Shown here piece by piece: positions 1 to 64,000 of a stretch of 64,000 nucleotides of DNA. This DNA is from Crossiella cryophila (GTDB lineage: Bacteria > Actinomycetota > Actinomycetes > Mycobacteriales > Pseudonocardiaceae): assembly GCF_014204915.1 (NCBI RefSeq), contig NZ_JACHMH010000001.1, positions 4,551,501-4,615,500 of the forward strand, in the 5' to 3' direction. How positions within the stretch are numbered: position 1 is the first letter of the stretch; the number at the start of each line of letters is the position of its first letter. A model generated the notes under the pieces. That model searched no databases, had not been told where the DNA came from, and worked only from the letters and a program-made list of their open reading frames with translations. The position numbers were made by a program, and so were the translations under genes.

Positions 1-344
1 CGGGCGCGCCGGTGGCCGCGTTGCTGCTGGAGGGCGCTGACCTGCGCTGCGTCGCGGTGGTGGGCACCGGGCGGGTGGTCCGGCTGGACCTGGCCGTGGG
101 CTCGCGCCTGCCCGCCGCGGACTCCGCGCTGGGCCGGGCCCTGCTCGGCGGGGAGTGGGAGTGGCTGGACACCGAGTTACCCGGCGGGCTGCGCTGCCTG
201 GCCGTGCCGGTGGGCGGGGCGGCGCCGCTCGCGCTGGTCCTGTTCCCCGGCATGGGCGAGGCCCGGGTGGAGCTGCTGGCGCGGACGCTGCGGGAGACCG
301 CGCGCTGGGTCGGAGCCGAACTCGCCCTGGTCGAGCACTGCTGA
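1..344 (+). CDS. C-terminal part of a possible IclR-type effector domain (5' end outside window)
   Basis: The reading frame is open from the first complete codon at position 3 and stops at 344, so only about the last 113 residues are present. The stretch VRLDLAVGSRLPAADSALGRALLGG resembles the effector-domain segment of IclR-family regulators, where a hydrophobic strand is followed by S-x-L-G-R-A-L-L. The end (ELLARTLRETARWVGAEL) fits the closing helix of that GAF-like fold. No DNA-binding part is visible because it would lie upstream. A solo GAF-type sensor is an alternative. It precedes ribA on the same strand but is separated by about 78 bases holding a palindrome, so co-transcription is not certain. 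Confidence 0.5.
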   Translation, partial: GAPVAALLLEGADLRCVAVVGTGRVVRLDLAVGSRLPAADSALGRALLGGEWEWLDTELPGGLRCLAVPVGGAAPLALVLFPGMGEARVELLARTLRETARWVGAELALVEHC

Positions 345-355
345 AAAACTAGTTG

Positions 356-367
356 TTCAAATTTGAA
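356..367. promoter_or_regulatory. 12-bp perfect palindrome TTCAAATTTGAA upstream of ribA
   Basis: TTCAAATTTGAA is self-complementary and AT-only in its centre, which stands out in this GC-rich DNA. It sits 55 bp before the ribA start. Palindromes of this TTGTTCAAATTTGAA type are typical operators of MarR-family regulators; the cognate regulator is not identified here. A related half, TTTGAA, recurs near 395-400. Confidence 0.5.
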
Positions 368-422
368 ATGGAGCGTAGGGTCCAAGATAGTTAGAGTTTG
401 AACCACCTGCTCGGAGGTTCCC

Positions 423-1055
423 ATGGCACACCCCCGGCCCCAGGCCACGGTACGCACCAGGGTGCGGATCCCGTTGCGCTTCGGCGACGGTTTCTCGGTG
501 ACCGCGACCGCGGTCACCTTCCGCGGCCTCGTCGACGGTCTGGAGCACCTGGCGCTGGTCTTCGGCGACCCCGCCCGCACGCCGGATCCGTTGGTGCGCC
601 TGCACTCGGAGTGCCTGACCGGCGATGTGTTCGGCTCGGCCCGCTGTGACTGCGGACCGCAGCTGCGCGAGGCGGTCGAGCGGATCCAGGAGCGTGGCGG
701 CGTGCTGCTCTACCTGCGCCAGGAGGGTCGAGGCATCGGCCTGTACAACAAGCTGGACGCCTACGCGCTGCAGGAGGCCGGCCTGGACACCTACGCGGCC
801 AACACCGCGCTGGGCCTGCCAGAGGACGACCGGGACTACACCCCGGCCGCGCAGATGCTGCACGCCCTGGGCCTTGGCGAGGTGGACCTGCTGTCCAACA
901 ACCCGGACAAGGCCGGACAGCTGCGCGCGCTGGGCGTGCGGATCCGGCACACGACGCCCACCGGCGTGTTCGCCACCGAGACCAACCTGCGTTACCTGCG
1001 GGCCAAGGTCGACCACACCGGGCACACCATCGCCCTGCACGGATTGGCGGTGTGA
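423..1055 (+). CDS. ribA: GTP cyclohydrolase II
   Basis: This 210-residue protein would open the imidazole ring of GTP to give 2,5-diamino-6-ribosylamino-4-pyrimidinone phosphate, the first step of riboflavin synthesis or of deazapurine and tetrahydropyran side pathways. The zinc-binding cysteines are visible at residues 64, 75 and 77 in HSEC-x10-CDCG, followed by the GTP-binding block LRQEGRGIGLYNK near residue 98. It lacks the fused DHBP synthase (RibB) domain usual in the main riboflavin-operon protein of actinobacteria, so it is probably a stand-alone second copy; such copies often serve secondary metabolism or flavin supply to neighbours. The ATG has GGAGG six bases upstream. The stop overlaps the next gene region. 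Confidence 0.9.
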   Translation: MAHPRPQATVRTRVRIPLRFGDGFSVTATAVTFRGLVDGLEHLALVFGDPARTPDPLVRLHSECLTGDVFGSARCDCGPQLREAVERIQERGGVLLYLRQEGRGIGLYNKLDAYALQEAGLDTYAANTALGLPEDDRDYTPAAQMLHALGLGEVDLLSNNPDKAGQLRALGVRIRHTTPTGVFATETNLRYLRAKVDHTGHTIALHGLAV

Positions 1056-1060
1056 CCGCG

Positions 1061-1822
1061 ATGAGGATGCCCACGCTCTATCTCTCGCACGGCGCGCCGA
1101 TGCTCGCCGACGATCCACTGTGGACCAAGGAACTGGCCGACTGGTCGGCGAACCTGCCGCGCCCCAAGGCGATCCTGATGGTCTCCGCGCACTGGGAGGA
1201 GGCCCCGCTCGCGCTGGGCGCCACCACCACGGTGCCGCTGGTCTACGACTTCACCGGCTTCGAACAGCGCTTCTACCAGGTGACCTACCCGGCGCCGGGC
1301 GCGCCGGAACTCGCCGCGCAGGTCACCAAGTTGTTGCGTGGCCCGGGAACCCCGGTCCAGCAGGTGCCGGACCGGGGCCTGGACCACGGCGCGTACGTGC
1401 CGCTGGTGGAGATGTACCCCGACGCGGACATCCCGGTGCTGCAGGTGTCCCTGCCCGCGCTGGACCCGCGGCGGTTGCTCGAGGTCGGCCGCAAACTCGC
1501 GCCACTGCGGGAGGAGGGTGTGCTGATCGTGGGCAGCGGGTTCTTCACGCACAACCTGCGCGCGATGACCACCGGCGTGCCGCAGTCGGTGATGACCGAG
1601 TTCGACGACTGGGGCGCGCGGACGCTGGCCGCGGCCGACCTGGACGCGTTGCTGGACTTCGAGCACAAGGCCCCGGCCGCCCGGCTGGCACACCCTCGCA
1701 CCGAGCACTTCGCCCCACTGTTCGTCACCCTGGGCGCGGGTCTGGACGAACTGGCCGGGCAGCGCACGGTGATCGACGGGTTCTGGTACGGGCTGGCCAA
1801 ACGATCAACGCAGCTCGGTTAG
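1061..1822 (+). CDS. DODA-type (class III) extradiol ring-cleavage dioxygenase
   Basis: A 253-residue member of the LigB/YgiD family, which uses a non-haem metal to open catechol-type rings (4,5-DOPA dioxygenase is the best known). Likely metal ligands are His in LSHGAP near the N-terminus, His in SAHWE (about residue 46) and His in FTHNLR (about 163), with LDHGAYVPL supplying a catalytic His. Length agrees with bacterial DODA proteins (about 260). A GTG at 1052 would overlap the ribA stop; ATG at 1061 is preferred and still leaves the genes tightly coupled. Pairing with a lone GTP cyclohydrolase II suggests an aromatic or pteridine-related pathway, which is inference. Its 3' end overlaps the convergent hydrolase by four bases. 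Confidence 0.82.
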   Translation: MRMPTLYLSHGAPMLADDPLWTKELADWSANLPRPKAILMVSAHWEEAPLALGATTTVPLVYDFTGFEQRFYQVTYPAPGAPELAAQVTKLLRGPGTPVQQVPDRGLDHGAYVPLVEMYPDADIPVLQVSLPALDPRRLLEVGRKLAPLREEGVLIVGSGFFTHNLRAMTTGVPQSVMTEFDDWGARTLAAADLDALLDFEHKAPAARLAHPRTEHFAPLFVTLGAGLDELAGQRTVIDGFWYGLAKRSTQLG

Positions 1823-2664
1823 GAGGCGGTGAGGAAGGGAATCACGGTGGCGCGGAAGGCTTCCGGGTTGTCCAGCCACGGGATGTGCGCGACCTGCGGC
1901 AGTTCCACGTGGGTGGCGTTGCCGAACAGCGGGACCATCGACTCGACCACCTTGGGCCGAGGACCGCTGTCCAGACTGCCGGAGACGAGCAGCACCGGGG
2001 CGCTCAGCCGGGCAAGCCCGGCACGGGTGGCCTCCGGATCGAACGCGCCCTCGCCAGGGTAGGCGGCGGCCGCCTCGACATTGCGGTGCGCGGCGCAGTA
2101 CTCGGCGTCGGCCCGGCTGTCGGCGTTCCAGCGGCGGTAGGTGAACGGCTGCAACTTGTCCCACAACTCCGGGCTCGCCTCACCCGCGCGGATCTTCGCC
2201 AGCGCGGCGATGGCCGCCGGGTACCAGGGCTCGTCGACGCGCAGCGCGATGGCCTCGTCCCGATCGGACTGCGGGAACTCGATGCCCACCGCGCGAGCCC
2301 GCGCGTTGAGCAGCACCAGCGAGGAGATCCGCTCCGGGTACGCCCCCGCGTAGGACAGGGTGAGGTCGCCGCCCGCGGAGTGCGCGAGCACGTCGATCCG
2401 GTCCAGACCGAGGTGCACACGAAGAGCCTCGACATCGGCGACCTGGCGGTCGCAGCGGTAGGTGGCCAGATCGGCCGGGATCGCGGACTCGCCGGTGCCA
2501 CGCAGGTCCAGCCGGATCAGGGTGCGGTGCGCGGTCAGGCCGGCCAGATCGCCGAGGTAGCCCGAGGCGACCATCGGACCGCCGGGCAGGCAGATCAGCG
2601 GGGCGCCCGTGCCCTCGACGTGGTAGGTCAGCTTGGTGCCATCGGGGGCGAGGAAGGTCGGCAT
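1819..2664 (-). CDS. Alpha/beta hydrolase, proline-iminopeptidase-like
   Basis: A 281-residue alpha/beta hydrolase. The oxyanion-hole segment LPGGPM lies at residues 26-31, the nucleophile Ser96 in AHSAGG, an acid in VSGSLDSGPR near 233 and the catalytic His in VAHIPWLDNPEAF near 259. The GGP oxyanion motif and the overall pattern are those of prolyl aminopeptidases and related esterases, but substrate cannot be predicted. No signal peptide is seen, so it is cytoplasmic. It is convergent with the DODA gene and has a long gene-free region upstream. It appears to be a single-gene unit. Confidence 0.8.
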   Translation of the reverse strand: MPTFLAPDGTKLTYHVEGTGAPLICLPGGPMVASGYLGDLAGLTAHRTLIRLDLRGTGESAIPADLATYRCDRQVADVEALRVHLGLDRIDVLAHSAGGDLTLSYAGAYPERISSLVLLNARARAVGIEFPQSDRDEAIALRVDEPWYPAAIAALAKIRAGEASPELWDKLQPFTYRRWNADSRADAEYCAAHRNVEAAAAYPGEGAFDPEATRAGLARLSAPVLLVSGSLDSGPRPKVVESMVPLFGNATHVELPQVAHIPWLDNPEAFRATVIPFLTAS

Positions 2665-3353
2665 GATCGGCAGGGTAGACGCTGGTGGGGGCGGTGGTGA
2701 GGGTTTTGACCGGGCTGGTGCGGCGGCGGCGGAGACCAGGGATCGACGCGGGTGTTGAGGCGGGCCGGTGGCCGGGGGAACTGCGGCGGATGGGCTTGTC
2801 GCGGGCCGGGGGTCTGCGCCGGTTTAGGCTGTTGCGGGCCGGTGACCTGCGGTTGGTGAGTTGGTCGGGGGCTGAAGGCAACCTTTTCGGCTTGAAAAGC
2901 GTTCCGCAGAGGAAGCGGCGGGCGGGGCGGGGAAGACGCGGGCCGGGATGGCGTGAGTCGGAGCGTCCGGGCCGGGTCGGGACGGCGCTGACCGGGATGG
3001 CGTCGGTCGGAGCGCGCGGGCCGGAAACGGGGCGTGCGGGCCGGGAGGACGGGAGTTGGAGCGTCCGGTCGGGATCGGGACGGCGTCGGCCTGGATGGCG
3101 TGGGTCGGAGCTTCCGGGTGGCGATCGGGACAGCGCTGGTCAGGCAGGGCCAGGCCGGGCTGGCGTGGCTCAGCACGGCGCTGACCGGGGCTGGCAGAGT
3201 CGAGGCGCGAGCCAGGAGGCCCGAGCCGGGCGCGCGATCCGGGGTTCGAGCCGGGTGGCGCGAGCTGGGTGGCCAGAGTCGGGGCGGGGCCGGGGCTTGC
3301 CGGGCCGGTTGATGTGGTGTGCTGGTGCGGGGCCGTCGTTGGTCGCCGGGGTG
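2665..3353. other. 689-bp gene-free stretch with a decayed 49-bp tandem repeat
   Basis: No reading frame here has a recognisable domain; the frames that stay open are artefacts of the high GC content. Between about 2945 and 3150 the sequence repeats with a period near 49 bp: the anchor GTCGGAGC or GTTGGAGC occurs at 2957, 3006, 3055 and 3103, each followed by a CCGGG-rich block and a GGGAYGGCG block. The remainder is G-rich on the plus strand without clear signals. Confidence 0.6.
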
Positions 3354-3794
3354 TCAGTCCGGGGTGTGGTGGGCGAGCAGGCGGGTCAGCAGGTCGACCA
3401 GCTGGGTGCGTTCGGCCGCGGACAGGGGCGCGGTAAGTTGGTTCTGGGCGGTGTCCAGGGCGGTGTCCAGGCGGCGTAGGTGGGCTTCGCCTGCCGCGGT
3501 GAGGTGGATGATGTTGCGGCGGGCGTCGGCCGGGTCCGGGGTGCGGTCGGCGTGGCCTTGGGCGACGAGTTCGTTGAGGGTGCCTACGACGTCGCTGCGG
3601 TCCATGTTGCCTCGGCGGCCCAGGTCCGCCTGACTGGCTGGGCCGAACTCGTGCAGCGTGGCCAGCAGGCGGTACTGGTAGCCGCGGGCGCCCTCGCTGG
3701 TGAACGCCTCGGTGACCAGGCGCCGGGCGTGGGTGGCGGTCTGGGTCAGCAGGTAGCTGGGGCGGCTGCTCAGGCGGTGTGGGGCCTCGGACAT
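3354..3794 (-). CDS. MarR-family transcriptional regulator
   Basis: A 146-residue winged-helix protein. The HTH lies around residues 50-75 (ASQADLGRRGNMDRSDVVGTLNEL) followed by the wing with DPADARRNIIHLTAAG, a MarR signature. The start at 3794 (MSEAPHRL) is chosen because the longer frame would read through the two operators. It is divergent from the SnoaL-like gene at 3877, and the shared gap contains two GTTGG-N5-CCAAC sites, so it probably represses both itself and that gene. Ligand unknown. Confidence 0.88.
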   Translation of the reverse strand: MSEAPHRLSSRPSYLLTQTATHARRLVTEAFTSEGARGYQYRLLATLHEFGPASQADLGRRGNMDRSDVVGTLNELVAQGHADRTPDPADARRNIIHLTAAGEAHLRRLDTALDTAQNQLTAPLSAAERTQLVDLLTRLLAHHTPD

Positions 3795-3815
3795 GGGGCG
3801 CAGCCTAGCAGGATT

Positions 3816-3830
3816 GTTGGTGTCACCAAC
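3816..3830. promoter_or_regulatory. MarR operator 1 (GTTGGTGTCACCAAC)
   Basis: Seven-base perfect arms GTTGGTG and CACCAAC around a single T. It shares the pattern GTTGG-N5-CCAAC with the site at 3844-3858, whose centre is 28 bp away. Lies between the divergent MarR gene and its neighbour. Confidence 0.75.
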
Positions 3831-3842
3831 GTTCTGTGTTAG

Positions 3843-3859
3843 CGTTGGTCTCGCCAACG
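3843..3859. promoter_or_regulatory. MarR operator 2 (CGTTGGTCTCGCCAACG)
   Basis: Six-base arms CGTTGG and CCAACG with a 5-bp spacer, the same GTTGG-N5-CCAAC pattern as the first site. It sits 18 bp before the SnoaL-like start codon, so binding would block that gene's promoter or early transcription. Confidence 0.75.
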
Positions 3860-3876
3860 AAATGAGCTGAGGGGTT

Positions 3877-4296
3877 ATGGGCGAGCTAGGGAAGTTGTTG
3901 GACCGCAATGAGATCGCCGACCTGCTGGCGAGGCTGGGGCGGTGGCTGGATGGGCTGGGTGGGGATCCGGCGGAGATCTATGACCGGGATGTGGTGGTGC
4001 GGAGTCCGCGTGGGGAGTTCCGTGGGCTGGCGCGGGTGGTGGAGTTCGTCCGGGGTTCGGATCAGGGGGATCGGTTTCAGCACTTCCACAGTGATGTGCT
4101 GATCGAGGTGGACGGGGATCGGGGTGTGGTGCACGCCAACCAGGTTGTGCACTTCTACCTACAGGGCGCGGCTCCGCATCGCACCTCCGGCCTGCGCGTC
4201 ACCTACACGGTGGCGCGCAGGCCGGGAGGGTGGCGGCTGGTGTCCTCAGAGATCCGGTTGGAGTGGATCATCGGGGAGTTGCCGCTGTCGGCGTGA
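3877..4296 (+). CDS. SnoaL-like / NTF2-fold protein
   Basis: A 139-residue protein with the cone-shaped NTF2 fold pattern: N-terminal helices (NEIADLLARLGRWLDGL), strands ending DRDVVVRSPRG, a FQHFHSDVLIEVDGDRGVVHANQ strand pair, and the closing GGWRLVSSEIRLEWIIG. Such proteins are polyketide cyclases, hydratases or ligand-binding proteins of unknown function; active residues are not assignable here. It is the divergent partner of the MarR gene and the likely target of its repression, suggesting a detoxification or small-molecule-modification role. GAGG precedes the ATG by six bases. Confidence 0.75.
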   Translation: MGELGKLLDRNEIADLLARLGRWLDGLGGDPAEIYDRDVVVRSPRGEFRGLARVVEFVRGSDQGDRFQHFHSDVLIEVDGDRGVVHANQVVHFYLQGAAPHRTSGLRVTYTVARRPGGWRLVSSEIRLEWIIGELPLSA

Positions 4297-4341
4297 CGGG
4301 GCTCGGTGGGCGGTTACGGGGCTCGGTGGGTGTGATGGGGC

Positions 4342-5880
4342 TCAGCGTGAGGGGGCGCCCGGTCCCCAGGGAATGCCCAGGCCCCACCAGGTCAGGAACA
4401 ACAGCGTCCAGCTCAGGGTCATCGCCACCGCCAGTGGCAATGTGTAGGAGGCCAGGGTGCCGATGCCCGCGTTCTTGCGGTATCGCTGCATGAAACCGAG
4501 CGCCATGATGAAGTACGGGCTCATCGGGGTGATCGCGGTGGAGCCGGAGTCGGCGATGCGGAACAACGCCTGGGTGGTCTCCGGTGAGATGTGCACCAGC
4601 ATCAGCATCGGCACCAGCACCGGGGCCGCGATCGACCACATCGCCGAGCCGCTGGTGACCATCACGTTGACCAGGGTCAGCAGGACCAGCACCAGCAGGA
4701 AGATCACTGGGATGGGCAGGCCGCTGTTGCGGAAGACCTCGGCCGCGTTCACCGCGAGCACGTCGCCGAGTTTGGTCCACTCGAAGTAGGCCAGGAACTG
4801 GGCGATGGCGAAGAACAGCACCAGCACCGGGGCCATCTGCTTGAGGCCCTCGACCATCAGCTTGGGCACGTCGCCCGCCTTGCGGATGGTTCCGGCGGTG
4901 ACGCCGTAGACGATGCCGACCACGCCGAACAACAGCGCGACCACCGCGGCGATGCCGTCCAGCAGCGGGGAGTCGATGATGCTGCCGCCCTTGCCCCGCA
5001 ACGGGGACCAGCTCGGCAGGGTGAGCGCGGTCAGCACACCGAGGGAGAGCACCAGGGTGGCCAGGGACAGCCGCAGGGCCAGGCGTTCCCGTTGGGCGAC
5101 AACCAGATCGCCGATGTCGGTGAGGTCGGCGTCCGGGTCGGGGTCCAGGTCGGTGCGTTTGTTCAGCACCAGCTTGGTGACCAGGGTGATCACCAGGGCC
5201 AGCAGCAGTGAGGAGGCGATGTTGAAGAACCAGTTGCTCAGCGGGGAGACGGTGATCTCCGGGCTGATCAGCCGGGCCGCCGCGGTGGTGATGCCGGCGA
5301 AGATCGCGTCGTTGGGGGTGGGCACCGGACTGGCGTCATAACCGGAGGCGATGGCGGTGTAGGCCACCACGATGCCCAGGATCGGCGATTTGCCGACCGC
5401 GCGGAAAGCCAGGCCGCCCAACGGGACCAGGATGATGTAGGCGGCCGCGGAGGCCACGTGCGCCACGGTGCCGGCGAAGGCGACCGCGAAGACCACCCAG
5501 GAGGCGGGCACCCTGGACACGCCGACCTTCATCAGCGTGCCCAGGAATCCGCTGCGTTCGGCCACCGCCACACCCATGATCACCACCACGATGGTGGCCA
5601 TCGGCGGGAACTTGGCGAAGTTCTCGACCATTGTGGACAGTGCCATGGCCAGGCCGTCGCCGCTGAACAGGTTCCGCACGGTGACGGTCTTGCCGTTGCT
5701 GGGCGAGATCACGGACACGCCGAACCCGGCCAGCACCGCGCTGATCACGCCCAGCAGCAGGGACAACAGCCAGAACAACCAGAACGGGTGCGGCAGCGCG
5801 TTGCCCGCGCGTTCGATCACGGCCAGCAGGCGGAGCACCCTGGGCAGTTTGGTCTGCTCGGTGGCAGGGGAGTTGGTCAT
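4342..5880 (-). CDS. AbgT-family transporter
   Basis: A 512-residue membrane protein of the AbgT family, which includes the p-aminobenzoyl-glutamate importer AbgT and the sulfonamide exporter MtrF. About ten to twelve hydrophobic segments are visible, starting with PHPFWLFWLLSLLLGVISAVL. Family landmarks include the conserved polar block VAYTAIASGYDASPVPTPNDAIFAGI and SGSAMWSIAAPVLVPML with DSGSTAITPMSPYFI. Length is exactly typical. It is the last gene of a leftward operon (GntR, creatininase, esterase, transporter); the gap to the esterase is 16 bp. The context suggests import of an amide- or ester-linked substrate, or export of a product. Confidence 0.87.
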   Translation of the reverse strand: MTNSPATEQTKLPRVLRLLAVIERAGNALPHPFWLFWLLSLLLGVISAVLAGFGVSVISPSNGKTVTVRNLFSGDGLAMALSTMVENFAKFPPMATIVVVIMGVAVAERSGFLGTLMKVGVSRVPASWVVFAVAFAGTVAHVASAAAYIILVPLGGLAFRAVGKSPILGIVVAYTAIASGYDASPVPTPNDAIFAGITTAAARLISPEITVSPLSNWFFNIASSLLLALVITLVTKLVLNKRTDLDPDPDADLTDIGDLVVAQRERLALRLSLATLVLSLGVLTALTLPSWSPLRGKGGSIIDSPLLDGIAAVVALLFGVVGIVYGVTAGTIRKAGDVPKLMVEGLKQMAPVLVLFFAIAQFLAYFEWTKLGDVLAVNAAEVFRNSGLPIPVIFLLVLVLLTLVNVMVTSGSAMWSIAAPVLVPMLMLVHISPETTQALFRIADSGSTAITPMSPYFIMALGFMQRYRKNAGIGTLASYTLPLAVAMTLSWTLLFLTWWGLGIPWGPGAPSR

Positions 5881-5896
5881 GTCGGGATCCCGGTGG

Positions 5897-6865
5897 TCAG
5901 CAGGGGAGGCGGGGCAGGCGGTGCTGGCGGACGAAGTTCCACAGCACCTCGTGCGCCTCGATGGTCTGGGTGGTCACGCCGCCGCCGCTGTAGCTGTCGG
6001 CGCCCGGCCAGGTGTGCCCGCCGCCGGTCACCGCGACGTGCTTCACCTCGGCCCCGTCCTTGCACCGGGTCCAGCCGGTGACGGTGATGTCGCTGCCGAT
6101 CTGCTGTGATGGCAACGTTTGCGTGCACTTGTCGCGATCGGCCCACCGCTTCACCCAGCTCTGGATCGGGGGCAGGCCGCGGTCCTCGTCGCCGGTGTAG
6201 GGGATGGTCACGTCGGCGGTGCCGTGGAAGTCGATCACCGGTACCGGGCGGGAGGGCTTGCAGTTGATCCCGTTGGGGTAGAAGGCGCCCGCGATCGGCG
6301 CGATGGCGGTGATCCGGTCGGCCATGGTGCAGGCCAGGATGTCGATGAAGCCGCTGCCGTTGGACTTGCCGGTGGCGTAGACCCGCCGCATGTCCAGGCA
6401 CAGCGTGGTTTTCAGCGAATCGAGGAGGTCCTTGGTGAAGGCCACGTCGTCCACGCCGGGGGCGGAGTACGGCGCGCCCTGCCAGGCCTGGCGATCGCCC
6501 TCGCCGGTGCCGATGACGCCGTTGGGGTAGACCACCACCGCGGGCAGGGTGGACAGCTTGGAGAACTCCTCGGTGCCCGCGCCGGTGTTGCCGCGCCCGT
6601 GGTAGGCAAGGATCAGCGGCCAGTCCGAAGTGGACTCGTAGTTCGCGGGCAGGTGCAGCTGGTAGGTGCGGTCCCGGCCGCCGCTGCCGAGGTGGTGCAG
6701 GGCGCTGGTGCCCGGCGACTGCGGCGATGGTTTGCCGCAGCCGCCGGGGATCGCGGTCCGAGTGGGGGGCTCGGACCCGGCCGCGGTCCCGGCAACACTG
6801 GGGAGGATTGCCGCGAGCGCGGTGCACAACAGGGCTGCGAGGCGCAGCCTGGACAGGCGAGACAT
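5897..6865 (-). CDS. Secreted esterase of the PHB-depolymerase/feruloyl-esterase (LpqC-like) family
   Basis: A 322-residue exported hydrolase. A signal peptide is clear (RLRLAALLCTALAAILPSVAGTAAG, residues 6-30). The alpha/beta fold shows the oxyanion segment LILAYHGRGNTG, the nucleophile Ser168 in GKSNGSG, an Asp in DFHGTADVTIPY and the His in GGGHTWPG. Paired cysteines (CGKP, LCLDM, NCKP, KC) suit an extracytoplasmic enzyme with disulfides. This family cleaves poly-hydroxyalkanoates, feruloyl and other esters. It lies 47 bp downstream of the creatininase-like gene and 16 bp upstream of the transporter gene, so it probably supplies the substrate for them. Confidence 0.83.
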   Translation of the reverse strand: MSRLSRLRLAALLCTALAAILPSVAGTAAGSEPPTRTAIPGGCGKPSPQSPGTSALHHLGSGGRDRTYQLHLPANYESTSDWPLILAYHGRGNTGAGTEEFSKLSTLPAVVVYPNGVIGTGEGDRQAWQGAPYSAPGVDDVAFTKDLLDSLKTTLCLDMRRVYATGKSNGSGFIDILACTMADRITAIAPIAGAFYPNGINCKPSRPVPVIDFHGTADVTIPYTGDEDRGLPPIQSWVKRWADRDKCTQTLPSQQIGSDITVTGWTRCKDGAEVKHVAVTGGGHTWPGADSYSGGGVTTQTIEAHEVLWNFVRQHRLPRLPC

Positions 6866-6912
6866 GGTGCTATCCCTTTCGTCGACCCTGACGAGGGGTG
6901 GTGCGGGATTGA

Positions 6913-7677
6913 TCAGGTGGCCAGCCAGTCGTCGACGTAACCGACGATCCGGTTCACCACGGTGTCCACAATGGACTCACCGGCCTGCGCGGTGGCGCGG
7001 CGCGGATCGCCCAGCACCCCGTTGGGGCTGAGCCGGTCGTAGCGTAGTGCGAGCTTGGGGTGACCGTCCTTTCGGGACAGTCGAGCCAAGGGGGAGAGTT
7101 CGTCGAGGGTGGTGGTGCCGGGGCGCAGATGGCTGGTGCGCACCAGTTCCGGCGCCAGGTGCAGCATCTGCGCGGTCTCGGCCTCGCCGCTGTGCCCGTG
7201 CACCTCGCTGACGCCCATGCCGGCCACCACCTGACCGGCCAGCGCGGTCAGCGGGGTCCAGGCGAACTCGAGGTCGGGATGGGTGGCCAGGTAGTCCTGG
7301 GCGACCGTGCCGAGCGCGGCGTTGTTGCCGCCGTGCCCGGTGATCACCAGGATCTTGCGCCAGCCGTGCCGGTACAGGCTGTCGGTGTACTCGCGCACCA
7401 GGGTGGCGAAGGTGGTGGTGGACAAGGAGATGGTGCCGGCGAAGGCCAGGTGGTGCGGCGAGACGCCGACCGGCAGCGAGGGCCCGATGACCGCCCGGCC
7501 ATCAAGCTTGGCCGCGACCAGATCGGCCACCCGTTCGGCCCGGATGAGGTCGGTGGCCATCGGCAGCCCCGGCCCGTGCTGCTCGAAGGCGCCGGCGGGC
7601 AGCAGCACGACCGGGCTGTCCCTGACCGCGGCCGCGGCCTGTTCGGTGGTCAGTTCACCAAGCCGGTGGCTGGTCAT
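6913..7677 (-). CDS. Creatininase-family amidohydrolase
   Basis: A 254-residue protein of the creatinine amidohydrolase family, which hydrolyses cyclic or linear amides with two metals. Metal ligands are evident: Glu32, His34 and Asp43 in AFEQHGPGLPMATD, His in TGHGGNNAA near 115 and Glu in HSGEAETAQM near 166. The family covers creatininase, MftE peptidases and FAPy deformylase ArfB, so the exact substrate is open; no mycofactocin genes are nearby. The start overlaps the GntR stop by four bases (ATGA), showing an operon with the regulator. Confidence 0.85.
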   Translation of the reverse strand: MTSHRLGELTTEQAAAAVRDSPVVLLPAGAFEQHGPGLPMATDLIRAERVADLVAAKLDGRAVIGPSLPVGVSPHHLAFAGTISLSTTTFATLVREYTDSLYRHGWRKILVITGHGGNNAALGTVAQDYLATHPDLEFAWTPLTALAGQVVAGMGVSEVHGHSGEAETAQMLHLAPELVRTSHLRPGTTTLDELSPLARLSRKDGHPKLALRYDRLSPNGVLGDPRRATAQAGESIVDTVVNRIVGYVDDWLAT

Positions 7678-8360
7678 TCCTGGCCGCCGATCGGCTCGGC
7701 GGCGACAGCCGCGCGGATGGACAGGAGGTGTACGCGCACCAGTTGTTCGGCAAGGTCGGCCTCTCCGTCCCGGACCGCGGCGACGATCTCGCGGTGCTCG
7801 GCGTGGTCCCGGTCTCGATCGTGGTAGCGGTGCCGGATCTCGATCTGTTCCCGGGACCGCATGTGCAGCAACGCCTCCACCATCTCCCGCAGTAACCCGT
7901 TGCCGGTCACCGCGGCCAGTGCGACGTGGAAGGTCAGTGCGGGCCGGACATCGCTCACCGGCGGGTGCAACGCGTTGTCCGCGGCGGATTCCAGTGCGGC
8001 CAGGGCTTCCGGGACCCGGGCGCGGGCCGCCTCGGCGGCGATGGCCGGTTCCAGTACCAGGCGGGCGTCGACCAGTTCGAGCACGGAGTCGCGGGTCACC
8101 GGCGGGCGGTGCGGGTTGGCCAGCAGTCGCCGGTCCAGGCCGGGGCCGACGTAGGTGCCCGAGCCGTGCCGCAGCTCGACCACGCCGGTGGCCTCCAGGC
8201 GGCGCAACGCCTCGCGCACGGTGGGGGTGGTGACGTCGAGCCTGCGCGCGAGGTCGCGGGAGGAGGCCAGCGCCTCGCCGGGCGCCAGCCGCTCACTGCG
8301 AATGATCTCGACGATGTCGTCGGCCAGTCGCTCGGAAAGCGTTTGTTCGCGGCGGCTCAT
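7674..8360 (-). CDS. GntR-family (FadR subfamily) regulator
   Basis: A 228-residue regulator. The N-terminal winged helix spans about residues 8-72 with the GntR signature LASSRDLARRLDVTTPTVREALRRLEATGVVELRHGSGTYV. The C-terminal all-helical FCD domain contains the metal/ligand histidines in LTFHVALAAVTGN, EHREIV and VHLLSIRAAV. It is the first gene of the leftward operon and probably responds to the substrate or product of the downstream creatininase-like enzyme. A symmetric AAGTGA-N5-TCACTT site lies directly against its start codon, indicating autoregulation. Confidence 0.88.
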   Translation of the reverse strand: MSRREQTLSERLADDIVEIIRSERLAPGEALASSRDLARRLDVTTPTVREALRRLEATGVVELRHGSGTYVGPGLDRRLLANPHRPPVTRDSVLELVDARLVLEPAIAAEAARARVPEALAALESAADNALHPPVSDVRPALTFHVALAAVTGNGLLREMVEALLHMRSREQIEIRHRYHDRDRDHAEHREIVAAVRDGEADLAEQLVRVHLLSIRAAVAAEPIGGQE

Positions 8361-8361
8361 A

Positions 8362-8378
8362 AAGTGACTAAATCACTT
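8362..8378. promoter_or_regulatory. Putative GntR operator AAGTGA-N5-TCACTT
   Basis: Six-base perfect inverted arms (8362-8367 and 8373-8378) around CTAAA, AT-rich within GC-rich DNA. It begins two bases upstream of the GntR start codon and lies about 40 bp before the divergent HD-domain gene, so one protein could control both directions. Confidence 0.65.
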
Positions 8379-8416
8379 GGTCAGTGGCCGGTCAAGAGGG
8401 CTCATACTGTCGAGTG

Positions 8417-8995
8417 ATGACTCGTGACCTGCTGCGCCGCGCGCTCACCGACCCCGGCCCCCGCCCGCTGCCCGGCCCGGCCGCGGACCTGCTGACCAGC
8501 CTGGACGCCCCGCCGAGGCTGGCCGCGCACCTGCGCCTGGTGCACGAGGTCGCCGCCCGGCTCACCGACTGGCTGGCCCTCGCGCACCCGGCCGCCGGCT
8601 TCGACCGCACCGCCGTGCTCTTCGGCGCGGCCACCCACGACATCGGCAAGACCGAGCACGTCGAGGAGCTGTCCGGACCCGGCTCGCGGCACGAGCAGGC
8701 CGGGTACGAGCTGCTGCTGACCTTCGGCGTGCCGGAGGAGTTCGCCCGCTTCGCCCGCACCCACGGCGACTGGACCCAGCCGGACATCGGGTTCGCCGAC
8801 CTGGTGGTGAGCCTGGCGGACAAGGTGTGGAAGGCCAAGCGGGTGCCGGAACTGGAGCAGCTGGTGGTCGATCACCTTGCCGCACTGGGGCAGCCGCCGT
8901 GGCAGGTGTTCCTGGACCTGGACGAGGAGCTGACCCGGATCGGCGCGGACGCGGACGAGCGGCTGGCCTTCCAGAACCGCTACCCGGTGGACTGA
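8417..8995 (+). CDS. HD-domain phosphohydrolase-like protein
   Basis: A 192-residue protein with the HD metal-binding pattern: a first His in RLVHEVAARL, the pair THDIGK near residue 77, and a distal Asp in VVSLADKVWKAKR. HD proteins of this size hydrolyse nucleotides or phosphate esters; no extra domain gives a substrate. The ATG at 8417 is chosen because upstream codons would overlap the operator region. It is divergent from the GntR operon and seems monocistronic. Confidence 0.75.
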   Translation: MTRDLLRRALTDPGPRPLPGPAADLLTSLDAPPRLAAHLRLVHEVAARLTDWLALAHPAAGFDRTAVLFGAATHDIGKTEHVEELSGPGSRHEQAGYELLLTFGVPEEFARFARTHGDWTQPDIGFADLVVSLADKVWKAKRVPELEQLVVDHLAALGQPPWQVFLDLDEELTRIGADADERLAFQNRYPVD

Positions 8996-9092
8996 CCCCC
9001 GCGGGGTTGGCCGCACCTGACCCGGCCGGCATCGGAGGATGTGGGCGCGGGGACGCTCGTGGACCGATCCCGGGAGCGCGGGGACCGGGAGA

Positions 9093-9671
9093 GTGCGTGG
9101 CGAACGACCCCTCGACGCGGGTGACGGGCCGTTGTCGCGGCTGGCCGCCTACCTGCGGCGGGTACGGCGCGAGGCGGGCAGCCCGGCCTATCGGGAGCTG
9201 GGTCGCCGGGTGCACTTCGCCGCAAGCACGCTGTCGGAGGCCGCGGGCGGGCGGCGGTTGCCGAGCCTGGCGGTGACGCTGGCCCCATGTGCGGGCCTCG
9301 GCAATACCGTCCGGCTCTGGGACCTGGCCGACCGGTCGCGGCCGCCGACCGTCCTGACCGGGCATACCGGCGCCGTGTTCTCCCTCGCCTACCGACCGGA
9401 CGGTAGGTGGCTGGCTTCCGGCAGCCACGACCACACCGTCCGGCTGTGGCAGGGCAGCGAATCCAGGCTCGCGCTGACCGGCCACATCGGCGCGGTCAGC
9501 GCGATCGTCTTCGCCCCGGACGGGCACACCCTGGTCACCGCGAGCCACGACCGGTCCGCGCAGCTCCGGGAGACCGACCTGGCCAGAGCCGAGGCGCGGG
9601 GCTGCGCGTTGCCGGCGGCCGAGCGGGCCCGGCACTTCCCGGAGGTGGACCACCGGGACCGCTGTGGCTAG
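9093..9671 (+). pseudogene. Remnant of an XRE-HTH / NTPase / WD40 protein with a large internal deletion
   Basis: The first about 60 residues (GERPLDAGDGPLSRLAAYLRRVRREAG to GRRLPSLAVTLA) match the N-terminal XRE-type helix-turn-helix of actinobacterial STAND-NTPase WD40 proteins of about 1200 residues. Directly after it come WD40 blades (NTVRLWDLADRS, LTGHTGAVFSLAYRPDGRWLASGSHDHTVRLW, LTGHIGAVSAIVFAPDGHTLVTASHD) and the usual C-terminal tail. The whole NTPase and most blades are missing. At the joint the DNA ATGTGCGGGCCT would encode the normal VRA continuation of the HTH in another frame, so a deletion with a frame change is likely. A short functional fusion cannot be excluded but is unlikely. 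Confidence 0.72.
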
Positions 9672-12178
9672 GGCTGCCGCCGGGCCACCCGGCTGAGCCT
9701 GCGCGCGGGCAGCCGGATCGAGCACAGTCCGATCAGGACGGACACCCCCACGATCCCCAGGTACACCCACAGCGGACCGGCCGGGATGGGGGTGCCGGTG
9801 AGGTTGAGGCTGAGGAAGGCCAGTGGCAGCACCGGCACCGCGGAGCCGATGAGCACCGCGATCGAGACCACCAGTACCGATTCGGCCCGGAACATCCGCA
9901 GCACCTGTCGCCGGGTGCCGCCGAGCAGACGGAGCAGCCGGACCTCGCCGAGGCGGTCCAGGGTGGAGGTCACCAGGCTGTTGACCACCGACAGGGCCAC
10001 GTAGAGCAGGATCACGCCGAGCAGGATGCGGTTCAGCCAGAGGTTGGCCTCCTGCTGGGCGTCGGTGGCCACGGTGAGTTCGGCCTTGTCACGTACCTGG
10101 AGGCCGGGGTAATGACCGGCCAGTTCGGACAGTGCTTTGTGGACGGACGGGTTGCCTGCGACCAGGATGGAGTCGGCCAGCCGGTCGGTGGTGTGCGGGA
10201 GCAGGACGTCCTGGGGGAACAGGGCGTCGCCGTAGCCCAGGTTGCGGTCGAAGGTGGCGATGAGTTTCGGGGTGACCTTGGTGCGGTCGCCCAGGTACAG
10301 CTCGACGCGGTCGCCGATCTTCTTGCCCAGCCAGGACGCCTCGGTGCTGCTCAGGGCCACGGTGTCGCCGCGCAGGTCGGACAGGTTGCCGGTGACGCCG
10401 GTCAGCTTCAGCGTGCCGGTGAGCTGGTTTCCTTCCACGCCATAGGCTTTGGACTTGGACAGCGGTTCCTCGGCGGCGTTCTTGTCCTCGGCGATGATCT
10501 CGGTGCCGATCAGCGGGGTGGACGCGGTGACGCCGGGGATGCGGCGGGCCGCGGCGGCCACTTCGGCTGGCACGCCCTGTGGGGCGGTGAGCACGTAGTC
10601 GGCCACGGTGGCGGCGCGGGCCTGGTGCTGGGTGGCCTCGCTCAGTGTGGTGCCGCTGTAGAACTGGGTGACCGCGAAGCCGATGGTGAGCACCAGGGGA
10701 GTCACCGCGGCGGCCAGTCTGCGGGAGTTGGCGGTGCTGTTGTGCGCGGCCAGGAACCTCTCCGCCCGCCGTGATCGCAGGAACACCCCGGCGGCCACCC
10801 TGGTCGCGAGGCCGGTGATCACCGGGCCGAGCAGGCCGATGCCGATGATCGCGACCAGCACCGAGGAACCGGCCGGGACCATGGCCAGTTCGCCGGGCAG
10901 GAACAGGGTGGACACCACGCCCGCACCCGCCACCGCGAGCAGCGCCGCGCCGGTGATCTTGCGGCCCCGGCCCAGCCTGGCCGGTTCCACCGCGGCCTCG
11001 CCGAGGGCCTCGGTCGGCTTGAGCCGCAGCATCCGCCCGGCCGAGGACCAGGCCGCGAGCTGGGCCGCGCCCACGCACAGCAGCACGGTGGCCAGCGCGG
11101 GCACCGGGCTGAGCGAGAGGGTGAAGTCCGGGGAGATCACGCCGATGGTGACGAAGAAGTCCCGCAGCCAGTGCGCGACGTACAGGCCCGGCGCCACGCC
11201 CAGCAGTGCGGCCACACCGGAGACCAGCAGGGTTTCCGCGCCGATCAGCCTGCGCACCTGGCGCGGGGTGGCCGCGATGGCACGCAGCAGGGCCAGTTCG
11301 CGGCGGCGCTGGTTGAGCACCAGGGCCAGGGTGCTCGCGGTCACGAAGATCACGATCATCAGCACGAAGCCGGAGAACGAGCCGGAGACCATCGTCAGCA
11401 CGAACCGGGACTGCGCGCCGTCGAGGTTCTCCGCCTCGCCGCGGTCGAGTCCGGTATGGACGAGCACGCCAGGTGGCAGCTTGCCGTCGAGGTTGTCCAC
11501 CTTGCCGAACACGCCGATCGCGGCCACCTGATCGGGACTGCCGGAGAGGGTTTTCGCGGTGCTGTCGTGGAAGAACACCGCGGACTGCCGGATCAGCCGG
11601 TCCCGGCCCGATGGCGCGGCGATGCCGCTGACCCGGTAGGCGCGCGGGGCCGAGTCGACCATGATCCGCACCTGGTCGCCGACGGAGAAGCGGGAGCGCT
11701 GGGCGAGTTCGGCGTCCAGGACCACCTCGTTCGGACCCGGCGCCGTGCCGCCGCTGAGCGTGAACGGGGTCAGTTCGGCGCTGGCCCAGCCGTGGCCGAG
11801 GGACCGTCCCCCGTCCGCGCCCGAGAGCACCTGGTTGTCCCTGCCGACCACGGTGGCCGGGAAGCTGATCTCACCGACCGCCCTGGTCACCCCGGGGATC
11901 CGGGCCACCTCACCGACCAGCGCGGCGGGCAGCGGGACCTTCTCGGCCAGGTCCTCGCTCTTGTCGGACTTCTTCTCCAGCTCCACGGTGATCGAACGGT
12001 CCGCGCCGAGTACCGCTGGCGCGGCCGAGTAGCGCTGCGCGGCCACCCCGCCGAACAGGCCCGACTCCAGCAGCACCCCGCAGGCCGTCAGCAGGATCGC
12101 ACCGCCGAACAGGGCCAGGAACGCCGCGGCGAAACCGGCCTTGCGGGCGCGAATGGTCTTCCAGGCGAAGGAGAACAC
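9668..12178 (-). CDS. ABC exporter permease with two FtsX domains
   Basis: An 836-residue permease of the MacB/FtsX type. An N-terminal membrane helix (residues 15-40) is followed by a large extracytoplasmic domain, then a block of three helices near 265-390, a linker helix pair, a second extracytoplasmic domain and three terminal helices from about 715. The cytoplasmic loop LNQRRRELALLRAIAATPRQVRRLIGAE and its second copy LGEVRLLRLLGGTRRQVLRMFRAE are the FtsX-domain hallmarks. It lies three bases downstream of the ATPase gene. Such exporters move peptides, lipids or antibiotics out of the membrane; the neighbouring two-component system suggests an antimicrobial-response role. Confidence 0.87.
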   Translation of the reverse strand: MFSFAWKTIRARKAGFAAAFLALFGGAILLTACGVLLESGLFGGVAAQRYSAAPAVLGADRSITVELEKKSDKSEDLAEKVPLPAALVGEVARIPGVTRAVGEISFPATVVGRDNQVLSGADGGRSLGHGWASAELTPFTLSGGTAPGPNEVVLDAELAQRSRFSVGDQVRIMVDSAPRAYRVSGIAAPSGRDRLIRQSAVFFHDSTAKTLSGSPDQVAAIGVFGKVDNLDGKLPPGVLVHTGLDRGEAENLDGAQSRFVLTMVSGSFSGFVLMIVIFVTASTLALVLNQRRRELALLRAIAATPRQVRRLIGAETLLVSGVAALLGVAPGLYVAHWLRDFFVTIGVISPDFTLSLSPVPALATVLLCVGAAQLAAWSSAGRMLRLKPTEALGEAAVEPARLGRGRKITGAALLAVAGAGVVSTLFLPGELAMVPAGSSVLVAIIGIGLLGPVITGLATRVAAGVFLRSRRAERFLAAHNSTANSRRLAAAVTPLVLTIGFAVTQFYSGTTLSEATQHQARAATVADYVLTAPQGVPAEVAAAARRIPGVTASTPLIGTEIIAEDKNAAEEPLSKSKAYGVEGNQLTGTLKLTGVTGNLSDLRGDTVALSSTEASWLGKKIGDRVELYLGDRTKVTPKLIATFDRNLGYGDALFPQDVLLPHTTDRLADSILVAGNPSVHKALSELAGHYPGLQVRDKAELTVATDAQQEANLWLNRILLGVILLYVALSVVNSLVTSTLDRLGEVRLLRLLGGTRRQVLRMFRAESVLVVSIAVLIGSAVPVLPLAFLSLNLTGTPIPAGPLWVYLGIVGVSVLIGLCSIRLPARRLSRVARRQP

Positions 12179-12181
12179 GGC

Positions 12182-12907
12182 TCACCACTCCCCGAGGTGG
12201 GTCATCCGGGCGGCGACCTGGTCCGCGGTGGGCGCGAGCAGCTCGTCCACGAACCGGCCGTCGGCCAGGAACAGCACGCTGTGCGCGTGCGCGGCGGCCA
12301 CCGGATCGTGGGTGACCATCACCACGGTCTGGCCCAGCTCGTCCACCAGCTGGCGGAGCAGGGCCAGCACCTGGGCGCCGGTCCGCGAGTCCAGCGCGCC
12401 GGTCGGCTCGTCGGCGAAGACCACCTCGGGCCGGGTGACCAGCGCGCGGGCGATCGCCACCCGCTGCTGCTGGCCGCCGGAGAGCTGGTTCGGCCGCCGG
12501 TGCAGCAGACCGTCCAGCCCGACCCGGCGGATGATCTCGGCCAGCCAGGCCCGGTCCGCGGCCCGCCCGGCGAAGCGCAGCGGCAGGGTGATGTTGTCGG
12601 TGACGCTGAGCGCGGGCAACAGGTTGTAGCCCTGGAAGACGAACCCGATCCGCTCCCGGCGCAACTCGGTCAGCTTGGTCTCCTTGAGCCCGGTCAGCTC
12701 GGTCTCGCCCAGGCGCACCGAACCGGATGTGGGACGGTCGAGTCCGGCCGCGCACTGCAGGAAGGTGCTCTTGCCCGAACCGGACGGTCCCATCACGGCG
12801 GTGAACCGTCCACGCGGGATGGACCGGCTCACCCGGTCCAGTGCGGTGGTGGAGCTGTCACCGTTGCCGTACACCTTGGTGACCGAGTCCAGTCGTACTG
12901 CTGTCAT
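12182..12907 (-). CDS. ABC transporter ATP-binding protein (MacB/LolD type)
   Basis: A 241-residue ATPase. Walker A GPSGSGKST, signature LSGGQQQR, Walker B VVFADEPTGALD and the switch His in MVTHDP are all present. The FVFQGYNLLPALSVTDN Q-loop is the form seen with FtsX-type permeases. A GTG six bases further upstream is an alternative start. It is followed at once by its permease and is divergent from the histidine kinase gene, the classical arrangement of a signal-controlled exporter. Confidence 0.9.
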   Translation of the reverse strand: MTAVRLDSVTKVYGNGDSSTTALDRVSRSIPRGRFTAVMGPSGSGKSTFLQCAAGLDRPTSGSVRLGETELTGLKETKLTELRRERIGFVFQGYNLLPALSVTDNITLPLRFAGRAADRAWLAEIIRRVGLDGLLHRRPNQLSGGQQQRVAIARALVTRPEVVFADEPTGALDSRTGAQVLALLRQLVDELGQTVVMVTHDPVAAAHAHSVLFLADGRFVDELLAPTADQVAARMTHLGEW

Positions 12908-12966
12908 GGCCACGACGGTAGGTTTGCCCAGGTGCGCCGCGACATCCCGCGGGGTGCCGGATCAAG

Positions 12967-12984
12967 GGTGGAGCAGGCTCCACC
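12967..12984. promoter_or_regulatory. 18-bp palindrome GGTGGAGC-AG-GCTCCACC between the ABC and kinase genes
   Basis: Perfect 8-base arms around AG, located 59 bp upstream of the ATPase start and 12 bp upstream of the kinase start. It is a good candidate for the binding site of the response regulator at 14231, which would control both the exporter and its own operon. Confidence 0.6.
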
Positions 12985-12996
12985 ACGGGAGGCGAG

Positions 12997-14217
12997 ATGC
13001 GGGCCGCGCTGCTGCGCTTCGGCCGGGCGGTGATCAGCCTGTCGCTGGGTTTCGTCACCGCGATGGCCGGGATCGTCGTCCTGTGCGGACTGCTGATCTG
13101 CGCGCTGCTCGTGGTCACCCTGCCTCTGCTGCCGATCGTGGCGCGGGCCCAGCGCAGGCTGGTCGAGGTGGACCGCCGCCGGATCGCCGCCCGCACCGGC
13201 ACACCCATCCCGGTGCGCTACGCCGAGCTGTCCGGCCCGCTGTTCCAGCAGATCATCACGGTGATCACCGACCCGGCCACCCGCCGGGACCTGCTCTGGC
13301 AGGCGGTGCACCTGCCGGCGGGCATGGTGCTGGGCATGATCGGCTTCGGGATCCCGGCCTCGGTGCCGCAGAACCTGGTGATCGTGCCGCTGTTCTGGTG
13401 GGCGGTGCCCGGCGGCGTGGACGGCTCCTACGGGGTGCACGTGGACTCCTGGCCGACCGCGGCCCTGTGCGCGGGCACCGGCCTGCTCGCCGCGGCCCTG
13501 GCCTGGTTCCTGGTGCCCAGGGCCGCCGACTGGGAGGCGCGCTGGGCGCCGAACCTGCTCGCGCCCGGCCGGGCCAGCCTGGTGCAGCGGGTCGCCGAGC
13601 TGACCGCGACCAGGGCAGCCGCGCTGGAGGCGCACGGCGCCGAGCTGCGCCGGATCGAACGCGACCTGCACGACGGCACGCAGAACCGGCTGGTCGCGGT
13701 GGTCATGCACCTGGGCATCGTGGAACGCGCGCTGCGGCGCGATCCGGCGGTGGCGCTGTCCTCGGTGCTCACCGCGCAGAACGCGGCCACCGACGCGCTC
13801 ACCGAACTGCGCGAGGTGGTGCGCAGCATCTACCCGCCGGTGCTGGCCGACCGCGGCCTGGACGGCGCGGTGGACGCGGTGGTCGCCCGCTGCCCCATCC
13901 CGTGCACGCTCACCGTCACCGACCTGCGCAGGCTGCCCGCCGCGGTGGAGGCGGCAGCCTACTTCGTCATCGCCGAGGCGCTGACCAACGTGGCCAAGCA
14001 CAGCGGCGCCGAGTCAGCCCAGGTTTCCCTTGCCGTGCGAGGAGATCACCTGGTGATCGAGGTCCGCGACGACGGCCTCGGCGGCGCCGAGGAGGCGGGT
14101 GGCACCGGGCTGACCGGGATCCGCCGCCGGGTCGAGGCCTTCGACGGCCGGACCACCCTGTCCAGTCCCGAGGGCGGCCCCACCGTCCTGGGCGTCCGCC
14201 TGCCCACCGGAACCTGA
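12997..14217 (+). CDS. Sensor histidine kinase, NarL-partner type (HisKA_3)
   Basis: A 406-residue membrane kinase. Four hydrophobic segments lie near residues 12-50, 105-140 and 155-175 in an unusual N-terminal sensor part. The phosphoacceptor His225 is in ERDLHDGTQNRL, the N-box in EALTNVAKHSGA and the G-boxes in VRDDGLGGA and GTGLTGI. GGAGG lies just before the ATG. It is followed after 13 bp by its response regulator and stands back-to-back with the ABC exporter, which it likely regulates. Confidence 0.88.
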   Translation: MRAALLRFGRAVISLSLGFVTAMAGIVVLCGLLICALLVVTLPLLPIVARAQRRLVEVDRRRIAARTGTPIPVRYAELSGPLFQQIITVITDPATRRDLLWQAVHLPAGMVLGMIGFGIPASVPQNLVIVPLFWWAVPGGVDGSYGVHVDSWPTAALCAGTGLLAAALAWFLVPRAADWEARWAPNLLAPGRASLVQRVAELTATRAAALEAHGAELRRIERDLHDGTQNRLVAVVMHLGIVERALRRDPAVALSSVLTAQNAATDALTELREVVRSIYPPVLADRGLDGAVDAVVARCPIPCTLTVTDLRRLPAAVEAAAYFVIAEALTNVAKHSGAESAQVSLAVRGDHLVIEVRDDGLGGAEEAGGTGLTGIRRRVEAFDGRTTLSSPEGGPTVLGVRLPTGT

Positions 14218-14230
14218 GAGGACCACCCCC

Positions 14231-14878
14231 GTGCGGATCGTGATCGCCGAGGACGACGCCCTGCTGCGCGAGGGCCTGACCCTGTTGCTGCGCAGCGAGG
14301 GCATGGACGTGGTCACCGCGGTGGAGCACCCGGACGCCCTGCTCGAGGCGATCGCGGCCGAGTCCCCGGATGTGGCCGTGGTCGACGTCCGGCTGCCGCC
14401 CACCTTCACCGACGAGGGCCTGCGCGCCGCCGTGGAGGCCCGGCGCAGGCACCCCGGACTGGCCGTGCTGGTGCTCTCGGCCTACGTCGAGGACAGCTAC
14501 GCGGGGGAGCTGCTGGCCAGCCCCGGCGGCGGGGTCGGCTACCTGCTCAAGGAACGGGTCGGCAAGGTCGCCGACTTCCTGGACGCGCTCAACCGGGTCG
14601 CCGCCGGCGGCACCGCGCTGGACCCCGAGGTGGTCTCCCAGCTGCTGGTCCGCCGCCGCGCCGACGACCCGATCCGCACCCTGACCGCCCGCGAACGCGA
14701 GGTCCTGGCGCTGATGGCCGAGGGGCACTCCAACACCACCATCGGCGAGCTGCTGGTGATCAGCGCGGGCGCGGTGCACAAGCACATCGGCAACATCTTC
14801 ACCAAGCTCGACCTGCCCAGCACGGACGGGGCGGGACACCGGCGGGTGCAGGCCGTGCTCGCCTACCTGCGTGCCTGA
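14231..14878 (+). CDS. Response regulator, NarL/LuxR type
   Basis: A 215-residue regulator with a receiver domain (acidic pair EDD at 7-9, phosphoacceptor Asp52 in VVDVRLPP, Lys in YLLKERVG) and a C-terminal LuxR-type HTH (LTAREREVLALMAEGHSNTTIGELL and VHKHIGNIFTKLDL). GTG start with AGAGGA 8 bases upstream. It is the partner of the preceding kinase and probably binds the palindrome at 12967. Two metabolic genes follow within the same transcription unit. Confidence 0.9.
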   Translation: MRIVIAEDDALLREGLTLLLRSEGMDVVTAVEHPDALLEAIAAESPDVAVVDVRLPPTFTDEGLRAAVEARRRHPGLAVLVLSAYVEDSYAGELLASPGGGVGYLLKERVGKVADFLDALNRVAAGGTALDPEVVSQLLVRRRADDPIRTLTAREREVLALMAEGHSNTTIGELLVISAGAVHKHIGNIFTKLDLPSTDGAGHRRVQAVLAYLRA

Positions 14879-14893
14879 GTAAGGAGAATGTCC

Positions 14894-16063
14894 ATGCCAG
14901 CTCAGTACGGGCAGTACCAGAACGAGATCTACCTCCAGGGCCTCGGTGACGTCCGGCCGCCGATGAGCACCGACCCCACCACCCTGGAATCCATGGCCAA
15001 GGGCCTCCTGGACTCGGGCCCGTTCGGCTACGTCGCGGGCGGCGCCGGTTCCGGGGCCACCGTGCGGGCCAACCGGGAGGCATTCGACCGCTGGCGCCTG
15101 GTGCCCCGGATGCTGCGCGATGCCACCGACCGCGACCTCAGCACCACCGTGCTCGGCCAGCAGCTCCCGGCGCCGATCCTGCTCGCACCCGTTGGCGTGC
15201 AGGCGATCGTGCACCCCGACGCCGAATCGGCCACCGCCCGCGCCGCCGCCGGACTGGGCCTGCCGATGATCCTGTCCACCGCCTCCTCCACCAGCATCGA
15301 GGAGGTCGCCGCGGCCAGTGGCGAGGGGCCGCGCTGGTACCAGCTGTACTGGCCCAACGACGACGAGGTCTGCGCCAGCCTGCTGCGCCGGGCCAAGGCC
15401 GCCGGGTACACCGCGCTGGTGGTCACCCTGGACACCTGGACCCTGGCCTGGCGGCCCACCGACCTCGACCAGGCGTACCTGCCGTTCCTGCGTGGCATCG
15501 GCACCGCGATCCCGTTCTCCGACCCCGCCTTCCGGGCCGGACTGGAGAAAACGCCCGAGGAAGACCCGCAGATGGCGATCCTGCGCTGGGTCGGGCTGTT
15601 CACCGGGCAGGACAAGAGCTGGGACCGCCTCGCTTTCCTGCGCGAGCACTGGGACGGGCCGATCGTGCTCAAGGGCATCCAGCACGTGGACGACGCGCGC
15701 CGGGCCGCCGACGCCGGCATCGAGGGCATCGTGGTGTCCAACCACGGCGGTCGCCAGGTGGACGGCGCGATCGCCTCCCTGGACGCGCTGCCCGGCATCG
15801 CCGAGGCCGTCGGGGACCGCCTGGACGTGCTGTTCGACTCGGGCGTGCGCACCGGCGCCGACGTGCTCAAGGCCATCGCGCTGGGCGCCAAGGCGGTGCT
15901 GCTGGGGCGGCCGTGGGTGTACGGGCTTGCGCACAGCGGCGAGGCGGGCGTGCGGCACGTGCTGCGTTCCATCCTGGCCGACACCGAACTCACCCTCGGC
16001 CTGGCCGGGCACCGCACCCCCGGCGCACTCGGCAGGGACGCGCTCGCGGAGGTCACCCGATGA
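14894..16063 (+). CDS. FMN-dependent alpha-hydroxy-acid oxidase, lactate 2-monooxygenase-like
   Basis: A 389-residue flavoenzyme of the lactate oxidase/monooxygenase family. FMN- and substrate-binding landmarks are APVGVQAIVHPDAE, WYQLYWPND, VVTLDTW and the catalytic block SNHGGRQVDGA with its base His and Arg. The insert FLRGIGTAIPFSDPAF is typical of lactate 2-monooxygenase, which converts L-lactate to acetate, CO2 and water. The second ATG (14894) is preferred because AAGGAG at 14881-14886 is 7 bases away from it but only one base from the first ATG at 14888. It is co-transcribed with the two-component genes and overlaps the following dehydrogenase. Confidence 0.8.
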   Translation: MPAQYGQYQNEIYLQGLGDVRPPMSTDPTTLESMAKGLLDSGPFGYVAGGAGSGATVRANREAFDRWRLVPRMLRDATDRDLSTTVLGQQLPAPILLAPVGVQAIVHPDAESATARAAAGLGLPMILSTASSTSIEEVAAASGEGPRWYQLYWPNDDEVCASLLRRAKAAGYTALVVTLDTWTLAWRPTDLDQAYLPFLRGIGTAIPFSDPAFRAGLEKTPEEDPQMAILRWVGLFTGQDKSWDRLAFLREHWDGPIVLKGIQHVDDARRAADAGIEGIVVSNHGGRQVDGAIASLDALPGIAEAVGDRLDVLFDSGVRTGADVLKAIALGAKAVLLGRPWVYGLAHSGEAGVRHVLRSILADTELTLGLAGHRTPGALGRDALAEVTR

Positions 16064-17022
16064 AGGTCCTGGCCGTGCTGTCCCCGCACGTCGGCGGGGT
16101 GAAACTCAGCGGCATGATCGGCGCCGCGCTCGGCGAGGGCTTCGAGCTGACCGCGGTGGAGGAGACCGGGGCCGACCCGGTCGCGCTGCGCGAGGCCGAG
16201 ATCATCCTCAGCGCGCTGGCCCCGCTCACCGCCGAACACCTGGCCAAGGCGGACAACGTCAGGTTCGTGCAGGTCTCCAGCCACGGCTTCGACCACGTCG
16301 ACCTGGCCGCCGCCCGCGCCCGCGGCATCACCGTGTGCAACATCGGCTCCAGCGACGCCGAATCCCAGGACGTGGCCGAACAGGCGCTGTGCCTGATGCT
16401 CGCGCTGGCCAAACAACTCATCCCCGGCCACAACGCCCTCGCCAAGGGCGACTGGGCGCTGCCCCGGCTCCAGTTCAGCATCACCGAACTCTTCGGCAAG
16501 ACCCTGGGCATCGTCGGCTTCGGCGCCATCGGCCGCGAACTCGCCAAGCGCGCCAAGGCATTCGACCTGCGCCTGCTGTGCGCCACCCGACGTCCGCTCG
16601 ACCCGGAACTGGCCGCCCGGTTCGACATCACCGAGCGCCCGCTCGAGGACCTGCTCGCCGAGTCCGACTACGTCTCGCTGCACCTGCCGCTGTCCGAGGG
16701 CACCCGGCACCTGATCAACGCCGAGCGGCTGGCGCTGATGAAACCCACCGCGATCCTGATCAACACCTCCCGCGGCGCCCTGGTCGACCAGGACGCCCTG
16801 GCCGCCGCGCTCACCGCCGGCCGCCTCGGCGGAGCCGGTCTGGACGTCTTCGACCCCGAACCGCCACCCGCCGACCTGCCGCTGCTGCGCGCGCCCAACG
16901 TGGCCCTGTCCCCGCACGCGGGCGGGGTCACCAGGGAATCCATGCTGCGCATCGCCGCCGCGGCCCTGGACAACGTCCGCCGCTACGCCACCGGCCGGAC
17001 CCCGGCGGACATCGTGAGCTGA
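16060..17022 (+). CDS. D-2-hydroxyacid dehydrogenase (NAD-dependent)
   Basis: A 320-residue dehydrogenase. The Rossmann motif GFGAIGREL lies near residue 148, and the catalytic triad is visible as Arg in NTSRGALVD, Glu in DVFDPEPP and His in SPHAGG. It would interconvert a 2-keto acid and a D-2-hydroxy acid. The start overlaps the flavoenzyme stop by ATGA, so the two enzymes are translationally coupled; together they may process L- and D-forms of the same hydroxy acid through the keto acid. Exact substrate unknown. A hairpin with T-tract follows. Confidence 0.85.
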   Translation: MKVLAVLSPHVGGVKLSGMIGAALGEGFELTAVEETGADPVALREAEIILSALAPLTAEHLAKADNVRFVQVSSHGFDHVDLAAARARGITVCNIGSSDAESQDVAEQALCLMLALAKQLIPGHNALAKGDWALPRLQFSITELFGKTLGIVGFGAIGRELAKRAKAFDLRLLCATRRPLDPELAARFDITERPLEDLLAESDYVSLHLPLSEGTRHLINAERLALMKPTAILINTSRGALVDQDALAAALTAGRLGGAGLDVFDPEPPPADLPLLRAPNVALSPHAGGVTRESMLRIAAAALDNVRRYATGRTPADIVS

Positions 17023-17047
17023 CTGCCCGCTACAGCGGACAACAACG

Positions 17048-17079
17048 CCAGCGTGACCACGCTGGGCAAAAGGGTTTTT
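17048..17079 (+). terminator. Hairpin with T-tract after the kinase-dehydrogenase operon
   Basis: Arms CCAGCGTG and CACGCTGG (8 bp, perfect) separated by two bases, followed within 12 bases by GTTTTT. It lies 26 bp beyond the dehydrogenase stop and is the only intrinsic terminator in the window with a clear T-run. Confidence 0.7.
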
Positions 17080-17627
17080 GATGTCAAGCAAAGGAAAAGT
17101 CAGGCAACCACCGCCGCTGGACAACCCCTGACGGTCCCTCGCTCGCACCAATCCGGCACATCCGCATGCCCGCTCCCCGGGTGAACCATGCCCGTTTCAC
17201 GCCCGTTCCAGACAACGTTTTCTCATCCGGGCACCCCGGTACACAGTGGACAAACGCGGTGCGCCCCCGCCGCGGGTCGTAGACCACCCGGCCTCGATCG
17301 CACGACCCATCCGGCCCGCGGACGGCGACCGACTGCCCGATTTCCGCCCGCCCGGAGAGGTAAGCGTTTTCCAATACCGCACGAATCCACTCGTGTTGAT
17401 GCCCGAACGAACCACAAAGTGTGCCCGGCAAGATCGCAACTCCCCGCAAGTCGGTCGCTGCCGATCTGGACGACCTGATGGGAGACTGGCCAGGCGAAGG
17501 GGGGCTGAGCTGCGGCGCATTGTCCGTGCGGGATCGCAGATCCCCACCACAGGACGTGGTGACGCCCGACCGGTCCCTGGTATAGACCATTTGGGCGGTC
17601 GTGTCCGTGGTGCGAGGAGGCCCTGAG
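17080..17627. other. 548-bp stretch without a supportable gene
   Basis: Somewhat lower GC than its surroundings. Open frames on both strands have no recognisable domain, implausible composition and no good start signals. I see no repeat or structured element; it presumably holds the promoter of the small HTH gene at 17628. Confidence 0.5.
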
Positions 17628-17870
17628 ATGATGTTGCAGACGAGCCAGGCACAACGTCCGGCGGAGCTGACCGAGGAGCTGCTGGACGCACAGGCGCGGG
17701 CGCTGCTGTCGCTGATGCGGTCGGGCTGCACGGACGAGTCGATCGCCCGCCAGCTGGGCATCAGCCCGCGCACGGTGTTGCGCCGGATCCGCACCCTGAT
17801 GGACCGGGCGGGCTGTACCACCCGGTTCCAGCTAGGTTGTCACGCCCAGCGGCGGGGCTGGCTCACCTGA
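17628..17870 (+). CDS. Orphan LuxR-type helix-turn-helix protein
   Basis: An 80-residue protein made of little but a LuxR/GerE-type HTH: ARALLSLMRSGCTDESIARQLGISPRTVLRRIRTLMDRAG, spanning about residues 20-60. It lacks any receiver or sensor domain. The ATG at 17628 has a strong GAGGAGG 7 bases upstream, which decides the start over the GTG at 17601. It overlaps the convergent methyltransferase by 8 bases. Such short actinobacterial regulators usually have unknown targets. Confidence 0.78.
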   Translation: MMLQTSQAQRPAELTEELLDAQARALLSLMRSGCTDESIARQLGISPRTVLRRIRTLMDRAGCTTRFQLGCHAQRRGWLT

Positions 17871-18627
17871 TCGGTTTGGCCGCCTCGATCAGGAATCGGG
17901 TGGTGTGCGCCAGGAACGGTCCCTGCTCCTGGATCCGCTCGTGCAGCCGCCGCAGTGCCGGCAGGTAGCCGGTGACGGTGAACCCGGGCACCATCCAGAT
18001 CACCTTGCGCAGGAAGTAGATCACCGCGCCGATGTCGCGGAACTCGGTGCGCAGCGACTCCAGTCGCAGTTCGCGCACCACCAGTCCGGCGGCCTCCGCC
18101 GCGGCCTTGGCGTCATCGGGGTTCCGGCCGCTGCGCACTGATTCCGGTTGCGGGCCGAGGAAGTACTCCACCAGCTCGAACACGCTGGCCGGTCCGACCT
18201 GCTGGGAGAAGTAGGTCCCGCCGGGGGCCAGCACCCTGGCGATGTCGGTCCACCAGGTCGTCACCGGATGCCGGCTGACCACCAGGTCGAAGGTGTTGTC
18301 CGCGAACGGCAGCGGCGGTTCGTCGGCATCCAGCAGCACCCGCACGCCGCGTGGTTCGAGCAGGTCCCGTGCCTTGGCCAGGTTGGGTTCCCAGGACTCG
18401 GTGGCGAAGGTCCGCTCGGCCAGCCGCGGCACCCCGGCCAGGACCTCGCCGCCGCCGGTCTGGATGTCCAGTGCGGTGCGCGCGGCCGCCATCCGGTCAC
18501 CCATGGCGCGCTGGTAGCCCCAGGACGGGCGCTGCTCACTGGCCCGGCCGTCGAGCCAGGAGAAATCCCAGCCGTCCACCGAGACCTCGGCCGCCTCGGC
18601 CACCAGTTCGTCGAAACTCCGGTCCAT
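17863..18627 (-). CDS. Class I SAM-dependent methyltransferase
   Basis: A 254-residue methyltransferase. Motif I is degenerate (ALDIQTGGGEVL near residue 53 in place of D-x-G-x-G-x-G), followed by motif II VRVLLDADEPPLPFADNTFDLVVSRHPVTTWW and the post-motif VLAPGGTYFSQQVGP. Related actinobacterial proteins methylate small molecules or RNA; the substrate is not predictable. It is third in a leftward unit after the DGPF and ECF42 genes (49 bp gap), so it may be part of that sigma factor's regulon. Confidence 0.75.
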   Translation of the reverse strand: MDRSFDELVAEAAEVSVDGWDFSWLDGRASEQRPSWGYQRAMGDRMAAARTALDIQTGGGEVLAGVPRLAERTFATESWEPNLAKARDLLEPRGVRVLLDADEPPLPFADNTFDLVVSRHPVTTWWTDIARVLAPGGTYFSQQVGPASVFELVEYFLGPQPESVRSGRNPDDAKAAAEAAGLVVRELRLESLRTEFRDIGAVIYFLRKVIWMVPGFTVTGYLPALRRLHERIQEQGPFLAHTTRFLIEAAKPIR

Positions 18628-18676
18628 GTCGGCAGCCTGTCATCGGTTCCGGGATTCGGCGACCGGATAACCCGGC

Positions 18677-19951
18677 TCAGCCCAGTGCGGTGAGTTTGCC
18701 TGCCAGCACCGCCCGTTCCCGTTCGTTGCCGCACAACTCGACCGCCCGTTTGAGTTCCTCGCGTGCCTCCGCGGCACGCCCCAACCGGCTGAGCAGTTCG
18801 CCGCGCACGCTCGGCAGCAGGTGCGAGTGGGCCAGGGCCGCACCGGCGACCAGGTCGTCCACGATGGACAGTGCCGCCTCCGGGCCCTGCGCCATGGCCA
18901 CCGCGGCGGCCCGGTTGAGGTCGACCACGGGGGAGGGCGTGAGCTGCCCGAGTGCCTCGTAGAGCAGCACGATCCGTTCCCAGTCGGTGGCCGCGACCGA
19001 GTCGGCCACGGCGTGGCATTCGGCGATCGCGGCCTGCAACCCGTAGGCGCCCAGCCCCCGCCCGGCCTGTTCGGCGCGGGCCAGCGCGGCCCGGCCGCGG
19101 CGGATCGCGGCGTGGTCCCAGCGCCGCCGGTTCTGCTGCTCCAGCAGCACCGGTTCGCCGTCCGGGCCGGTGCGCGCGGGGAAACGGGCCGCGGTCAGTT
19201 CGAGCAGGGCCAGCAGCCCGTGCACCTCGGGGGCCTGCGGCATCAGCCGGGCCAGCACCCGGGCCAGCCGCTGTGCCTCACCGGCCAGGTCGAACCGGAT
19301 CACCTCGTCCCCGGAACTGGCCGAGGAGCCCTCGGTGAAGATCAGGTAGACCACGTTGAGCACCGACCCGATCCGCGCGGGCCACTCCTGCGCGGGCGGC
19401 ACCTCGAAGGGCACCCTGGCCGCGGCGAGGGTCTTCTTCGCCCTGGTGATCCTGGCCTGCACGGTCGCGGTCGGCACCAGGAACGCCTTGGCGATCTCGT
19501 CGCTGGTCAGACCGCCGACCACACGCAGGGTCAGGGTCACCCTGGCCTCCCTGGACAGCACCGGGTGGCAGGAGATGAACATCAGCGCGAGCACGTCGTC
19601 GTCGATCTGGTCCGGATCCCACAGCACGTCCTGGCCCTGCTCGACCGTGGTGCCCGCGTACGCCCCGCCCTCGCCGAGGCCGTGCGCGAGGGCGGCGTAG
19701 CGCTCGTCCAGGGCGGAGCGCCGCCGGTAGCCGTCGATGGCCCGGCGCTTGCCCACGGTGAGCAGCCACCCGGCCGGGTTGCGCGGCACGCCCTCGCGCG
19801 GCCAGGTCACCAGCGCCTCGGCCAGTGCTTCCTGGGCGAGGTCCTCGGCCAGCGCGAAATCGCCGGTGCTCCTGGCAAGGGCACCGACGATCCGCGCCGA
19901 CTCGATCCGCCAGACCGCCGCCACGGCCTCGCGACCGGTCGGATCAGCCAT
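18677..19951 (-). CDS. ECF sigma factor of group ECF42 with C-terminal TPR-like extension
   Basis: A 424-residue protein. The N-terminal half has sigma region 2 (FALAEDLAQEALAEALVTWP, NPAGWLLTVGKRRAIDGYRR) and region 4 (LTLRVVGGLTSDEIAKAFLVPTATVQARITRAKKTL). The second half from about 200 is a long helical extension with paired-helix repeats (ELLSRLGRAAEAREELKRAVEL) as in ECF42 proteins, where it is needed for activity. Length agrees with the group (about 400-430). No anti-sigma factor is adjacent; instead the DGPF-domain gene lies 15 bp upstream, the standard ECF42 partner. Confidence 0.88.
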   Translation of the reverse strand: MADPTGREAVAAVWRIESARIVGALARSTGDFALAEDLAQEALAEALVTWPREGVPRNPAGWLLTVGKRRAIDGYRRRSALDERYAALAHGLGEGGAYAGTTVEQGQDVLWDPDQIDDDVLALMFISCHPVLSREARVTLTLRVVGGLTSDEIAKAFLVPTATVQARITRAKKTLAAARVPFEVPPAQEWPARIGSVLNVVYLIFTEGSSASSGDEVIRFDLAGEAQRLARVLARLMPQAPEVHGLLALLELTAARFPARTGPDGEPVLLEQQNRRRWDHAAIRRGRAALARAEQAGRGLGAYGLQAAIAECHAVADSVAATDWERIVLLYEALGQLTPSPVVDLNRAAAVAMAQGPEAALSIVDDLVAGAALAHSHLLPSVRGELLSRLGRAAEAREELKRAVELCGNERERAVLAGKLTALG

Positions 19952-19966
19952 GTCGGGTCGTCCCGA

Positions 19967-20383
19967 TCAGAGCTGGCCGGTGGCCTCGCGCCACGCCCGC
20001 TCCTTCTGGATCCACTCGTTGTCCTGCGGGAACTCATCGATCGAGGTCACCCGGCGGATCTCGGCCTTGGCGCCCGGCCCGGCCAGCGGGGCCCGCCGCG
20101 CCCACTCCACGGCCTCCTCGCGGGAGGCCACGTTGAGGATCCAGAACCCGCCGAACAGCTCCTTGGTCTCCCCGTACGGCCCGTCGGTGACCACCGGCGG
20201 CTCGGCCGAGTAGTCCACCACCACGCCGCCCTCGGGGTCTAGCCCCTCGGCCGCGACCAGGATCCCGGCCCGGACCATGTCGTCGTTGAACTTGCCCATC
20301 GATTCCATGATCTCGGTGAAGTCGATGTTCTCGAACGCGGCGACGGTCTCGTCGGTGGCCCGCATGATCAGCATGTACTTCAT
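19967..20383 (-). CDS. DGPF-domain (YCII-like) protein
   Basis: A 138-residue protein starting MKYMLIMRATDET and containing the name-giving motif TDGPYGETKELFGGFWILNVASREEAVEWA. YCII/DGPF proteins adopt a ferredoxin-like fold; those linked to ECF42 sigma factors are regulated by them and their molecular role is unknown. It is the first gene of the unit and has a candidate ECF42 promoter upstream. Confidence 0.87.
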   Translation of the reverse strand: MKYMLIMRATDETVAAFENIDFTEIMESMGKFNDDMVRAGILVAAEGLDPEGGVVVDYSAEPPVVTDGPYGETKELFGGFWILNVASREEAVEWARRAPLAGPGAKAEIRRVTSIDEFPQDNEWIQKERAWREATGQL

Positions 20384-20437
20384 GGTGGTGTGCTCCCTGG
20401 TCGCTCCGGGCCCGCCTGCCGGGCCCGTTCACCCCTA

Positions 20438-20466
20438 GGTCGAACGGCTCGGGCCACGGATCGACA
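20438..20466 (-). promoter_or_regulatory. Candidate ECF42-type promoter for the DGPF-sigma operon
   Basis: On the minus strand TGTCGA (20461-20466) is followed after 18 bases by CGACC (20438-20442), 55 bp upstream of the DGPF start codon. TGTCGA at -35 with CGA at -10 is what I recall for ECF42-type targets, so autoregulation is likely. The spacing and assignment are by eye. Confidence 0.45.
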
Positions 20467-20557
20467 GACCCGCCGAACTTTTCCCAAAAAACTTCTCCGC
20501 AGCCTACGACGGGCCCGCTGACCTGGCCCGGCAGGCCGCTGGGCGAGGATAGGACCC

Positions 20558-21697
20558 ATGGTCACCATCCCGATCACCGCCGAACTGCTCCGCGGCGCGC
20601 TGGACCTGGAGCGCACCGCGCACGGTCTGCTGCCGCACCGCCTGCCCGCCTGGGCCCGCGCGCAGAACACCGACGGTCAGCTGGCCATGGCGCAGTCCCA
20701 GCCGTCCGGGGTGCGCCTGGTCTTCCGCACCGCGGCCACCGAGATCGAACTGGACGTGCTGCGCACCCAGGTCGTCGCCGAGGGCGCGCCGCCGCGGCCG
20801 GACGGCGTGTACGACCTGCTGGTCAACGGCGCACTCGCGGCGCAGGTCAGCGCCTCCGGCGGCAACCTGCTGACCCTGGACATGCTCACCGGCGCGGCGC
20901 AACTCGTCCCCGGCCCGGTCGGCACCGTGCACATCACCGGCCTGGCCGCGGAGCCGAAGCAGGTCGAGATCTGGCTGCCGCACCGGGAGCGCACCGAGCT
21001 GGTCGCGCTGCGCGCCAACGCCCCGGTCGAGCCCAGTTCGAGCACCCGCCGGACCTGGCTGCACCACGGCAGTTCGATCAGCCACGGCTCGGACGCGGCC
21101 AGTCCCAGCACCACCTGGCCCGCGGTGGCCGCGGCGCACGGCCGGGTCGAGCTGATCAACCTGGGTTTCAGCGGCAGCGCGCTGCTGGACCCGTTCGTGG
21201 CCAGGACCATCCGGGACACCCCGGCCGCGCTGATCAGCCTCAAGCTCGGCATCAACCTGGTCAACCACGACGTGATGCGGCTGCGGGCCTTCGGACCGGC
21301 GGTGCACGGGTTCCTGGACACCATCCGCGAGGGGCAGCCGGACACCCCGCTGCTGGTGGTCTCGCCGATCCTGTGCCCGATCCACGAGCACACCCCCGGC
21401 CCCTGCCTGCCGGAGGTCAGCGACGGGGAGCTGAAGTTCCGGGCCACCGGCGAACCCGGTCCCGGCAAACTGACCCTGACCGTCATCCGGGAGGAACTGG
21501 CCCGCATCACCACCGAGCGCGCCGCCACGGACCCGAACCTGTACTACCTGGACGGCCGCGAGCTGTACGGCGAGGCCGATCTGGCCGAACTGCCGCTGCC
21601 GGATGACCTGCACCCGGACGCCGCCACCCACCAGCGCATCGGCGACCGCTTCGGCAAGCTCGCCTTCGACTCAGCCTGGGCGGGCGATCACTCCTGA
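20558..21697 (+). CDS. SGNH/GDSL-family hydrolase
   Basis: A 379-residue protein with an N-terminal beta-sandwich-like part (residues 1-160) and a C-terminal SGNH hydrolase. Block I is HHGSSISHG (nucleophile Ser), block II LGFSGSALLDP (Gly), block III KLGINLVNHD (Asn), and block V DDLHPDAATH (Asp and His). No signal peptide is seen. Such two-domain enzymes act as carbohydrate or acyl esterases; the substrate is not evident. It is a single gene, convergent with the cupin gene; the 3' ends overlap by 10 bases. Confidence 0.82.
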   Translation: MVTIPITAELLRGALDLERTAHGLLPHRLPAWARAQNTDGQLAMAQSQPSGVRLVFRTAATEIELDVLRTQVVAEGAPPRPDGVYDLLVNGALAAQVSASGGNLLTLDMLTGAAQLVPGPVGTVHITGLAAEPKQVEIWLPHRERTELVALRANAPVEPSSSTRRTWLHHGSSISHGSDAASPSTTWPAVAAAHGRVELINLGFSGSALLDPFVARTIRDTPAALISLKLGINLVNHDVMRLRAFGPAVHGFLDTIREGQPDTPLLVVSPILCPIHEHTPGPCLPEVSDGELKFRATGEPGPGKLTLTVIREELARITTERAATDPNLYYLDGRELYGEADLAELPLPDDLHPDAATHQRIGDRFGKLAFDSAWAGDHS

Positions 21698-22140
21698 GGT
21701 GAGAGCCGCCGGATCTCCTCGGCGAACTCCGGGTAGGCCACCAGGAGTTCGTCGCCGGAGGGGAAGTCGATGACGTCGTCGGTGTAGGGCGGGGCCATGA
21801 ACGTGCCCAGCAGCGACCAGTCGCCGATCGGCTCGCTGGCCTGCCACACCCCGGCCGGCACCACCACCTGCGGTCGCTGCCCGGCGGCCAGGTCCAGGCC
21901 GAGCACCGGTTGCTCGACCCGGCCGCCGGGGTGCAGCAGCAACATCCGCGCCGGCGAACCGGCGTGGTAGCTGAACACCTCCGGGTGTTTGAGCCGGTGC
22001 AGCGCGGAGAATCCGCCGCCGCTCATCAGGTAGTAGATGCCGGTGCCGTTCTCGGTCCGCCAGGTCTGCGCCCAGAAACCACCCTCCACCGGCAGCGGCC
22101 GCAGCCCGAGTTCCGCGATGATCTGTTCCGGAGTGAGCAC
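21688..22140 (-). CDS. Cupin_5 (DUF985) family protein
   Basis: A 150-residue cupin: LTPEQIIAELGLRPLPVEGGFWAQTWR, the first barrel motif YYLMSGGGFSALHRLKHPEVFSYHAG, and VVVPAGVWQASEPIGDWSLLGTFMAPPY with the terminal DFPSGDELLVAYPE. DUF985 proteins are small metal- or sugar-binding cupins of uncertain function. The GTG at 22140, preceded by AAGGAC, is chosen because it starts right before the domain and 8 bp after the SDR stop, giving an SDR-cupin operon. Confidence 0.82.
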   Translation of the reverse strand: MLTPEQIIAELGLRPLPVEGGFWAQTWRTENGTGIYYLMSGGGFSALHRLKHPEVFSYHAGSPARMLLLHPGGRVEQPVLGLDLAAGQRPQVVVPAGVWQASEPIGDWSLLGTFMAPPYTDDVIDFPSGDELLVAYPEFAEEIRRLSPQE

Positions 22141-22148
22141 CTGAGTCC

Positions 22149-22907
22149 TTACCAGTTCGGGTGAGCGGACATTCCGCCGTCGACAACGAGATTCTGCCCG
22201 GAAATCCAGGACGCCAACCGTGAGGCCAGGAACACGCAGGCGTTGCCCACGTCCTCGGCCTGCCCCAGGCGGGTCAGCGGCGCGGCCTGTTCCCACCGTG
22301 CCACACCCTCCGGCCACTGCTCGGCGAGTCCGTCCCGGTGCAGCAGGCCGGGGCTGACCGCGTTCACCCGCACCCCGAGCGGCCCGTACTCCAGCGCGGC
22401 GGCCCTGGTCTGCATCAGCAGCCCGGCCTTGGCGGTGCTGTAGTGCGCGTGCCCGAACGCGGGCTGACTGCCCTCGATCGAGGCGATGTTGATCACCGAA
22501 CTCCCGGGTTCCATGTGTTTCACCGCGAGGCTGGTGGTCAGGAACACCGCGTCCAGGTTGGTGCCCAGCACCTCGCGCCACTGCTCGAAAGTCATCTCCG
22601 GCAACGGTTGCACCGGTTGCACGGCCGCGTTGTTCACCAGCGTGTCCAGCCGTCCGAAATGGTCCACAGTGGACTCGACCAGGTGGCCCACCTGCTCGGG
22701 CGACAACAGGTCGGCCGGCAGTGCCAGTGCCTCCGTGCCCAGCTCGCGGAGTTCGGCGACCAGCGCGTGCGCGGCCCCGACACTGGCGCGGTAGTGCACG
22801 GCCACCGCGGCACCCGCCTCGGCGAAGCGCCTGGCCAGTCCGTGGCCGAGGCCGCCGGCCGCGCCGGTGATCAGGACGGCGGTGCCGGAGAGATCGGGAA
22901 GGGTCAC
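22149..22907 (-). CDS. Short-chain dehydrogenase/reductase
   Basis: A 252-residue classical SDR. The cofactor motif is TGAAGGLGHGLA near residue 13, NNAAV marks the central sheet, catalytic Ser is in INIASIEG and the Tyr-Lys pair in YSTAKAG. The basic residue after the second strand (HYRAS) favours NADPH. The C-terminal end LVVDGGMSAHPNW is typical. The GTG at 22907 (VTLPDLSG) fits the family start. Substrate unknown; it is the first gene of a unit with the cupin and divergent from pntAA. Confidence 0.85.
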   Translation of the reverse strand: MTLPDLSGTAVLITGAAGGLGHGLARRFAEAGAAVAVHYRASVGAAHALVAELRELGTEALALPADLLSPEQVGHLVESTVDHFGRLDTLVNNAAVQPVQPLPEMTFEQWREVLGTNLDAVFLTTSLAVKHMEPGSSVINIASIEGSQPAFGHAHYSTAKAGLLMQTRAAALEYGPLGVRVNAVSPGLLHRDGLAEQWPEGVARWEQAAPLTRLGQAEDVGNACVFLASRLASWISGQNLVVDGGMSAHPNW

Positions 22908-23074
22908 GAACCGACCGTATCGGCTACGGCCGTCCGAGTGGATCCGGTTGCCCTCAGTGATCGCCGACAGGCCTGGAAGTCGCTGACCAGGGGGGTTCTG
23001 GCGGTCGTCAAGGGTCAATACGGTGAAGAGCACAATGTGGTCCAGATCACCGTACGTCCGTTACGGTTGGCCGC

Positions 23075-24148
23075 GTGAAGGTCGGCGTACCCGCAGAGTC
23101 GCGGGCCGGCGAACGCAGGGTCGCCTGTCTTCCAGGGACGGTTCCCCTGCTCACCGGCGCGGGACTCACCGTGCTCGTGCAGTCCGGCGCCGGCCACCAT
23201 GCCTGCGCATCCGACGATGACTACCGCGCCGCAGGCGCCCAGATCGCCGACGACCTCGGCGCGGCCGACCTGCTGATCGGCGTGCAACCCCCCGATCCCG
23301 CCGACACCCGGGCCGGGATCACCACCGTCAGCCTGTCCGCGCCGGCACCGGAGGCGCTGGAGGCGTTGCGGGACAAGGGCATCACCGCCTACAGCCTCGC
23401 CCTGCTGCCGCGCATCACCAGGGCCCAGGGCATGGACGCCCTGTCCTCCCAGGCACTGGTGGCCGGGTATCGGGCGGTTCTGCTCGCCGCGGAACGACTT
23501 CCGCGCTTCCTGCCCATGTTCACCACCGCCGCCGGCACCATCGCCCCGGCCAAGGTCCTGGTGCTGGGCGCCGGGGTCGCCGGTCTGCAGGCGATCGCGA
23601 CCGCGCGCCGGCTGGGGGCGGTGGTCTCCGCCTACGACGTGCGCGCCGCCGCGGCCGAGGAGGTGCGCAGCCTGGGCGCCAGATTCCTCGAACTCGACCT
23701 CGGCAGCCAGGACGGCGCGGGCGGCTACGCCAAGGCCCAGTCCGAGGATTTCCTGACCAGGCAACGGGAACTGCTCACCACCGCGGTCGCCGCCGCGGAC
23801 GTGGTGCTCACCACCGCGGCCGTGCCGGGCAAACGCGCGCCGGTGCTGGTCACCGCGGACATGGTGGCCGGGATGACCCCCGGCTCGGTGCTGGTGGACC
23901 TGGCCGCGGAATCCGGCGGCAACTGCGAGCTTTCCGTCGCCGGGCAGGAGATCCGGCACGGCGAGGTGACCGTGCTCGGCGCGCTCAACCTGCCCAGCGG
24001 CATGCCCGCGCACGCCAGTGCGCTCTACGCGCGCAACATGGCCAACTTCGTCCGGCACCTGATCGCCGACGGCGAGCTGCGCACCGAAGCCCTCGACGAC
24101 GAGATCCTGGGCAGTTGCCGCGTCACCGGGACCAGGGAGGCGACATGA
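23075..24148 (+). CDS. pntAA: NAD(P) transhydrogenase subunit alpha part 1 (NAD-binding)
   Basis: A 357-residue soluble subunit that binds NAD(H) in proton-translocating transhydrogenase. The N-terminal EKR-type start MKVGVPAESRAGERRVA, the mobile-loop/RQD area (KAQSEDFLTRQRELL) and the dinucleotide fold VLVLGAGVAGLQAIATARRLGA are visible. GTG start. Followed by pntAB and pntB with four-base overlaps; the three-gene split is the usual arrangement in actinobacteria, in contrast to two genes in enterics. The complex makes NADPH at the expense of the proton gradient. Confidence 0.93.
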   Translation: MKVGVPAESRAGERRVACLPGTVPLLTGAGLTVLVQSGAGHHACASDDDYRAAGAQIADDLGAADLLIGVQPPDPADTRAGITTVSLSAPAPEALEALRDKGITAYSLALLPRITRAQGMDALSSQALVAGYRAVLLAAERLPRFLPMFTTAAGTIAPAKVLVLGAGVAGLQAIATARRLGAVVSAYDVRAAAAEEVRSLGARFLELDLGSQDGAGGYAKAQSEDFLTRQRELLTTAVAAADVVLTTAAVPGKRAPVLVTADMVAGMTPGSVLVDLAAESGGNCELSVAGQEIRHGEVTVLGALNLPSGMPAHASALYARNMANFVRHLIADGELRTEALDDEILGSCRVTGTREAT

Positions 24149-24435
24149 CGGGCGAGATCAGTCTGCTGACCATCTTCGTGCTGTCGGTCTTCGTCGGGTT
24201 CGAGGTGGTCTCCAAGGTGGCCGCCATCCTGCACACCCCGCTGATGTCCGGCGCGAACGCCATCCACGGCGTCATCCTGGTCGGCGCGATCCTGGTGGCG
24301 GGCAAGGCGGAGAGCACCGTGGAACTGGTCCTCGCACTGCTCGCGGTGGTCTTCGCCACCGTCAACGTGGTCGGCGGTTTCGTGGCCACCGACCGGATGC
24401 TGAGCATGTTCAGCGGCAAGGAGCGCAGGCGATGA
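24145..24435 (+). CDS. pntAB: NAD(P) transhydrogenase subunit alpha part 2 (membrane)
   Basis: A 96-residue membrane subunit with three hydrophobic segments: ISLLTIFVLSVFVGFEVVSKV, IHGVILVGAILVAG and LVLALLAVVFATVNVVGGFV. The VSKVAAILHTPLMSGANAIHG segment is highly conserved in this subunit. ATG overlaps the pntAA stop, and its own stop overlaps the pntB start, giving strict co-translation. Confidence 0.93.
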   Translation: MTGEISLLTIFVLSVFVGFEVVSKVAAILHTPLMSGANAIHGVILVGAILVAGKAESTVELVLALLAVVFATVNVVGGFVATDRMLSMFSGKERRR

Positions 24436-25805
24436 GCCAGGACCTGGTGCACCTCGTCTACCTGCTCGCCGCACTGTGCTTCATCCTGGCGCTCAAGGGA
24501 TTGAGCACACCCCGGCACGCCCGCACGGCCAACCTGGTCGGCGCCCTCGGCATGGTGTTCGCGGTGGCGATCGCCTTCGGCGACGGCCGGATCGGCAACG
24601 TGGGCTGGATCCTGGCCGCCATCGCACTCGGCGTGATCATCGGCATCCCGGCAGCCCGCGCGGTGAAGATGACCGCGATCCCGCAGATGGTGGCCCTGTT
24701 CAACGGCGTCGGCGGCGCGGCGGCGGCCCTGGTCGCGCTGACCGAATTCCTTGCCACCACCGGGAACGCGGGCATGCGCGCGGCCACCGTGTTCGGTGTG
24801 CTGGTCGGCTGCGTCAGCTTCTCCGGCAGCCTGGTCACCTTCCTCAAACTCCAGGAACTGATGACCACCCGGCCGGTGATCCTCCCTTATGGACGGTCCA
24901 CCGCGATCGGCGTCTCGGTGCTGTGCCTGGGCTTGGCCGTGGCCGTGGTGCCCACCGCCTCCACCGCGCTGGTGATCACGTTGTCGGTGGCCGGATTGCT
25001 GCTCGGCGTGCTGTTCGTGCTGCCGGTGGGTGGCGCGGACGTGCCGATCGCGATCTCGCTGCTCAACGCCTTCACCGGCCTGGCCGTGGCCGCCTCCGGC
25101 TACGTGCTCGGCAACACCCTGCTGATCGTGGCGGGCACCCTGGTCGGCGCCTCCGGCACGCTGCTCACCCGGATGATGGCCAAGGCCATGGGCCGCTCGC
25201 TGACCAATATCCTCTTCGGCGCGTTCACCCCGGCCGCGATCGGCGGTGACGGCGGACCGGCCGAGTCCAGGACGGTCCGCACCGGCACCCCTGAGGACAT
25301 CGCGATCATGCTCGGCTACGCCCGCACCGTGGTGGTCATCCCCGGCTACGGCCTGGCCGTGGCCCAGGCCCAGCACGTGGTGCGCGAACTCGCCGACCTG
25401 CTCGCCGGGCGCGGCGTGGAGGTCGCCTACGGCATCCACCCGGTCGCCGGGCGGATGCCGGGGCACATGAACGTGCTGCTGGCCGAGGCCGATGTGCCCT
25501 ACGCCCAGCTCAAGGAGATGGAGGAGGTCAACCCGCGGCTGGCCAGCACCGACGTCGCCCTGGTGATCGGCGCCAACGACGTGGTCAACCCGGCCGCCAG
25601 GGACCAGCCGGAGAGCCCGATCTACGGCATGCCGATCCTGGACGTGGACAAGGCCGACTCGGTGGTCTTCCTCAAACGCTCGATGCGGCCGGGGTTCGCC
25701 GGGATCGAGAACGAGCTGCTGTTCAACCCCAGGACCACGCTCCTTTTCGGTGACGCGAAGGACTCGCTGAGCAGCCTGGTGACCGCGGTGAAACAGCTCG
25801 CGTAA
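24432..25805 (+). CDS. pntB: NAD(P) transhydrogenase subunit beta
   Basis: A 457-residue subunit with about eight membrane helices in the first 260 residues and a C-terminal NADP-binding domain. Signature elements are IPQMVALFNGVGGAAA, LPVGGADVPIAISLLNAFTG, the GYGLAVAQAQ loop of the NADP domain, IHPVAGRMPGHMNVLLAEA and KRSMRPGFAGIENELLF. The set is complete and all three genes look intact, so the enzyme is presumably functional. Confidence 0.94.
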   Translation: MSQDLVHLVYLLAALCFILALKGLSTPRHARTANLVGALGMVFAVAIAFGDGRIGNVGWILAAIALGVIIGIPAARAVKMTAIPQMVALFNGVGGAAAALVALTEFLATTGNAGMRAATVFGVLVGCVSFSGSLVTFLKLQELMTTRPVILPYGRSTAIGVSVLCLGLAVAVVPTASTALVITLSVAGLLLGVLFVLPVGGADVPIAISLLNAFTGLAVAASGYVLGNTLLIVAGTLVGASGTLLTRMMAKAMGRSLTNILFGAFTPAAIGGDGGPAESRTVRTGTPEDIAIMLGYARTVVVIPGYGLAVAQAQHVVRELADLLAGRGVEVAYGIHPVAGRMPGHMNVLLAEADVPYAQLKEMEEVNPRLASTDVALVIGANDVVNPAARDQPESPIYGMPILDVDKADSVVFLKRSMRPGFAGIENELLFNPRTTLLFGDAKDSLSSLVTAVKQLA

Positions 25806-25816
25806 ATTCACCGCCC

Positions 25817-26629
25817 ATGATGGTTGCCGCCCGGGAGGCGTCGCTGGGCCCGATCCACCTCGGGCGGCTCACCGTCGACGCCGGCCGGGTGCCCGACGGC
25901 CGCACCAGCTACCAGGTGCTCCGCGACACCGTCACCGGCCGCCGCCGGATCCTGGACCTGGGCTGCGGCGACGGCCACCTGCTCGACCTGCTCGCCGGCG
26001 ACCGCCACCGCCGCCTGGCCGGGATCGACCTCACCGAGGAACCCCTGGCCCAGGCCCGCGAACGACCCGCGCTCAGCCGCGCCGCGCTCGCCCTGGCCAG
26101 CGCGCACGAACTGCCCTTCCCGGCGGACAGCTTCGACGCCTGCGTGTCCCACCTGGCCCTGGCCCAGCTCACCGACATCGACCGGGTGGCCGCCGAACTG
26201 GCCAGGGTGCTCGAACCCGGCGGCGTGCTCGCGGTGGTGCTCGGCGGCGCGGCCGTGCCCGGCACCGCCTACGAGGTGTTCAACGACCTCACCCGCTCGG
26301 TGCTGGACGAGGTGCCGGCCGACCGCAGGCAGCCCGTGCTCGGCGACCGCCGCACCCGCACCAGGGCGGGCCTGGACCAGGTGCTCGGCGCGACCGGCTT
26401 CGGCCCGGTGGACTGGCGCACCATCCGCCTTGACCTCACCGGCACCCTGGACGAGGTCTGGACCCGCATGATCGAGATCTACGACCTGGACCCCCTGGAC
26501 CCGGCCGCGCTGGCCACCCTGCGCCGCTGTTTCGACCACACCGTCACCGTGCTGGCCGACGGCCGGGTGCCCTGCGCGATGAACCTCCACCTGGCCGTGA
26601 CCTTCGCCCCCCATAGTTTCACTGGGTGA
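25817..26629 (+). CDS. SAM-dependent methyltransferase (type 11-like)
   Basis: A 270-residue methyltransferase. Motif I RILDLGCGDGHLL near residue 45, GIDLTEEPLAQAR for motif II, then LPFPADSFDACVSHLALAQL and ARVLEPGGVLAVVLGG. The C-terminal third, which should set substrate choice, matches nothing I recognise. It starts only 11 bp after pntB on the same strand and may be read through from that operon, though a functional link is not obvious. Confidence 0.8.
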   Translation: MMVAAREASLGPIHLGRLTVDAGRVPDGRTSYQVLRDTVTGRRRILDLGCGDGHLLDLLAGDRHRRLAGIDLTEEPLAQARERPALSRAALALASAHELPFPADSFDACVSHLALAQLTDIDRVAAELARVLEPGGVLAVVLGGAAVPGTAYEVFNDLTRSVLDEVPADRRQPVLGDRRTRTRAGLDQVLGATGFGPVDWRTIRLDLTGTLDEVWTRMIEIYDLDPLDPAALATLRRCFDHTVTVLADGRVPCAMNLHLAVTFAPHSFTG

Positions 26630-26673
26630 GCAGGAGGGTACGCTCCGCAAGCAAGCTGGAAACGGGGTGAGCT

Positions 26674-27006
26674 GTGACCAGGCCAGAGCAGGCCGAGGAC
26701 GATCCGGAACTGATCGTGCTCGCCGCCCTGCGCGACGCCGGCTGGGTCTTCCGACCCTGGGTGGAAGCAGGCCACACCCTGGGCCTGGCAGGCTCGTTCA
26801 CCGACCGCGACTACACCGACGCGGTCTTCATCGCCGACCGCGACGACGCCCGAGCAGTCCGCCTACTGGCCGACCAACCCGGCGCCAAGGGCGGCGTGGT
26901 CTGGGACTTCTCCGGCAGCCTGCGCGAAGTAGTGGCGGAACTGATCGCCCTGCCCGCCCCCCACACCCGCCTGGCCCCGCAGCTGGTCATCGCCAAATGG
27001 CCGTGA
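26674..27006 (+). CDS. Conserved actinobacterial protein of unknown function
   Basis: A 110-residue acidic soluble protein (MTRPEQAEDDPELIVLAALRDAGWVFRPW) with no membrane segment or known motif. The regular alternation of strands and helices (DYTDAVFIADRDDARAVRLLADQ, GGVVWDFSGSLREVVAELIAL) and sensible codon use suggest a genuine gene. GTG start. It lies 13 bp before the MarR gene and is probably co-transcribed with it. I cannot name a function. Confidence 0.6.
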   Translation: MTRPEQAEDDPELIVLAALRDAGWVFRPWVEAGHTLGLAGSFTDRDYTDAVFIADRDDARAVRLLADQPGAKGGVVWDFSGSLREVVAELIALPAPHTRLAPQLVIAKWP

Positions 27007-27019
27007 TCCATACTTGGGT

Positions 27020-27460
27020 ATGGCCGAGCAGCCGACGGTGGCGGACTCCACCACCCTGATGCTGGTGACAGTCGGCCGCCTCCTGAGCCGCCGAGTAGAC
27101 GAAGAACTAGCCACCCAAGGCCTCACCCTGCGCCACCTCGGCGCGCTGGGTCACCTGTCGCATCGGCCTGATCTGTCCTATTCGGACCTGGCTCGTCGGG
27201 CCGGGGTCACCACGCAGAGCATGCATACGACGGTGCGCGCGCTGGAGGAGCAGGGGGCGGTGGTGCGGGTGCTGGCGGGGCATGGGCACGCGGCTCGGCT
27301 GGAGATCACCGAGCATGGGCGGGGGATGCTCGCGCGGATGGCGGAGGCGGCGGTGCGGTTGGATGAGGAGTTGTTGGGGGAGTTGAGCGCGGAGCAGGTG
27401 GCGGGGTTGCGGGCGGGGTTGGCGGCGCTGGCGACGGTGCCGCGGCGGTTGGGGCTGTGA
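27020..27460 (+). CDS. MarR-family transcriptional regulator
   Basis: A 146-residue winged-helix regulator: LTLRHLGALGHLSHRPDLSYSDLARRAGVTTQSMHTTVRALEEQGAVVRV holds the HTH at about residues 35-85, followed by the wing AARLEITEHGRGML. The ATG at 27020 (MAEQPT) is taken rather than the upstream TTG. The 3' half uses visibly more G/T-ending codons than neighbours. The gene runs into the repeat array that begins about 140 bp past its stop. Confidence 0.85.
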   Translation: MAEQPTVADSTTLMLVTVGRLLSRRVDEELATQGLTLRHLGALGHLSHRPDLSYSDLARRAGVTTQSMHTTVRALEEQGAVVRVLAGHGHAARLEITEHGRGMLARMAEAAVRLDEELLGELSAEQVAGLRAGLAALATVPRRLGL

Positions 27461-27601
27461 TCGCTTGACCGGGGCGCGCTCGCAGACGGCTCGACTCGTC
27501 TGCTGGTTCGGCTGACGGCTCGGCTCGCCTGCTGGTTCGCCCGCTCACCCTCCTGCTCGCTCGCCCGCCCGGTTGTGCTTGTTGGCTGCGGTTCTGGCTG
27601 T

Positions 27602-28236
27602 CTACCGACCGGTCGGTAGTGGCGCTGGCTGCCGTATCTGCTCACCGACCGAACGGTTGGTTGGGCTGCTGACCACCGTTCCGTTCGCCGACCGAATGGT
27701 TGGTTGGCGTGTTGGTCGCTGTTCCGCGCGCCGACCGAACGGTTGGTCGGGCGGCTAGCTGCCACTCCGCTCGTCGACCGACCGGTTGGTTGGGACGCAG
27801 ACCGTGATCCCGCTCGTCGACCGAACGGTTGGTCGGGATGGTGGTCGCTGTTTTGCTCGCCGACCGAATGGTTGGTAGAGGTTGCTGACCGCTGTGCTGC
27901 TTGCCGACCGAACGGTTGGTTGGGGTGCTGGCGACCGTTTCGCTCTTCGACCGAGCGACCGAGCGACCGAGCGACCGAGCGACCGAGCGACCGAGCGGTT
28001 GGTTGGTCGGGTGTTGATCGCGGCCCCGCTTGCCGATCGACCGGGCGGTGGGGGTGTTGACCGCTGCCTCGCTTGCCGACCGAATGGTTGGTTGGGGTGT
28101 TGACTACCGCCCCGTTCATCAACCGAACGGTCGGTCGGGGCGTTGGGGACTGTTCCGTGTGCCGACCGAATGGTCGGTAGGGGCTGCTGATCGCCGCCCC
28201 GCACGCAGCACGCAGCACGCCGACCGACCGGGTGGT
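27602..28236. repeat. Array of about 14 tandem 43-bp units with palindromic core
   Basis: Each unit carries the core ACCGAAYGGTTGGTTGGG or a close variant, a near-palindrome (ACCG/CGGT around AA). Core start positions are 27606, 27648, 27691, 27734, 27777, 27820, 27863, 27907, 27990, 28040, 28079, 28122, 28165 and 28227. Spacing is 42-44 bp for most; the 83-bp gap before 27990 equals 43 plus five extra copies of an 8-bp repeat. The outer 25 bases are less conserved (GTTCCGCTCGCCG before each core). The first unit is a perfect 18-bp palindrome CTACCGACCGGTCGGTAG. The period is not a multiple of three, arguing against coding. Confidence 0.85.
27949..27996. repeat. Six copies of the octamer GACCGAGC
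   Basis: Perfect head-to-tail copies at 27949, 27957, 27965, 27973, 27981 and 27989, ending in GGTTGGTTGG. It is an expansion of the left arm of one 43-bp unit, most simply explained by strand slippage. Confidence 0.9.
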
Positions 28237-28308
28237 TGGCGCGCGTGACCCTCGGCCGACCAGTCCCAGCGGTCGCGATCCGCCGGGGCCGGTCACCGAG
28301 TCACCCGA

Positions 28309-28992
28309 TCACCCGGTGCGCGCCGCCACCGAGAGCAGGTTCCGCAACTCCGCCCGCATCGGCTCGAACTCCGCCATCGACGCCGCGGTCAGTTCCGGCC
28401 CGGCCAGTTCCGGGCTGCCCGTGCCGAACGGCGGACGCGGCGCGAACTCCAGATCCAGCTCGGTCCGCCGCGCCACCTCGACCCCGCGCAACTCGGCCAG
28501 CACCTGCAACCCGGCCTCGAACGAACCGGTCACGGGGCCCGCGGTCCACAGGTTGCCGTCGCGGACGACCTGGCCGCCCTCGACCGGGATCGCGCCGATC
28601 AGCGGCAACATGTCGGTGAGGTGGAAGTTCGTGGTGGCTCGTTTTCCGTTGAGCAGGCCGGCGAGGCCGGGCAGGAAGGTGCCGCCGCAGATGGCGATCA
28701 CGTGCTTGGCGCGGCCGGCTGCCTTGGCGAAGAAGTCGATCACCTCTGGGTCGCCGAGGACCTCGCCGCTGATCGCGCCGACGGCCAGCACGTCCAGGTC
28801 CTCCGGGCAGTCGGCGAAGGTGGTGGTGGGGGTGGTGGGGAAGGTCGGCAGGCCGATGACTGGCTCGCGGTCCTTCCACAGCAGGTGCAGTTCCACGTCC
28901 GGCTGGATGCCGAGCACGGTGTGCACGCCGAGGATGTCGCACACGAAGTAACCAGGGGAAACGAGGATGCCAACGGTGAGTTTCTTGGGCAA
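28309..28992 (-). CDS. DJ-1/PfpI-family protein
   Basis: A 227-residue member of the DJ-1/PfpI superfamily. The nucleophile elbow has Cys in IAICGGTFLP, with conserved acid in the N-terminal part (SPGYFVCDILGVH). The pattern GLLNGKRATTNFHLTDMLP matches isonitrile-hydratase-like and GlxA-type sensor domains, where H-W or N-F follows the threonines. No HTH is attached, so it is an enzyme or stress protein rather than a regulator. It is convergent with the MarR gene across the repeat array. Confidence 0.78.
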   Translation of the reverse strand: MPKKLTVGILVSPGYFVCDILGVHTVLGIQPDVELHLLWKDREPVIGLPTFPTTPTTTFADCPEDLDVLAVGAISGEVLGDPEVIDFFAKAAGRAKHVIAICGGTFLPGLAGLLNGKRATTNFHLTDMLPLIGAIPVEGGQVVRDGNLWTAGPVTGSFEAGLQVLAELRGVEVARRTELDLEFAPRPPFGTGSPELAGPELTAASMAEFEPMRAELRNLLSVAARTG

Positions 28993-29107
28993 GGAGTCCT
29001 CCGGGGCCGACGGGATCTATCAGTCAGACTGTAAGTTAGCCTGAAAGTGGAGTCGCTGGCACCCCCTGAACTCGCTAGCCTCGCGGCACCGGCTTCCGGG
29101 AGGTTCC

Positions 29108-30064
29108 GTGCGCAGACTGACCGTCCCGATCCTGCTGCTGTTCGCCGTGGCGGCCTGCTCGGACCCCGCCCCGCCCGGACCCGGGTCCAGCACGACCAGT
29201 GCGGTGACCGAGGCGCCCTCTCCACTCACCGGACTGCCGGTGGCCGCCGGCAAACCGGTGCTCGCGGTCAAGATCGACAATCTGGCGGCTGCCCGGCCAC
29301 AGACCGGGCTCACCCAGGCCGATCTGCTCTACCTCGAACCGGTGGAGGGTGGGCTGACCCGGTTTGTCGCGGTGTTCAGTTCCCGGCTGCCTGCCTCGGT
29401 CGGGCCGGTGCGCAGCGCCCGGGAGACCGATCTCGAACTGCTGCAACACTTTCAGCGACCCGCGCTGGCCTACTCCGGTGCGGCGGCCGAGGTCGCGCAG
29501 CGGGTGGCCGCCGCACCGCTGATCCCGGTGCCGCCGGACAAGGCACCCGGCGCGTACACCCGGGACTCCCGGCGCAGCGCCCCGCACAACACCTACGCCG
29601 ATCCGGCGAAGCTGCTCGCCGCCGCTCCCGGCGCGGGCGCGGTGCGGGACATCGGGTTCCGGTTCGGGCCGGCGCCCGAGGGTGGTGCGGAGACCTCTCA
29701 GCACGTGGTGCGTTATCCGGCCGCCGTGGTCGCGCTGGACTACAACCCGCAGGACCAGCGCTGGCGGGTCGGCCTGGACGGCGCGCCGCTGGCCGCGGCC
29801 GAGGGCGGGGCGGTCAGCGTGCGCACCGTGGTGGTGCAGAAGGTGATCGTGCGCAGCTCGGGTTCGCAGGACAGCCGGGGGAGTGGGTCGCCGTTCGCCC
29901 AGACGGTCGGCTCCGGTGACGTGACCGTGTTGCGGGACGGGCGGTCCTACCCGGGCCGGTGGTCACGCCCCGCCGCCGACGGTGGGACCACGTTCACCCA
30001 ACCGGGCGGTCAGCCGCTGCCCTTCGCTACTGGACCAATCCTGGTGTTGCTTGTACCAGCATGA
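29108..30064 (+). CDS. DUF3048 lipoprotein
   Basis: A 318-residue exported lipoprotein. The signal peptide MRRLTVPILLLFAVAAC ends in a lipobox with Cys17. After a Pro/Ser/Thr-rich spacer, the DUF3048 domain begins (SPLTGLPVAAGKPVLAVKIDNLAAARPQTGLTQADLLYLEPVEGGLTRFVAVF) and continues with the typical VGPVRSARETDLELL and SAPHNTYADPAKLL. The YerB-like family is surface-attached with unknown function, perhaps cell-wall related. GTG start with GGAGG 7 bases upstream. It stands alone. Confidence 0.85.
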   Translation: MRRLTVPILLLFAVAACSDPAPPGPGSSTTSAVTEAPSPLTGLPVAAGKPVLAVKIDNLAAARPQTGLTQADLLYLEPVEGGLTRFVAVFSSRLPASVGPVRSARETDLELLQHFQRPALAYSGAAAEVAQRVAAAPLIPVPPDKAPGAYTRDSRRSAPHNTYADPAKLLAAAPGAGAVRDIGFRFGPAPEGGAETSQHVVRYPAAVVALDYNPQDQRWRVGLDGAPLAAAEGGAVSVRTVVVQKVIVRSSGSQDSRGSGSPFAQTVGSGDVTVLRDGRSYPGRWSRPAADGGTTFTQPGGQPLPFATGPILVLLVPA

Positions 30065-30188
30065 ACCGTGTGACGCAGCACCTATGAGGCCGATCGGGCG
30101 ATGACTGGCCGGTAACTCCAGGCTGGCGGGTAGATGTGTTGTCCGGCAAAGGAAGTCGGGGCGGCCGGTGGAGGATGGGTAGGTCGTG

Positions 30189-30362
30189 ATGCAGCACAGT
30201 GTGGCCCAGCAGGACGGGATGGCCACCCGCGAGGAACTCCTGGCCGCGGCCAGGAAGGTGGTGGAGTTGTTCGTGCCGGACACCATCGCCGAGATGCTGG
30301 ACGAGATCCAGCACCGCGCGCACAACCCGGCCGTGCCGACTCAGGCCACGGCCCGGGACTGA
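30189..30362 (+). CDS. Small acidic protein of unknown function (57 residues)
   Basis: ATG at 30189 opens a 57-residue frame, MQHSVAQQDGMATREELL onwards, with a strongly amphipathic middle (AARKVVELFVPDTIAEMLDEIQ) and a polar tail. Upstream GGAGG at 30171 is 13 bases from the ATG and 10 from an in-frame GTG at 30186. Codon choice at third positions is GC-rich as in real genes nearby. I do not recognise a family; it could be a small regulator or partner protein. Confidence 0.55.
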   Translation: MQHSVAQQDGMATREELLAAARKVVELFVPDTIAEMLDEIQHRAHNPAVPTQATARD

Positions 30363-30388
30363 CCGGATCTCGTTTCCGCGCAACGGTT

Positions 30389-31789
30389 TCAGCGCAACGT
30401 CGCGTAGGCGGCCGCGAGCCGCCGCACCCCCTCGCCGAGCACCTCTGGCGCTGCCGCGCCGAAGGTCAGCCGCAGGTGCGGGGCCGGTGGTTCGGCGGGG
30501 TACCAGGGTCGGCCGGGGAACACCACGACGCCGTGCGCGGCGGCCGCGGTGGTCAGTGCCTGGTCGTCCACGCCGTCGGGCAGCCGGGCCCACAGGTGCA
30601 GGCCGCCGCGCGGTACCACGGCCAGGGTGAACTCGGGCAGGTGCTGGGCCAGCGCGGACAGCAGCGCGTCCCGGCGGGCCAGCAGTTCGGTGCGCAGGGT
30701 GCGCTGGTGCCTGGCCCAGGCCGGCGAGGCGACGAACTCCAGCGCGGCCTCCTGTAGCGGGCCGGAGACGAAGAAGTCGTCGGCGACCCTGGCGCTGCGG
30801 ATCCGCGCGCCCGCCGCGCCGCGGGCACCGATCGCGGCCACCCGCAGTCCGGGCGCGCCGGCCTTGGTGAGCGAGCGCAGGTGCACCACGTGGCCGTGGA
30901 GGTCCTCGGCGACCAGTGGCGGCGGGTGTTCGCCTTCCAGGACCAGGTCCCTGGCCCAATCGTCCTCCAGGATGAACGCCCTGGCGGCGCGGGCGGCGGC
31001 GAGCACCTCGGCGCGGCGGTGCGGGGCGAGGATGGCGCCGTGCGGGTTGGCGTAGGCGGGCTGGCAGTAGAACACCTTGGCGCCGGTGCGCTCGAACGCG
31101 GCGGCCAGCAGGTCGGGGCGCACGCCGTCGGCGTCGACCGGCACGCCGACCACGCGCAGCCCGAAGGTGCGCGCGGCGGCCATCACGCCGAGGTAGGTCG
31201 GGGCCTCGACCAGGACGGTGTCGCCGGGCACGCACAGCGCGCGCAACGCGGTGCCCAGTCCGGACTGGCCGCCGGGGCAGACCACCATGTCCCCGGCACG
31301 CAACGCGCCGCCGGCCTGCCGGGCGAACCAGGCCCGTAGTTCGACCCGCCCCTCCACTGGTCCGCGTTCCCAGGCTGAGGGCCGCCGGGCCGCCCTGGAC
31401 AGGGCCGCGCCGAGCGCGTTGACCGGTTGCAGGGAGGCGTCGAGGTAGCCGGCGGTGAGCGCGATCAGTTCGGGGCGGGGCATGGCCAGGAGTTCGGGCA
31501 GCGCGTCCTCGCCGGAGCGGCGTTCGCCCAGGGCCACCGCCTGCCAGGACAGGTCGGCCACCTCGGTAACGCCGGTGACGCGGGCGGCCACGTAACTGCC
31601 CTTGCCGGGCCGCACCTCGACCAGGCCCTCACTGGCCAGCCGGCGAATCGCCCGTTGTGCGGTGACCGGCGAGATGTGGTGCCTGGCCATGAGATCCCGC
31701 ACTGACGGCAGTCGCGCGCCCGGCGCGGCGGCAGTGACGTGCGCCCGCAGCTCTTGGATAACACGACGCGCGGCGTTATCGTCATTCAT
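30389..31789 (-). CDS. MocR-type regulator (GntR HTH plus aminotransferase domain)
   Basis: A 466-residue protein. The N-terminal GntR winged helix is at residues 1-75 (ARLPSVRDLMARHHISPVTAQRAIRRLASEGLVEVRPGKGSYV). From about 110 follows a class I aminotransferase fold with CPGGQSGLGTALRALCVPGDTVLVEAPTYLGV, the cofactor Asp in FILEDDWARD and the PLP lysine in HLRSLTKAGAPGLR. MocR proteins sense amino-acid or pyridoxal-derived ligands. It is divergent from the EamA transporter gene with start codons overlapping by two bases; four GATAAC half-sites flank the starts, implying control of both. Confidence 0.88.
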   Translation of the reverse strand: MNDDNAARRVIQELRAHVTAAAPGARLPSVRDLMARHHISPVTAQRAIRRLASEGLVEVRPGKGSYVAARVTGVTEVADLSWQAVALGERRSGEDALPELLAMPRPELIALTAGYLDASLQPVNALGAALSRAARRPSAWERGPVEGRVELRAWFARQAGGALRAGDMVVCPGGQSGLGTALRALCVPGDTVLVEAPTYLGVMAAARTFGLRVVGVPVDADGVRPDLLAAAFERTGAKVFYCQPAYANPHGAILAPHRRAEVLAAARAARAFILEDDWARDLVLEGEHPPPLVAEDLHGHVVHLRSLTKAGAPGLRVAAIGARGAAGARIRSARVADDFFVSGPLQEAALEFVASPAWARHQRTLRTELLARRDALLSALAQHLPEFTLAVVPRGGLHLWARLPDGVDDQALTTAAAAHGVVVFPGRPWYPAEPPAPHLRLTFGAAAPEVLGEGVRRLAAAYATLR

Positions 31790-31828
31790 GAGGGACAAGA
31801 GTAACGTTATCGGCAAGAACCGGATAAC
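31757..31828. promoter_or_regulatory. Four GATAAC/GTTATC half-sites at the MocR/EamA divergent start
   Basis: GATAAC at 31757-31762, GTTATC at 31775-31780, GTTATC at 31806-31811 and GATAAC at 31823-31828. They form two inverted pairs with spacers of 12 and 11 bp, one on each side of the overlapping start codons. This is the likely MocR binding region. Confidence 0.6.
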
Positions 31829-32741
31829 GGGCGGCTTCCTGCTCGGCGCGCTGGGCGTGCTGGCCTTCAGCCTGTCGTTGCCGCTGACCCGGCTCGCGGT
31901 GGCCGAGCTGAACCCCTGGTTCGTGGCCTTCGGCCGGGCCGCGGTGGCAGGCACGCTGGCCCTCGGCTATCTGTGGATCACCGGCTGGCAGCGGCTGAAC
32001 CGGGCCCAGGTCAAGCGATTGCTGCTGGTCGGACTCGGTGTGGTGGTCGGCTTCCCGCTGTTCACCTCGCTCGCGCTGACCGTGCAGACCGCCTCGCACG
32101 GCGCGGTGGTCATCGCGGTGCTGCCCGCCGCCACCGCGGTCTGGGCGGTGCTGCGCGCGGGCGAGCGGCCGACCCGGCGGTTCTGGCTCTCCAGCGGCGC
32201 GGGCCTGCTCGCGGTGCTGGTGTTCGTGGCCACCGCGGGCGGGCTCAGCGGCGGCTTCGAGGTCGCGGATCTGTTGCTGCTGGCCGCGGTGGTGTTGTGC
32301 GGACTGGGTTACGCCGAGGGCGGCGCGCTGGCCCGCGATCTCGGCGGCGCGCGCACGATCTGCTGGGCCCTGGTCGTCTCACTGCCGCTGACCCTGCCCG
32401 CCACCGTGCTCGCCGCGCTGCCGATCGTGCCCGGCGCGGTGAGCTGGCAGGCCTGGGCGAGTTTCGGCTACGTCAGCATGGTGTCGATGTTCCTCGGCTT
32501 CTTCGCCTGGTACGCCGGACTCGCCCGCGGCGGGGTGGCCAGGGTCGGTCAGGTGCAGCTCGCCCAGCCGGTGCTCGGCCTTGGCTGGGCGGCGTTGCTG
32601 CTGGGTGAGGAGATCGGCGTGTTCACCGCTGGCATGGCCGTACTGGTGCTGTTGTGCGTGGTACTCACCCAAAGGAGCCGTGCGATTACTCCTTCGGTGC
32701 GGGTCGATCGACCGTCACCACAGGTGGCACAACGGTTCTAG
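31788..32741 (+). CDS. EamA/DMT-family transporter
   Basis: A 317-residue membrane protein with ten predicted helices in two EamA repeats, beginning GGFLLGALGVLAFSLSLPLTRLAVAELNPWFVAFGRA and with the second copy from about VADLLLLAAVVLCGLGYAEGGAL. The family exports or imports amino acids and small metabolites. The ATG at 31788 is the only sensible start and lies inside the divergent regulator's start codon region, so the transporter mRNA must start within or upstream of the regulator's coding region. A strong hairpin lies downstream. Confidence 0.83.
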   Translation: MRDKSNVIGKNRITGGFLLGALGVLAFSLSLPLTRLAVAELNPWFVAFGRAAVAGTLALGYLWITGWQRLNRAQVKRLLLVGLGVVVGFPLFTSLALTVQTASHGAVVIAVLPAATAVWAVLRAGERPTRRFWLSSGAGLLAVLVFVATAGGLSGGFEVADLLLLAAVVLCGLGYAEGGALARDLGGARTICWALVVSLPLTLPATVLAALPIVPGAVSWQAWASFGYVSMVSMFLGFFAWYAGLARGGVARVGQVQLAQPVLGLGWAALLLGEEIGVFTAGMAVLVLLCVVLTQRSRAITPSVRVDRPSPQVAQRF

Positions 32742-32851
32742 GGTTGCTCTCAGCGGGTGGGGAGCGAAGAGGCGACTGGGGGTTTTCTTCGCCGAGAGCC
32801 GCTGAGACGTCGTGGGTCCGGGCGGGACGCACGACGAGACGGCGGCGGTGT

Positions 32852-32883
32852 CCGCGTGTGCCCTTGGCGAAGGGCGCACGCGG
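32852..32883. terminator. Strong hairpin between convergent EamA and RidA genes
   Basis: Arms CCGCGTGTGCCCTT and AAGGGCGCACGCGG (14 bp, one mismatch, G-T compatible) around a GGCG loop. There is no T-tract, but position between two converging stop codons and symmetry suggest a two-way terminator of the kind common in high-GC genomes. Confidence 0.6.
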
Positions 32884-32901
32884 CACCATCCGCGGGGGTG
32901 T

Positions 32902-33324
32902 TCAGATCCGGGCGATGAACTTGATCTCGACGAGCTGTTCCGGGAAGGCCAGTCCGGTGGTGCCCAGGATGGTGCTGGCCACCTGCGGGTCCTCCCGGCC
33001 GTAGGCGGCCTTGCGCACCGGGCCGGCGACCGCGAAGGCGGCCGGGATGTCGAGCACGTAGACCACCTCCTCGACCACGTCGGCCAGGCTGGCGCCGAAG
33101 CGGCCCAGCAGTTCCGCGGCGTTGGCGTAGGCCTGGCGCATCTGCTCGCCCATCGCGCTGAAATCGGTGATCCGGCCGGACTCGTCCACCGGCGCGGGCG
33201 CGTGGAGGTCCGGGCCGCGGTGGCCGAGCTGCCCGGAGAGGTAGATCGTGTCGCCGTGCTGGACCGCCTGGACGTAGCCGTAGCCGCTTTCCCACGGGAC
33301 ACCGAAGGTTTCCGTCTTTCGCAT
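32902..33324 (-). CDS. RidA-family (YjgF/YER057c/UK114) protein
   Basis: A 140-residue RidA-like protein: GYVQAVQHGDTIYLSGQLGHRGPDLHAP, NAAELLGRFGASLADVVEEVVYVLDI, and the active-site region STILGTTGLAFPEQLVEIKFIARI. The usual catalytic Arg of true RidA imine deaminases (R-x-A-V/C) is not evident; here the equivalent segment is STILGTTGL, so it belongs to a related Rid subfamily. It is divergent from a GlxA-like AraC regulator that may control it. Confidence 0.82.
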   Translation of the reverse strand: MRKTETFGVPWESGYGYVQAVQHGDTIYLSGQLGHRGPDLHAPAPVDESGRITDFSAMGEQMRQAYANAAELLGRFGASLADVVEEVVYVLDIPAAFAVAGPVRKAAYGREDPQVASTILGTTGLAFPEQLVEIKFIARI

Positions 33325-33415
33325 GCCCCGAACGCTATTTCCGGGCCGAAGCCCTCACCAGCGGTGATGCGGCCACAGACGGAAAGGATCGTGCCAGCCC
33401 CGGTAATCTCGGCCC

Positions 33416-34342
33416 ATGGTGCCCGACACCGGCGAGCTGACCGCGGCCATCCTGGCGATGCCCCGGCTCATCGCGCTGGACCTCAGCATCCCGGCGCACA
33501 TGCTGGGCAGCCACCCCGGCTACCGGGTGCTGATCTGCGGCGCCGACCCGGTCGCGGGCGTCACCCCGACCCATGACCTCTCCGCCGCTGACGAGGCCGA
33601 CATCCTGATCGTGCCGGGCTACGACGACCCGGAACTGCCGCTGCCCGCGGCGTTCCTCGACACCGTCCGCGCCGCCGCCGACCGCGGCGCCAGGGTGGTC
33701 GCCATCTGCACCGGCGCGTTCGCGCTGGCCGACGCTGGTGTCCTCGACGGACGGGAGGCCACCACGCACTGGCAGTTCCTGGACCGGCTCCGCGAGCTGC
33801 ACCCCGGGGTGCGGGTGCGGGAGAACCGGTTGTTCGTGCAGGACGGGCGGATCCTGACCTCGGCCGGCGGTGGCGCGGCCATCGACGCCTGCCTGCACCT
33901 GATCAGCGCCGACTTCGGCGTGGCAGCCGCGGACGAGGCGGGCAAGGGCGTGGTCGCCGCACCCGCCCGCGGTGGCGAGCAGCCGCAGTACGTCGAGGCG
34001 CGCACGCCCGCGCGGGCGGATCTGTCGCCGACCAGGGACTGGGTGCTGGCCAACCTGGGCGAGCCGATCACCGTGGCGCGGCTGGCCGAGCGCAGCAACC
34101 TGTCCCGGCGGACCTTCGTCCGGCACTTCGAGCAGGAGACCGGGCTGCCGCCGATGCGCTGGGTGACGCTGCAACGACTGTTCGGCGCGCGCAGGCTGCT
34201 GGAGCGCTCGGACTGGCCGGTGGAGCGGATCGCCGCCGCGACCGGGTTCGGCACCGCGGCCAACTTCCGGGTCATCTTCCGGCGTGAGGTCGGCCTCACT
34301 CCCAGCGGCTACCGGCGCTCGCGGGTGGCTCTCAGGGGCTAA
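33416..34342 (+). CDS. GlxA-type AraC-family regulator with DJ-1-like sensor domain
   Basis: A 308-residue regulator. Residues 10-180 form a DJ-1/PfpI-like domain with the elbow AICTGAFALADAGVLDGREATTHWQF. Residues 205-305 hold the AraC DNA-binding domain with both helix-turn-helix units (ITVARLAERSNLSRRTFVRHFEQETG and PVERIAAATGFGTAANFRVIFRREVGLTPSGYRR). The sensor is shortened at its N-terminus compared with typical GlxA (about 320). Divergent from the RidA gene, its probable target. Confidence 0.85.
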   Translation: MVPDTGELTAAILAMPRLIALDLSIPAHMLGSHPGYRVLICGADPVAGVTPTHDLSAADEADILIVPGYDDPELPLPAAFLDTVRAAADRGARVVAICTGAFALADAGVLDGREATTHWQFLDRLRELHPGVRVRENRLFVQDGRILTSAGGGAAIDACLHLISADFGVAAADEAGKGVVAAPARGGEQPQYVEARTPARADLSPTRDWVLANLGEPITVARLAERSNLSRRTFVRHFEQETGLPPMRWVTLQRLFGARRLLERSDWPVERIAAATGFGTAANFRVIFRREVGLTPSGYRRSRVALRG

Positions 34343-34352
34343 TCTGCTGAAC

Positions 34353-35486
34353 ATGGAGGGCAACCGGCCGGGTCCGGCCCCGGACTGGGCGATCGAACGC
34401 GAGTTCCGCCGCTCGGCCCTCCGATTCTCCTTGCTTGTGCGCACAGTCGTGCTGGCCTGCGCCGGGGTGCTCGCCCCGCTGTCCGCGCCGGAGAACCTCA
34501 CCGCCACCATCGCCGCCGTCCTGGTGGTCAACGCGTGGAACCTGGTGCTGTGGCGGGCGCGGGGGCGCTGGGTGTTGCCGGTGGACCTGGCGGTGCTGAC
34601 CGCGTTGTGCCTGGCCCAGGGGCAGATCGAGCCCGCGGCCGCGCTCTCCGACGGGACCAGCTGGGTGCTGGTCATGGTGTCGGTGGTCGCGGTGAGCTGG
34701 CAGTGGCGGGTCCCGCCCGCGCCCGGTGCGCTGGTCGCGGTGGTGCTGGTGCTGTTCGTGGCCTACTCCTTCGGGGTCGCGCTGGTCGCCGACTGGGAGA
34801 CCGGGATTCCCTACGGGCTCTGGCTCTTCGTCGAGGCCGGACTGGCCAGGCTGCTGTTCGTGCTGGTGTGCCGGGGTGCGCGGGCGGCCGACACGGCCAC
34901 CGCCGAGGCCGCGGCGGCCGAGCGCGCGGCCGAGGTCGAGGCGGCCCGCAACCGCGAGCACCGCGAGTACCTGGCCACCCTGCACGACACCGGCGCGGCC
35001 ACCCTGCTGATGGTCGGCATGGGCGTGGCCGACCGCCCCGAACCCTGGCTGGCCGAACAGGCGGCCAGGGACGTCGCCGCGCTGGCCACCCGCCCCGAAC
35101 CCGACCACGAACCGGTCCAGCTGGCCGCGATCCTGGTGCGGGCGGCCGAGGCGGCCCCGGTCGCGGTGGACGTGCGGTTCGAGTACCAGCCGGTGGTGAC
35201 CGCGGCGGTGGCGGCGGCGCTGGAGGGCGGGGTGGCCGAGGCGTTGCGGAACGTGCACCGGCACGCCGGGGTGGACCGGGCGGCGCTGGTGGTGACCGGG
35301 GACGCGGCGCGGGTGGTGGTGGAGGTGCGGGACTCGGGGGCCGGGTTCGCGGTGGGGGAGACCTCGGCGCAGCGGCGCGGGCTGACCGGGTCGGTGGTGG
35401 CGCGGATGGACCGGGCCGGTGGGCGGGGGAGTGTGCGTTCGGCGCCGGGGGAGGGCACGACGGTGCGGTTGGAGTGGCCCGGGTGA
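34353..35486 (+). CDS. Membrane sensor histidine kinase-like protein (active-looking partner)
   Basis: A 377-residue protein with about five membrane helices (residues 25-175), a coiled-coil linker of Ala/Glu repeats (180-205), the phosphoacceptor candidate His211 in EYLATLHDTGAATLL, and a HATPase domain with N-box EALRNVHRHAGV, G1 VRDSGAGFAV and G2 RRGLTGSV. The His region is reduced relative to HisKA_3 kinases. The stop overlaps the GTG of the following kinase-like gene. It forms an operon with that gene, a response regulator and a RidA protein. Confidence 0.78.
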   Translation: MEGNRPGPAPDWAIEREFRRSALRFSLLVRTVVLACAGVLAPLSAPENLTATIAAVLVVNAWNLVLWRARGRWVLPVDLAVLTALCLAQGQIEPAAALSDGTSWVLVMVSVVAVSWQWRVPPAPGALVAVVLVLFVAYSFGVALVADWETGIPYGLWLFVEAGLARLLFVLVCRGARAADTATAEAAAAERAAEVEAARNREHREYLATLHDTGAATLLMVGMGVADRPEPWLAEQAARDVAALATRPEPDHEPVQLAAILVRAAEAAPVAVDVRFEYQPVVTAAVAAALEGGVAEALRNVHRHAGVDRAALVVTGDAARVVVEVRDSGAGFAVGETSAQRRGLTGSVVARMDRAGGRGSVRSAPGEGTTVRLEWPG

Positions 35487-36667
35487 GGCGGGGCGACGGG
35501 GCGGAGTCGGCGCGGCCGGACCGCGCGGCGGCGCGCGCGGGCGATGCGGTGGCGGGGCCGGATGGTGCGGCCGCGCGGCCGGGTCGGCGGCGGGGCACGG
35601 CCGCGGTGTACCTGCGCGGGCTGCGGCTGGCCACCGTGCTGATCACCTTCGCCGGGCTGTTCGGCCTGGCCCTGCCGGTGATCGTGGCGCACGCCGAGGT
35701 CTACCGGTCGCTGACCCTGGAGCTGGTCGCCTTCGGCATCCTGCTCGCGGTCGCGGTCTTCTGCGCCGTCCGCGCCGATCCGGGCCGCTGGCGCTGGCCG
35801 CTGCTGGTCCTGGTGTTCGGCGCGGCGCTGCTCGCGCTGACCGGGGTGCCGCCGGAGCTGATCGTGAGCCGGGCCGAGTGGTCCTTCATGCTGCTCGGCT
35901 GGTTCGGCGTGCTGCTGTTGCTGGACAAGGGGATCGGCGCGGTGCTGGCGTTCCTGCTGGTGCACGCGGTGATCAACGTGGGGCAGCTGGTGCTGGTCGG
36001 GCAGGCGGACCGGGCCGCGCTGGTCGGGCTGCTGATCGCGGGGGTCACCGTGTTCGGGTATCAGCTCGCGGTGGCCTTCGCCGCCGGGATGCTGCACCGG
36101 ATCGCCAGGGTGGCCGCCGAGACCGCGCGGGCCGAGGCCCGGCGGCGGACCGCGGCGGTGATCACCAGGGAGCTGCAGCGTGATCACGAGGAGCGCTACG
36201 CGGCGCTGTCCCGGACCGCGTTGCCGCTGCTGGTGGACCTGGCCACCGGGCGGGCCGATCCCGGCGAGGAGCGGGTGCGGCGGCTGGCGGCGGTGGAGGC
36301 GGCGCGGATGCGGCGGCTGTTCGCCGAGGGCGATGACGTGGACGATCCGCTGCTGCACGAGCTGGCCGCCTGCATCGACAGCGCGCAGCGTGGCGGGGTG
36401 AGCGTGCAGCTGGCGGTGCGCGGGCCGCGGCCGCCGCTGGACCTGGCGGTGCGGCGGGCGCTGACCGAACCGGCGCTGGCCGCGCTGGTGGCCGCGGCCA
36501 GTACCGCCAGGGTGACCGTGGTCGGTTCGGCTAACGCCGTTACGGTAAGTGTGGTCGCCGACGCGCCGGAGCCCGTTCCGGTCGCGCAGGCCGACGGGGT
36601 CGTGGTGACGAACCTGGTGAACGCGGATCGGGTGTGGGTGGAAGCCAAGTGGCGAGCGCAGAACTGA
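35483..36667 (+). CDS. Degenerate membrane kinase-like protein (pseudokinase)
   Basis: A 394-residue protein with a Gly/Arg/Ala-rich N-terminus (1-45), six or so membrane helices (50-210), a coiled-coil linker and a kinase-like C-terminus. The position of the phosphoacceptor reads ALSRTALPLLVDLATG with no histidine, and the ATPase part (EPALAALVAAASTARVTVVG) lacks the N-box Asn and Gly-rich loops. It therefore cannot act as a normal kinase and may be a sensing or scaffolding partner of the preceding kinase. GTG at 35483 overlaps the preceding stop. Confidence 0.7.
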   Translation: MRRGDGAESARPDRAAARAGDAVAGPDGAAARPGRRRGTAAVYLRGLRLATVLITFAGLFGLALPVIVAHAEVYRSLTLELVAFGILLAVAVFCAVRADPGRWRWPLLVLVFGAALLALTGVPPELIVSRAEWSFMLLGWFGVLLLLDKGIGAVLAFLLVHAVINVGQLVLVGQADRAALVGLLIAGVTVFGYQLAVAFAAGMLHRIARVAAETARAEARRRTAAVITRELQRDHEERYAALSRTALPLLVDLATGRADPGEERVRRLAAVEAARMRRLFAEGDDVDDPLLHELAACIDSAQRGGVSVQLAVRGPRPPLDLAVRRALTEPALAALVAAASTARVTVVGSANAVTVSVVADAPEPVPVAQADGVVVTNLVNADRVWVEAKWRAQN

Positions 36668-37308
36668 TCACCGCGGTGGTGGTGGACGACCACCCCGCGA
36701 TCGTGGCGGGGGTGCAGGCGTGGTGCACCCTGGCCGACCCGCCGATCGAGGTGCTGGCGACCGGGCCGACCCCGGCCGCCGCCTGGACCGATCCGGGTGC
36801 CAGGGCGGACGTGGTGGTGCTGGACCTGCACCTCGGCCAGACCGCCCAGCCCGGTTACGGCGACCTGACCAGGCTGGTCGACGCGGGCCGCCAGGTGATC
36901 GTCTACACCATGCGCGACGACGCGGAGACCGCACTGTCCTGTGTGGACATCGGCGCGTTCGCCTACCTGACCAAGGCCGAGGGGCAGACGCACCTGGTCG
37001 CGGCCATCCGGGCGGCGGCGAACAACCTGCCGTACACCCCGCCCGCACTGGCGGGTGCGATCGGCGCGGACACCCGCAGCAGCAGGCCGAGGCTGGCCCC
37101 GCGCGAGGAGGACGTGCTGATCGAGTGGTTCACCTGCGAGTCCAAGGAGATGGTCGCGCAGAAGCTCGGGCTGTCCGCGCGTACCGTGAACACCTACATC
37201 GACCGGGTGCGGATCAAGTACGCCAACGTGGGACGGGCTGCCCCGACCAAGGCGGCGCTGGTGGCCCGCGCCATCCAGGACGGCCTGGTTGCCTTGGAGG
37301 ACCTGTGA
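36649..37308 (+). CDS. LuxR-type response regulator
   Basis: A 219-residue regulator. The receiver shows VVVDDHPAI (acid pair), phosphoacceptor Asp in DVVVLDLHLG near residue 60, switch Thr in IVYTMRDD and Lys in YLTKAEG. The HTH is slightly divergent: LAPREEDVLIEWFTCESKEMVAQKLGLSARTVNTYIDRVRIKYANVG. GTG at 36649 overlaps the end of the kinase-like gene by 19 bases. Likely phosphorylated by the first kinase of the operon. The following RidA gene overlaps its stop. Confidence 0.85.
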   Translation: MASAELITAVVVDDHPAIVAGVQAWCTLADPPIEVLATGPTPAAAWTDPGARADVVVLDLHLGQTAQPGYGDLTRLVDAGRQVIVYTMRDDAETALSCVDIGAFAYLTKAEGQTHLVAAIRAAANNLPYTPPALAGAIGADTRSSRPRLAPREEDVLIEWFTCESKEMVAQKLGLSARTVNTYIDRVRIKYANVGRAAPTKAALVARAIQDGLVALEDL

Positions 37309-37709
37309 TCCAGCGTTGGAACCCCTCGGTCATCGGACCGCCGGTGGGTCAGTACAGCCACCTGGCCAGCGCCCCGGCCGATCACGAGCTGCTGTTCGTC
37401 TCCGGCCAGATCGGCTCCCGGCTGGACGGCACCATGGCCGCCGACGCCGAGACGCAGTCCCGCCAGGCGCACGAGAACCTGGCCGCCCTGCTCGCCGAGG
37501 CCGGTGGCGGGCCGGAGCACCTGGTGAAGATGTTCACCATGGTGGCCGGGACCGAGCACCTGCCCGCGGTGCGCGCCGGGCGGGTGGAGCTGTTCGAGAA
37601 GTGGTTCCCGGAGAAGGACTGGCCGGCGCACTCGCTGATCGTGGTGGCCGGTCTGGCCGCGCCGCACATCCTCATCGAGGTGGAGGCGGTCGCGGCGATC
37701 CCGCGTTAG
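37305..37709 (+). CDS. RidA-family protein, fourth gene of a two-component operon
   Basis: A 134-residue RidA-like protein: GQYSHLASAPADHELLFVSGQIGSRLDG, QAHENLAALLAEAGGGPEHLVKMFTMVAGTEHLP and the C-terminal PAHSLIVVAGLAAPHILIEVEAVAAIPR. The active-site position reads HSLIVVAGL, so the classical R-x-x-V/C deaminase motif is missing, as in several Rid subfamilies. GTG start overlaps the response-regulator stop (GTGA), showing translational coupling, which is unusual for a RidA gene. Confidence 0.8.
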   Translation: MIQRWNPSVIGPPVGQYSHLASAPADHELLFVSGQIGSRLDGTMAADAETQSRQAHENLAALLAEAGGGPEHLVKMFTMVAGTEHLPAVRAGRVELFEKWFPEKDWPAHSLIVVAGLAAPHILIEVEAVAAIPR

Positions 37710-37781
37710 CCGCGCTGCCCGATTCGTGCCGTTTGGTGAACATCAGGTGCTGAACGCGATGAACTCGGGTAAGCATGCAAG

Positions 37782-39305
37782 ATGGCGACCGAAACGCGGG
37801 AGATCGAGCGAAAGTACGAGGCGGAGCAGCCGCTGGCCCTGCCGGACCTGGATGGCCTGCCAGGGGTGGCCGCCCAGCTCGGCCCGGACGAGCTGGCACT
37901 GGACGCGACCTACTTCGACACCGCCGACCGCCGACTGCTCGCCGCCGGGATCACCCTGCGCAGGCGCACCGGCGGCGACGACGCGGGCTGGCACGTCAAA
38001 CTGCCCCTGGACGCCGACACCCGCGAGGAGATCCGCCAGCCATTGGGCCGGACCCGCAAGGTCCCGGCGGCCATGGCGAAGCTGGTCCGCGCGTACTCCC
38101 GCGGCGGCGACCTGGTCCCGGTGGGCCGGTTGCGCACCACCCGCCGCCGCTGGCAACTCGTCGACGCCGACGGCGCGGTGCTCGCCGAGGTCGTCCTGGA
38201 CGACGTGAGCGCCCAGACCATGGGCGAGTCGAGCACCCTGGACTCCTGGCAGGAAGCCGAGGTGGAACTGGTCAACGGCGAACTGGACCTACTGTCCACA
38301 GTGGACGAACGCTTCCACGCCGCGGGCGCCCGCCGCAGCACCGCCAAGTCCAAGATCGGCCGCCTGCTGGGCACCCCGCCCCGCCCGGTGTTCGGCCAGA
38401 CCCCGGCCCGGACCCTGACCAGGAAGTCCTCCGCGATCACGGTGGTGCTGGCCTACCTGCGCGCGCAGGCGGCGGCGATGATCGCCGGGGATGTGCTGGT
38501 ACGCAGGGACAAACCGGATTCCATCCACCAGATGCGGGTGGCCACCCGGAAGCTGCGCAGCACGTTGCGGGCCTTCGGCCGGGTGATCGACCGTGAACAC
38601 ACGCGGCGGCTCGGCGAGGAACTGAAGTGGCTGGCCGGGGTGCTGGGGGTGGCCAGGGATCTGGAGGTCCTGCACGAGCGGTTGGTCGAGCACATCGAGG
38701 AGACGCCGGCCGAGTTGGTGCTGGGCCCGGTGCGTGCCCGGGTGGACGGCCACTATCTGCAGGAGCGCGCCGCGGCGCGCAAGAAGGTGCTCGCCGAGCT
38801 GGACGGGCAGCGGTATCTGGACCTGTTGTGCTTGCTGGAGCACGTGTTGTCCGAGCCGCCGCCCACCCGGTTGGCCACGCATCCGGCGAAGGATGTGTTG
38901 CCGCAGCAGGTGCGGCGGGCGTACCGGAAGGTGGCCGGGGCGATGTCCGCGGCGGCGAGCAAGTCCGGGGCTGAACAGGAACTGGCTTTGCACGAGGCCC
39001 GCAAGGCGGCGAAGCGGGCCCGGTACGCGGCGGAGGCGGTGGAGCCGGTCTTCGGGCCGGAGGCGAAGCGGTTCGGCAAGCGGATGAAGGCGATCCAGAC
39101 GTTGCTCGGCGACCATCAGGACGCGGTGGTCAGCGGGGTGGCGTTGCGGGAGCTGGGCGTGCAGGCGCATCTGGCGGGGGAGAACGGGTTCACGTATGGG
39201 GTGTTCCTGGGGCGGGATGAAGCCCGCGCCCAGCAGTCCCGAGCGGACCTCCCCGAGACATGGCGCGCCGCCACCCAGAAAAAGCTCCACCGCTGGCTCA
39301 CCTAG
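37782..39305 (+). CDS. CYTH and CHAD domain protein
   Basis: A 507-residue protein. Residues 1-200 form a CYTH (triphosphate tunnel) domain starting with the ExExK-like EIERKYE and continuing ATYFDTADRRLLAAGITLRRR and HVKLPLD. Residues 215-500 form the helical CHAD domain with HQMRVATRKLRSTLRAFGRV and HEARKAAKRARYAAEAVEP, whose conserved His and basic residues bind polyphosphate. CYTH-CHAD proteins are linked to inorganic polyphosphate or triphosphate hydrolysis. It ends at the repeat-rich gap before hrpA. Confidence 0.88.
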   Translation: MATETREIERKYEAEQPLALPDLDGLPGVAAQLGPDELALDATYFDTADRRLLAAGITLRRRTGGDDAGWHVKLPLDADTREEIRQPLGRTRKVPAAMAKLVRAYSRGGDLVPVGRLRTTRRRWQLVDADGAVLAEVVLDDVSAQTMGESSTLDSWQEAEVELVNGELDLLSTVDERFHAAGARRSTAKSKIGRLLGTPPRPVFGQTPARTLTRKSSAITVVLAYLRAQAAAMIAGDVLVRRDKPDSIHQMRVATRKLRSTLRAFGRVIDREHTRRLGEELKWLAGVLGVARDLEVLHERLVEHIEETPAELVLGPVRARVDGHYLQERAAARKKVLAELDGQRYLDLLCLLEHVLSEPPPTRLATHPAKDVLPQQVRRAYRKVAGAMSAAASKSGAEQELALHEARKAAKRARYAAEAVEPVFGPEAKRFGKRMKAIQTLLGDHQDAVVSGVALRELGVQAHLAGENGFTYGVFLGRDEARAQQSRADLPETWRAATQKKLHRWLT

Positions 39306-39310
39306 CCCAC

Positions 39311-39491
39311 AACGGCCAACGAGCCGTCCCATAACCGCCAACACACCGTCCATAACGGCCAACACACCGTCCCAGAACGGCCAACACACCGTACGACAAC
39401 GGCCAACACGCCGGCGAGGGTTGGGGCTTGTCGGTGTGTTGGCCGGAATGGACGGTGTGTTGGCCGTTGTTGTACGCCGGGTTGGCCGTTG
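39311..39491. repeat. 22-bp repeat cluster, five direct and three inverted copies
   Basis: The unit is ACGGCCAACACACCGTCC plus about four bases. Direct copies start near 39312, 39334, 39355, 39377 and 39398; inverted copies (ACGGTGTGTTGGCCGT) lie near 39430, 39452 and 39474. The two blocks could fold into one long hairpin. The same unit recurs at 52030-52138. Confidence 0.8.
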
Positions 39492-39532
39492 TGGGACGGG
39501 GCGGGGGTTGGGGTTGGGGGTAAACCCCACGA

Positions 39533-39696
39533 CGAGGGCTCTCGCGTGTTCTCCGTATGGCCTGGAACCTGCAGACCGCGCCTCGCCGAGTGGCCCCTGC
39601 AACCTGCCGCCGCGTGCCCACGAATCCGCAACGGGGGCCGCTCGGTGAGGTGTGGTTGGCTGGTGGAAGGCCATGCGGAGAACACGCGAGCCCTCG
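39533..39696. repeat. 164-bp imperfect palindrome
   Basis: Left arm 39533-39563 pairs with right arm 39668-39696 (CGCGTGTTCTCCG against CGGAGAACACGCG, one mismatch and a two-base bulge over about 29 bp). Inner arms around 39580-39597 and 39634-39652 pair again (CCGAGTGGCCCC against GGGGCCGCTCGG). Confidence 0.75.
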
Positions 39697-39785
39697 GAGC
39701 CACGCTGGAATTGGCCCCGGCAGCCCAAACCCCGCCCCGCAACCTGCTCATGCCGGCTCTTGATCTGTCCACCCCCTCCGGCGGT

Positions 39786-39893
39786 CTGCCCGGCCGGCGA
39801 GGCCATCCTTTTTTGATCTTGACTTTTGCGCTGGGCGCCTCTGTTGCTGAGGTACCCGAGCGAAGATCAAGATCGTCCTCGCCGGACGGGCAG
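39786..39893. repeat. 108-bp imperfect palindrome
   Basis: CTGCCCGGCCGGCGAGG at 39786-39802 faces CCTCGCCGGACGGGCAG at 39877-39893, 16 of 17 bases complementary. Inside, TTTTTTGATCTTGA faces AAGATCAAGATC. The interior is AT-richer than the rest of the window. Confidence 0.7.
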
Positions 39894-39947
39894 GAATCAA
39901 AGGATGGGGGGGGAAAGTCAAAGACAAGGGCAAAGAGCAGTGCTCGT

Positions 39948-40100
39948 GCGGTTCCCCCATCCCCGTCAACCTTCCGATACCAAACCACATCCCGGCAAGC
40001 GACCGCCGTCACGTTGGGCAGTATCGGCGGCGGCAGGTTGAGCGGCCGCTTGCCGGGATGTGGTGTGTCCTCTCCAGGTTGACGGGGATGGGGGAACCGC
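39948..40100. repeat. 153-bp near-perfect palindrome with 60-bp arms
   Basis: Left arm 39948-40007 and right arm 40041-40100. The outer 25 bases are exactly complementary (beginning GCGGTTCCCCCATCCCC), then about 11 mismatched bases, then CCACATCCCGGCAAGCG is again exact. A 33-bp centre separates the arms. No target duplication or transposase is visible. Confidence 0.8.
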
Positions 40101-40162
40101 TCGGATTGGGTTTTCGAAAAGCCAGCCCCGCTGTCTGTACGCGGGCTTCGCCCTGCGGTTGC

Positions 40163-43100
40163 TTACGGCGTTAGGAGGTCGTCCATGGCTCGGTAGATTC
40201 GCTTGTCTGACACCGGATAAGCCGTTCCCATGGATTGGGCGAAGTAGCTTACGCGGAGTTCTTCGATCATCCAGCGGATCTTGGCGAGGCCGGCTGCGGC
40301 CTGGGGGGCTTCCTTGCGTAGCTCCAGGTAGGCGCGATGGACTTCGGCGATCTGGGCTTCGAGTTCGGCGTCTCGGCGGGGGTTTTCGCGGAGTTTTTCC
40401 AGGCGGTGTTTGGCTGCTCGCAGGTAGCGGGGGAGGTGGGCCAGGCGGGACCAGCCGGTGGCGGTGACGAAACCCTTGTATACCAAGCCTGTTACCTGTT
40501 TGCGGACGTCGGGCGAGGGCACCGTTTCCAGTACGGCCTCTGCCTCGTGCCAGGCGAGCAGGGTGGCTTCTACGTGGCCTACCACCTCGAAGGTGGCCAG
40601 TTGCAGGCCGGAGCGGACGCCTTCGCGGAGCTTGGTGAAGCCTGGCTCGTCCCAGGCTGGGCCGCCGCCTGCGGCGATCAGTTTGTCCGAGGCCGCGTTG
40701 ATGCAGTCGGTCAGCAGGTCCGCCACGCCGCCGTGGGGGTTGCGGCTCAGGGTTAGTTTGGCCTGGTTGGTCAGGCCGCGTTGGAGCTGTTTTACGGGCG
40801 AGGGCACCGTTAGCAGGAGTAGGCGGCGGGTTCCTCGCCACATCGCTCGGCGTTGTTCGGCCGCGCTGTCGAGCATTCGGACCGCGACGCTGTCGGTTTC
40901 GTCGACCAGGGCGGGGTAGGCGGTGACGGTGAAGCCGTTTTGTTCCTGGGAGAAGGTTTTGGGGAGGGTGCCGATGGTCCAGTCGCGCAGGCCCTTGCGT
41001 TCCAGCTCGTTGCCCGCCTTGGACAGGGTTTTGCGGACCTGGGCGGTGAGTTTTCGTTTGAGGGCGGACAGGTCTTTGCCTTCGGCGAGGACCTTGTCGT
41101 GCTCGTCTACCACTCGGTAGGTGGTTTTGAGGTGGTCGGGGACCTGGTCGAGTTGCCAGGCTTCCCTGGGGACCTCGATCTTGGTGAGTTCGTAGAGGAT
41201 GTCCTCGATGGCGTCGAGCAGGTTGCCGTCTTCGGCGGTGATGCGGGCCAGCAGGGCCTCGGCCACGTCGGGGACGGGGACGAAGTTGCGGCGCAGGTTC
41301 TTGGGCAGCGACTTCAGCAGGGCTACGACGATGTCCTTGCGCAGTCCGGGAATGTGCCAGGCGAAGCCGTCGCCGCGGACCTGGTTCAGCACGCCGACCG
41401 GGATGTGCGCGGTGACGCCGTCGTCGCGGGTGCCCGGTTCGAAGCGGTAGGTCAGGGGGAGTCGGACGCCGCCCTGGCGCCAGTCGTCGGGGTAGTCCTT
41501 CTCGGTGATGGCGCCGGCGGTTTCGTTGATCAGGGCTTGTTTGTCGAAGGTCAGGAGTTCGGGAGTGTCCCGGCGGGTTTTCTTCCACCAGCTGTCGAAG
41601 TGCCTGCCGGAGACGACTTCCTTGCCGATGCGTTCGTCGTAGAAGGCGAACAGGGTTTCGTCGTCGACCAGGATGTCGCGGCGGCGGGCCCGGTCCTCCA
41701 GGGCCTCGACCTCGCCGAGTAGGGCTCGGTTGGCGTGGAAGAACTTGTGTGTGGTGTGCCAATCGCCTTCGACCAGGGCGTGCCGGATGAACAGTTCGCG
41801 GCTCAGGTCCGGGTCGATGCGGCCGTAGTTGACCTTGCGGTCGACGACCAGGGGGATTCCGTACAGGGTAACGCGTTCCACGGCCATGACCGCGCCCTGC
41901 TTCTTCTCCCAGTGCGGTTCGCTGTGGGTTCGCTTGACCAGGTGGCCCGCCAGCGGCTCCACCCACTCGGGTTCGATCCGGGCCGCGATCCGGCCCCACA
42001 GCCGGGAGGTCTCGACCAGTTCGGCGGCCATCACCCAGCGCGGGGGCTTCTTGAACAGCGCCGAACCCGGGAAGATCGCGAAGCGGGCACTGCGCGCGCC
42101 CAGGTACTCCTTCTTGCGTTCCTCCTGCAACCCGATGTGCGACAACAGCCCGGACAGCAGCGCGATGTGCACCTGCTGCTCGGGCGCGGGGTTGCTGTTC
42201 GGGGTGATGCCGAGCTGTTTGATCACCTGGCGCAGCTGGCTGTGGATGTCCTGCCACTCCCGCACCCGCAGGTAGTTCAGGTACTCCGCGCGGCACTGCT
42301 TGCGGAACCTGTTGCTGGACAACTCCTGCTGCTGCTCCCGCAGGTACTCCCACAGCTTGAGGTAGGCCAGGAAGTCCGAGGTCGGATCGCTGAAGCGGGC
42401 GTGCTTGCTGTCGGCGTCCTGCTGCTTGTCCACCGGGCGTTCGCGTGGGTCCTGAATGGACAGTGCGGCGGTGATCACCAACACCTCGCGCACACAGCCC
42501 AGGTCGTCCGCGGCCAGCACCATCCTGGCCAGCCGGGGGTCCACCGGGAGCTGGGACAGCTTGCGCCCCAACGGGGTCAGCCGCTTCTTGTGATCGTCCT
42601 GCTCCGGGTCGAGCGCGCCGAGTTCCTGCAACAGCTGCACGCCCGCGGTGATGTTGCGCGGGTCCGGCGGGTCGATGAACGGGAACGCGGCCAGGTCGCC
42701 AAGCCCCAGCGAGGTCATCTGCAGGATGACCGAGGCCAGGTTGGTGCGCAGGATCTCCGGGTCGGTGAACTCCGGGCGCGCCTCGAAGTCCTCCTCGCTG
42801 TACAGCCGGATGCAGATGCCCTCCGACACCCGGCCGCAGCGACCCTTGCGCTGGTTGGCCGATGCCTGCGAGACCGGTTCGATCGGCAGCCGCTGCACCT
42901 TGGTGCGGTGGGAGTACCGGGAGATCCGCGCGGTGCCGGGGTCGATCACGTACTTGATGCCGGGCACGGTCAGCGAGGTCTCGGCCACGTTGGTGGCCAG
43001 CACGATCCGCCGTCCGGTGTGGGACTGGAACACCCGGTGCTGCTCGGCCGCGGACAGCCGCGCGTACAGCGGCACCACCTCGGTGTTGCGCAGCTCCCGC

Positions 43101-44047
43101 TTCTCCAGCGCGTCCGCGGTGTCCCGGATCTCCCGCTCGCCGCTGAGGAAGACCAGGATGTCGCCCGGCCCCTCCAGCAGCAGCTCGTCCACCGCGTCGG
43201 AGATCGCGGTGACCTGGTCCCGGTCGCTGTCGTCGGCCTCGCTGTCCGGGTCGATGATCGGCCGGTACCGCGTCTCCACCGGGTAGGTGCGGCCGGAGAC
43301 CTCGATGATCGGCGCGTCGCCGAAGTGCCGGGAGAAGCGCTCCGGGTCGATGGTCGCGGAGGTGATGATCACCTTGAGGTCGGGGCGGCGGGGCAGCAGC
43401 TGGGCCAGGTAGCCGAGCAGGAAGTCCACGTTGAGGCTGCGCTCGTGCGCCTCGTCGATGATCAGCGTGTCGTAGCGGGACAGCGTCCGGTCGTTCTGGA
43501 TCTCGGCCAGCAGGATGCCGTCGGTCATCAGCTTGACCAGGGTGTCCGTGCTGGACTGGTCGGTGAAGCGGACCTGGTAGCCCACGGTCTCGCCCAGTGA
43601 GGTGCCCAGTTCCTCGGCGATCCGCTCGGCCACCGTGCGCGCGGCCAGCCGCCGCGGCTGGGTGTGCCCGATCAGCCCCTGCACCCCGCGCCCCAGCTCC
43701 AGGCAGATCTTGGGCAGCTGGGTGGTCTTGCCGGACCCGGTCTCCCCGGCGACGATCACCACCTGGTTGTCCCGGACCGCGGCCAGGATCTCGTCCTTGC
43801 GCTGGCTGACCGGCAGCAGCTCCGGATAGCGGATCTTCGGCCGGGAGTTGCGCCGGTTCTCGATCCGGATCTCCGCGGCGGCGACCTCGGCGGCGAGTTC
43901 CGCGGTGACCGCGGCGCGTTTCCCGGTGTCCCGCAGCTTGCGGGCGTTCTCGACACGACGGCGCAACCGACGCTGATCACGCAGCATCAGCTCGGGAAGG
44001 CGGTCGTGGAGTTCGGTGAGCGAAGGGCTCACAAGCGGCGTACCCAT
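40163..44047 (-). CDS. hrpA: ATP-dependent RNA helicase HrpA
   Basis: A 1294-residue DEAH-box helicase, the normal HrpA length. Walker A GETGSGKTTQ near residue 101, DEAH in LIIDEAHERSLN, SAT in VIITSATIDPERF, and motif VI QRKGRCGRVSEG are intact. The helicase core is followed by the ratchet/OB region and the DUF3418 C-terminal domain (WWKKTRRDTPELLTFDKQALI onward). HrpA resolves stalled ribosomes and remodels mRNA. Codon use changes within the gene: the C-terminal half (about 40163-41900) has many G- and T-ending codons while the N-terminal half is strongly C/G-ending. Confidence 0.93.
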   Translation of the reverse strand: MGTPLVSPSLTELHDRLPELMLRDQRRLRRRVENARKLRDTGKRAAVTAELAAEVAAAEIRIENRRNSRPKIRYPELLPVSQRKDEILAAVRDNQVVIVAGETGSGKTTQLPKICLELGRGVQGLIGHTQPRRLAARTVAERIAEELGTSLGETVGYQVRFTDQSSTDTLVKLMTDGILLAEIQNDRTLSRYDTLIIDEAHERSLNVDFLLGYLAQLLPRRPDLKVIITSATIDPERFSRHFGDAPIIEVSGRTYPVETRYRPIIDPDSEADDSDRDQVTAISDAVDELLLEGPGDILVFLSGEREIRDTADALEKRELRNTEVVPLYARLSAAEQHRVFQSHTGRRIVLATNVAETSLTVPGIKYVIDPGTARISRYSHRTKVQRLPIEPVSQASANQRKGRCGRVSEGICIRLYSEEDFEARPEFTDPEILRTNLASVILQMTSLGLGDLAAFPFIDPPDPRNITAGVQLLQELGALDPEQDDHKKRLTPLGRKLSQLPVDPRLARMVLAADDLGCVREVLVITAALSIQDPRERPVDKQQDADSKHARFSDPTSDFLAYLKLWEYLREQQQELSSNRFRKQCRAEYLNYLRVREWQDIHSQLRQVIKQLGITPNSNPAPEQQVHIALLSGLLSHIGLQEERKKEYLGARSARFAIFPGSALFKKPPRWVMAAELVETSRLWGRIAARIEPEWVEPLAGHLVKRTHSEPHWEKKQGAVMAVERVTLYGIPLVVDRKVNYGRIDPDLSRELFIRHALVEGDWHTTHKFFHANRALLGEVEALEDRARRRDILVDDETLFAFYDERIGKEVVSGRHFDSWWKKTRRDTPELLTFDKQALINETAGAITEKDYPDDWRQGGVRLPLTYRFEPGTRDDGVTAHIPVGVLNQVRGDGFAWHIPGLRKDIVVALLKSLPKNLRRNFVPVPDVAEALLARITAEDGNLLDAIEDILYELTKIEVPREAWQLDQVPDHLKTTYRVVDEHDKVLAEGKDLSALKRKLTAQVRKTLSKAGNELERKGLRDWTIGTLPKTFSQEQNGFTVTAYPALVDETDSVAVRMLDSAAEQRRAMWRGTRRLLLLTVPSPVKQLQRGLTNQAKLTLSRNPHGGVADLLTDCINAASDKLIAAGGGPAWDEPGFTKLREGVRSGLQLATFEVVGHVEATLLAWHEAEAVLETVPSPDVRKQVTGLVYKGFVTATGWSRLAHLPRYLRAAKHRLEKLRENPRRDAELEAQIAEVHRAYLELRKEAPQAAAGLAKIRWMIEELRVSYFAQSMGTAYPVSDKRIYRAMDDLLTP

Positions 44048-44164
44048 ACTGGGACCCAGTTTAAGTGCCCGGCAAACGGTTTTCCCCGCTCACCCGGCGC
44101 ACGGTGGCGAAACCCACGCGACCGGGTAACCCGCACGTCACGCGGCGGGCCCAGGATCGGGGGC

Positions 44165-45244
44165 ATGCAGGACATCCCGGCCCCGCGCCGCACCGGCCGC
44201 TGGCCGTTCCGCCGTGGCTCGCCGCCCCCGCTCGCCGAGACGCTGTGGCGGATCCGGGTCACCGTGCCGGACACCCCTGGCGCGCTGGCCCGGCTGACCG
44301 CCCGGCTGGGCAGGCTGCGGGTCAACATCCTGGCCCTGGACGTGCATCCGCTGGCTGAGGGCGCGGTGGACGAGCTGGTCATCCGCGCACCCGCCGATCT
44401 CGCGGAGAACACGCTGGTCAACGCCCTGATCGAGGGTGGCGGCGGCGATGTGCGGGTGGCCCCGGCCGCGGTCAGCGCGCTGGCCGACGAACCGACCAGG
44501 GCGGTGCTGCTGGCGACCTGGCTGGCCGAGGATCCCGACGACCTGCCCAGGGTGCTGCACCAGCTGCTCAGCGGCGCCGAGCTGAGCTGGGTGGAGCACG
44601 AGCACACCGAGGCCCTCGACGGCGGCAGCCTGCGGTTGCGGCACCCCGACGGCGGCACCTTCCTGGCCGAACGCCCAGGGCTGGCCTTCACCCCTGCCGA
44701 GTTCGCCAGGGCCCGCGCGATGATCACCCTCGCGCACCGGCTGCCGCCCCCGCCTGGCCGGATGGTGCAGCTGGGCGAGCGCACCGCGGTGCTGCGCCGG
44801 GCCCGCCCGCAGGACCTGGACGGCCTGCTCGACCTGCACGCCCGCTGCTCGCCGGAGACCCTGCGCCGCCGCTACCTCGGCGCGCCGCAGACCAGCAGGC
44901 GAGCACTGCGCACCCTGGTCAGCCGCTGGTCCACGCACACCCTGCTGGCCCTGTGCGACACCGAGGTGGTCGGCACCGGCAGCGTGTTCTGGGACGGCGA
45001 CAGCGCCGAGGTGGCCTTCCTGGTCCGCGACGACTGGCAGAACCGCGGCCTGGGCCGGGAACTGCTGCGGCGGCTGGTGGACACGGCGGTGGCCGGTCAG
45101 GTGCGCTCGATCTGCCTGCACACCTACGCCGACAACACCGCCGTGCTGCACCTCGCACGCCTGCTGGGCCACCCGGTGCGGCGCAGCATCGCCGACGGGG
45201 TGCTCACCCTCGAACTGGCCCCGGCGGCCGCGGTCACCAGGTGA
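44165..45244 (+). CDS. ACT-domain plus GNAT acetyltransferase protein
   Basis: A 359-residue two-domain protein. Residues 30-110 form an ACT-like ligand-binding domain (LWRIRVTVPDTPGALARLTARLGRLRVNILALDVHPL). Residues 200-355 form a GNAT acetyltransferase, with the acetyl-CoA loop VRDDWQNRGLGRELLRRLVDTA and an N-terminal substrate part LRRARPQDLDGLLDLHARCSPETLRRRYLG. The ACT part may sense an amino acid and control acetylation of a protein or small molecule, as in actinobacterial lysine acetyltransferases. It overlaps the convergent P450 gene by 11 bases. Confidence 0.8.
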   Translation: MQDIPAPRRTGRWPFRRGSPPPLAETLWRIRVTVPDTPGALARLTARLGRLRVNILALDVHPLAEGAVDELVIRAPADLAENTLVNALIEGGGGDVRVAPAAVSALADEPTRAVLLATWLAEDPDDLPRVLHQLLSGAELSWVEHEHTEALDGGSLRLRHPDGGTFLAERPGLAFTPAEFARARAMITLAHRLPPPPGRMVQLGERTAVLRRARPQDLDGLLDLHARCSPETLRRRYLGAPQTSRRALRTLVSRWSTHTLLALCDTEVVGTGSVFWDGDSAEVAFLVRDDWQNRGLGRELLRRLVDTAVAGQVRSICLHTYADNTAVLHLARLLGHPVRRSIADGVLTLELAPAAAVTR

Positions 45245-46448
45245 TCGGCAGCTCCGCCACCCCGTACACGGCCTGGTAGGGCCGGAACCGGATCTGCTCG
45301 GCAGGCACGGCCAGCGCCAGGTTGGGAAAGCGGTCCAGCAGCGCGCGGAAGGCGGTGCGCATCTCCGCCCTGGCCAGCGGTGCGCCCAGGCAGTGGTGCG
45401 CGCCGTGCCCGAAGGCCAGGTGCGGGCGGGCCGGGCGGTCCAGGATCAGCTCGTCCGGGCGGTCCAGCAGCTCCGGGTCCCGGTTGGCGCTGGAGAGCAC
45501 GAACATGACCATGTCCCCGGTCTTGATCTGGTGGCCGTGCAGCTCGATGTCCTGGGCGGCGATCCGCGGCACCCCGGCGGCCACCACGCTGAGGTAGCGC
45601 ATCAGCTCCTCGACCGCGCTGTCGGTCTTGTCCGGGTTGGCGCGCAGCCAGGCGAGCTGCTCGGGGTGGGTGAGCAGCGCGTAGGTGCCGATGCCGAGCA
45701 TGTTCGAGGTGGTCTCGTGCCCGGCGAGCAGCAGCAGCGCGGCGATGTTGACCAGCTCGTCGTCGTCGACGGTGGCGCCGTGCTCGCGGACGAGCATGCC
45801 GATCAGGTCCTCGCCGGGGTCCACCCGCGCCCTGGTGACCAGCGAGCGCATGTACGCCTGGCTCTCCCTGGTCAGCTCGGCCCGCTCGGCCGGCGGCACC
45901 ATGGTGTCCATCTGCCGCTCGGAGCGGGCCTGGAACTCGGCCCGGTCGGCGTAGGGCACGCCGAGCAGTTCGCAGATCACCAGCGAGGGGATGGGCAGCG
46001 CGAAGTTGGCCACCAGGTCGGCGCCGCGGCCGAGCTTCTCCAGCAGGTCCAGGTGCTCCTGGACGATCGCGGTGATCCGGTCCTCCAGCCGCCGCATCCG
46101 GCGCATGGTGAACTCCGGCATCAGCAGCCTGCGCACCTGGGTGTGGTCCGGCGGGTCCATCACCAGGATGTTGGCCTTGCGGAGCCGGGCGGCCTCCTCG
46201 GCGGTCATGCCCACCGGCGGCGTGTTCCGCTCGCCCCTGGTCCGCGGGTCGTTGCTGAACTTGGTGTGATCGGCCAGCCCGGCCCGCACGTCCTCGTGCC
46301 GGGTGATGATCCAGGCATCGCCCCGGACCCCGAACATGTCCAGCTGGATCTTGCGGACCGCCTCGTCCCTGCGCACCCCGGTCAGTTCGGCCGAGGGTGA
46401 GAGTCCGTCCCGCGTCATGAACAGCGGGATCTCCACCGCGTTGGTCAT
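45234..46448 (-). CDS. Cytochrome P450
   Basis: A 404-residue soluble bacterial P450. The oxygen-activation motif is LLLAGHETTSNM in the I helix, the K-helix ExxR is EELMR, and the haem loop is FGHGAHHCLGAPLAR with the Cys ligand. Phrases such as MDPPDHTQVRRLLMPEFTMRRM and PSLVICELLGVPY are typical of CYP105/CYP107-like enzymes that hydroxylate antibiotics, terpenes or xenobiotics. No ferredoxin gene is adjacent. Its upstream region has CCCCCAAA and TTTGGGGG arms 36 bp apart. The gene is divergent from a membrane protein gene. Confidence 0.9.
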   Translation of the reverse strand: MTNAVEIPLFMTRDGLSPSAELTGVRRDEAVRKIQLDMFGVRGDAWIITRHEDVRAGLADHTKFSNDPRTRGERNTPPVGMTAEEAARLRKANILVMDPPDHTQVRRLLMPEFTMRRMRRLEDRITAIVQEHLDLLEKLGRGADLVANFALPIPSLVICELLGVPYADRAEFQARSERQMDTMVPPAERAELTRESQAYMRSLVTRARVDPGEDLIGMLVREHGATVDDDELVNIAALLLLAGHETTSNMLGIGTYALLTHPEQLAWLRANPDKTDSAVEELMRYLSVVAAGVPRIAAQDIELHGHQIKTGDMVMFVLSSANRDPELLDRPDELILDRPARPHLAFGHGAHHCLGAPLARAEMRTAFRALLDRFPNLALAVPAEQIRFRPYQAVYGVAELPITW

Positions 46449-46614
46449 GCCTTGCCCCCAAATGTCATTACGTTGTCTGGCTACCTAAGGTGCCACGTTT
46501 TGGGGGAGCTGTCTCTCCATCTCGGGAGGGAAGGGTGTCGTGCCAGCGGGTGAGCCCCGGCCGCCGGATCCGCGACACCGTGGCGGAGACACCGCGAACA
46601 CCCTGGGAGAAGTC

Positions 46615-47643
46615 ATGATCCGCTGGTCGGCGACCCTCTGGTCAGCGCTGTACGCGCTGGTCGCTTTGGGCTGGGTTCTCGGCGCGCCCGGCTACCCTTT
46701 CGGGCCGTCCGACCCCGCCGCGCACCTGTCCCCGCTGGGCGGCGTCCCCGCCTCGACCAGCGCCCCGCTGCTGGCCATCGGCATGGCGCTGGCCGCCGCG
46801 ATCGCCCTGCTGATGTCCCGCGGCGTCCGCACGGGCCGTCCGGTGCTGCTCACCCTGGCCTGGCTGATCACTGCGGTGCTGGCCCTGGTGCTCAACGACG
46901 GCCGGGTGCTGATGCTGATCGGCTACCTGCCGATCGTGCTCGTCGGCGGCCCACTGGGCCTGCTGCCGGTCTCGGCCTACCTCGACAAGTTCGACGGCCC
47001 CAACCTCAACCAGTTCGCCCTGGTCCTGGGCGTGTTGCTGTGGCTGGCCGCGACGCTGGACTACCAGCGGCGCACCGCGGACGCCTGCCTGAGCTGCGGC
47101 GTCGGCCCACGCCCGATGCCCCGCTGGGCCCGGCCGGAGGTCGCGGCCCGCTGGGGCAAGTGGTGCGCCTACCTGGCCTTCCTGGTGCCGCTGGCCTACG
47201 CGGTGACCCGGTGGGCCTGGTTCGGCGGGTTCACCCTGGGGCTGATCAGCGAGGAGTTCCTGCGCGAGGGACAGCAGAACGGGCTGTGGATCGCGGGGGC
47301 CGGGCTGGGCACCTTCGCCGCGGCGGGCGGGTTGCTGACGCTGGGGCTGGTGTACCGGTGGGGCGAGGTCTATCCGTTCTGGGTGCCGGGGTTGCGGGGC
47401 AAGCGGGTGTCGCCGTTGAGCGCGATCATCCCGGCGAGCGTGGTCGCGGTGATCGTGACGGCGGCGGGGATGGGTGTGTTCGTCGGGCTGGTGGGGCGGG
47501 TGGGGTTCAGCGAGTTCATCGTGAACCCGATGACGTTCTTCCCGTTCTGGGGGCTGGCGCTGGGGGCGGCGACGGTGGCGTATTTCCTGCGGCGGCGGGT
47601 GGAGTGCGGTCGGCATGAAGATCGTGTTTTGGTTGATCTGTGA
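46615..47643 (+). CDS. Polytopic membrane protein of unknown function
   Basis: A 342-residue protein with about eight hydrophobic segments, among them TLWSALYALVALGWVLGA, LLAIGMALAAAIALLMSRG, LLTLAWLITAVLALVLND and SAIIPASVVAVIVTAAGMGVFVGLVG. A soluble loop near residue 155 has DACLSCGVGPRPMPRW with two cysteines. I do not recognise a transporter family. ATG at 46615 with GGGAGAAG upstream is preferred; a GTG at 46540 with GGGAGGGAAGG is possible. It may be regulated with the divergent P450. Confidence 0.65.
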   Translation: MIRWSATLWSALYALVALGWVLGAPGYPFGPSDPAAHLSPLGGVPASTSAPLLAIGMALAAAIALLMSRGVRTGRPVLLTLAWLITAVLALVLNDGRVLMLIGYLPIVLVGGPLGLLPVSAYLDKFDGPNLNQFALVLGVLLWLAATLDYQRRTADACLSCGVGPRPMPRWARPEVAARWGKWCAYLAFLVPLAYAVTRWAWFGGFTLGLISEEFLREGQQNGLWIAGAGLGTFAAAGGLLTLGLVYRWGEVYPFWVPGLRGKRVSPLSAIIPASVVAVIVTAAGMGVFVGLVGRVGFSEFIVNPMTFFPFWGLALGAATVAYFLRRRVECGRHEDRVLVDL

Positions 47644-47702
47644 TTTCAGTGTCGACCGAAAAAAAGGGGCGCGAGCGAGAGAAGGCAAACGCCGGGAGGG
47701 GG

Positions 47703-47756
47703 CCAGGGCTGCCAGGGCTGCCAGGGCTGCCAGGGCTGCCAGGGCTGCCAGGGCTG
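47703..47756. repeat. Six perfect copies of the nonamer CCAGGGCTG
   Basis: 54 bp of exact head-to-tail 9-mers just upstream of the ArsR promoter region. No mismatch, so it is recent or actively maintained. It is not within a supportable gene. Confidence 0.9.
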
Positions 47757-47775
47757 GCGGCCGCCGCCTATCCGT

Positions 47776-47807
47776 TTAGCCTTTGCGCTAATTAGCTCCT
47801 GTGCTAA
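47776..47807. promoter_or_regulatory. Twin ArsR operators TTAGC-N6-GCTAA
   Basis: TTAGC-CTTTGC-GCTAA at 47776-47791 and TTAGC-TCCTGT-GCTAA at 47792-47807, directly adjacent, perfect arms. They end 10 bp before the ArsR start codon, so the regulator very likely represses itself and the following gene. Confidence 0.8.
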
Positions 47808-47816
47808 AAAGGAACC

Positions 47817-48149
47817 ATGTCCCACCCGGACCCCGACACCGAGGCCAGCGTCTTCCGCGCGCTGGCCGACTCCACCCGCCGCCAGATCCTGGAAGACCTC
47901 CGCGCCGGTGAACTCACCGCAGGCGAGATCGCCGCCCGGTTCACCATCAGCGGCCCGTCGATCTCCCGGCACCTGGGCGTGCTCAAGGCGGCCGGGCTGG
48001 TCCGGGAGCGGCGGCAGGCGAACCGGATCTTCTACGCCCTGGTCGAGGAGCGGCTCGCCCTCGGCGTGAACCGGTTTCTCAGCGCGGTGTGCCCGGAGCA
48101 GGCGCTGGTCCGCCATCGCCGCCGATCGAACCTGGAGGACCAGCCATGA
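47817..48149 (+). CDS. ArsR-family transcriptional regulator
   Basis: A 110-residue winged-helix repressor: VFRALADSTRRQILEDLRAGELTAGEIAARFTISGPSISRHLGVLKAAGLVRERRQANRIFYALV. No metal-binding cysteine motif (CxC) is seen, so it belongs to the non-metal group often paired with START or DUF2071 genes. AAGGA lies before the ATG. Its stop overlaps the ATG of the following gene. Confidence 0.88.
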   Translation: MSHPDPDTEASVFRALADSTRRQILEDLRAGELTAGEIAARFTISGPSISRHLGVLKAAGLVRERRQANRIFYALVEERLALGVNRFLSAVCPEQALVRHRRRSNLEDQP

Positions 48150-48874
48150 GGATGGCCAGTGTGGTGGCGCGGCGGTTGCTGGTGAACTACCGCGTCGACC
48201 CGGCTGTGGTGGCCAGGCTGCTGCCCGATCCGTTGCGGCCGCGGCTGGCCGGGGGCTGGGCGGTGGCGGGGATCTGCCTGGTCCGGCTCGCCCAGGTGCG
48301 GCCGGTGGGGTTGCCCGCGGCGCTCGGACTGCGGTCGGAGAACGCGGCGCACCGCTTCGCCGTCGAGTGGGACACCCCCGACGGCGTCCGCACCGGGGTT
48401 TACCTGCCGCGGCGGCACACCGACTCGGCGATCGCCGCGCTGGTCGGGGGACGGCTGTTCCCCGGCAGGCACCGGCTCGCGAAGTTCACCGTGCGGGAGA
48501 CCGCCAGGGAGCTGGAAATCGGCTGTGTCAGCGGGGATCGGCGGACCCGGGTGTGGGCGGACGTGCGACTGTCCGGGCGGTTCGGGCGCAGTGAGCTGTT
48601 CGGCGAACTCGACCAGGCAGCCGACTTCTTCACCTGCGGCAGCGGCTATTCCGCCACCCGCGACCCGCACCGCCTGGACGGGGTGGCCATGCAGGCCGAG
48701 CAATGGCGGTTCGAGCCGGTGGACCTGATCGGCGCCCGCTCCACCTTCTTCGACAGCCTGCCCGCCGGTTCGGCCGCCCTGGACCACGCCCTGCTGCTGC
48801 GCGACACCCCGGCCACCTGGACGCCGCTGCCCTCGCTGCGGGTCAGCTCAGCCGGACAGCCGGTGCAGGCGTAG
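48146..48874 (+). CDS. DUF2071-like protein (acetoacetate-decarboxylase-fold)
   Basis: A 242-residue protein: RRLLVNYRVDPAVVARLLPDPLRPRLAGGWAVAGICLVRLAQVRPVG at the start, then YLPRRHTDSAIAALVGGRLFPGRHRLAKF and a C-terminal EQWRFEPVDLIGARSTFFD. This resembles DUF2071 / YqjF proteins with an acetoacetate-decarboxylase-like barrel and no proven activity. It is translationally coupled to the ArsR gene (ATGA), so its expression should follow relief of ArsR repression. Confidence 0.7.
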   Translation: MRMASVVARRLLVNYRVDPAVVARLLPDPLRPRLAGGWAVAGICLVRLAQVRPVGLPAALGLRSENAAHRFAVEWDTPDGVRTGVYLPRRHTDSAIAALVGGRLFPGRHRLAKFTVRETARELEIGCVSGDRRTRVWADVRLSGRFGRSELFGELDQAADFFTCGSGYSATRDPHRLDGVAMQAEQWRFEPVDLIGARSTFFDSLPAGSAALDHALLLRDTPATWTPLPSLRVSSAGQPVQA

Positions 48875-50686
48875 CGCGAGCTGGATCTCCAGTGCGCGGG
48901 CGGGTTCCGGCCAGTCCGCGCCGAGCAGGTCGGCGACCCGTTCCAGGCGCTGGGTGACCGTGTTGACGTGCACGTGCAGGGCTTCCCTGGTGCGCGCGGG
49001 GGAGCAGCCGTGCGCGAAGTACTCGGTGAGCGTGCGCACCAGTTCGGTGCCGCGGCGCGCGTCGTAGTCCAGCACGGCGCCCAGGGTGTCGCGGACGAAG
49101 CCGGCCACGTCGGCCCGGTCGCCCAACAGCACGCCGACGAAACCCAGTTCGCCGATGGCCGCGCCCTCGCCCCGCCGACCCAGCGCGGTCAGCGCGCGCA
49201 GGCATCGCCCGGCTTCCTGGTGTGCCGCCGCGATCCCGGCCAGGCCGTCGCCGTTGGCGGCCTGTGCGCGGGAGCCTTCCAGGGCCACCGGTCCGGCCCC
49301 GCCGACCGTGACCGGTCCACCGACCGCCGTGCCCAGTTCCGCGGCCACCGCCCTGGCCACCGCACCCGGATCGGCCCCGGGCACCAGTAGCACCGCGCCC
49401 GCGGCCAGCCCCTGCGCCGCCCGCGCCACCCTGGCCGCCGCCACGCCCAGCCGTCCGCGCGCGCTCTCCGCCACCAGCAGCACGTGCCCACGCCCCAGGT
49501 CCACACCCAGCCGGGCCGCCCGCGCCAGCAACGCGTCCGGATCCGCCGTGGCGGTAAGGAGATCCGTGAGCAGTTCGCCGCGCACCCGGTTCTCCGCCTC
49601 GGCCACCGAGCGGCGCAGCAACAGCACCAGCGCGGTCACCACCCCGGCCCGCTCGAACAGCCGCTGATCGGCCTCGGCCAGTTCGGGCCGCCCGGTCAGC
49701 ACCACCGTGCCCAGCAGTTCCGACCCGGCCAGCACCGCGCACACCCAGCGCCGCCCGCAGCGCACCGCCCGCCCGCTGGATCTGGCCTGTGCCACCGCCT
49801 GCGCGGGCACCCGGGGCGGGGCGGTGCCGGTGCGGGCCAGCACCGCGCCCTCGGCGTCGCGGACCGCGATGCCGCCGCCGAGCACCTCGGCCACCGCGAT
49901 GGCCACGTCGTGCACGTCGCCGCCGCGCAGCACCAGGTCGGTGAGCCGGTCGTGCGCGGCCTCGGCCCGGCGCAGCGACTCGTGGTGGGCGCGGGTCTCC
50001 TCCAGCAGCCGGGCGTTGTCCAGTGCGATCGCGGCGTGGTCGGCCAGGCTGGCCAGCAGCGCGATCTCCTCCGGGGTGAACGAACGGGCATCCCGCTCAC
50101 CCGCGTACAGCACGCCGATCACGGTGTCGGCCAGGCGAAGCGGCACGCCGAGGATGGACACCAGGCCCTCATCGGCCACCGCGGCGTCGATGGCCGGGGT
50201 GTGCGCGAACTGGGTGTCGCCAAGGTAGCCGGAGGTGGCCGCTGGCTCGGCGGTGTGCGCGACCCGCCCGCCCAGCCCCTCGCCCATGCCGAGCCGGACC
50301 CGTTGGAACGCGGTGGAGATCGAGCCGTCGGTGACCCGCATGTAGGTGTCGCCGACGGTCTCGTCGTTGAGGCTCAGGTAGGCCAGATCGGTGCCCAGCA
50401 ACAACCTGGCCCGCCGCACGATCGAACGCAGCACCGCGTCCACATCGCGCAGCGCGGCCAGATCGCCCGCGGTGTCGAACAACGCGGCCAGTTCGGCCTC
50501 CCGCCGCCGGTGCTGGCCGAGCGTGCGGTGGATGCGCAACGCGTGCTCGGTGGCCTCGGCCAGCACCCGCAACTCGGCCGAGGGCAGCCCGGTTTCCCTG
50601 GCCTGGGCAAGGGGTTCGGTGAGTTGCCCGGCCTCGGCGTGACTCGCCAGCAGGCCGAGCAACCTGGCAAGGGCGGAGCCGCTCAC
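48848..50686 (-). CDS. GAF-domain PucR/CdaR-type regulator
   Basis: A 612-residue regulator. Residues 65-215 form a GAF domain (DVDAVLRSIVRRARLLLGTDLAYLSLND to EIALLASLADHAAIALDNARLL). The middle resembles a GGDEF-like CdaR segment, and the C-terminus carries the PucR HTH_30 domain (LVRTLTEYFAHGCSPARTREALHVHVNTVTQRLERVADLLG). Such regulators activate catabolic genes. It overlaps the MHS transporter gene by four bases, making it the third gene of the 3-hydroxybutyrate-like unit. Its 3' end overlaps the convergent DUF2071 gene by 27 bases. Confidence 0.85.
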   Translation of the reverse strand: MSGSALARLLGLLASHAEAGQLTEPLAQARETGLPSAELRVLAEATEHALRIHRTLGQHRRREAELAALFDTAGDLAALRDVDAVLRSIVRRARLLLGTDLAYLSLNDETVGDTYMRVTDGSISTAFQRVRLGMGEGLGGRVAHTAEPAATSGYLGDTQFAHTPAIDAAVADEGLVSILGVPLRLADTVIGVLYAGERDARSFTPEEIALLASLADHAAIALDNARLLEETRAHHESLRRAEAAHDRLTDLVLRGGDVHDVAIAVAEVLGGGIAVRDAEGAVLARTGTAPPRVPAQAVAQARSSGRAVRCGRRWVCAVLAGSELLGTVVLTGRPELAEADQRLFERAGVVTALVLLLRRSVAEAENRVRGELLTDLLTATADPDALLARAARLGVDLGRGHVLLVAESARGRLGVAAARVARAAQGLAAGAVLLVPGADPGAVARAVAAELGTAVGGPVTVGGAGPVALEGSRAQAANGDGLAGIAAAHQEAGRCLRALTALGRRGEGAAIGELGFVGVLLGDRADVAGFVRDTLGAVLDYDARRGTELVRTLTEYFAHGCSPARTREALHVHVNTVTQRLERVADLLGADWPEPARALEIQLALRLHRLSG

Positions 50687-51984
50687 CCGAGTTCTTCGCC
50701 CCTGGTCTCACGGGAGAGCAGCACCGCGACGGTGGTGAGCACCGCGGCCAGGAACAGGTACACCGAGATCGGGAAGGAGGTGCCGAACTGCTGCAGCAAC
50801 GCGGTGGCGATCAGCGGCGCCAGCGCCCCGGCGAAGATCGAGGCCAGCTGGTAGCCGATCGAGGCCCCCGAGTAGCGGACCCTGGTGCCGAAGAGTTCGG
50901 AGAAGAACGCCGCCTGCGGCCCGTACATCGCGCCGTGCAGCACCAGCCCGATCGTGGTGCCCAGGGTGATCAGCCAGAACGATTTGGTGTCCAGCAGGGC
51001 GAAGAAGGCGAAGCCCCACAGGCCGGTGCCGATCGCGCCGAACAGGTACACCGGTTTGCGGCCGAGCCGGTCGGACAGCGCGCCCCACAACGGGATCGAG
51101 ATGAAGTGGATGGCCGAGGCGATCAGCACCGCGTTGAGCCCGGTGGACTTGGGCAGGCCCAGCGGTCCGGTGAGGTAGACCAGGATGAACGCGGTCAGGA
51201 TGTAGTAGCAGACGTTCTCGGCGAAGCGGGCGCCCATGGCCACCAGCACCTCGCGCCGGTGCTCGCGCAGCACCCGGATGATCGGCGGGGCCTCGCGTTC
51301 GCCGGTCTGCTCGGCCTTGGCCTGGGCCTCCAGGAACACCGGCGACTCGGACACGGCCAGCCGGATCCACAGCCCGACCGCGACCAGCGCGCCGGAGAGC
51401 AGGAACGGGATCCGCCAGCCCCACTCCAGGAAGTCGGCCTCCGGCTGCACCGCGGCCAGCACCGCCAGCACCGCGGTGGCCAGCAGGTTGCCAGCGGGCA
51501 CCCCGGCCTGCGGCCAGGACGCCCAGTAGCCACGCCGTTTCGCGTCACCGTGCTCGGAGACGATCAGCACCGCCCCGCCCCATTCGCCGCCCAGCGCGAA
51601 GCCCTGGATCAGCCGCAGCAGGGTGAGCAGCAGTGGCGCGGCCGCGCCGATGGTGGCGTAGGTGGGCAGCAGGCCGATCAGGAAGGTCGCCCCTCCCATC
51701 ATCAGCAGGCTGATCACCAGCAGTTTCTTCCGGCCCAGCCGGTCACCGTAGTGCCCGAAGACGATGCCGCCCAACGGCCGGGCGATGAAGCCGATGGCGT
51801 AGGTGACGAAGGCCAGCAGGGTGCCGGTGAGCGGGTCGGAGGTGGGGAAGAACAGCGTGTTGAACACCAGCGCGGCGGCCGAGCCGTAGAGGAAGAAGTC
51901 GTACCACTCGATGGTGGTGCCGATCATGCTCGCGCCGACGATCCGGGTGATCGAGGAGCGGCTGGTGGCGGTGGGGACGGACAT
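50683..51984 (-). CDS. Metabolite:H+ symporter (MHS family, MFS)
   Basis: A 433-residue transporter with twelve helices. The MHS start SMIGTTIEWYDFFLYGSAAALVFNTLFFP, the loop GHYGDRLGRKKLLVISLLMMG and LIQGFALGGEWGGAVLIVSEH are diagnostic of the family that includes ShiA, KgtP and ProP. Second-half loop SDRLGRKPVYLFG. It imports an organic acid or similar solute with protons. It lies downstream of a 3-hydroxybutyrate dehydrogenase gene and upstream of the PucR regulator, so 3-hydroxybutyrate is a reasonable guess for the substrate. Confidence 0.88.
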   Translation of the reverse strand: MSVPTATSRSSITRIVGASMIGTTIEWYDFFLYGSAAALVFNTLFFPTSDPLTGTLLAFVTYAIGFIARPLGGIVFGHYGDRLGRKKLLVISLLMMGGATFLIGLLPTYATIGAAAPLLLTLLRLIQGFALGGEWGGAVLIVSEHGDAKRRGYWASWPQAGVPAGNLLATAVLAVLAAVQPEADFLEWGWRIPFLLSGALVAVGLWIRLAVSESPVFLEAQAKAEQTGEREAPPIIRVLREHRREVLVAMGARFAENVCYYILTAFILVYLTGPLGLPKSTGLNAVLIASAIHFISIPLWGALSDRLGRKPVYLFGAIGTGLWGFAFFALLDTKSFWLITLGTTIGLVLHGAMYGPQAAFFSELFGTRVRYSGASIGYQLASIFAGALAPLIATALLQQFGTSFPISVYLFLAAVLTTVAVLLSRETRGEELG

Positions 51985-52029
51985 GGGAGTACCTCACGTC
52001 ATCGGGAGGGCAGGAAGACTGAAACTCAC

Positions 52030-52138
52030 CGGCGTGTTGGCCGTTGTCGTACAGGGTGTTGGCCGAACTGGTACGCCCATCCGGCCAAGACACCGTCCAT
52101 AACGGCCAACACACCGTACGAGAACGGCCAACACGATG
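52030..52138. repeat. Second cluster of the 22-bp repeat, two inverted and three direct copies
   Basis: Inverted copies CGGCGTGTTGGCCGTTG at 52030 and GGGTGTTGGCCGAAC near 52054; direct copies CCGGCCAAGACACCGTCC at 52081, AACGGCCAACACACCGTAC at 52101 and AACGGCCAACACGATG at 52123. CATAACGGCCAACACACCGT is shared exactly with the cluster at 39.3 kb. It separates two same-strand genes (dehydrogenase and transporter). Confidence 0.8.
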
Positions 52139-52152
52139 TTGTGGTGGTGTGC

Positions 52153-52908
52153 TCATCTGGCGGTCCAGCCGCCGTCGATGGGGATGGAGATGCCGGTCAG
52201 GTGGCCGCTTTGTTGTTCGCAGAGCCATAGGACCGCTTCGGCTACCTGCACTGGTTCCAGGAGTCGTTTCACCGCTGTTCGGTCCAGCAGGATGTCGGTG
52301 AGGACCTCCTTCTCGCTGATCCGGTGGGCGTGCGAGAGGTCGGTGACCTGCTTCTCCACCAGGGGGGTGCGCACGTAGGCGGGGTTGAGGCAGTTGCTGG
52401 TCACCCCGTACGGCGCGCCCTCCAGCGCGACCACCTTGCTCAGCCCCTCCAGGCCGTGCTTGGCCGCGACGTAGGCGGATTTGAACGGGCTGGCGCGCAG
52501 GCCGTGCACCGAGGAGATGTTGACCACCCGGCCCCAGCGGCGGGCGTACATGTGCGGCAGCACCCGGCGCAGGATGAGGAACGGCGCGGTGACCATCACG
52601 TCCTGCATCAGCCGGAACACCTCCGGCGGGAACTCGCTGATCCCGGCCACGTGCTGCATGCCTGCGTTGTTCACCAGGATGTCCACTGTGGACGGAAGGG
52701 TGTCGATCGCGGCCGGGTCGCTCAGATCGATCTCGTGCGCCACCCCGCCGTAGTCCTCGGCCGCGGTGTGCACCGCCGGACCGTTCTTGTCGACCAGGTG
52801 CACGGTCGCGCCCGCGCCGGCCAGCATCTTGGAGATGGCCAGTCCGATGCCGCTGGCGGCGCCGGTGACCAGTGCGGTGCGCCCGATCAGCCCTGGTTGA
52901 GTGGTCAT
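52153..52908 (-). CDS. 3-hydroxybutyrate dehydrogenase (SDR family)
   Basis: A 251-residue SDR. TGAASGIGLAISKML is the NAD site with Asp in HLVDKNG favouring NAD, NNAGMQHV marks the central strand, catalytic Ser is in NISSVHGLRA and Tyr-Lys in YVAAKHG. NCLNPAYVRTPLVEKQV is the typical segment of D-3-hydroxybutyrate dehydrogenases, and the size agrees (about 255). It would convert 3-hydroxybutyrate to acetoacetate. First gene of a leftward group with the MHS transporter and PucR regulator. Confidence 0.85.
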   Translation of the reverse strand: MTTQPGLIGRTALVTGAASGIGLAISKMLAGAGATVHLVDKNGPAVHTAAEDYGGVAHEIDLSDPAAIDTLPSTVDILVNNAGMQHVAGISEFPPEVFRLMQDVMVTAPFLILRRVLPHMYARRWGRVVNISSVHGLRASPFKSAYVAAKHGLEGLSKVVALEGAPYGVTSNCLNPAYVRTPLVEKQVTDLSHAHRISEKEVLTDILLDRTAVKRLLEPVQVAEAVLWLCEQQSGHLTGISIPIDGGWTAR

Positions 52909-53042
52909 GGACTCCGAAGGTAGGCAAGTCCGGGCCCGCTGACCATGTGCTGGGGCACCACACCTACCACAGAAACAGTGGATTCCACCCACATGCGCCG
53001 GTGCGGTCGCTGTCCGTCACGGTCAGGGCTAGCGTGGGTGAC

Positions 53043-54014
53043 ATGCCTCGCCGTGGTCTGCCGTTGCGGTTGCTGTCCACCCCAGCCTGGCCGGACCAGG
53101 AGCCGACCTGGCGCGAGGCCAAGCCCGCCCTGATCGCCGCCGCGCTCAAACGTGCCCAGGCCCGCCCGGCCGGGAACTGGTTCGTGCTCTCGGCCAGCGG
53201 CGAGGTCCCGGCGACCGCGCCGTTCGGCCGCACCATCGCCGGGGTCGAGGTGGTGGCCTGGCGCGGTACCGACGGCCGCCTGCACGCCGGACCAGGGGCC
53301 TGCCCGCACCTGGGCGCGCCGCTGTGCCAGGCCGCGGTGCACGGCGGGAAGTTGTTGTGCCGCTGGCACGGCCTGGCCCTTGGCCCGGCGGGCTTCCCCG
53401 GCTGGCGGCCCTTCCCGGCACACGACGACGGCGTGCTGGCCTGGGTCCGCCTGGACTCGGTCGGCGGCGAGGACCCGCTGCCGGAACCCGTGCTGCCGCA
53501 ACGCCCCGCGCCCGGTTCGCTGGCCGCGGTGGCCACCGTGATCGGCCGCTGCGAACCGGAGGACGTGGTGGCCAACCGCCTCGATCCCTGGCACGGCGCC
53601 TGGTTCCACCCCTACTCCTTCGCCAACCTGCGGGTGGTCTCCGCGCCGGAGCAGGAGACCGAGGAGGACCGGTTCCTGGTCGAGGTGACCTTCAAACTGG
53701 GCGGACGGTTCGGCGTGCCGGTGCTGGCCGCGTTCACCTGCCCGGAACCACGCACGGTGGTGATGCACATCGTCGAGGGCGAGGGGCAGGGCAGCGTGGT
53801 GGAAACCCATGCCACGCCACTGGGTCCGGGCCGCACCGCGGTGATCGAGGCGACCATCGCGCACTCCGACCGGCCCGGTTTCCGGTTCGCCAAGGCCGCC
53901 GCGCCGGTGGTGCGGCCGCTGATGCGGTGGGCGGCGGAACGGTTGTGGCGGGACGACCTCGACTACGCCGAACGGCGGTACGCGTTGCGCCGCAAGGGTC
54001 TTTTCCCCGGTTGA
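53043..54014 (+). CDS. Rieske [2Fe-2S] protein next to carotenoid genes
   Basis: A 323-residue protein. The Rieske cluster ligands are Cys and His in ACPHLGAPL (near residue 83) and Cys and His in LLCRWHGLAL (near 103). The C-terminal part (RCEPEDVVANRLDPWHGAWFHPYSFANLRVVS onward) resembles a START-like catalytic domain but does not show the usual mononuclear iron H-x4-H clearly; HGAWFHPYSF could supply histidines. It converges on the CrtU gene with five bases between stops. The family (DUF5914-like) is found next to crtU in actinobacteria, suggesting carotenoid ring modification; this link is from memory and inference. Confidence 0.72.
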   Translation: MPRRGLPLRLLSTPAWPDQEPTWREAKPALIAAALKRAQARPAGNWFVLSASGEVPATAPFGRTIAGVEVVAWRGTDGRLHAGPGACPHLGAPLCQAAVHGGKLLCRWHGLALGPAGFPGWRPFPAHDDGVLAWVRLDSVGGEDPLPEPVLPQRPAPGSLAAVATVIGRCEPEDVVANRLDPWHGAWFHPYSFANLRVVSAPEQETEEDRFLVEVTFKLGGRFGVPVLAAFTCPEPRTVVMHIVEGEGQGSVVETHATPLGPGRTAVIEATIAHSDRPGFRFAKAAAPVVRPLMRWAAERLWRDDLDYAERRYALRRKGLFPG

Positions 54015-54019
54015 GTTTC

Positions 54020-55561
54020 TTAGCGCAAGCGGCGGGCGATGGTTCGTAACAGTGGGCTGCGGCCCTGGGTCGGCACCGTCCACAGTGTCCGGCCCTGCAC
54101 GTCCCAGTTGCCCAGCAAGGCATTCGCTGCCTGGAACCCGGCGGTGGCGGCCCGTTCCATCAGCGCCACCGGCAGCCCGGTGCGCACGTGATCCCCGGCC
54201 ACCACCAGGTAGTCCTCGGGAGTGCGCACCTCGAGGCGGTCCTGGTAGGTGCCGGGCAGGAACAGCGGGCAGTCCGAGCGGATCTCGAAGCGCTCGTCCA
54301 CGATCCGGGCGTCCACCGTCTCCGGGTACACCTTGCCCAGTTGGGCCAGCAGTTCCGCCCGCACATCGCCGAGCACCGCGTCCACCGGCAGCGCGTAGGC
54401 GTGCAGTTCGACCACCGAGCCGTCCCGCCGGGCGGCCCAGTCGCGGGCCTGGTGCTCGTAGCGGTCCAGCACGCTGATGTTGTCCAGCGGCCCGAAGCCC
54501 GCGGTGCCCAGGAATCCGGCCCGGTCGGCGCGCACCGGCCGGTCCAGCCACAGCCGCAGCACACCGAATCGGGGTGCGGTGCGCAGCCTGCTGACCGCGC
54601 CGCGCCAGTCGGCGGTGGCGATGCCGGGGGAGTCGCCGACAATGGTGCGCAGGCCGCCGACATCGGTGGCCAGCACCACCGCGTCGGCCTCCAGGGGAGC
54701 CAGCGCGTCGGCCAGGTGCACGGCGTAGCGGCGGCGGGCGCTGGGTTCCACCGCGCCGACCCGCACGCCGGTGCGGATCTCCACGCCGCGCCCGGACAGG
54801 TAGCGGCCCAGCGGTTCCCACAGGCCGTGTGGGAACGGGTCGGCGGCCACGTCGAAGACCAGGCCCTCGCTGGAGCCGAGGAAGTAGATGTGGAACATCA
54901 CCGCCAGTTCGGCCGCGGACAGCAGCCGCGGGTCGCTGAAGAAGCTGCGGGAGAACACCTCGAAGGCCAGATCCCTTGCAGCGGCGGGGAATCCGATGCG
55001 GTCCAGGAACTCCACCGCGTCCAGGTGGTCGAGTTCGGCGTAGGTCTCCGGCACCCGCACGTCCAGCAGCGTCATCGCCCTGCGCGCGTCCACTGTGGAC
55101 AGTTCGGCCCAGGAGAAGGTGGGGCTGCGCAACACGAACGCGGCGGCGTTGAGCGGCGGGGTCCTGGGCAGTCCGGCGAAGGTGTCGGCGTGGCCGTTGC
55201 TGTGCAGCAGCGGGTAGTCGGTCAGCGGGGTGAGCGCGCGCAGGTCAGGGTCGGCGCGGCGGAGCAGCTGGCGCAGGTTGTAGTACTGGCGGAAGAAGGC
55301 GTGGAAGCCGCGGGTCATGGTCACCCGGCTGCCGTCGGACAGGGTCACCGGCCAGCCGCCGACCCGCCCGCCCAGGTAGTCCTCCCGTTCCAGCAGCACC
55401 ACCTCGACGCCGCGGTCGGACAGCGCGGTGGCCGCGGCCAGTCCGGCGATCCCGCCGCCGATCACCACCACCCTTGGCGGCGCGGACAGGTGGCTGACGT
55501 CGGGGCGGGTGCCGCGCGGCAGGTGTTTCACCGCGCGGCGATCGGTGCCCAGCGGGATCAT
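54020..55561 (-). CDS. crtU: CrtU-type carotenoid ring desaturase/methyltransferase (isorenieratene synthase-like)
   Basis: A 513-residue FAD protein. The dinucleotide motif VVVIGGGIAGLAAATAL is near residue 30, followed by GRVGGWPV. TMTRGFHAFFRQYYNLRQLLRRADP and FEVFSRSFFSDPRLLSAAELAVMFHIYFLGSSEGL are typical of actinobacterial CrtU, which aromatises the beta-ionone ring and shifts a methyl group to give isorenieratene. The C-terminal FAD motif is VVAGDHVRTGLPVALMERAATAGFQAAN. No crtE, crtB, crtI or crtY is in the window, so precursor genes must lie elsewhere. The start overlaps the methyltransferase stop. Confidence 0.83.
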   Translation of the reverse strand: MIPLGTDRRAVKHLPRGTRPDVSHLSAPPRVVVIGGGIAGLAAATALSDRGVEVVLLEREDYLGGRVGGWPVTLSDGSRVTMTRGFHAFFRQYYNLRQLLRRADPDLRALTPLTDYPLLHSNGHADTFAGLPRTPPLNAAAFVLRSPTFSWAELSTVDARRAMTLLDVRVPETYAELDHLDAVEFLDRIGFPAAARDLAFEVFSRSFFSDPRLLSAAELAVMFHIYFLGSSEGLVFDVAADPFPHGLWEPLGRYLSGRGVEIRTGVRVGAVEPSARRRYAVHLADALAPLEADAVVLATDVGGLRTIVGDSPGIATADWRGAVSRLRTAPRFGVLRLWLDRPVRADRAGFLGTAGFGPLDNISVLDRYEHQARDWAARRDGSVVELHAYALPVDAVLGDVRAELLAQLGKVYPETVDARIVDERFEIRSDCPLFLPGTYQDRLEVRTPEDYLVVAGDHVRTGLPVALMERAATAGFQAANALLGNWDVQGRTLWTVPTQGRSPLLRTIARRLR

Positions 55562-56289
55562 GCGGTGCCTCCGTCGAGTTGCCTGCGCCCGCGCACGGTG
55601 TGCGTGACCCCGCGTTGCCAGCCCCCGGCCGATCCGGCCCTGACCTCGGTGAACCCGTTGTCGCGCAACCGTTCCCGCAGGGCGCCGACCCGGTCGAAGT
55701 CCAGCACGCTGCGCCACAGGTAGCGGTAGAGCCCGGTGCGGCCGGTGGCCAGCAGCCCGGCCGGGATGATCACGCCCCAGCACACCGCGGTCCACACCGC
55801 GCGGCTGAGCGGGCGGCCGTCCAGGGTGTAGTCGTGCAGCACCAGGTGGCCGCCGGGACGCAGCAGCGTGCGCAGGTCGGCCAGCACGGCGTCCGGGTCG
55901 GCCACGTTGCGCAGCAGGTACCCGGCGAAGATCGCGTCGAACGGCCCACGCACCCCGGCCGCGGCCAGCCGCTCGGCCCTGGCCTGGACGAAGGTCACGC
56001 TGCCCGGCCAGGGTTTGCCCCGCGCGGCCGCCAGCATGCCGCCGGAGGCGTCCGCGCCGACCACGGTGGCCAGCGGGTAGGCGGCCAGGATGGCGGCGGT
56101 GGAGGCCCCGGTGCCGCAGCCCAGGTCCAGCACCCGCTGCCCGCCGCCCTGTTCGCGCAGGCCCAGCCGGGCCGCGGCGCGGCGCAGATCGCGGTGGTAA
56201 CCGAGGTTGGCGCCGACCAGCAGGTCATACCGCCGGGCGTGCGCGTCGAACTCGCTCTGCAGTTCATCGGCGTCCAGCGCTCGGTTCAT
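55558..56289 (-). CDS. SAM-dependent methyltransferase, carotenoid-cluster type
   Basis: A 243-residue methyltransferase similar to UbiE/COQ5: RVLDLGCGTGASTAAIL near residue 52, VVGADASGGMLAAARGK, AGYLLRNVADPDAVLADLRTLLRPGGHLVLHDYT. Motif order and FAGYLLRNV are characteristic of the group. It is directly upstream of crtU with ATGA overlap and equals crtT in position in streptomycete carotenoid clusters; whether it methylates a carotenoid or a quinone is unknown. The ATG at 56289 fits the family start. Confidence 0.8.
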   Translation of the reverse strand: MNRALDADELQSEFDAHARRYDLLVGANLGYHRDLRRAAARLGLREQGGGQRVLDLGCGTGASTAAILAAYPLATVVGADASGGMLAAARGKPWPGSVTFVQARAERLAAAGVRGPFDAIFAGYLLRNVADPDAVLADLRTLLRPGGHLVLHDYTLDGRPLSRAVWTAVCWGVIIPAGLLATGRTGLYRYLWRSVLDFDRVGALRERLRDNGFTEVRAGSAGGWQRGVTHTVRGRRQLDGGTA

Positions 56290-56356
56290 GAATTCAACCC
56301 TGCCGGAGCAGCCCCACTCGCGCACGCCGACGCCCGGACTCTGCCACGATTTGTTC

Positions 56357-56827
56357 ATGGTCGAAGCCCAACCCATGCGCCTGGTGATCCGGTGCGCCGC
56401 CGCGGCGGCCGTCGGCGCCTCGGTGGTCCTGCTGTGGCTGGCGGTACTGCCCTTGCTGCCTTCCTCGTGTCCGGAACAACCCTGCGACCAACCGAGGGGT
56501 TGGGTGCCGGTCGAGACGCTGACCAGCCCCGGCGTGGTGGTCGGGGTGGTGGCACTGCTGGCGGTGGCGGTGGGCTGGTGGCTGCTGGGCCTGCTCCAGG
56601 TGGCGGGCAACGGCCTGATCGCGCTGCTCGGCCCGGTGCTGGTGCTGGGCCTGATCCGGATCGGCGGCCTGGTCGGCTACACCCCGGCGCTGCCCTCGGT
56701 GCAGACGGCGGTGCTGGCCGCGGTGTCCTACCTGCTGGCGGCGCTGCTCACGGAGAAGACGGTGCCCTGGCTGTTCCGCGCGATCGCCGCGGCGGTGCTG
56801 GTGGTCGCGGCCGCGCTGGGCGGCTGA
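56357..56827 (+). CDS. Small membrane protein of unknown function
   Basis: A 156-residue protein with four hydrophobic segments (near 8-35, 55-78, 82-105, 115-155) and a CPEQPCDQP loop between the first two, whose two cysteines would lie outside. No family recognised. It is divergent from the methyltransferase gene (67 bp). An ATG at 56375 (MRLVIR) is an alternative start. Confidence 0.65.
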   Translation: MVEAQPMRLVIRCAAAAAVGASVVLLWLAVLPLLPSSCPEQPCDQPRGWVPVETLTSPGVVVGVVALLAVAVGWWLLGLLQVAGNGLIALLGPVLVLGLIRIGGLVGYTPALPSVQTAVLAAVSYLLAALLTEKTVPWLFRAIAAAVLVVAAALGG

Positions 56828-56883
56828 GGCGGTTCTGGAGAGGCGGCGCTGCCGGACCTTGGGCGCCGCCGGACAAACAGCAA

Positions 56884-56948
56884 CCCCCGGACCTGTTCCC
56901 ACCGGTAGCTTGGTGGGCCGAGTCGGACTGTACTCGGAGGTCCGGGGG
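56884..56948. other. 65-nt three-way-junction fold
   Basis: Three perfect stems: P1 CCCCCGGACCT (56884-56894) with AGGTCCGGGGG (56938-56948), 11 bp; P2 CCCACC (56898-56903) with GGTGGG (56912-56917); P3 CCGAGT (56918-56923) with ACTCGG (56932-56937). P2 and P3 abut, P3 abuts P1, and only three bases (GTT) link P1 to P2. Both loops are 8 nt. It is not a tRNA (no T-arm consensus). Located between converging genes, so either strand could be transcribed. Confidence 0.7.
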
Positions 56949-57109
56949 CCGGGTAGCTGTCTTGAATTCGCTCAGTGAAGCCGAAGGCGGTCCTAGCGGA
57001 CAGCCACCTCACGAGTCCTGTTGATATCCAACGCTGGACCACCTCCTCTCTCGTGTACCGCCACGCTAATCCGCGGTGATCGCGGCCCGCAACGGCATTT
57101 TCGAGACCT

Positions 57110-57496
57110 TCAGCGAGAGATGCTCGCGTGCTGCGCCGACTTGGCGATGTGCCAGCACTCGTCGCAGGTGGTCCACAGGATCCACTCGCGTTCGGAGGCG
57201 GTGCGGGTGACGACCTGGCGGCCGCAGAGGGTGTCGGCGGGCTGGCCGGGGTGGTGCGAGCCGTGCGCGCCGCAGATGGCGTGCCTGCGGCCGTCCACCG
57301 GCATCCAGTAGAAGAGCAGCTGCTCGGGGCTGGGGTTGCCGAAGCCGGCCGGCCGGTCCAGCGCGGCGTAGTCGCTGAGCGCGGCGGTGCGGCCGGGCTC
57401 GTCGAGTCCGGTGTGCTCGCCGGGCCTGGCGCGCTCCTCGCGTGCGGCCGGGCCGCCGAGTGCGATGGGCAGGCCGGGCTCCGGTGCGATGGTCAT
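57110..57496 (-). CDS. Zinc-ribbon type protein co-transcribed with the amidase
   Basis: A 128-residue protein with a variable N-terminal half and a conserved C-terminal half: LLFYWMPVDGRRHAICGAHGSHHPGQPADTLCGRQV followed by WILWTTCDECWHIAKSA. The His/Cys pattern (H, C near residue 97 and C-x-x-C near 115) matches small actinobacterial zinc-finger proteins of the form YWMP-x-G-R-RHA ... CG ... TC-x-x-C. Function of the family is unknown. The ATG overlaps the amidase stop, so it is translated with the amidase. Confidence 0.75.
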   Translation of the reverse strand: MTIAPEPGLPIALGGPAAREERARPGEHTGLDEPGRTAALSDYAALDRPAGFGNPSPEQLLFYWMPVDGRRHAICGAHGSHHPGQPADTLCGRQVVTRTASEREWILWTTCDECWHIAKSAQHASISR

Positions 57497-59055
57497 GACT
57501 GCTCCCGGGTCGCGGCGAGGGGGGCGTGCGCGGGTGCGGGTGGGAAGCCACCCAGTGCGGTCTCCACGGCCCTGGCCACCCGCAGGCACAGGTCGTCGCG
57601 GTGGTGCGGGCCGACGATCATCATGCTCACCGGCAGCCCGTCCACCCGGCCCGCCGGCACGGCGATCGCGGGGTGGCCGCTGGCGTCGAACGGGGCCACG
57701 TTGGGCACCAGGCCCAGCGCGGCGATCACGTACTCCTCGCGGCTGGCCTCCGGGCCGGGCAGCGGGGTGGCCACGTGCGGGGCGGTGGGCAGCACCAGCA
57801 CGTCGACCTCGGCCAGCGCCCGGTCGTAGCCCTTGATCAGCTGCGGCACCAGGTTCTGGGCCATGCCGTAGTGCGCGCCGTGGTACTTGCCCAGGGTGTA
57901 GCCGCCGTTGAGCGTGACCAGCTTGACCGTCTCGGAGAAGGCGTCGGCGTGCTCGGCCCGGCCGCGCCCGAAGTGCGCGATCAGCTCGGGGTCGTAGCGC
58001 CCGGCCCAGTTCCGGCCGATCGCGTTGCCCTCGATCATCTGCCAGGCGATGCCGTCGGTGGCGATGACCTTCCAGACGTCCATGCCGGTGCGGTGCCAGG
58101 GCACCGAGATCGGGGTGACCTTGGCGCCTGCCTGTTCCAGCGCGTGGGCGGCGTTGCGCACGGTGTCGTCCACGCACGCCTGCGACAGCCCCGGGATGTC
58201 GAAGCCCTCGGTGAGCAGGCCGATCCGCAGGCCCTTGACGCCGTCGTCGAGGTGCCTGAGGTAGTCCGGCGGGCGCAGCGCGGAGTCCTGGCGCGGGTCG
58301 TCGGCGTCGTAGCCAGCCAGCGCGGTCAGCATCAGCGCGGCATCGCGCACGGTGCGGGTGATCGGGCCGAGGTGGTCCAGGGTGTTGTCCATGGAGAACG
58401 CGCCGGTGCAGGGCACCAGGCCGTAGGTCGGCTTGTGCCCGACCACGCCGCAGAAGGCCGCCGGGATCCGGATCGAGCCGCCCTGGTCGCCGCCAAGGCC
58501 CAGATCGGCCTCGCCGGTGGCCACCAGCACGGCCGGGCCCGAGGAGGAACCGCCGGAGGTGCGGGTCGGGTCCCACGGGTTGCGCACCGGGCCGGAGATC
58601 GCGGTGTGGCTGCCCGCGGAGTAGCAGAGGTCCTCGCAGGTGCCCTTGCCGACGATGGTCGCGCCCGCGTCCAGCAGGCGGCGCACCGCGGTGGCGTCCT
58701 CGCGCGGCACGAAACCCTGTAACGAGCGGGAGCCGTTACCCATCGGCACACCGGCCACCGCGATGTTGTCCTTGACCACCACGCGCCGGCCGGCCAGCGG
58801 GCCGTCCGCCTGCGTGGACAGCTCGGTGTAGACCTGCCAGGCGTTGAGCGGGTTCTCCGCGGCACTGGGCACGGCGTGGTTGCGCGTCGGCATCGGCGGG
58901 GCGTGCTCGGCGTAGAGCTTCTCCACCACGTCGTAGGAGGCCAGGGTGGGGATCATCAGCCCGCGGAAGGAGGACAGTGCGGCGTCGTCCAGGGTCAGGT
59001 TGTAACGCTCGGCCAGGGCGCGGAGATCTTCGATAGTGGGAGGGACTGTTCCCAT
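57493..59055 (-). CDS. Amidase-signature enzyme, nitrile-pathway type
   Basis: A 520-residue amidase. The Ser-cisSer-Lys triad is visible: Lys in VVVKDNIAVAGVPMG (near residue 95), cis-Ser in TSGGSSSGPAVL and the nucleophile Ser in GGDQGGSIRIPAAFCG. Many segments (ENPLNAW, CEDLCYSAGSHT, FCGVVGHKPTYGLVPCTGAF, LDHLGPITRTV) and the total length match the enantioselective amidases that accompany nitrile hydratase in Rhodococcus. These hydrolyse amides to acids and ammonia. No nitrile hydratase or aldoxime dehydratase gene lies in the window. It is divergent from an ArsR/AmiC-like regulatory pair. Confidence 0.9.
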   Translation of the reverse strand: MGTVPPTIEDLRALAERYNLTLDDAALSSFRGLMIPTLASYDVVEKLYAEHAPPMPTRNHAVPSAAENPLNAWQVYTELSTQADGPLAGRRVVVKDNIAVAGVPMGNGSRSLQGFVPREDATAVRRLLDAGATIVGKGTCEDLCYSAGSHTAISGPVRNPWDPTRTSGGSSSGPAVLVATGEADLGLGGDQGGSIRIPAAFCGVVGHKPTYGLVPCTGAFSMDNTLDHLGPITRTVRDAALMLTALAGYDADDPRQDSALRPPDYLRHLDDGVKGLRIGLLTEGFDIPGLSQACVDDTVRNAAHALEQAGAKVTPISVPWHRTGMDVWKVIATDGIAWQMIEGNAIGRNWAGRYDPELIAHFGRGRAEHADAFSETVKLVTLNGGYTLGKYHGAHYGMAQNLVPQLIKGYDRALAEVDVLVLPTAPHVATPLPGPEASREEYVIAALGLVPNVAPFDASGHPAIAVPAGRVDGLPVSMMIVGPHHRDDLCLRVARAVETALGGFPPAPAHAPLAATREQS

Positions 59056-59198
59056 GGCCGAAAATCCCCTCCAGCGTGCGATAGTGGAAAATCCGAGTTA
59101 CCGAAGCGTATTGACCTTCCCGTTACGTGTCAATGGATCTTGACGCGAACGTCTGTCCAGTCTGGTCCGGGCGAGTGGCGGAGAATCACCCACTCGTC

Positions 59199-59228
59199 TT
59201 GCTGCTTTCCCGGTGGATCGCCTACAGT
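59199..59228 (+). promoter_or_regulatory. Candidate sigma-70-type promoter for the ArsR/AmiC-like operon
   Basis: TTGCTG (59199-59204) and TACAGT (59223-59228) with an 18-bp spacer. Transcription would start near 59235, which places any upstream in-frame start codon outside the mRNA and supports the GTG at 59280 or 59247 for the regulator. Confidence 0.5.
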
Positions 59229-59279
59229 GATCAAATTGGGGCGGTCGTGGGGGCCGAACGAGCTTGGTGGGTGGTTTCT

Positions 59280-59630
59280 GTGGGCGGTGGTGCGTCCGCA
59301 TTCGACGCGTTGGCCGACGACACCCGTCGGACCGTGCTCACTCTCCTGCGCGAGCACGGCGAGCTGACCGTGACCGAGTTGGCCGGACACATCGAGCACA
59401 TCGGCCGCACCGCGGTGTCGATGCAGCTCAAGGTGTTGCGTGAGGCAGGCATGGTGCAGGAGCGCCGGGCCGGCAAATATCGCTATTACTCCCTGCGGGT
59501 CGAGCCGATCAATGACGTGGTGGCGTTTCTGAGCACCCTGTACGGAGCGTCGCTGGACGGACTCGCTACGATCACGGCGAAGCACCGCGATCCGGAGGCG
59601 GAACAGCGCAGGTGGGGAACCTCGTACTGA
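59280..59630 (+). CDS. ArsR-family regulator of the amidase region
   Basis: About 116 residues from the GTG at 59280: ASAFDALADDTRRTVLTLLREHGELTVTELAGHIEHIGRTAVSMQLKVLREAGMVQERRAGKYRYYSLRVEPINDVVAFL, a clear winged helix with the recognition helix in TAVSMQLKVL. No metal motif. The longer frame reaches back to 59127 but crosses the likely promoter. It overlaps the following gene by 19 bases. In Rhodococcus nitrile-hydratase clusters an ArsR-type repressor (NhlD) and an AmiC-like sensor work together; the same pair is seen here. Confidence 0.8.
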   Translation: MGGGASAFDALADDTRRTVLTLLREHGELTVTELAGHIEHIGRTAVSMQLKVLREAGMVQERRAGKYRYYSLRVEPINDVVAFLSTLYGASLDGLATITAKHRDPEAEQRRWGTSY

Positions 59631-61045
59631 CTCAGCAGCGGGACGTCGCCCTGCCACCGGGGGACGTCTTCGGACTGCTGGGACAGGACAAGGAAGCCGG
59701 CTGGCTCTTCGGCGCCGACTACGACGCGTTCATGGTCGGCGGCCTGGTCCGCTTCGAGCTTCCGGTCAATCCCGCCGATCCGCAGAGCCCGACCATCGAG
59801 GCCGTGGGTCGCATCGCCTACCTCAACCCGCCGCACAAGATCGTCATCGAGCAGCAGGTGCCCTGGCCCGGCCGGGTCTCCTGCACCATGACGCTGACCA
59901 ACGGCGGTCGCGGCACCACCGTGCGGCTGGGCGTCGAGGTGCCGGATGACGCGGTCACCTGGTTACTCCGGCAACGTGGCTATGACCCCCTTGAGGAGCT
60001 GGCCGGACCGAGCACGATCCGGATCGGTGTACTGGTCAGCAAATCGGGCCCGGCCAGCATCTTCGGCGGGACCACCGAGAACCTGGCCCGGATGGCCGCC
60101 GACGAGGTCAACGCCGACGGCGGCGTGGACGGCTGCCGCCTCCAGGTCGTCATCCGCGACGACGCCAGCTCACCGGACATCGGCGCCGAGCAGTTCCAGC
60201 GCCTGGTCCGCGCCGACGGCTGCCGGGTCGTGGTCACCAACTGCACCTCCGCGGTGTTTCCGGTCCTGGCCAAGTGGGCCAGGAAACTGGGTGTTCTCCT
60301 GGTGCACACGCCGATCAACGAGGGCGGCCGGTTCTCACCCAGCGTGGTGCGCCTGGGCGAACGACCCTCCGCCCAGCTGCGCGCCGCGCTGCCCTCGCTG
60401 GTCGCCGAGACCGGCGGCCGCACCTTCCTGTGCGGCGATGACTACGTCTGGCCGCGGGTGTGCAACCGCGAGGCCCGCCGGATCATCGAACAGCTCGGTG
60501 GCTCGGTCGTCGCCGAACGGTACAAACCCTTGGGCACCAAGGACTTCGGCGACATCGTCGAGGAGATCATCAGCACCGGCGCCAGCCTGGTGATCTCCAC
60601 CTTCGTCGGCTCCGACGAAGCCCACTTCGAGCGCCAGAGCCACGCCGCGGGGCTGCGGTCCCGCTGCCGGACGCTGTCCATGGCCTTCGACGAGTCCACC
60701 CGGGAGCTGACCGGCGGCATCGCCGCGCAGGGCGTGTACAGCGCCTTCAGCTACTTCCAAGAGGTCGACTCCGCTACCAACACCGCCTTTCTCCATCGTT
60801 ACCGGGACCGCTTCGGGGCCGGCGCCGCTCCGTTGTCCAGCATCACCGAATCGGTCTACGAGGCCATTCACATGCTCGCCTCCAGCGGTGCCCTGCGCCG
60901 GGAGTTCGACCTGGGCTCGCTGTCGGCGGCGATGCGTGAGCAACGTGAGTCCACCCTCTGGCGGTCCGCACGTCCGGCCCAGGGCAAGGCGCCGCTGTTC
61001 CTCGCCAAGGCCGTGCCCCACGGTTTCACCATCGTCGAGCGCTGA
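59612..61045 (+). CDS. START/SRPBCC domain fused to an AmiC-like amide-binding domain
   Basis: A 477-residue cytoplasmic protein with no signal peptide. Residues 1-125 form an SRPBCC (AHSA1-like) domain: VALPPGDVFGLLGQDKEAGWLFGADYDAF and GRIAYLNPPHKIVIEQQVPWPGRVSCTMTLTN. From about 135 a type 1 periplasmic-binding fold of the AmiC group begins: IRIGVLVSKSGPASIFGGTTENLARMAADEVNADGGVDG, then GDDYVWPRVCNREARRIIEQLGG and VISTFVGSDEAHF. AmiC binds short amides and controls amidase expression. START proteins are frequent ArsR partners. The gene is coupled to ArsR by a 19-base overlap, so it is most likely an amide-responsive co-regulator. I know of no described example of this exact fusion. Confidence 0.78.
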   Translation: MGNLVLTQQRDVALPPGDVFGLLGQDKEAGWLFGADYDAFMVGGLVRFELPVNPADPQSPTIEAVGRIAYLNPPHKIVIEQQVPWPGRVSCTMTLTNGGRGTTVRLGVEVPDDAVTWLLRQRGYDPLEELAGPSTIRIGVLVSKSGPASIFGGTTENLARMAADEVNADGGVDGCRLQVVIRDDASSPDIGAEQFQRLVRADGCRVVVTNCTSAVFPVLAKWARKLGVLLVHTPINEGGRFSPSVVRLGERPSAQLRAALPSLVAETGGRTFLCGDDYVWPRVCNREARRIIEQLGGSVVAERYKPLGTKDFGDIVEEIISTGASLVISTFVGSDEAHFERQSHAAGLRSRCRTLSMAFDESTRELTGGIAAQGVYSAFSYFQEVDSATNTAFLHRYRDRFGAGAAPLSSITESVYEAIHMLASSGALRREFDLGSLSAAMREQRESTLWRSARPAQGKAPLFLAKAVPHGFTIVER

Positions 61046-61066
61046 GCAACCCGCTCGGCCCCGCCC

Positions 61067-61092
61067 TGTGGATAACTCGGGCCTGTGGATAA
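61067..61092. promoter_or_regulatory. Two consensus DnaA boxes (TGTGGATAA)
   Basis: TGTGGATAA, the complement of TTATCCACA, occurs at 61067-61075 and 61084-61092 in the same orientation, 17 bp apart, inside a direct repeat CCTGTGGATAACT. They lie in the 87-bp gap before the DinB gene. Whether DnaA binds is not shown. Confidence 0.55.
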
Positions 61093-61132
61093 CTGATGGG
61101 CCCTTTTCCGATGATCATGCAACGATTTCCGC

Positions 61133-61711
61133 ATGCCACCCCTACCGCCCCTGCACCACGAGGAAGCCGCCCAGCTACTGGCCTTTCTCGAGGCCCAGCG
61201 CCACGCCGTGCGCATTGCCGCGCACGGCCTCACCGACGACCAGGCCCGCACCGCCGCCTCGGCGAGTTCGCTCACCATCGGCGGCCTGATCAAGCACCTG
61301 ACCAGCACCGAGCACAACTGGGTCGCGATCATCAGCGACCCCGGCCACGACTGGGGCGACCCGTCGGCATACCAGGACGCCTACACCATGGGCCCCGGCG
61401 AGACCCTGGCCGACCTGCTGAGCGCCTACGAGAAGGTCGGCGCGGAAACCGAGTCCCTCATCGCCGGCGTCAAGCTCGACGACGAGGTCCCCGTCCCACC
61501 GCACATCCCGTTCTTCCCCAAGGACCTGCCCTGCTGGACCGTCCGCTGGGTCTTGCTTCACCTGATCGAGGAAACCGCCAAACACGCGGGCCACGCCGAC
61601 ATCGTCCGTGAGTCCGTGGACGGCGCCACCTTCTTCCCACTGCAGGCCGCGGTGGAAGGCTGGGCACCCACGCCCTGGCTGCAACCCTGGAAACCCTTAG
61701 CCACCAACTGA
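61133..61711 (+). CDS. DinB-family (DUF664) metal-dependent protein
   Basis: A 192-residue four-helix protein. Likely metal ligands are His in IGGLIKHLTSTEHNW (near residue 59) and the two His in LIEETAKHAGHADIVRE (near 154-158), the standard DinB triad. In actinobacteria such proteins include mycothiol-dependent transferases and isomerases; DUF664-type members act on unknown thiols. Monocistronic, with twin DnaA boxes upstream. Confidence 0.82.
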   Translation: MPPLPPLHHEEAAQLLAFLEAQRHAVRIAAHGLTDDQARTAASASSLTIGGLIKHLTSTEHNWVAIISDPGHDWGDPSAYQDAYTMGPGETLADLLSAYEKVGAETESLIAGVKLDDEVPVPPHIPFFPKDLPCWTVRWVLLHLIEETAKHAGHADIVRESVDGATFFPLQAAVEGWAPTPWLQPWKPLATN

Positions 61712-61748
61712 TCGCGCCGCCCATCCCGCGGCGAACGGCGGGACTGGG

Positions 61749-62744
61749 TCAGTGGCCGGTCAGCGGCGGCCGGAACCTGGCCGCCTGCCGGAGCCACAGG
61801 CCGACCAGTTCCCGGGTCGCGGTGGCGAAGCGCGAGCGATCGGTGAGCAGGGCCGCGGCGGTGGGTTCGGCGAGCAGGTCGTGCGCGACCAGGGCGGCGA
61901 TGCCGGTGCGCAGGGCGGCGGCGGGGTCCTCGGGCTGGCGGAGCAGGGCCTCGTGCAGGACGGTCAGGACCGCGTCGTCGGTGTGGGCGGTGTGGTCCCC
62001 GGTCAGGTCGGCGCCGTGCGGGTCGGCCCTGGTGTCGGGCCCGTCCTGGGTGGTGGAGGTCGAGAGCAGGGCGCGGCGCGGGCGGCGGCCCAGTGGGCGG
62101 TCTATGTAGCGGTCCCACCAGGTCACGTGGTCGGGCTGGTCCCTGGTGCCGATGTTGACCCTGGGCCCGGACCGGCAGTGGCGTTCGACCAGCGCCAGAC
62201 CGGCGGCGACCAGGGGCAGGTGGTCTTCGGTGCTGCCGCCGAACTCCTGGGCACAGCGGTAGGACAGGCGCTGGATCAGTTCGGCCTGGTTGTCCAGTGG
62301 GGCCATCGAGCCCGCCTCGTCGACCAGGTACTCCAGCAGGGCGCGGTGGAACTCATCGGGCAGGGTGCGGGCCCTGGCGCCGAGCCGGATCCGGTCGACC
62401 CTGGCCTGGGCGCCCATGGCGGTCCGGCGACGGCGGATCCAGTCCGGGGCGGCGCGCAGGCGCATGTGCACCCGGGCCGCGCCGAGCGGGTTGCGGAGTT
62501 CGGTGGCCCGCTCGGTCAGCACCTGGTCGCACTCGACGAGCATGTCGACCAGGAAGTCCCGGCAGGCGCAGTCGCCGTCCAGGCCGAAACCGGGGGAGCG
62601 CAGCCGCAGATCGCACCGGGTGATGGCCAGGGCGCGGTGGATCGCGGCGCGGTGTGGGAGCGCTTCATGCCAGATGGCAGCCAGCACCGCGGCAACATCA
62701 ACACAGGCGGGTTCGCGCTGCGCCGGTCCGTCAGTGTGTTCCAT
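61749..62744 (-). CDS. Protein of unknown function, divergent from the terminal gene
   Basis: A 331-residue soluble, mostly helical protein with many Arg and His. A cysteine cluster lies near residue 57 (FGLDGDCACRDFLVDMLVECD), and there is RDQPDHVTWWDRYIDRPLGRRPRRALL in the middle. No known domain recognised. The ATG at 62744 (MEHTDG) is chosen over the longer frame because that would read through the inverted repeats. Shared 100-bp upstream region with the gene at 62845 suggests common control. Confidence 0.6.
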   Translation of the reverse strand: MEHTDGPAQREPACVDVAAVLAAIWHEALPHRAAIHRALAITRCDLRLRSPGFGLDGDCACRDFLVDMLVECDQVLTERATELRNPLGAARVHMRLRAAPDWIRRRRTAMGAQARVDRIRLGARARTLPDEFHRALLEYLVDEAGSMAPLDNQAELIQRLSYRCAQEFGGSTEDHLPLVAAGLALVERHCRSGPRVNIGTRDQPDHVTWWDRYIDRPLGRRPRRALLSTSTTQDGPDTRADPHGADLTGDHTAHTDDAVLTVLHEALLRQPEDPAAALRTGIAALVAHDLLAEPTAAALLTDRSRFATATRELVGLWLRQAARFRPPLTGH

Positions 62745-62752
62745 AACTCGTA

Positions 62753-62812
62753 ATCTTACGGGAACGCAAAAAAGTCGCGAACGACTGAGTACGAAAGACT
62801 GTGTCGTAAGAT
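62753..62812. promoter_or_regulatory. Nested inverted repeats in a divergent promoter
   Basis: ATCTTACG (62753-62760) and CGTAAGAT (62805-62812) are perfect 8-base arms 44 bp apart. Between them AGTCG-CGAA-CGACT (62773-62786) is a second palindrome. The region is AT-rich for this genome and lies between two unknown genes. Confidence 0.5.
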
Positions 62813-62844
62813 CCACAAAGTGCTACCCGAGTCAAGGAGTGCGG

Positions 62845-64000
62845 ATGGGCCTGCTTCCCGCCGAGATTCCGGACATCCCCGAGGTCAGGGCCGAGATCGT
62901 GCCGGCCCGGCTGGCTCGTAAGCTCGCCCCGCTCTTCGGCGTTCCATGGCCGAGGGGCCCCTTCGGCACTCGCACCTGGGTCTGCGACTACAACAAGCTC
63001 ACGCTCTCCGAGATCGCCCGCGGCGCGCCGATGCCCGGCAGGCGGTCGGACACCGCGGTGGCCGGCGAGGCCGACTGGGCCATCGTCGACCGGGTCGCGG
63101 TCACCCGCCCCGGCGGCGCCCTGCCGAATGAGATCCCCAACGCCACCCTCAACCGCTTCGGCCCCGACACCAAGGCCGCCGTGGTGCTGACCGCGGCCAA
63201 CCGCCTGCTGGACCCGGTCACCGACGCGATCGAGACCGCCCTGGCCCGGCTGGTGTCCGCCGACGGCACACCCCTGCCCGCCCGGTTGCGCGTGGTGGCC
63301 TGGGCCGCGCTGGTGCTGGAGGCGTTCCGCACCCAGCCCGCGCTGGTCGCCGCGGCCATCCGGGCCCGCACCATCCAGCGCGAACTTCTCGTGGAGTGGC
63401 AGTTGCCGCTGGCCGAGTCGATCGCCGCGCTGCCGCTGACCCGGAGCGAGGTGGGCAGGCCACAGCCGGTGGTCGAGGGTGCCGGTTCCCGCGCGAAGGA
63501 CGGTGGCGCGGCGGACCGTGGTGGGGTGGCGGGCGCTGTGGATTGGGGCGCTGCGGACCGTGGTGGGGCGGATCGTGGTGGGGTGGCGGGAGCGGCCGAT
63601 CGTGGTGTGGCGGACCGTGGTGGGGTGGCGGGTCTTGCGGACAGGGGCGCTGCGGACAGGGGCGCGGCCGAGAGCGGCGGGGTGACGGGCGCGGCGGATC
63701 GTGGTGCGGCGGAGCGTGGTGGCGCGGCGGGTGCTGCGGATCGTGGTGCGGCGGAGCGTGGTGGCGCGGCGCGCGGCCGGGATACCGCATCCGCGTCGCG
63801 GCCCCGCGAGCTGGATCTCGCCGACCGGACCGTCCGCGGGCTCGGCGTCAGCGCACCCGATGACCTCGTGGACCGGTTGTTGCGACAGCTCATGGCCATC
63901 GGCACCCGGCAGAGTTCCAGCCACCTCTGGCTCAGCGAACGCGCCCCCGGCCAACTCGCCGTCGAAGCCCTGGTGCCCCCCACCGAGGTGCTGGGCCGCT
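62845..64000 (+). CDS. Unknown protein with Ala-Asp-Arg-Gly low-complexity insert (3' end outside window)
   Basis: ATG at 62845 with AAGGAG 5 bases upstream opens a frame that stays open to the window end (385 codons). Residues 1-205 look like an ordinary folded region: MGLLPAEIPDIPEVRAEI, GVPWPRGPFGTRTWVCDYNKL, and helices around TAANRLLDPVTDAIETALARL. Residues about 210-312 are a low-complexity run of imperfect units such as AADRGGVAG and GAAERGGAAG. A normal sequence resumes at RELDLADRTVRGLG. No family recognised. Being divergent from 61749-62744, it is probably functionally linked to it. Confidence 0.65.
   Translation, partial: MGLLPAEIPDIPEVRAEIVPARLARKLAPLFGVPWPRGPFGTRTWVCDYNKLTLSEIARGAPMPGRRSDTAVAGEADWAIVDRVAVTRPGGALPNEIPNATLNRFGPDTKAAVVLTAANRLLDPVTDAIETALARLVSADGTPLPARLRVVAWAALVLEAFRTQPALVAAAIRARTIQRELLVEWQLPLAESIAALPLTRSEVGRPQPVVEGAGSRAKDGGAADRGGVAGAVDWGAADRGGADRGGVAGAADRGVADRGGVAGLADRGAADRGAAESGGVTGAADRGAAERGGAAGAADRGAAERGGAARGRDTASASRPRELDLADRTVRGLGVSAPDDLVDRLLRQLMAIGTRQSSSHLWLSERAPGQLAVEALVPPTEVLGR

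Follow-up and report, generated by a model that had tools for sequence, protein, structure and literature searches.

We analysed a 64,000-nucleotide stretch of the Crossiella cryophila genome, referred to here as the window, which holds four genes at positions 57110-61045. Two genes on the reverse strand diverge from two on the forward strand, and all four lie where an earlier note on this DNA had placed them. The larger reverse-strand gene (57493-59055) encodes a 520-aa RhAmidase-like amidase with the signature motifs VKDN, GGSSSG and GGSIR. It matches the Pfam Amidase family (E 6.3e-91), belongs to NCBIfam NF005565 at 685.8 bits against a cut-off of 545, and aligns over residues 1-509 with PDB entry 3a1k (E 5.6e-183). 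Its stop codon shares a 4-base overlap with the ATG of the second reverse-strand gene (57110-57496), which encodes a 128-aa zf-HC3 zinc-finger protein (Pfam PF16827, 35.6 bits, cut-off 25). On the forward strand, a 116-aa ArsR-family regulator (59280-59630; HTH_5, E 3.7e-10; NF033788, 76.3 bits, cut-off 55) is followed by a 477-aa fusion protein (59612-61045). The fusion consists of a probable SRPBCC domain (residues ~1-125) and, from residue ~135, an AmiC/UrtA-type domain. The 19-base overlap between these two genes, through which ArsR had been suggested to be coupled to the fusion, was confirmed and recurs in all 8 other loci of divergent layout. Outside this clade most of the gene pairs show a 1-base overlap or a gap of 3-246 bases. 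Since the 19-base overlap is thus peculiar to one clade, it is not the mechanism.

The C-terminal part of the fusion can be assigned firmly, from its sequence, as an AmiC/UrtA-like domain. Residues 135-424 match Peripla_BP_6 with an E of 2.2e-62, and comparison of the fusion with AmiC itself (1pea) gave an E of 1.9e-21. Y278 of the fusion is invariant in the family and aligns with AmiC Y150, while S213 probably aligns with AmiC S85; we take Y150 and S85 to be contact residues of AmiC. No signal-peptide-like stretch was found in the fusion, nor did a Pfam scan of it find a DNA-binding domain.

The N-terminal part is probably an SRPBCC domain, an assignment resting on several weak lines. The earlier note had proposed such a domain and named a domain search as the test that could refute it; the search gave some, though weak, profile support. 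The window domain alone matched AHSA1 at E 0.0011 and 19.6 bits, below the 22.1 cut-off. Among 44 aligned N-domains of the family, 13 matched Polyketide_cyc2 (best E 1.1e-6) and 8 matched AHSA1, with E values up to 0.05 counted, and two other families were matched by one domain each. When 6 N-domains were rescanned, 5 had no match at an E of 0.01. Profile-profile comparison with 12 AHSA1 proteins encoded in the same genome gave a probability of 71.5 (E 3.6e-5), compared with 2.0 for the ArsR control, and the first PDB profile match was 3q6a (E 0.0056 for the sequence, 0.044 for the best stretch). Structure models were built on shallow alignments of the window plus rows from related loci. The N-domain model, of low confidence (mean pLDDT 50.5), gave a best Foldseek E of 0.038 and a best Z of 4.2. 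It matched several chains labelled AHSA1 or polyketide cyclase, with unrelated chains interspersed; the weak Foldseek/VIA matches included many helix-grip proteins and also proteases, one lipocalin-like protein, and myosin and Tudor chains. Modelling of the full-length fusion from 4 rows (mean pLDDT 53.7) gave a result unusable for the N-domain, with values of 21-41 in ten-residue blocks up to residue 130.

We surveyed relatives of the fusion and their neighbourhoods. The fusion has at least 76 occurrences across 73 of 390 family genomes, plus eight plasmid records; a scan of viral contigs found no relative. Three loci were dropped before counting, L102 (a short contig in which the fusion N-part was unmatched) and L106 and L107 (fusion not matched over its full length). 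In 75 of the 77 other full-length loci an ArsR gene precedes the fusion at a distance of at most 300 bases, although the ArsR frame of one such locus, L075, appears to be broken; in the remaining 2 the ArsR gene lies elsewhere in the locus. The earlier note would have been refuted by a fusion unlinked to amidase genes in other genomes, but linkage was the rule: nitrile hydratase (NHase) is present in 52 of 77 loci, and NHase and/or an amidase of the same type in 67. A further 7 have a more distant amidase only, and in L082, L091 and L110 no amidase or NHase match was found within the fetched flanks of 6-8 kb. The ArsR-fusion pair adjoins nitrile-converting genes in many actinobacteria, which makes the cassette a variant of a control system already known rather than an isolated oddity.

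Crossiella and its kin form a clade with a divergent layout and an amidase only. The 6 divergent rows sampled for the tree make up one group (SH-aLRT 100), and of the 8 other clade loci 7 have a zf-HC3 relative, Goodfellowiella being the one without. A search for NHase-alpha (PF02979) gave no match in any of 9 divergent-layout genomes, that of the window included, and 9 matches in 3 of 6 other genomes. This fits the earlier proposal that the natural substrate is an amide and not a nitrile. We do not claim loss of NHase in the divergent clade, as the tree leaves the NHase-less state either old or derived.

The fusion, which the earlier note did not know as described, is real but not confined to this genome. 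On pNit of Rhodococcus rhodochrous BAA-870 the order is an ArsR gene (112 aa), a 471-aa full-length relative of the fusion, NHase beta, alpha and accessory genes, a cobalt transporter and an amidase, to which the window amidase is related (58% over the part compared). In the low-molecular-mass nitrile hydratase cluster of R. rhodochrous J1, NhlC reportedly acts positively and NhlD negatively. The pNit order presumably matches that of J1, with NhlC and NhlD expected at the ArsR-fusion position, and judging from synteny the AmiC-like protein cited earlier as a Rhodococcus parallel is probably this same fusion. The window cassette likewise has an ArsR-type gene followed by an AmiC-like gene, and is likewise tied to an amidase of the NHase-cluster type; it differs in that NHase genes are absent and the amidase is inverted. 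Because it is not linked to nitrile hydratase, we regard the cassette as a variant, not a member, of the NhlD/NhlC-type regulators. Among the matches listed in a search of open-licence literature, neither NhlC/NhlD naming nor a description of the fusion was found.

New here is an operator-like palindrome, GTCAATGGATCTTGAC (GTCA-N8-TGAC), at 59129-59144, within the 224 bp that separate the amidase and arsR genes. It overlaps the -35 box of a candidate amidase promoter on the reverse strand (59105-59133), made up of TTGACA (59133-59128), 17 bases and TACGCT (59110-59105). A weak candidate arsR promoter, read by eye, lies on the forward strand at 59199-59228 (TTGCTG, 18 bases, TACAGT). A sigma-70 scan of 59020-59320, whose -10 rule is stricter than TANNNT, reported no promoter. 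The palindrome is kept in the 8 other divergent loci, the Goodfellowiella copy with two changed bases. It is the sole exact GTCA-N8-TGAC in the window, where 0.87 are expected, and genome-wide the exact pattern GTCAA-N6-TTGAC occurs at 4 places, compared with 3 for a reversed control pattern. The sequence itself is not rare; its placing alone is telling. Of 48 exact sites across loci, 37 are located no more than 320 bases upstream of arsR, amidase or NHase-beta, with 2.4 expected, and by hand count 29 of 39 are so placed when the 8 clade loci in which the motif was found are excluded. On pNit, exact palindromes precede both arsR and NHase-beta. Spacing was surveyed, like the protein alignments, in 42 to 44 non-redundant loci of the 77, the window replacing L002 in the protein alignments. 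Upstream of arsR the N8 spacing occurs in 10 of 42 loci, while each of 12 other spacers occurs in none. Between the fusion and the next gene it occurs, with up to one mismatch, in 18 of 26 stretches, compared with at most 6 for other spacers. In all 22 amidase- or NHase-side sites that keep TTGAC, a TANNNT follows 17-18 bases on; other offsets gave 0 or 1, and shuffled tails gave a mean of 0.64 and at most 3. This result places the palindrome over a candidate -35 box. Many loci, for example L069, L080, L086, L094 and L099-L101, have no site with up to one mismatch in the two stretches examined.

We consider it likely that the cassette is an amide-inducible switch in which ArsR represses the amidase and is informed of amide binding by the fusion. 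An ArsR dimer would bind the palindrome at 59129-59144 and block RNA polymerase at the amidase promoter, half of the palindrome serving as the -35 box. The fusion, made together with ArsR, would remain in the cytoplasm, and its AmiC-like domain may bind a small amide. In the direction of signalling that we infer, the amide-bound fusion would change its contact with ArsR, repression would be lifted, and amidase and zf-HC3 protein would be made. Release of the divergent amidase promoter had been suggested before, and a conserved operator-like palindrome on the candidate -35 lends that suggestion support. Several points count against the switch. Many loci have no such site, as noted above, 3 of 77 have no amidase or NHase match in their flanks, and the scores for the N-domain are weak. 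The palindrome ends 135 bases from the start of arsR, which leaves autoregulation of arsR doubtful, and NHase of BAA-870, whose cluster holds the same gene pair, is expressed constitutively according to the genome paper of that strain (PMC6941271).

The fusion may instead be the positive factor itself, or a co-repressor acting with ArsR until released by amide, with the SRPBCC domain binding a second ligand instead of ArsR. The reported roles of NhlC (positive) and NhlD (negative) would agree with this, and hydrophobic ligands are often bound by SRPBCC domains; the fusion, however, has no detected DNA-binding domain, and a palindrome on a -35 box is typical of repression, so we hold this reading to be unlikely. 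It is quite improbable that ArsR and the SRPBCC domain make up a stress module that is self-contained and autoregulated, with the amidase as an incidental neighbour. ArsR-COG3832 (Aha1/START) pairs are indeed common and are listed among toxin-antitoxin-like pairs by Makarova et al. (2009; PMC2701414); in them, as probably in the window, an ArsR without the usual metal-binding motifs adjoins an SRPBCC-type domain. The window genome has 9 such pairs, 9 of its 12 AHSA1 genes adjoining an ArsR gene and one pair lying in a single open frame, an association that favours the amide switch as well. In the window, however, one protein combines the SRPBCC-like domain with an AmiC-type sensor, and an amidase accompanies the gene pair; moreover, linkage to amidase/NHase holds in 67 of 77 loci, and the palindrome is found both before arsR and on the side of the amidase or NHase-beta. 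We give still less credence to an ordinary zinc or cobalt sensor, linked through the zf-HC3 protein or NHase cobalt and with the fusion acting separately, even though ArsR matches NF033788 (metalloregulator ArsR/SmtB) and some NHase loci contain cobalt transporter genes. NHase-alpha was unmatched in the window genome, and a metal signal is unlikely because the window ArsR has no cysteine; among 76 ArsR proteins, 36 have none, 38 have one and 2 have two.

Within the switch that we prefer, the SRPBCC domain would be the likeliest contact of ArsR. Our boldest proposal, put forward tentatively and with the odds somewhat against it, is that this domain serves as a docking adapter, through which a sensor of the periplasmic-binding-protein type connects to an ArsR repressor. 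Partial covariation with ArsR was 0.34 for the N-domain and 0.40 for the C-domain; as it is no higher for the N-domain and fails to separate the two, it lends no support to a special ArsR-SRPBCC contact. If the adapter is real, the many bacterial ArsR-SRPBCC pairs would be repressor-sensor pairs in which the SRPBCC protein passes the signal on to an ArsR that has no metal site, and amide or urea induction of industrial NHase clusters would pass through the ArsR-SRPBCC contact. According to a 2020 paper (PMC7105576), the way in which urea induces the J1 high-molecular-mass NHase was still unclear. The regulators of nitrile hydratase and amidase genes gain a domain layout, a wide actinobacterial family and an operator-like site. 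A minimal amidase-only cassette with one such site lends itself to the study of NHase-type control and of the role of ArsR-SRPBCC pairs, and could find use as an amide biosensor.

We also compared the cassette with AmiC/AmiR of Pseudomonas aeruginosa. Both have an AmiC-type amide-binding domain near an amidase, but in the window the sensor is partnered by ArsR, and control is probably exerted at a promoter. As claimed earlier, the sensor lacks an AmiR-type partner, no ANTAR/AmiR-type protein being found in a Pfam scan of six neighbourhood proteins. Stand-alone AmiC-like proteins, with matches confined to the C-domain, were found in 29 of the 396 genomes sampled from the phylum. In 20 loci fetched from that search, an ArsR of the window type was matched only at the two full-length ones (the window's own genome and G615), and at least one stand-alone locus also holds an NHase accessory-type match.

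The cassette in the window has parts that are ordinary and is new as a recognised whole: it is an amidase-only variant of nitrile hydratase (NHase)-type regulation in which a sensor fusion goes together with a conserved candidate operator. Open reading frames and family matches confirmed the arrangement drawn in the earlier note, with a zf-HC3 gene (57110-57496) and an amidase gene (57493-59055) on the minus strand and ArsR (59280-59630) and the fusion (59612-61045, 477 aa) on the plus strand. The 19-base overlap of ArsR and fusion is exact and recurs in eight other loci of the same layout; on the other strand, a 4-base overlap links amidase and zf-HC3 genes. The genome is a single contig of 10.06 Mb. 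The closest named relatives of the cassette are those of two Crossiella strains (Pseudonocardiaceae), with fusion identities of 94 and 98%. The window layout is common to Crossiella, a second genus (g9) and Goodfellowiella, and its sampled members form one group on the tree. The enzyme retained in this divergent variant is an amidase related, in the window, to PDB 3a1k, the amidase of Rhodococcus N-771. In line with the lack of NHase pointed out earlier, none of the nine divergent-layout genomes gave a match for NHase-alpha; the same search found nine matches in three of six other genomes.

We also surveyed 77 full-length loci besides the window (73 from genomes and four plasmid regions), with flanks of 6-8 kb, shorter at contig ends. 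ArsR lies within 300 bases upstream of the fusion in 75 loci (in one, its frame looks broken) and elsewhere in the locus in the remaining two. At locus L090 the fusion stands at one end of an amidase and NHase gene cluster and ArsR at the opposite end, so the pair is separable. NHase genes occur in 52 loci and an amidase at least 50% identical to that of the window or of pNit, a plasmid of R. rhodochrous BAA-870, in 59. One or both are found in 67 of the 77, a linkage of the fusion to amidase and/or NHase genes in other genomes. Seven loci have solely a more distant amidase, and three have neither amidase nor NHase within the surveyed flanks.

The best-known instance of the fusion locus is pNit, in the order ArsR, fusion, NHase beta, alpha, accessory protein, cobalt transporter and amidase. 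This is reportedly also the order in R. rhodochrous J1, with NhlC (AmiC-like) and NhlD as the regulators. The BAA-870 genome paper describes the NHase of that strain as constitutively expressed and remarks on regulatory elements in the cluster (PMC6941271). Constitutive expression counts against tight control in that strain.

Nine aligned divergent spacers share one long block, GTCAATGGATCTTGAC, which in Goodfellowiella takes the form GTCAATCGATCGTGAC. The candidate operator is the palindrome GTCA-N8-TGAC at 59129-59144, and a search for it elsewhere served as a test on loci independent of motif discovery. Site counts, which are inflated by kinship among loci, were as follows. Upstream of arsR, 7 of 39 non-redundant loci outside the discovery set contain an exact site, and none occurs there when the spacer is given any other length in the range 2-14. 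Between the fusion and the next gene, 18 of 26 loci have a site at no more than one mismatch; other spacers reach 6 at most, and shuffled sequence no more than 5. Over the 77 loci, 37 of 48 exact sites fall in the stretches upstream of arsR, amidase or NHase-beta, and these stretches make up 5% of bases. Several clades have no site in the stretches examined (arsR upstream and fusion to next gene). The inner half is TTGAC in 22 of 23 amidase- or NHase-side sites, window and clade members included. TANNNT lies 17-18 bases beyond TTGAC in 22 of 22 sites (other offsets, 0 or 1; shuffled tails, at most 3), and the candidate operator thus overlaps the -35 box of a promoter-like sequence.

The C-domain of the fusion (from about residue 135) is securely assigned by sequence to the AmiC/urea-binding type, with a Pfam Peripla_BP_6 match at E 2.2e-62 and urea-binding proteins and AmiC among its best PDB matches. 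A family alignment of 44 rows shows no variation at Y278, W280, S213 or the N236-E237 pair. The counterpart of Y278 in AmiC is Y150; that of S213 is probably S85, in a locally ambiguous part of the alignment. In AmiC both residues have contact roles. No hydrophobic leader was found ahead of the C-domain, and the fusion is therefore likely a cytoplasmic sensor.

The N-domain (about residues 1-125) is probably SRPBCC, as the earlier note had it, on several weak lines that agree, each insufficient alone. SRPBCC-type Pfam matches occur in a minority of family N-domains; hhalign against AHSA1 proteins from the window's genome, with ArsR as control, favours SRPBCC; PDB 3q6a matches at E 0.0056 (best stretch, E 0.044); and a low-confidence model gives weak fold matches. 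Makarova and others (PMC2701414) list ArsR-COG3832 pairs among stable units of two genes, with an ArsR that is without the customary metal motifs. The window pair resembles a unit of this kind to which an AmiC-type domain has been added. In the window's genome ArsR adjoins 9 of 12 AHSA1 genes. We infer that the SRPBCC domain may contact ArsR; a covariation test with ArsR did not single out this contact. One of the ArsR-AHSA1 pairs of this genome (L158, 5922313-5923071) is encoded in one continuous open frame of 286 aa and so is a naturally occurring fusion of ArsR with SRPBCC.

Matches to the fusion at E 1e-20 or better occur in 210 of 390 family genomes. Counting by hand the matches that begin within the first 20 query residues gave, as lower bounds, at least 76 full-length-type places in at least 73 family genomes, including the window's. 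In a phylum sample 31 of 396 genomes match at E 1e-40, two with the full-length fusion (the window's own and G615) and 29 with the C-domain only. Eight plasmid records (seven Rhodococcus, one Paenarthrobacter) match from residue 1-3 onward. Given this spread, the fusion belongs to several genera and is also mobile on plasmids. One copy, at L150 (and L107) of genome G360, is decaying, with one TGA stop and a frame change within the gene.

The window contains one more gene of the ArsR family (47817-48149, 110 aa), which overlaps the start of a larger open reading frame and scores 66 bits against a profile of fusion-linked ArsR proteins. Directly upstream, at 47702-47756, the 9-base unit GCCAGGGCT occurs six times in perfect form. 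A 43-base repeat array at 27624-28202 is broken at 27948-27997, where the 8-base unit CGACCGAG is repeated in a run, and CGGCCAACACACCGT is common to tandem units at 39306-39413 and 52082-52134, 12.7 kb apart. At 63491-63781, Ala-, Pro- and Arg-rich open reading frames contain tandem repeats whose periods are 15, 42, 57 and 99 bases.
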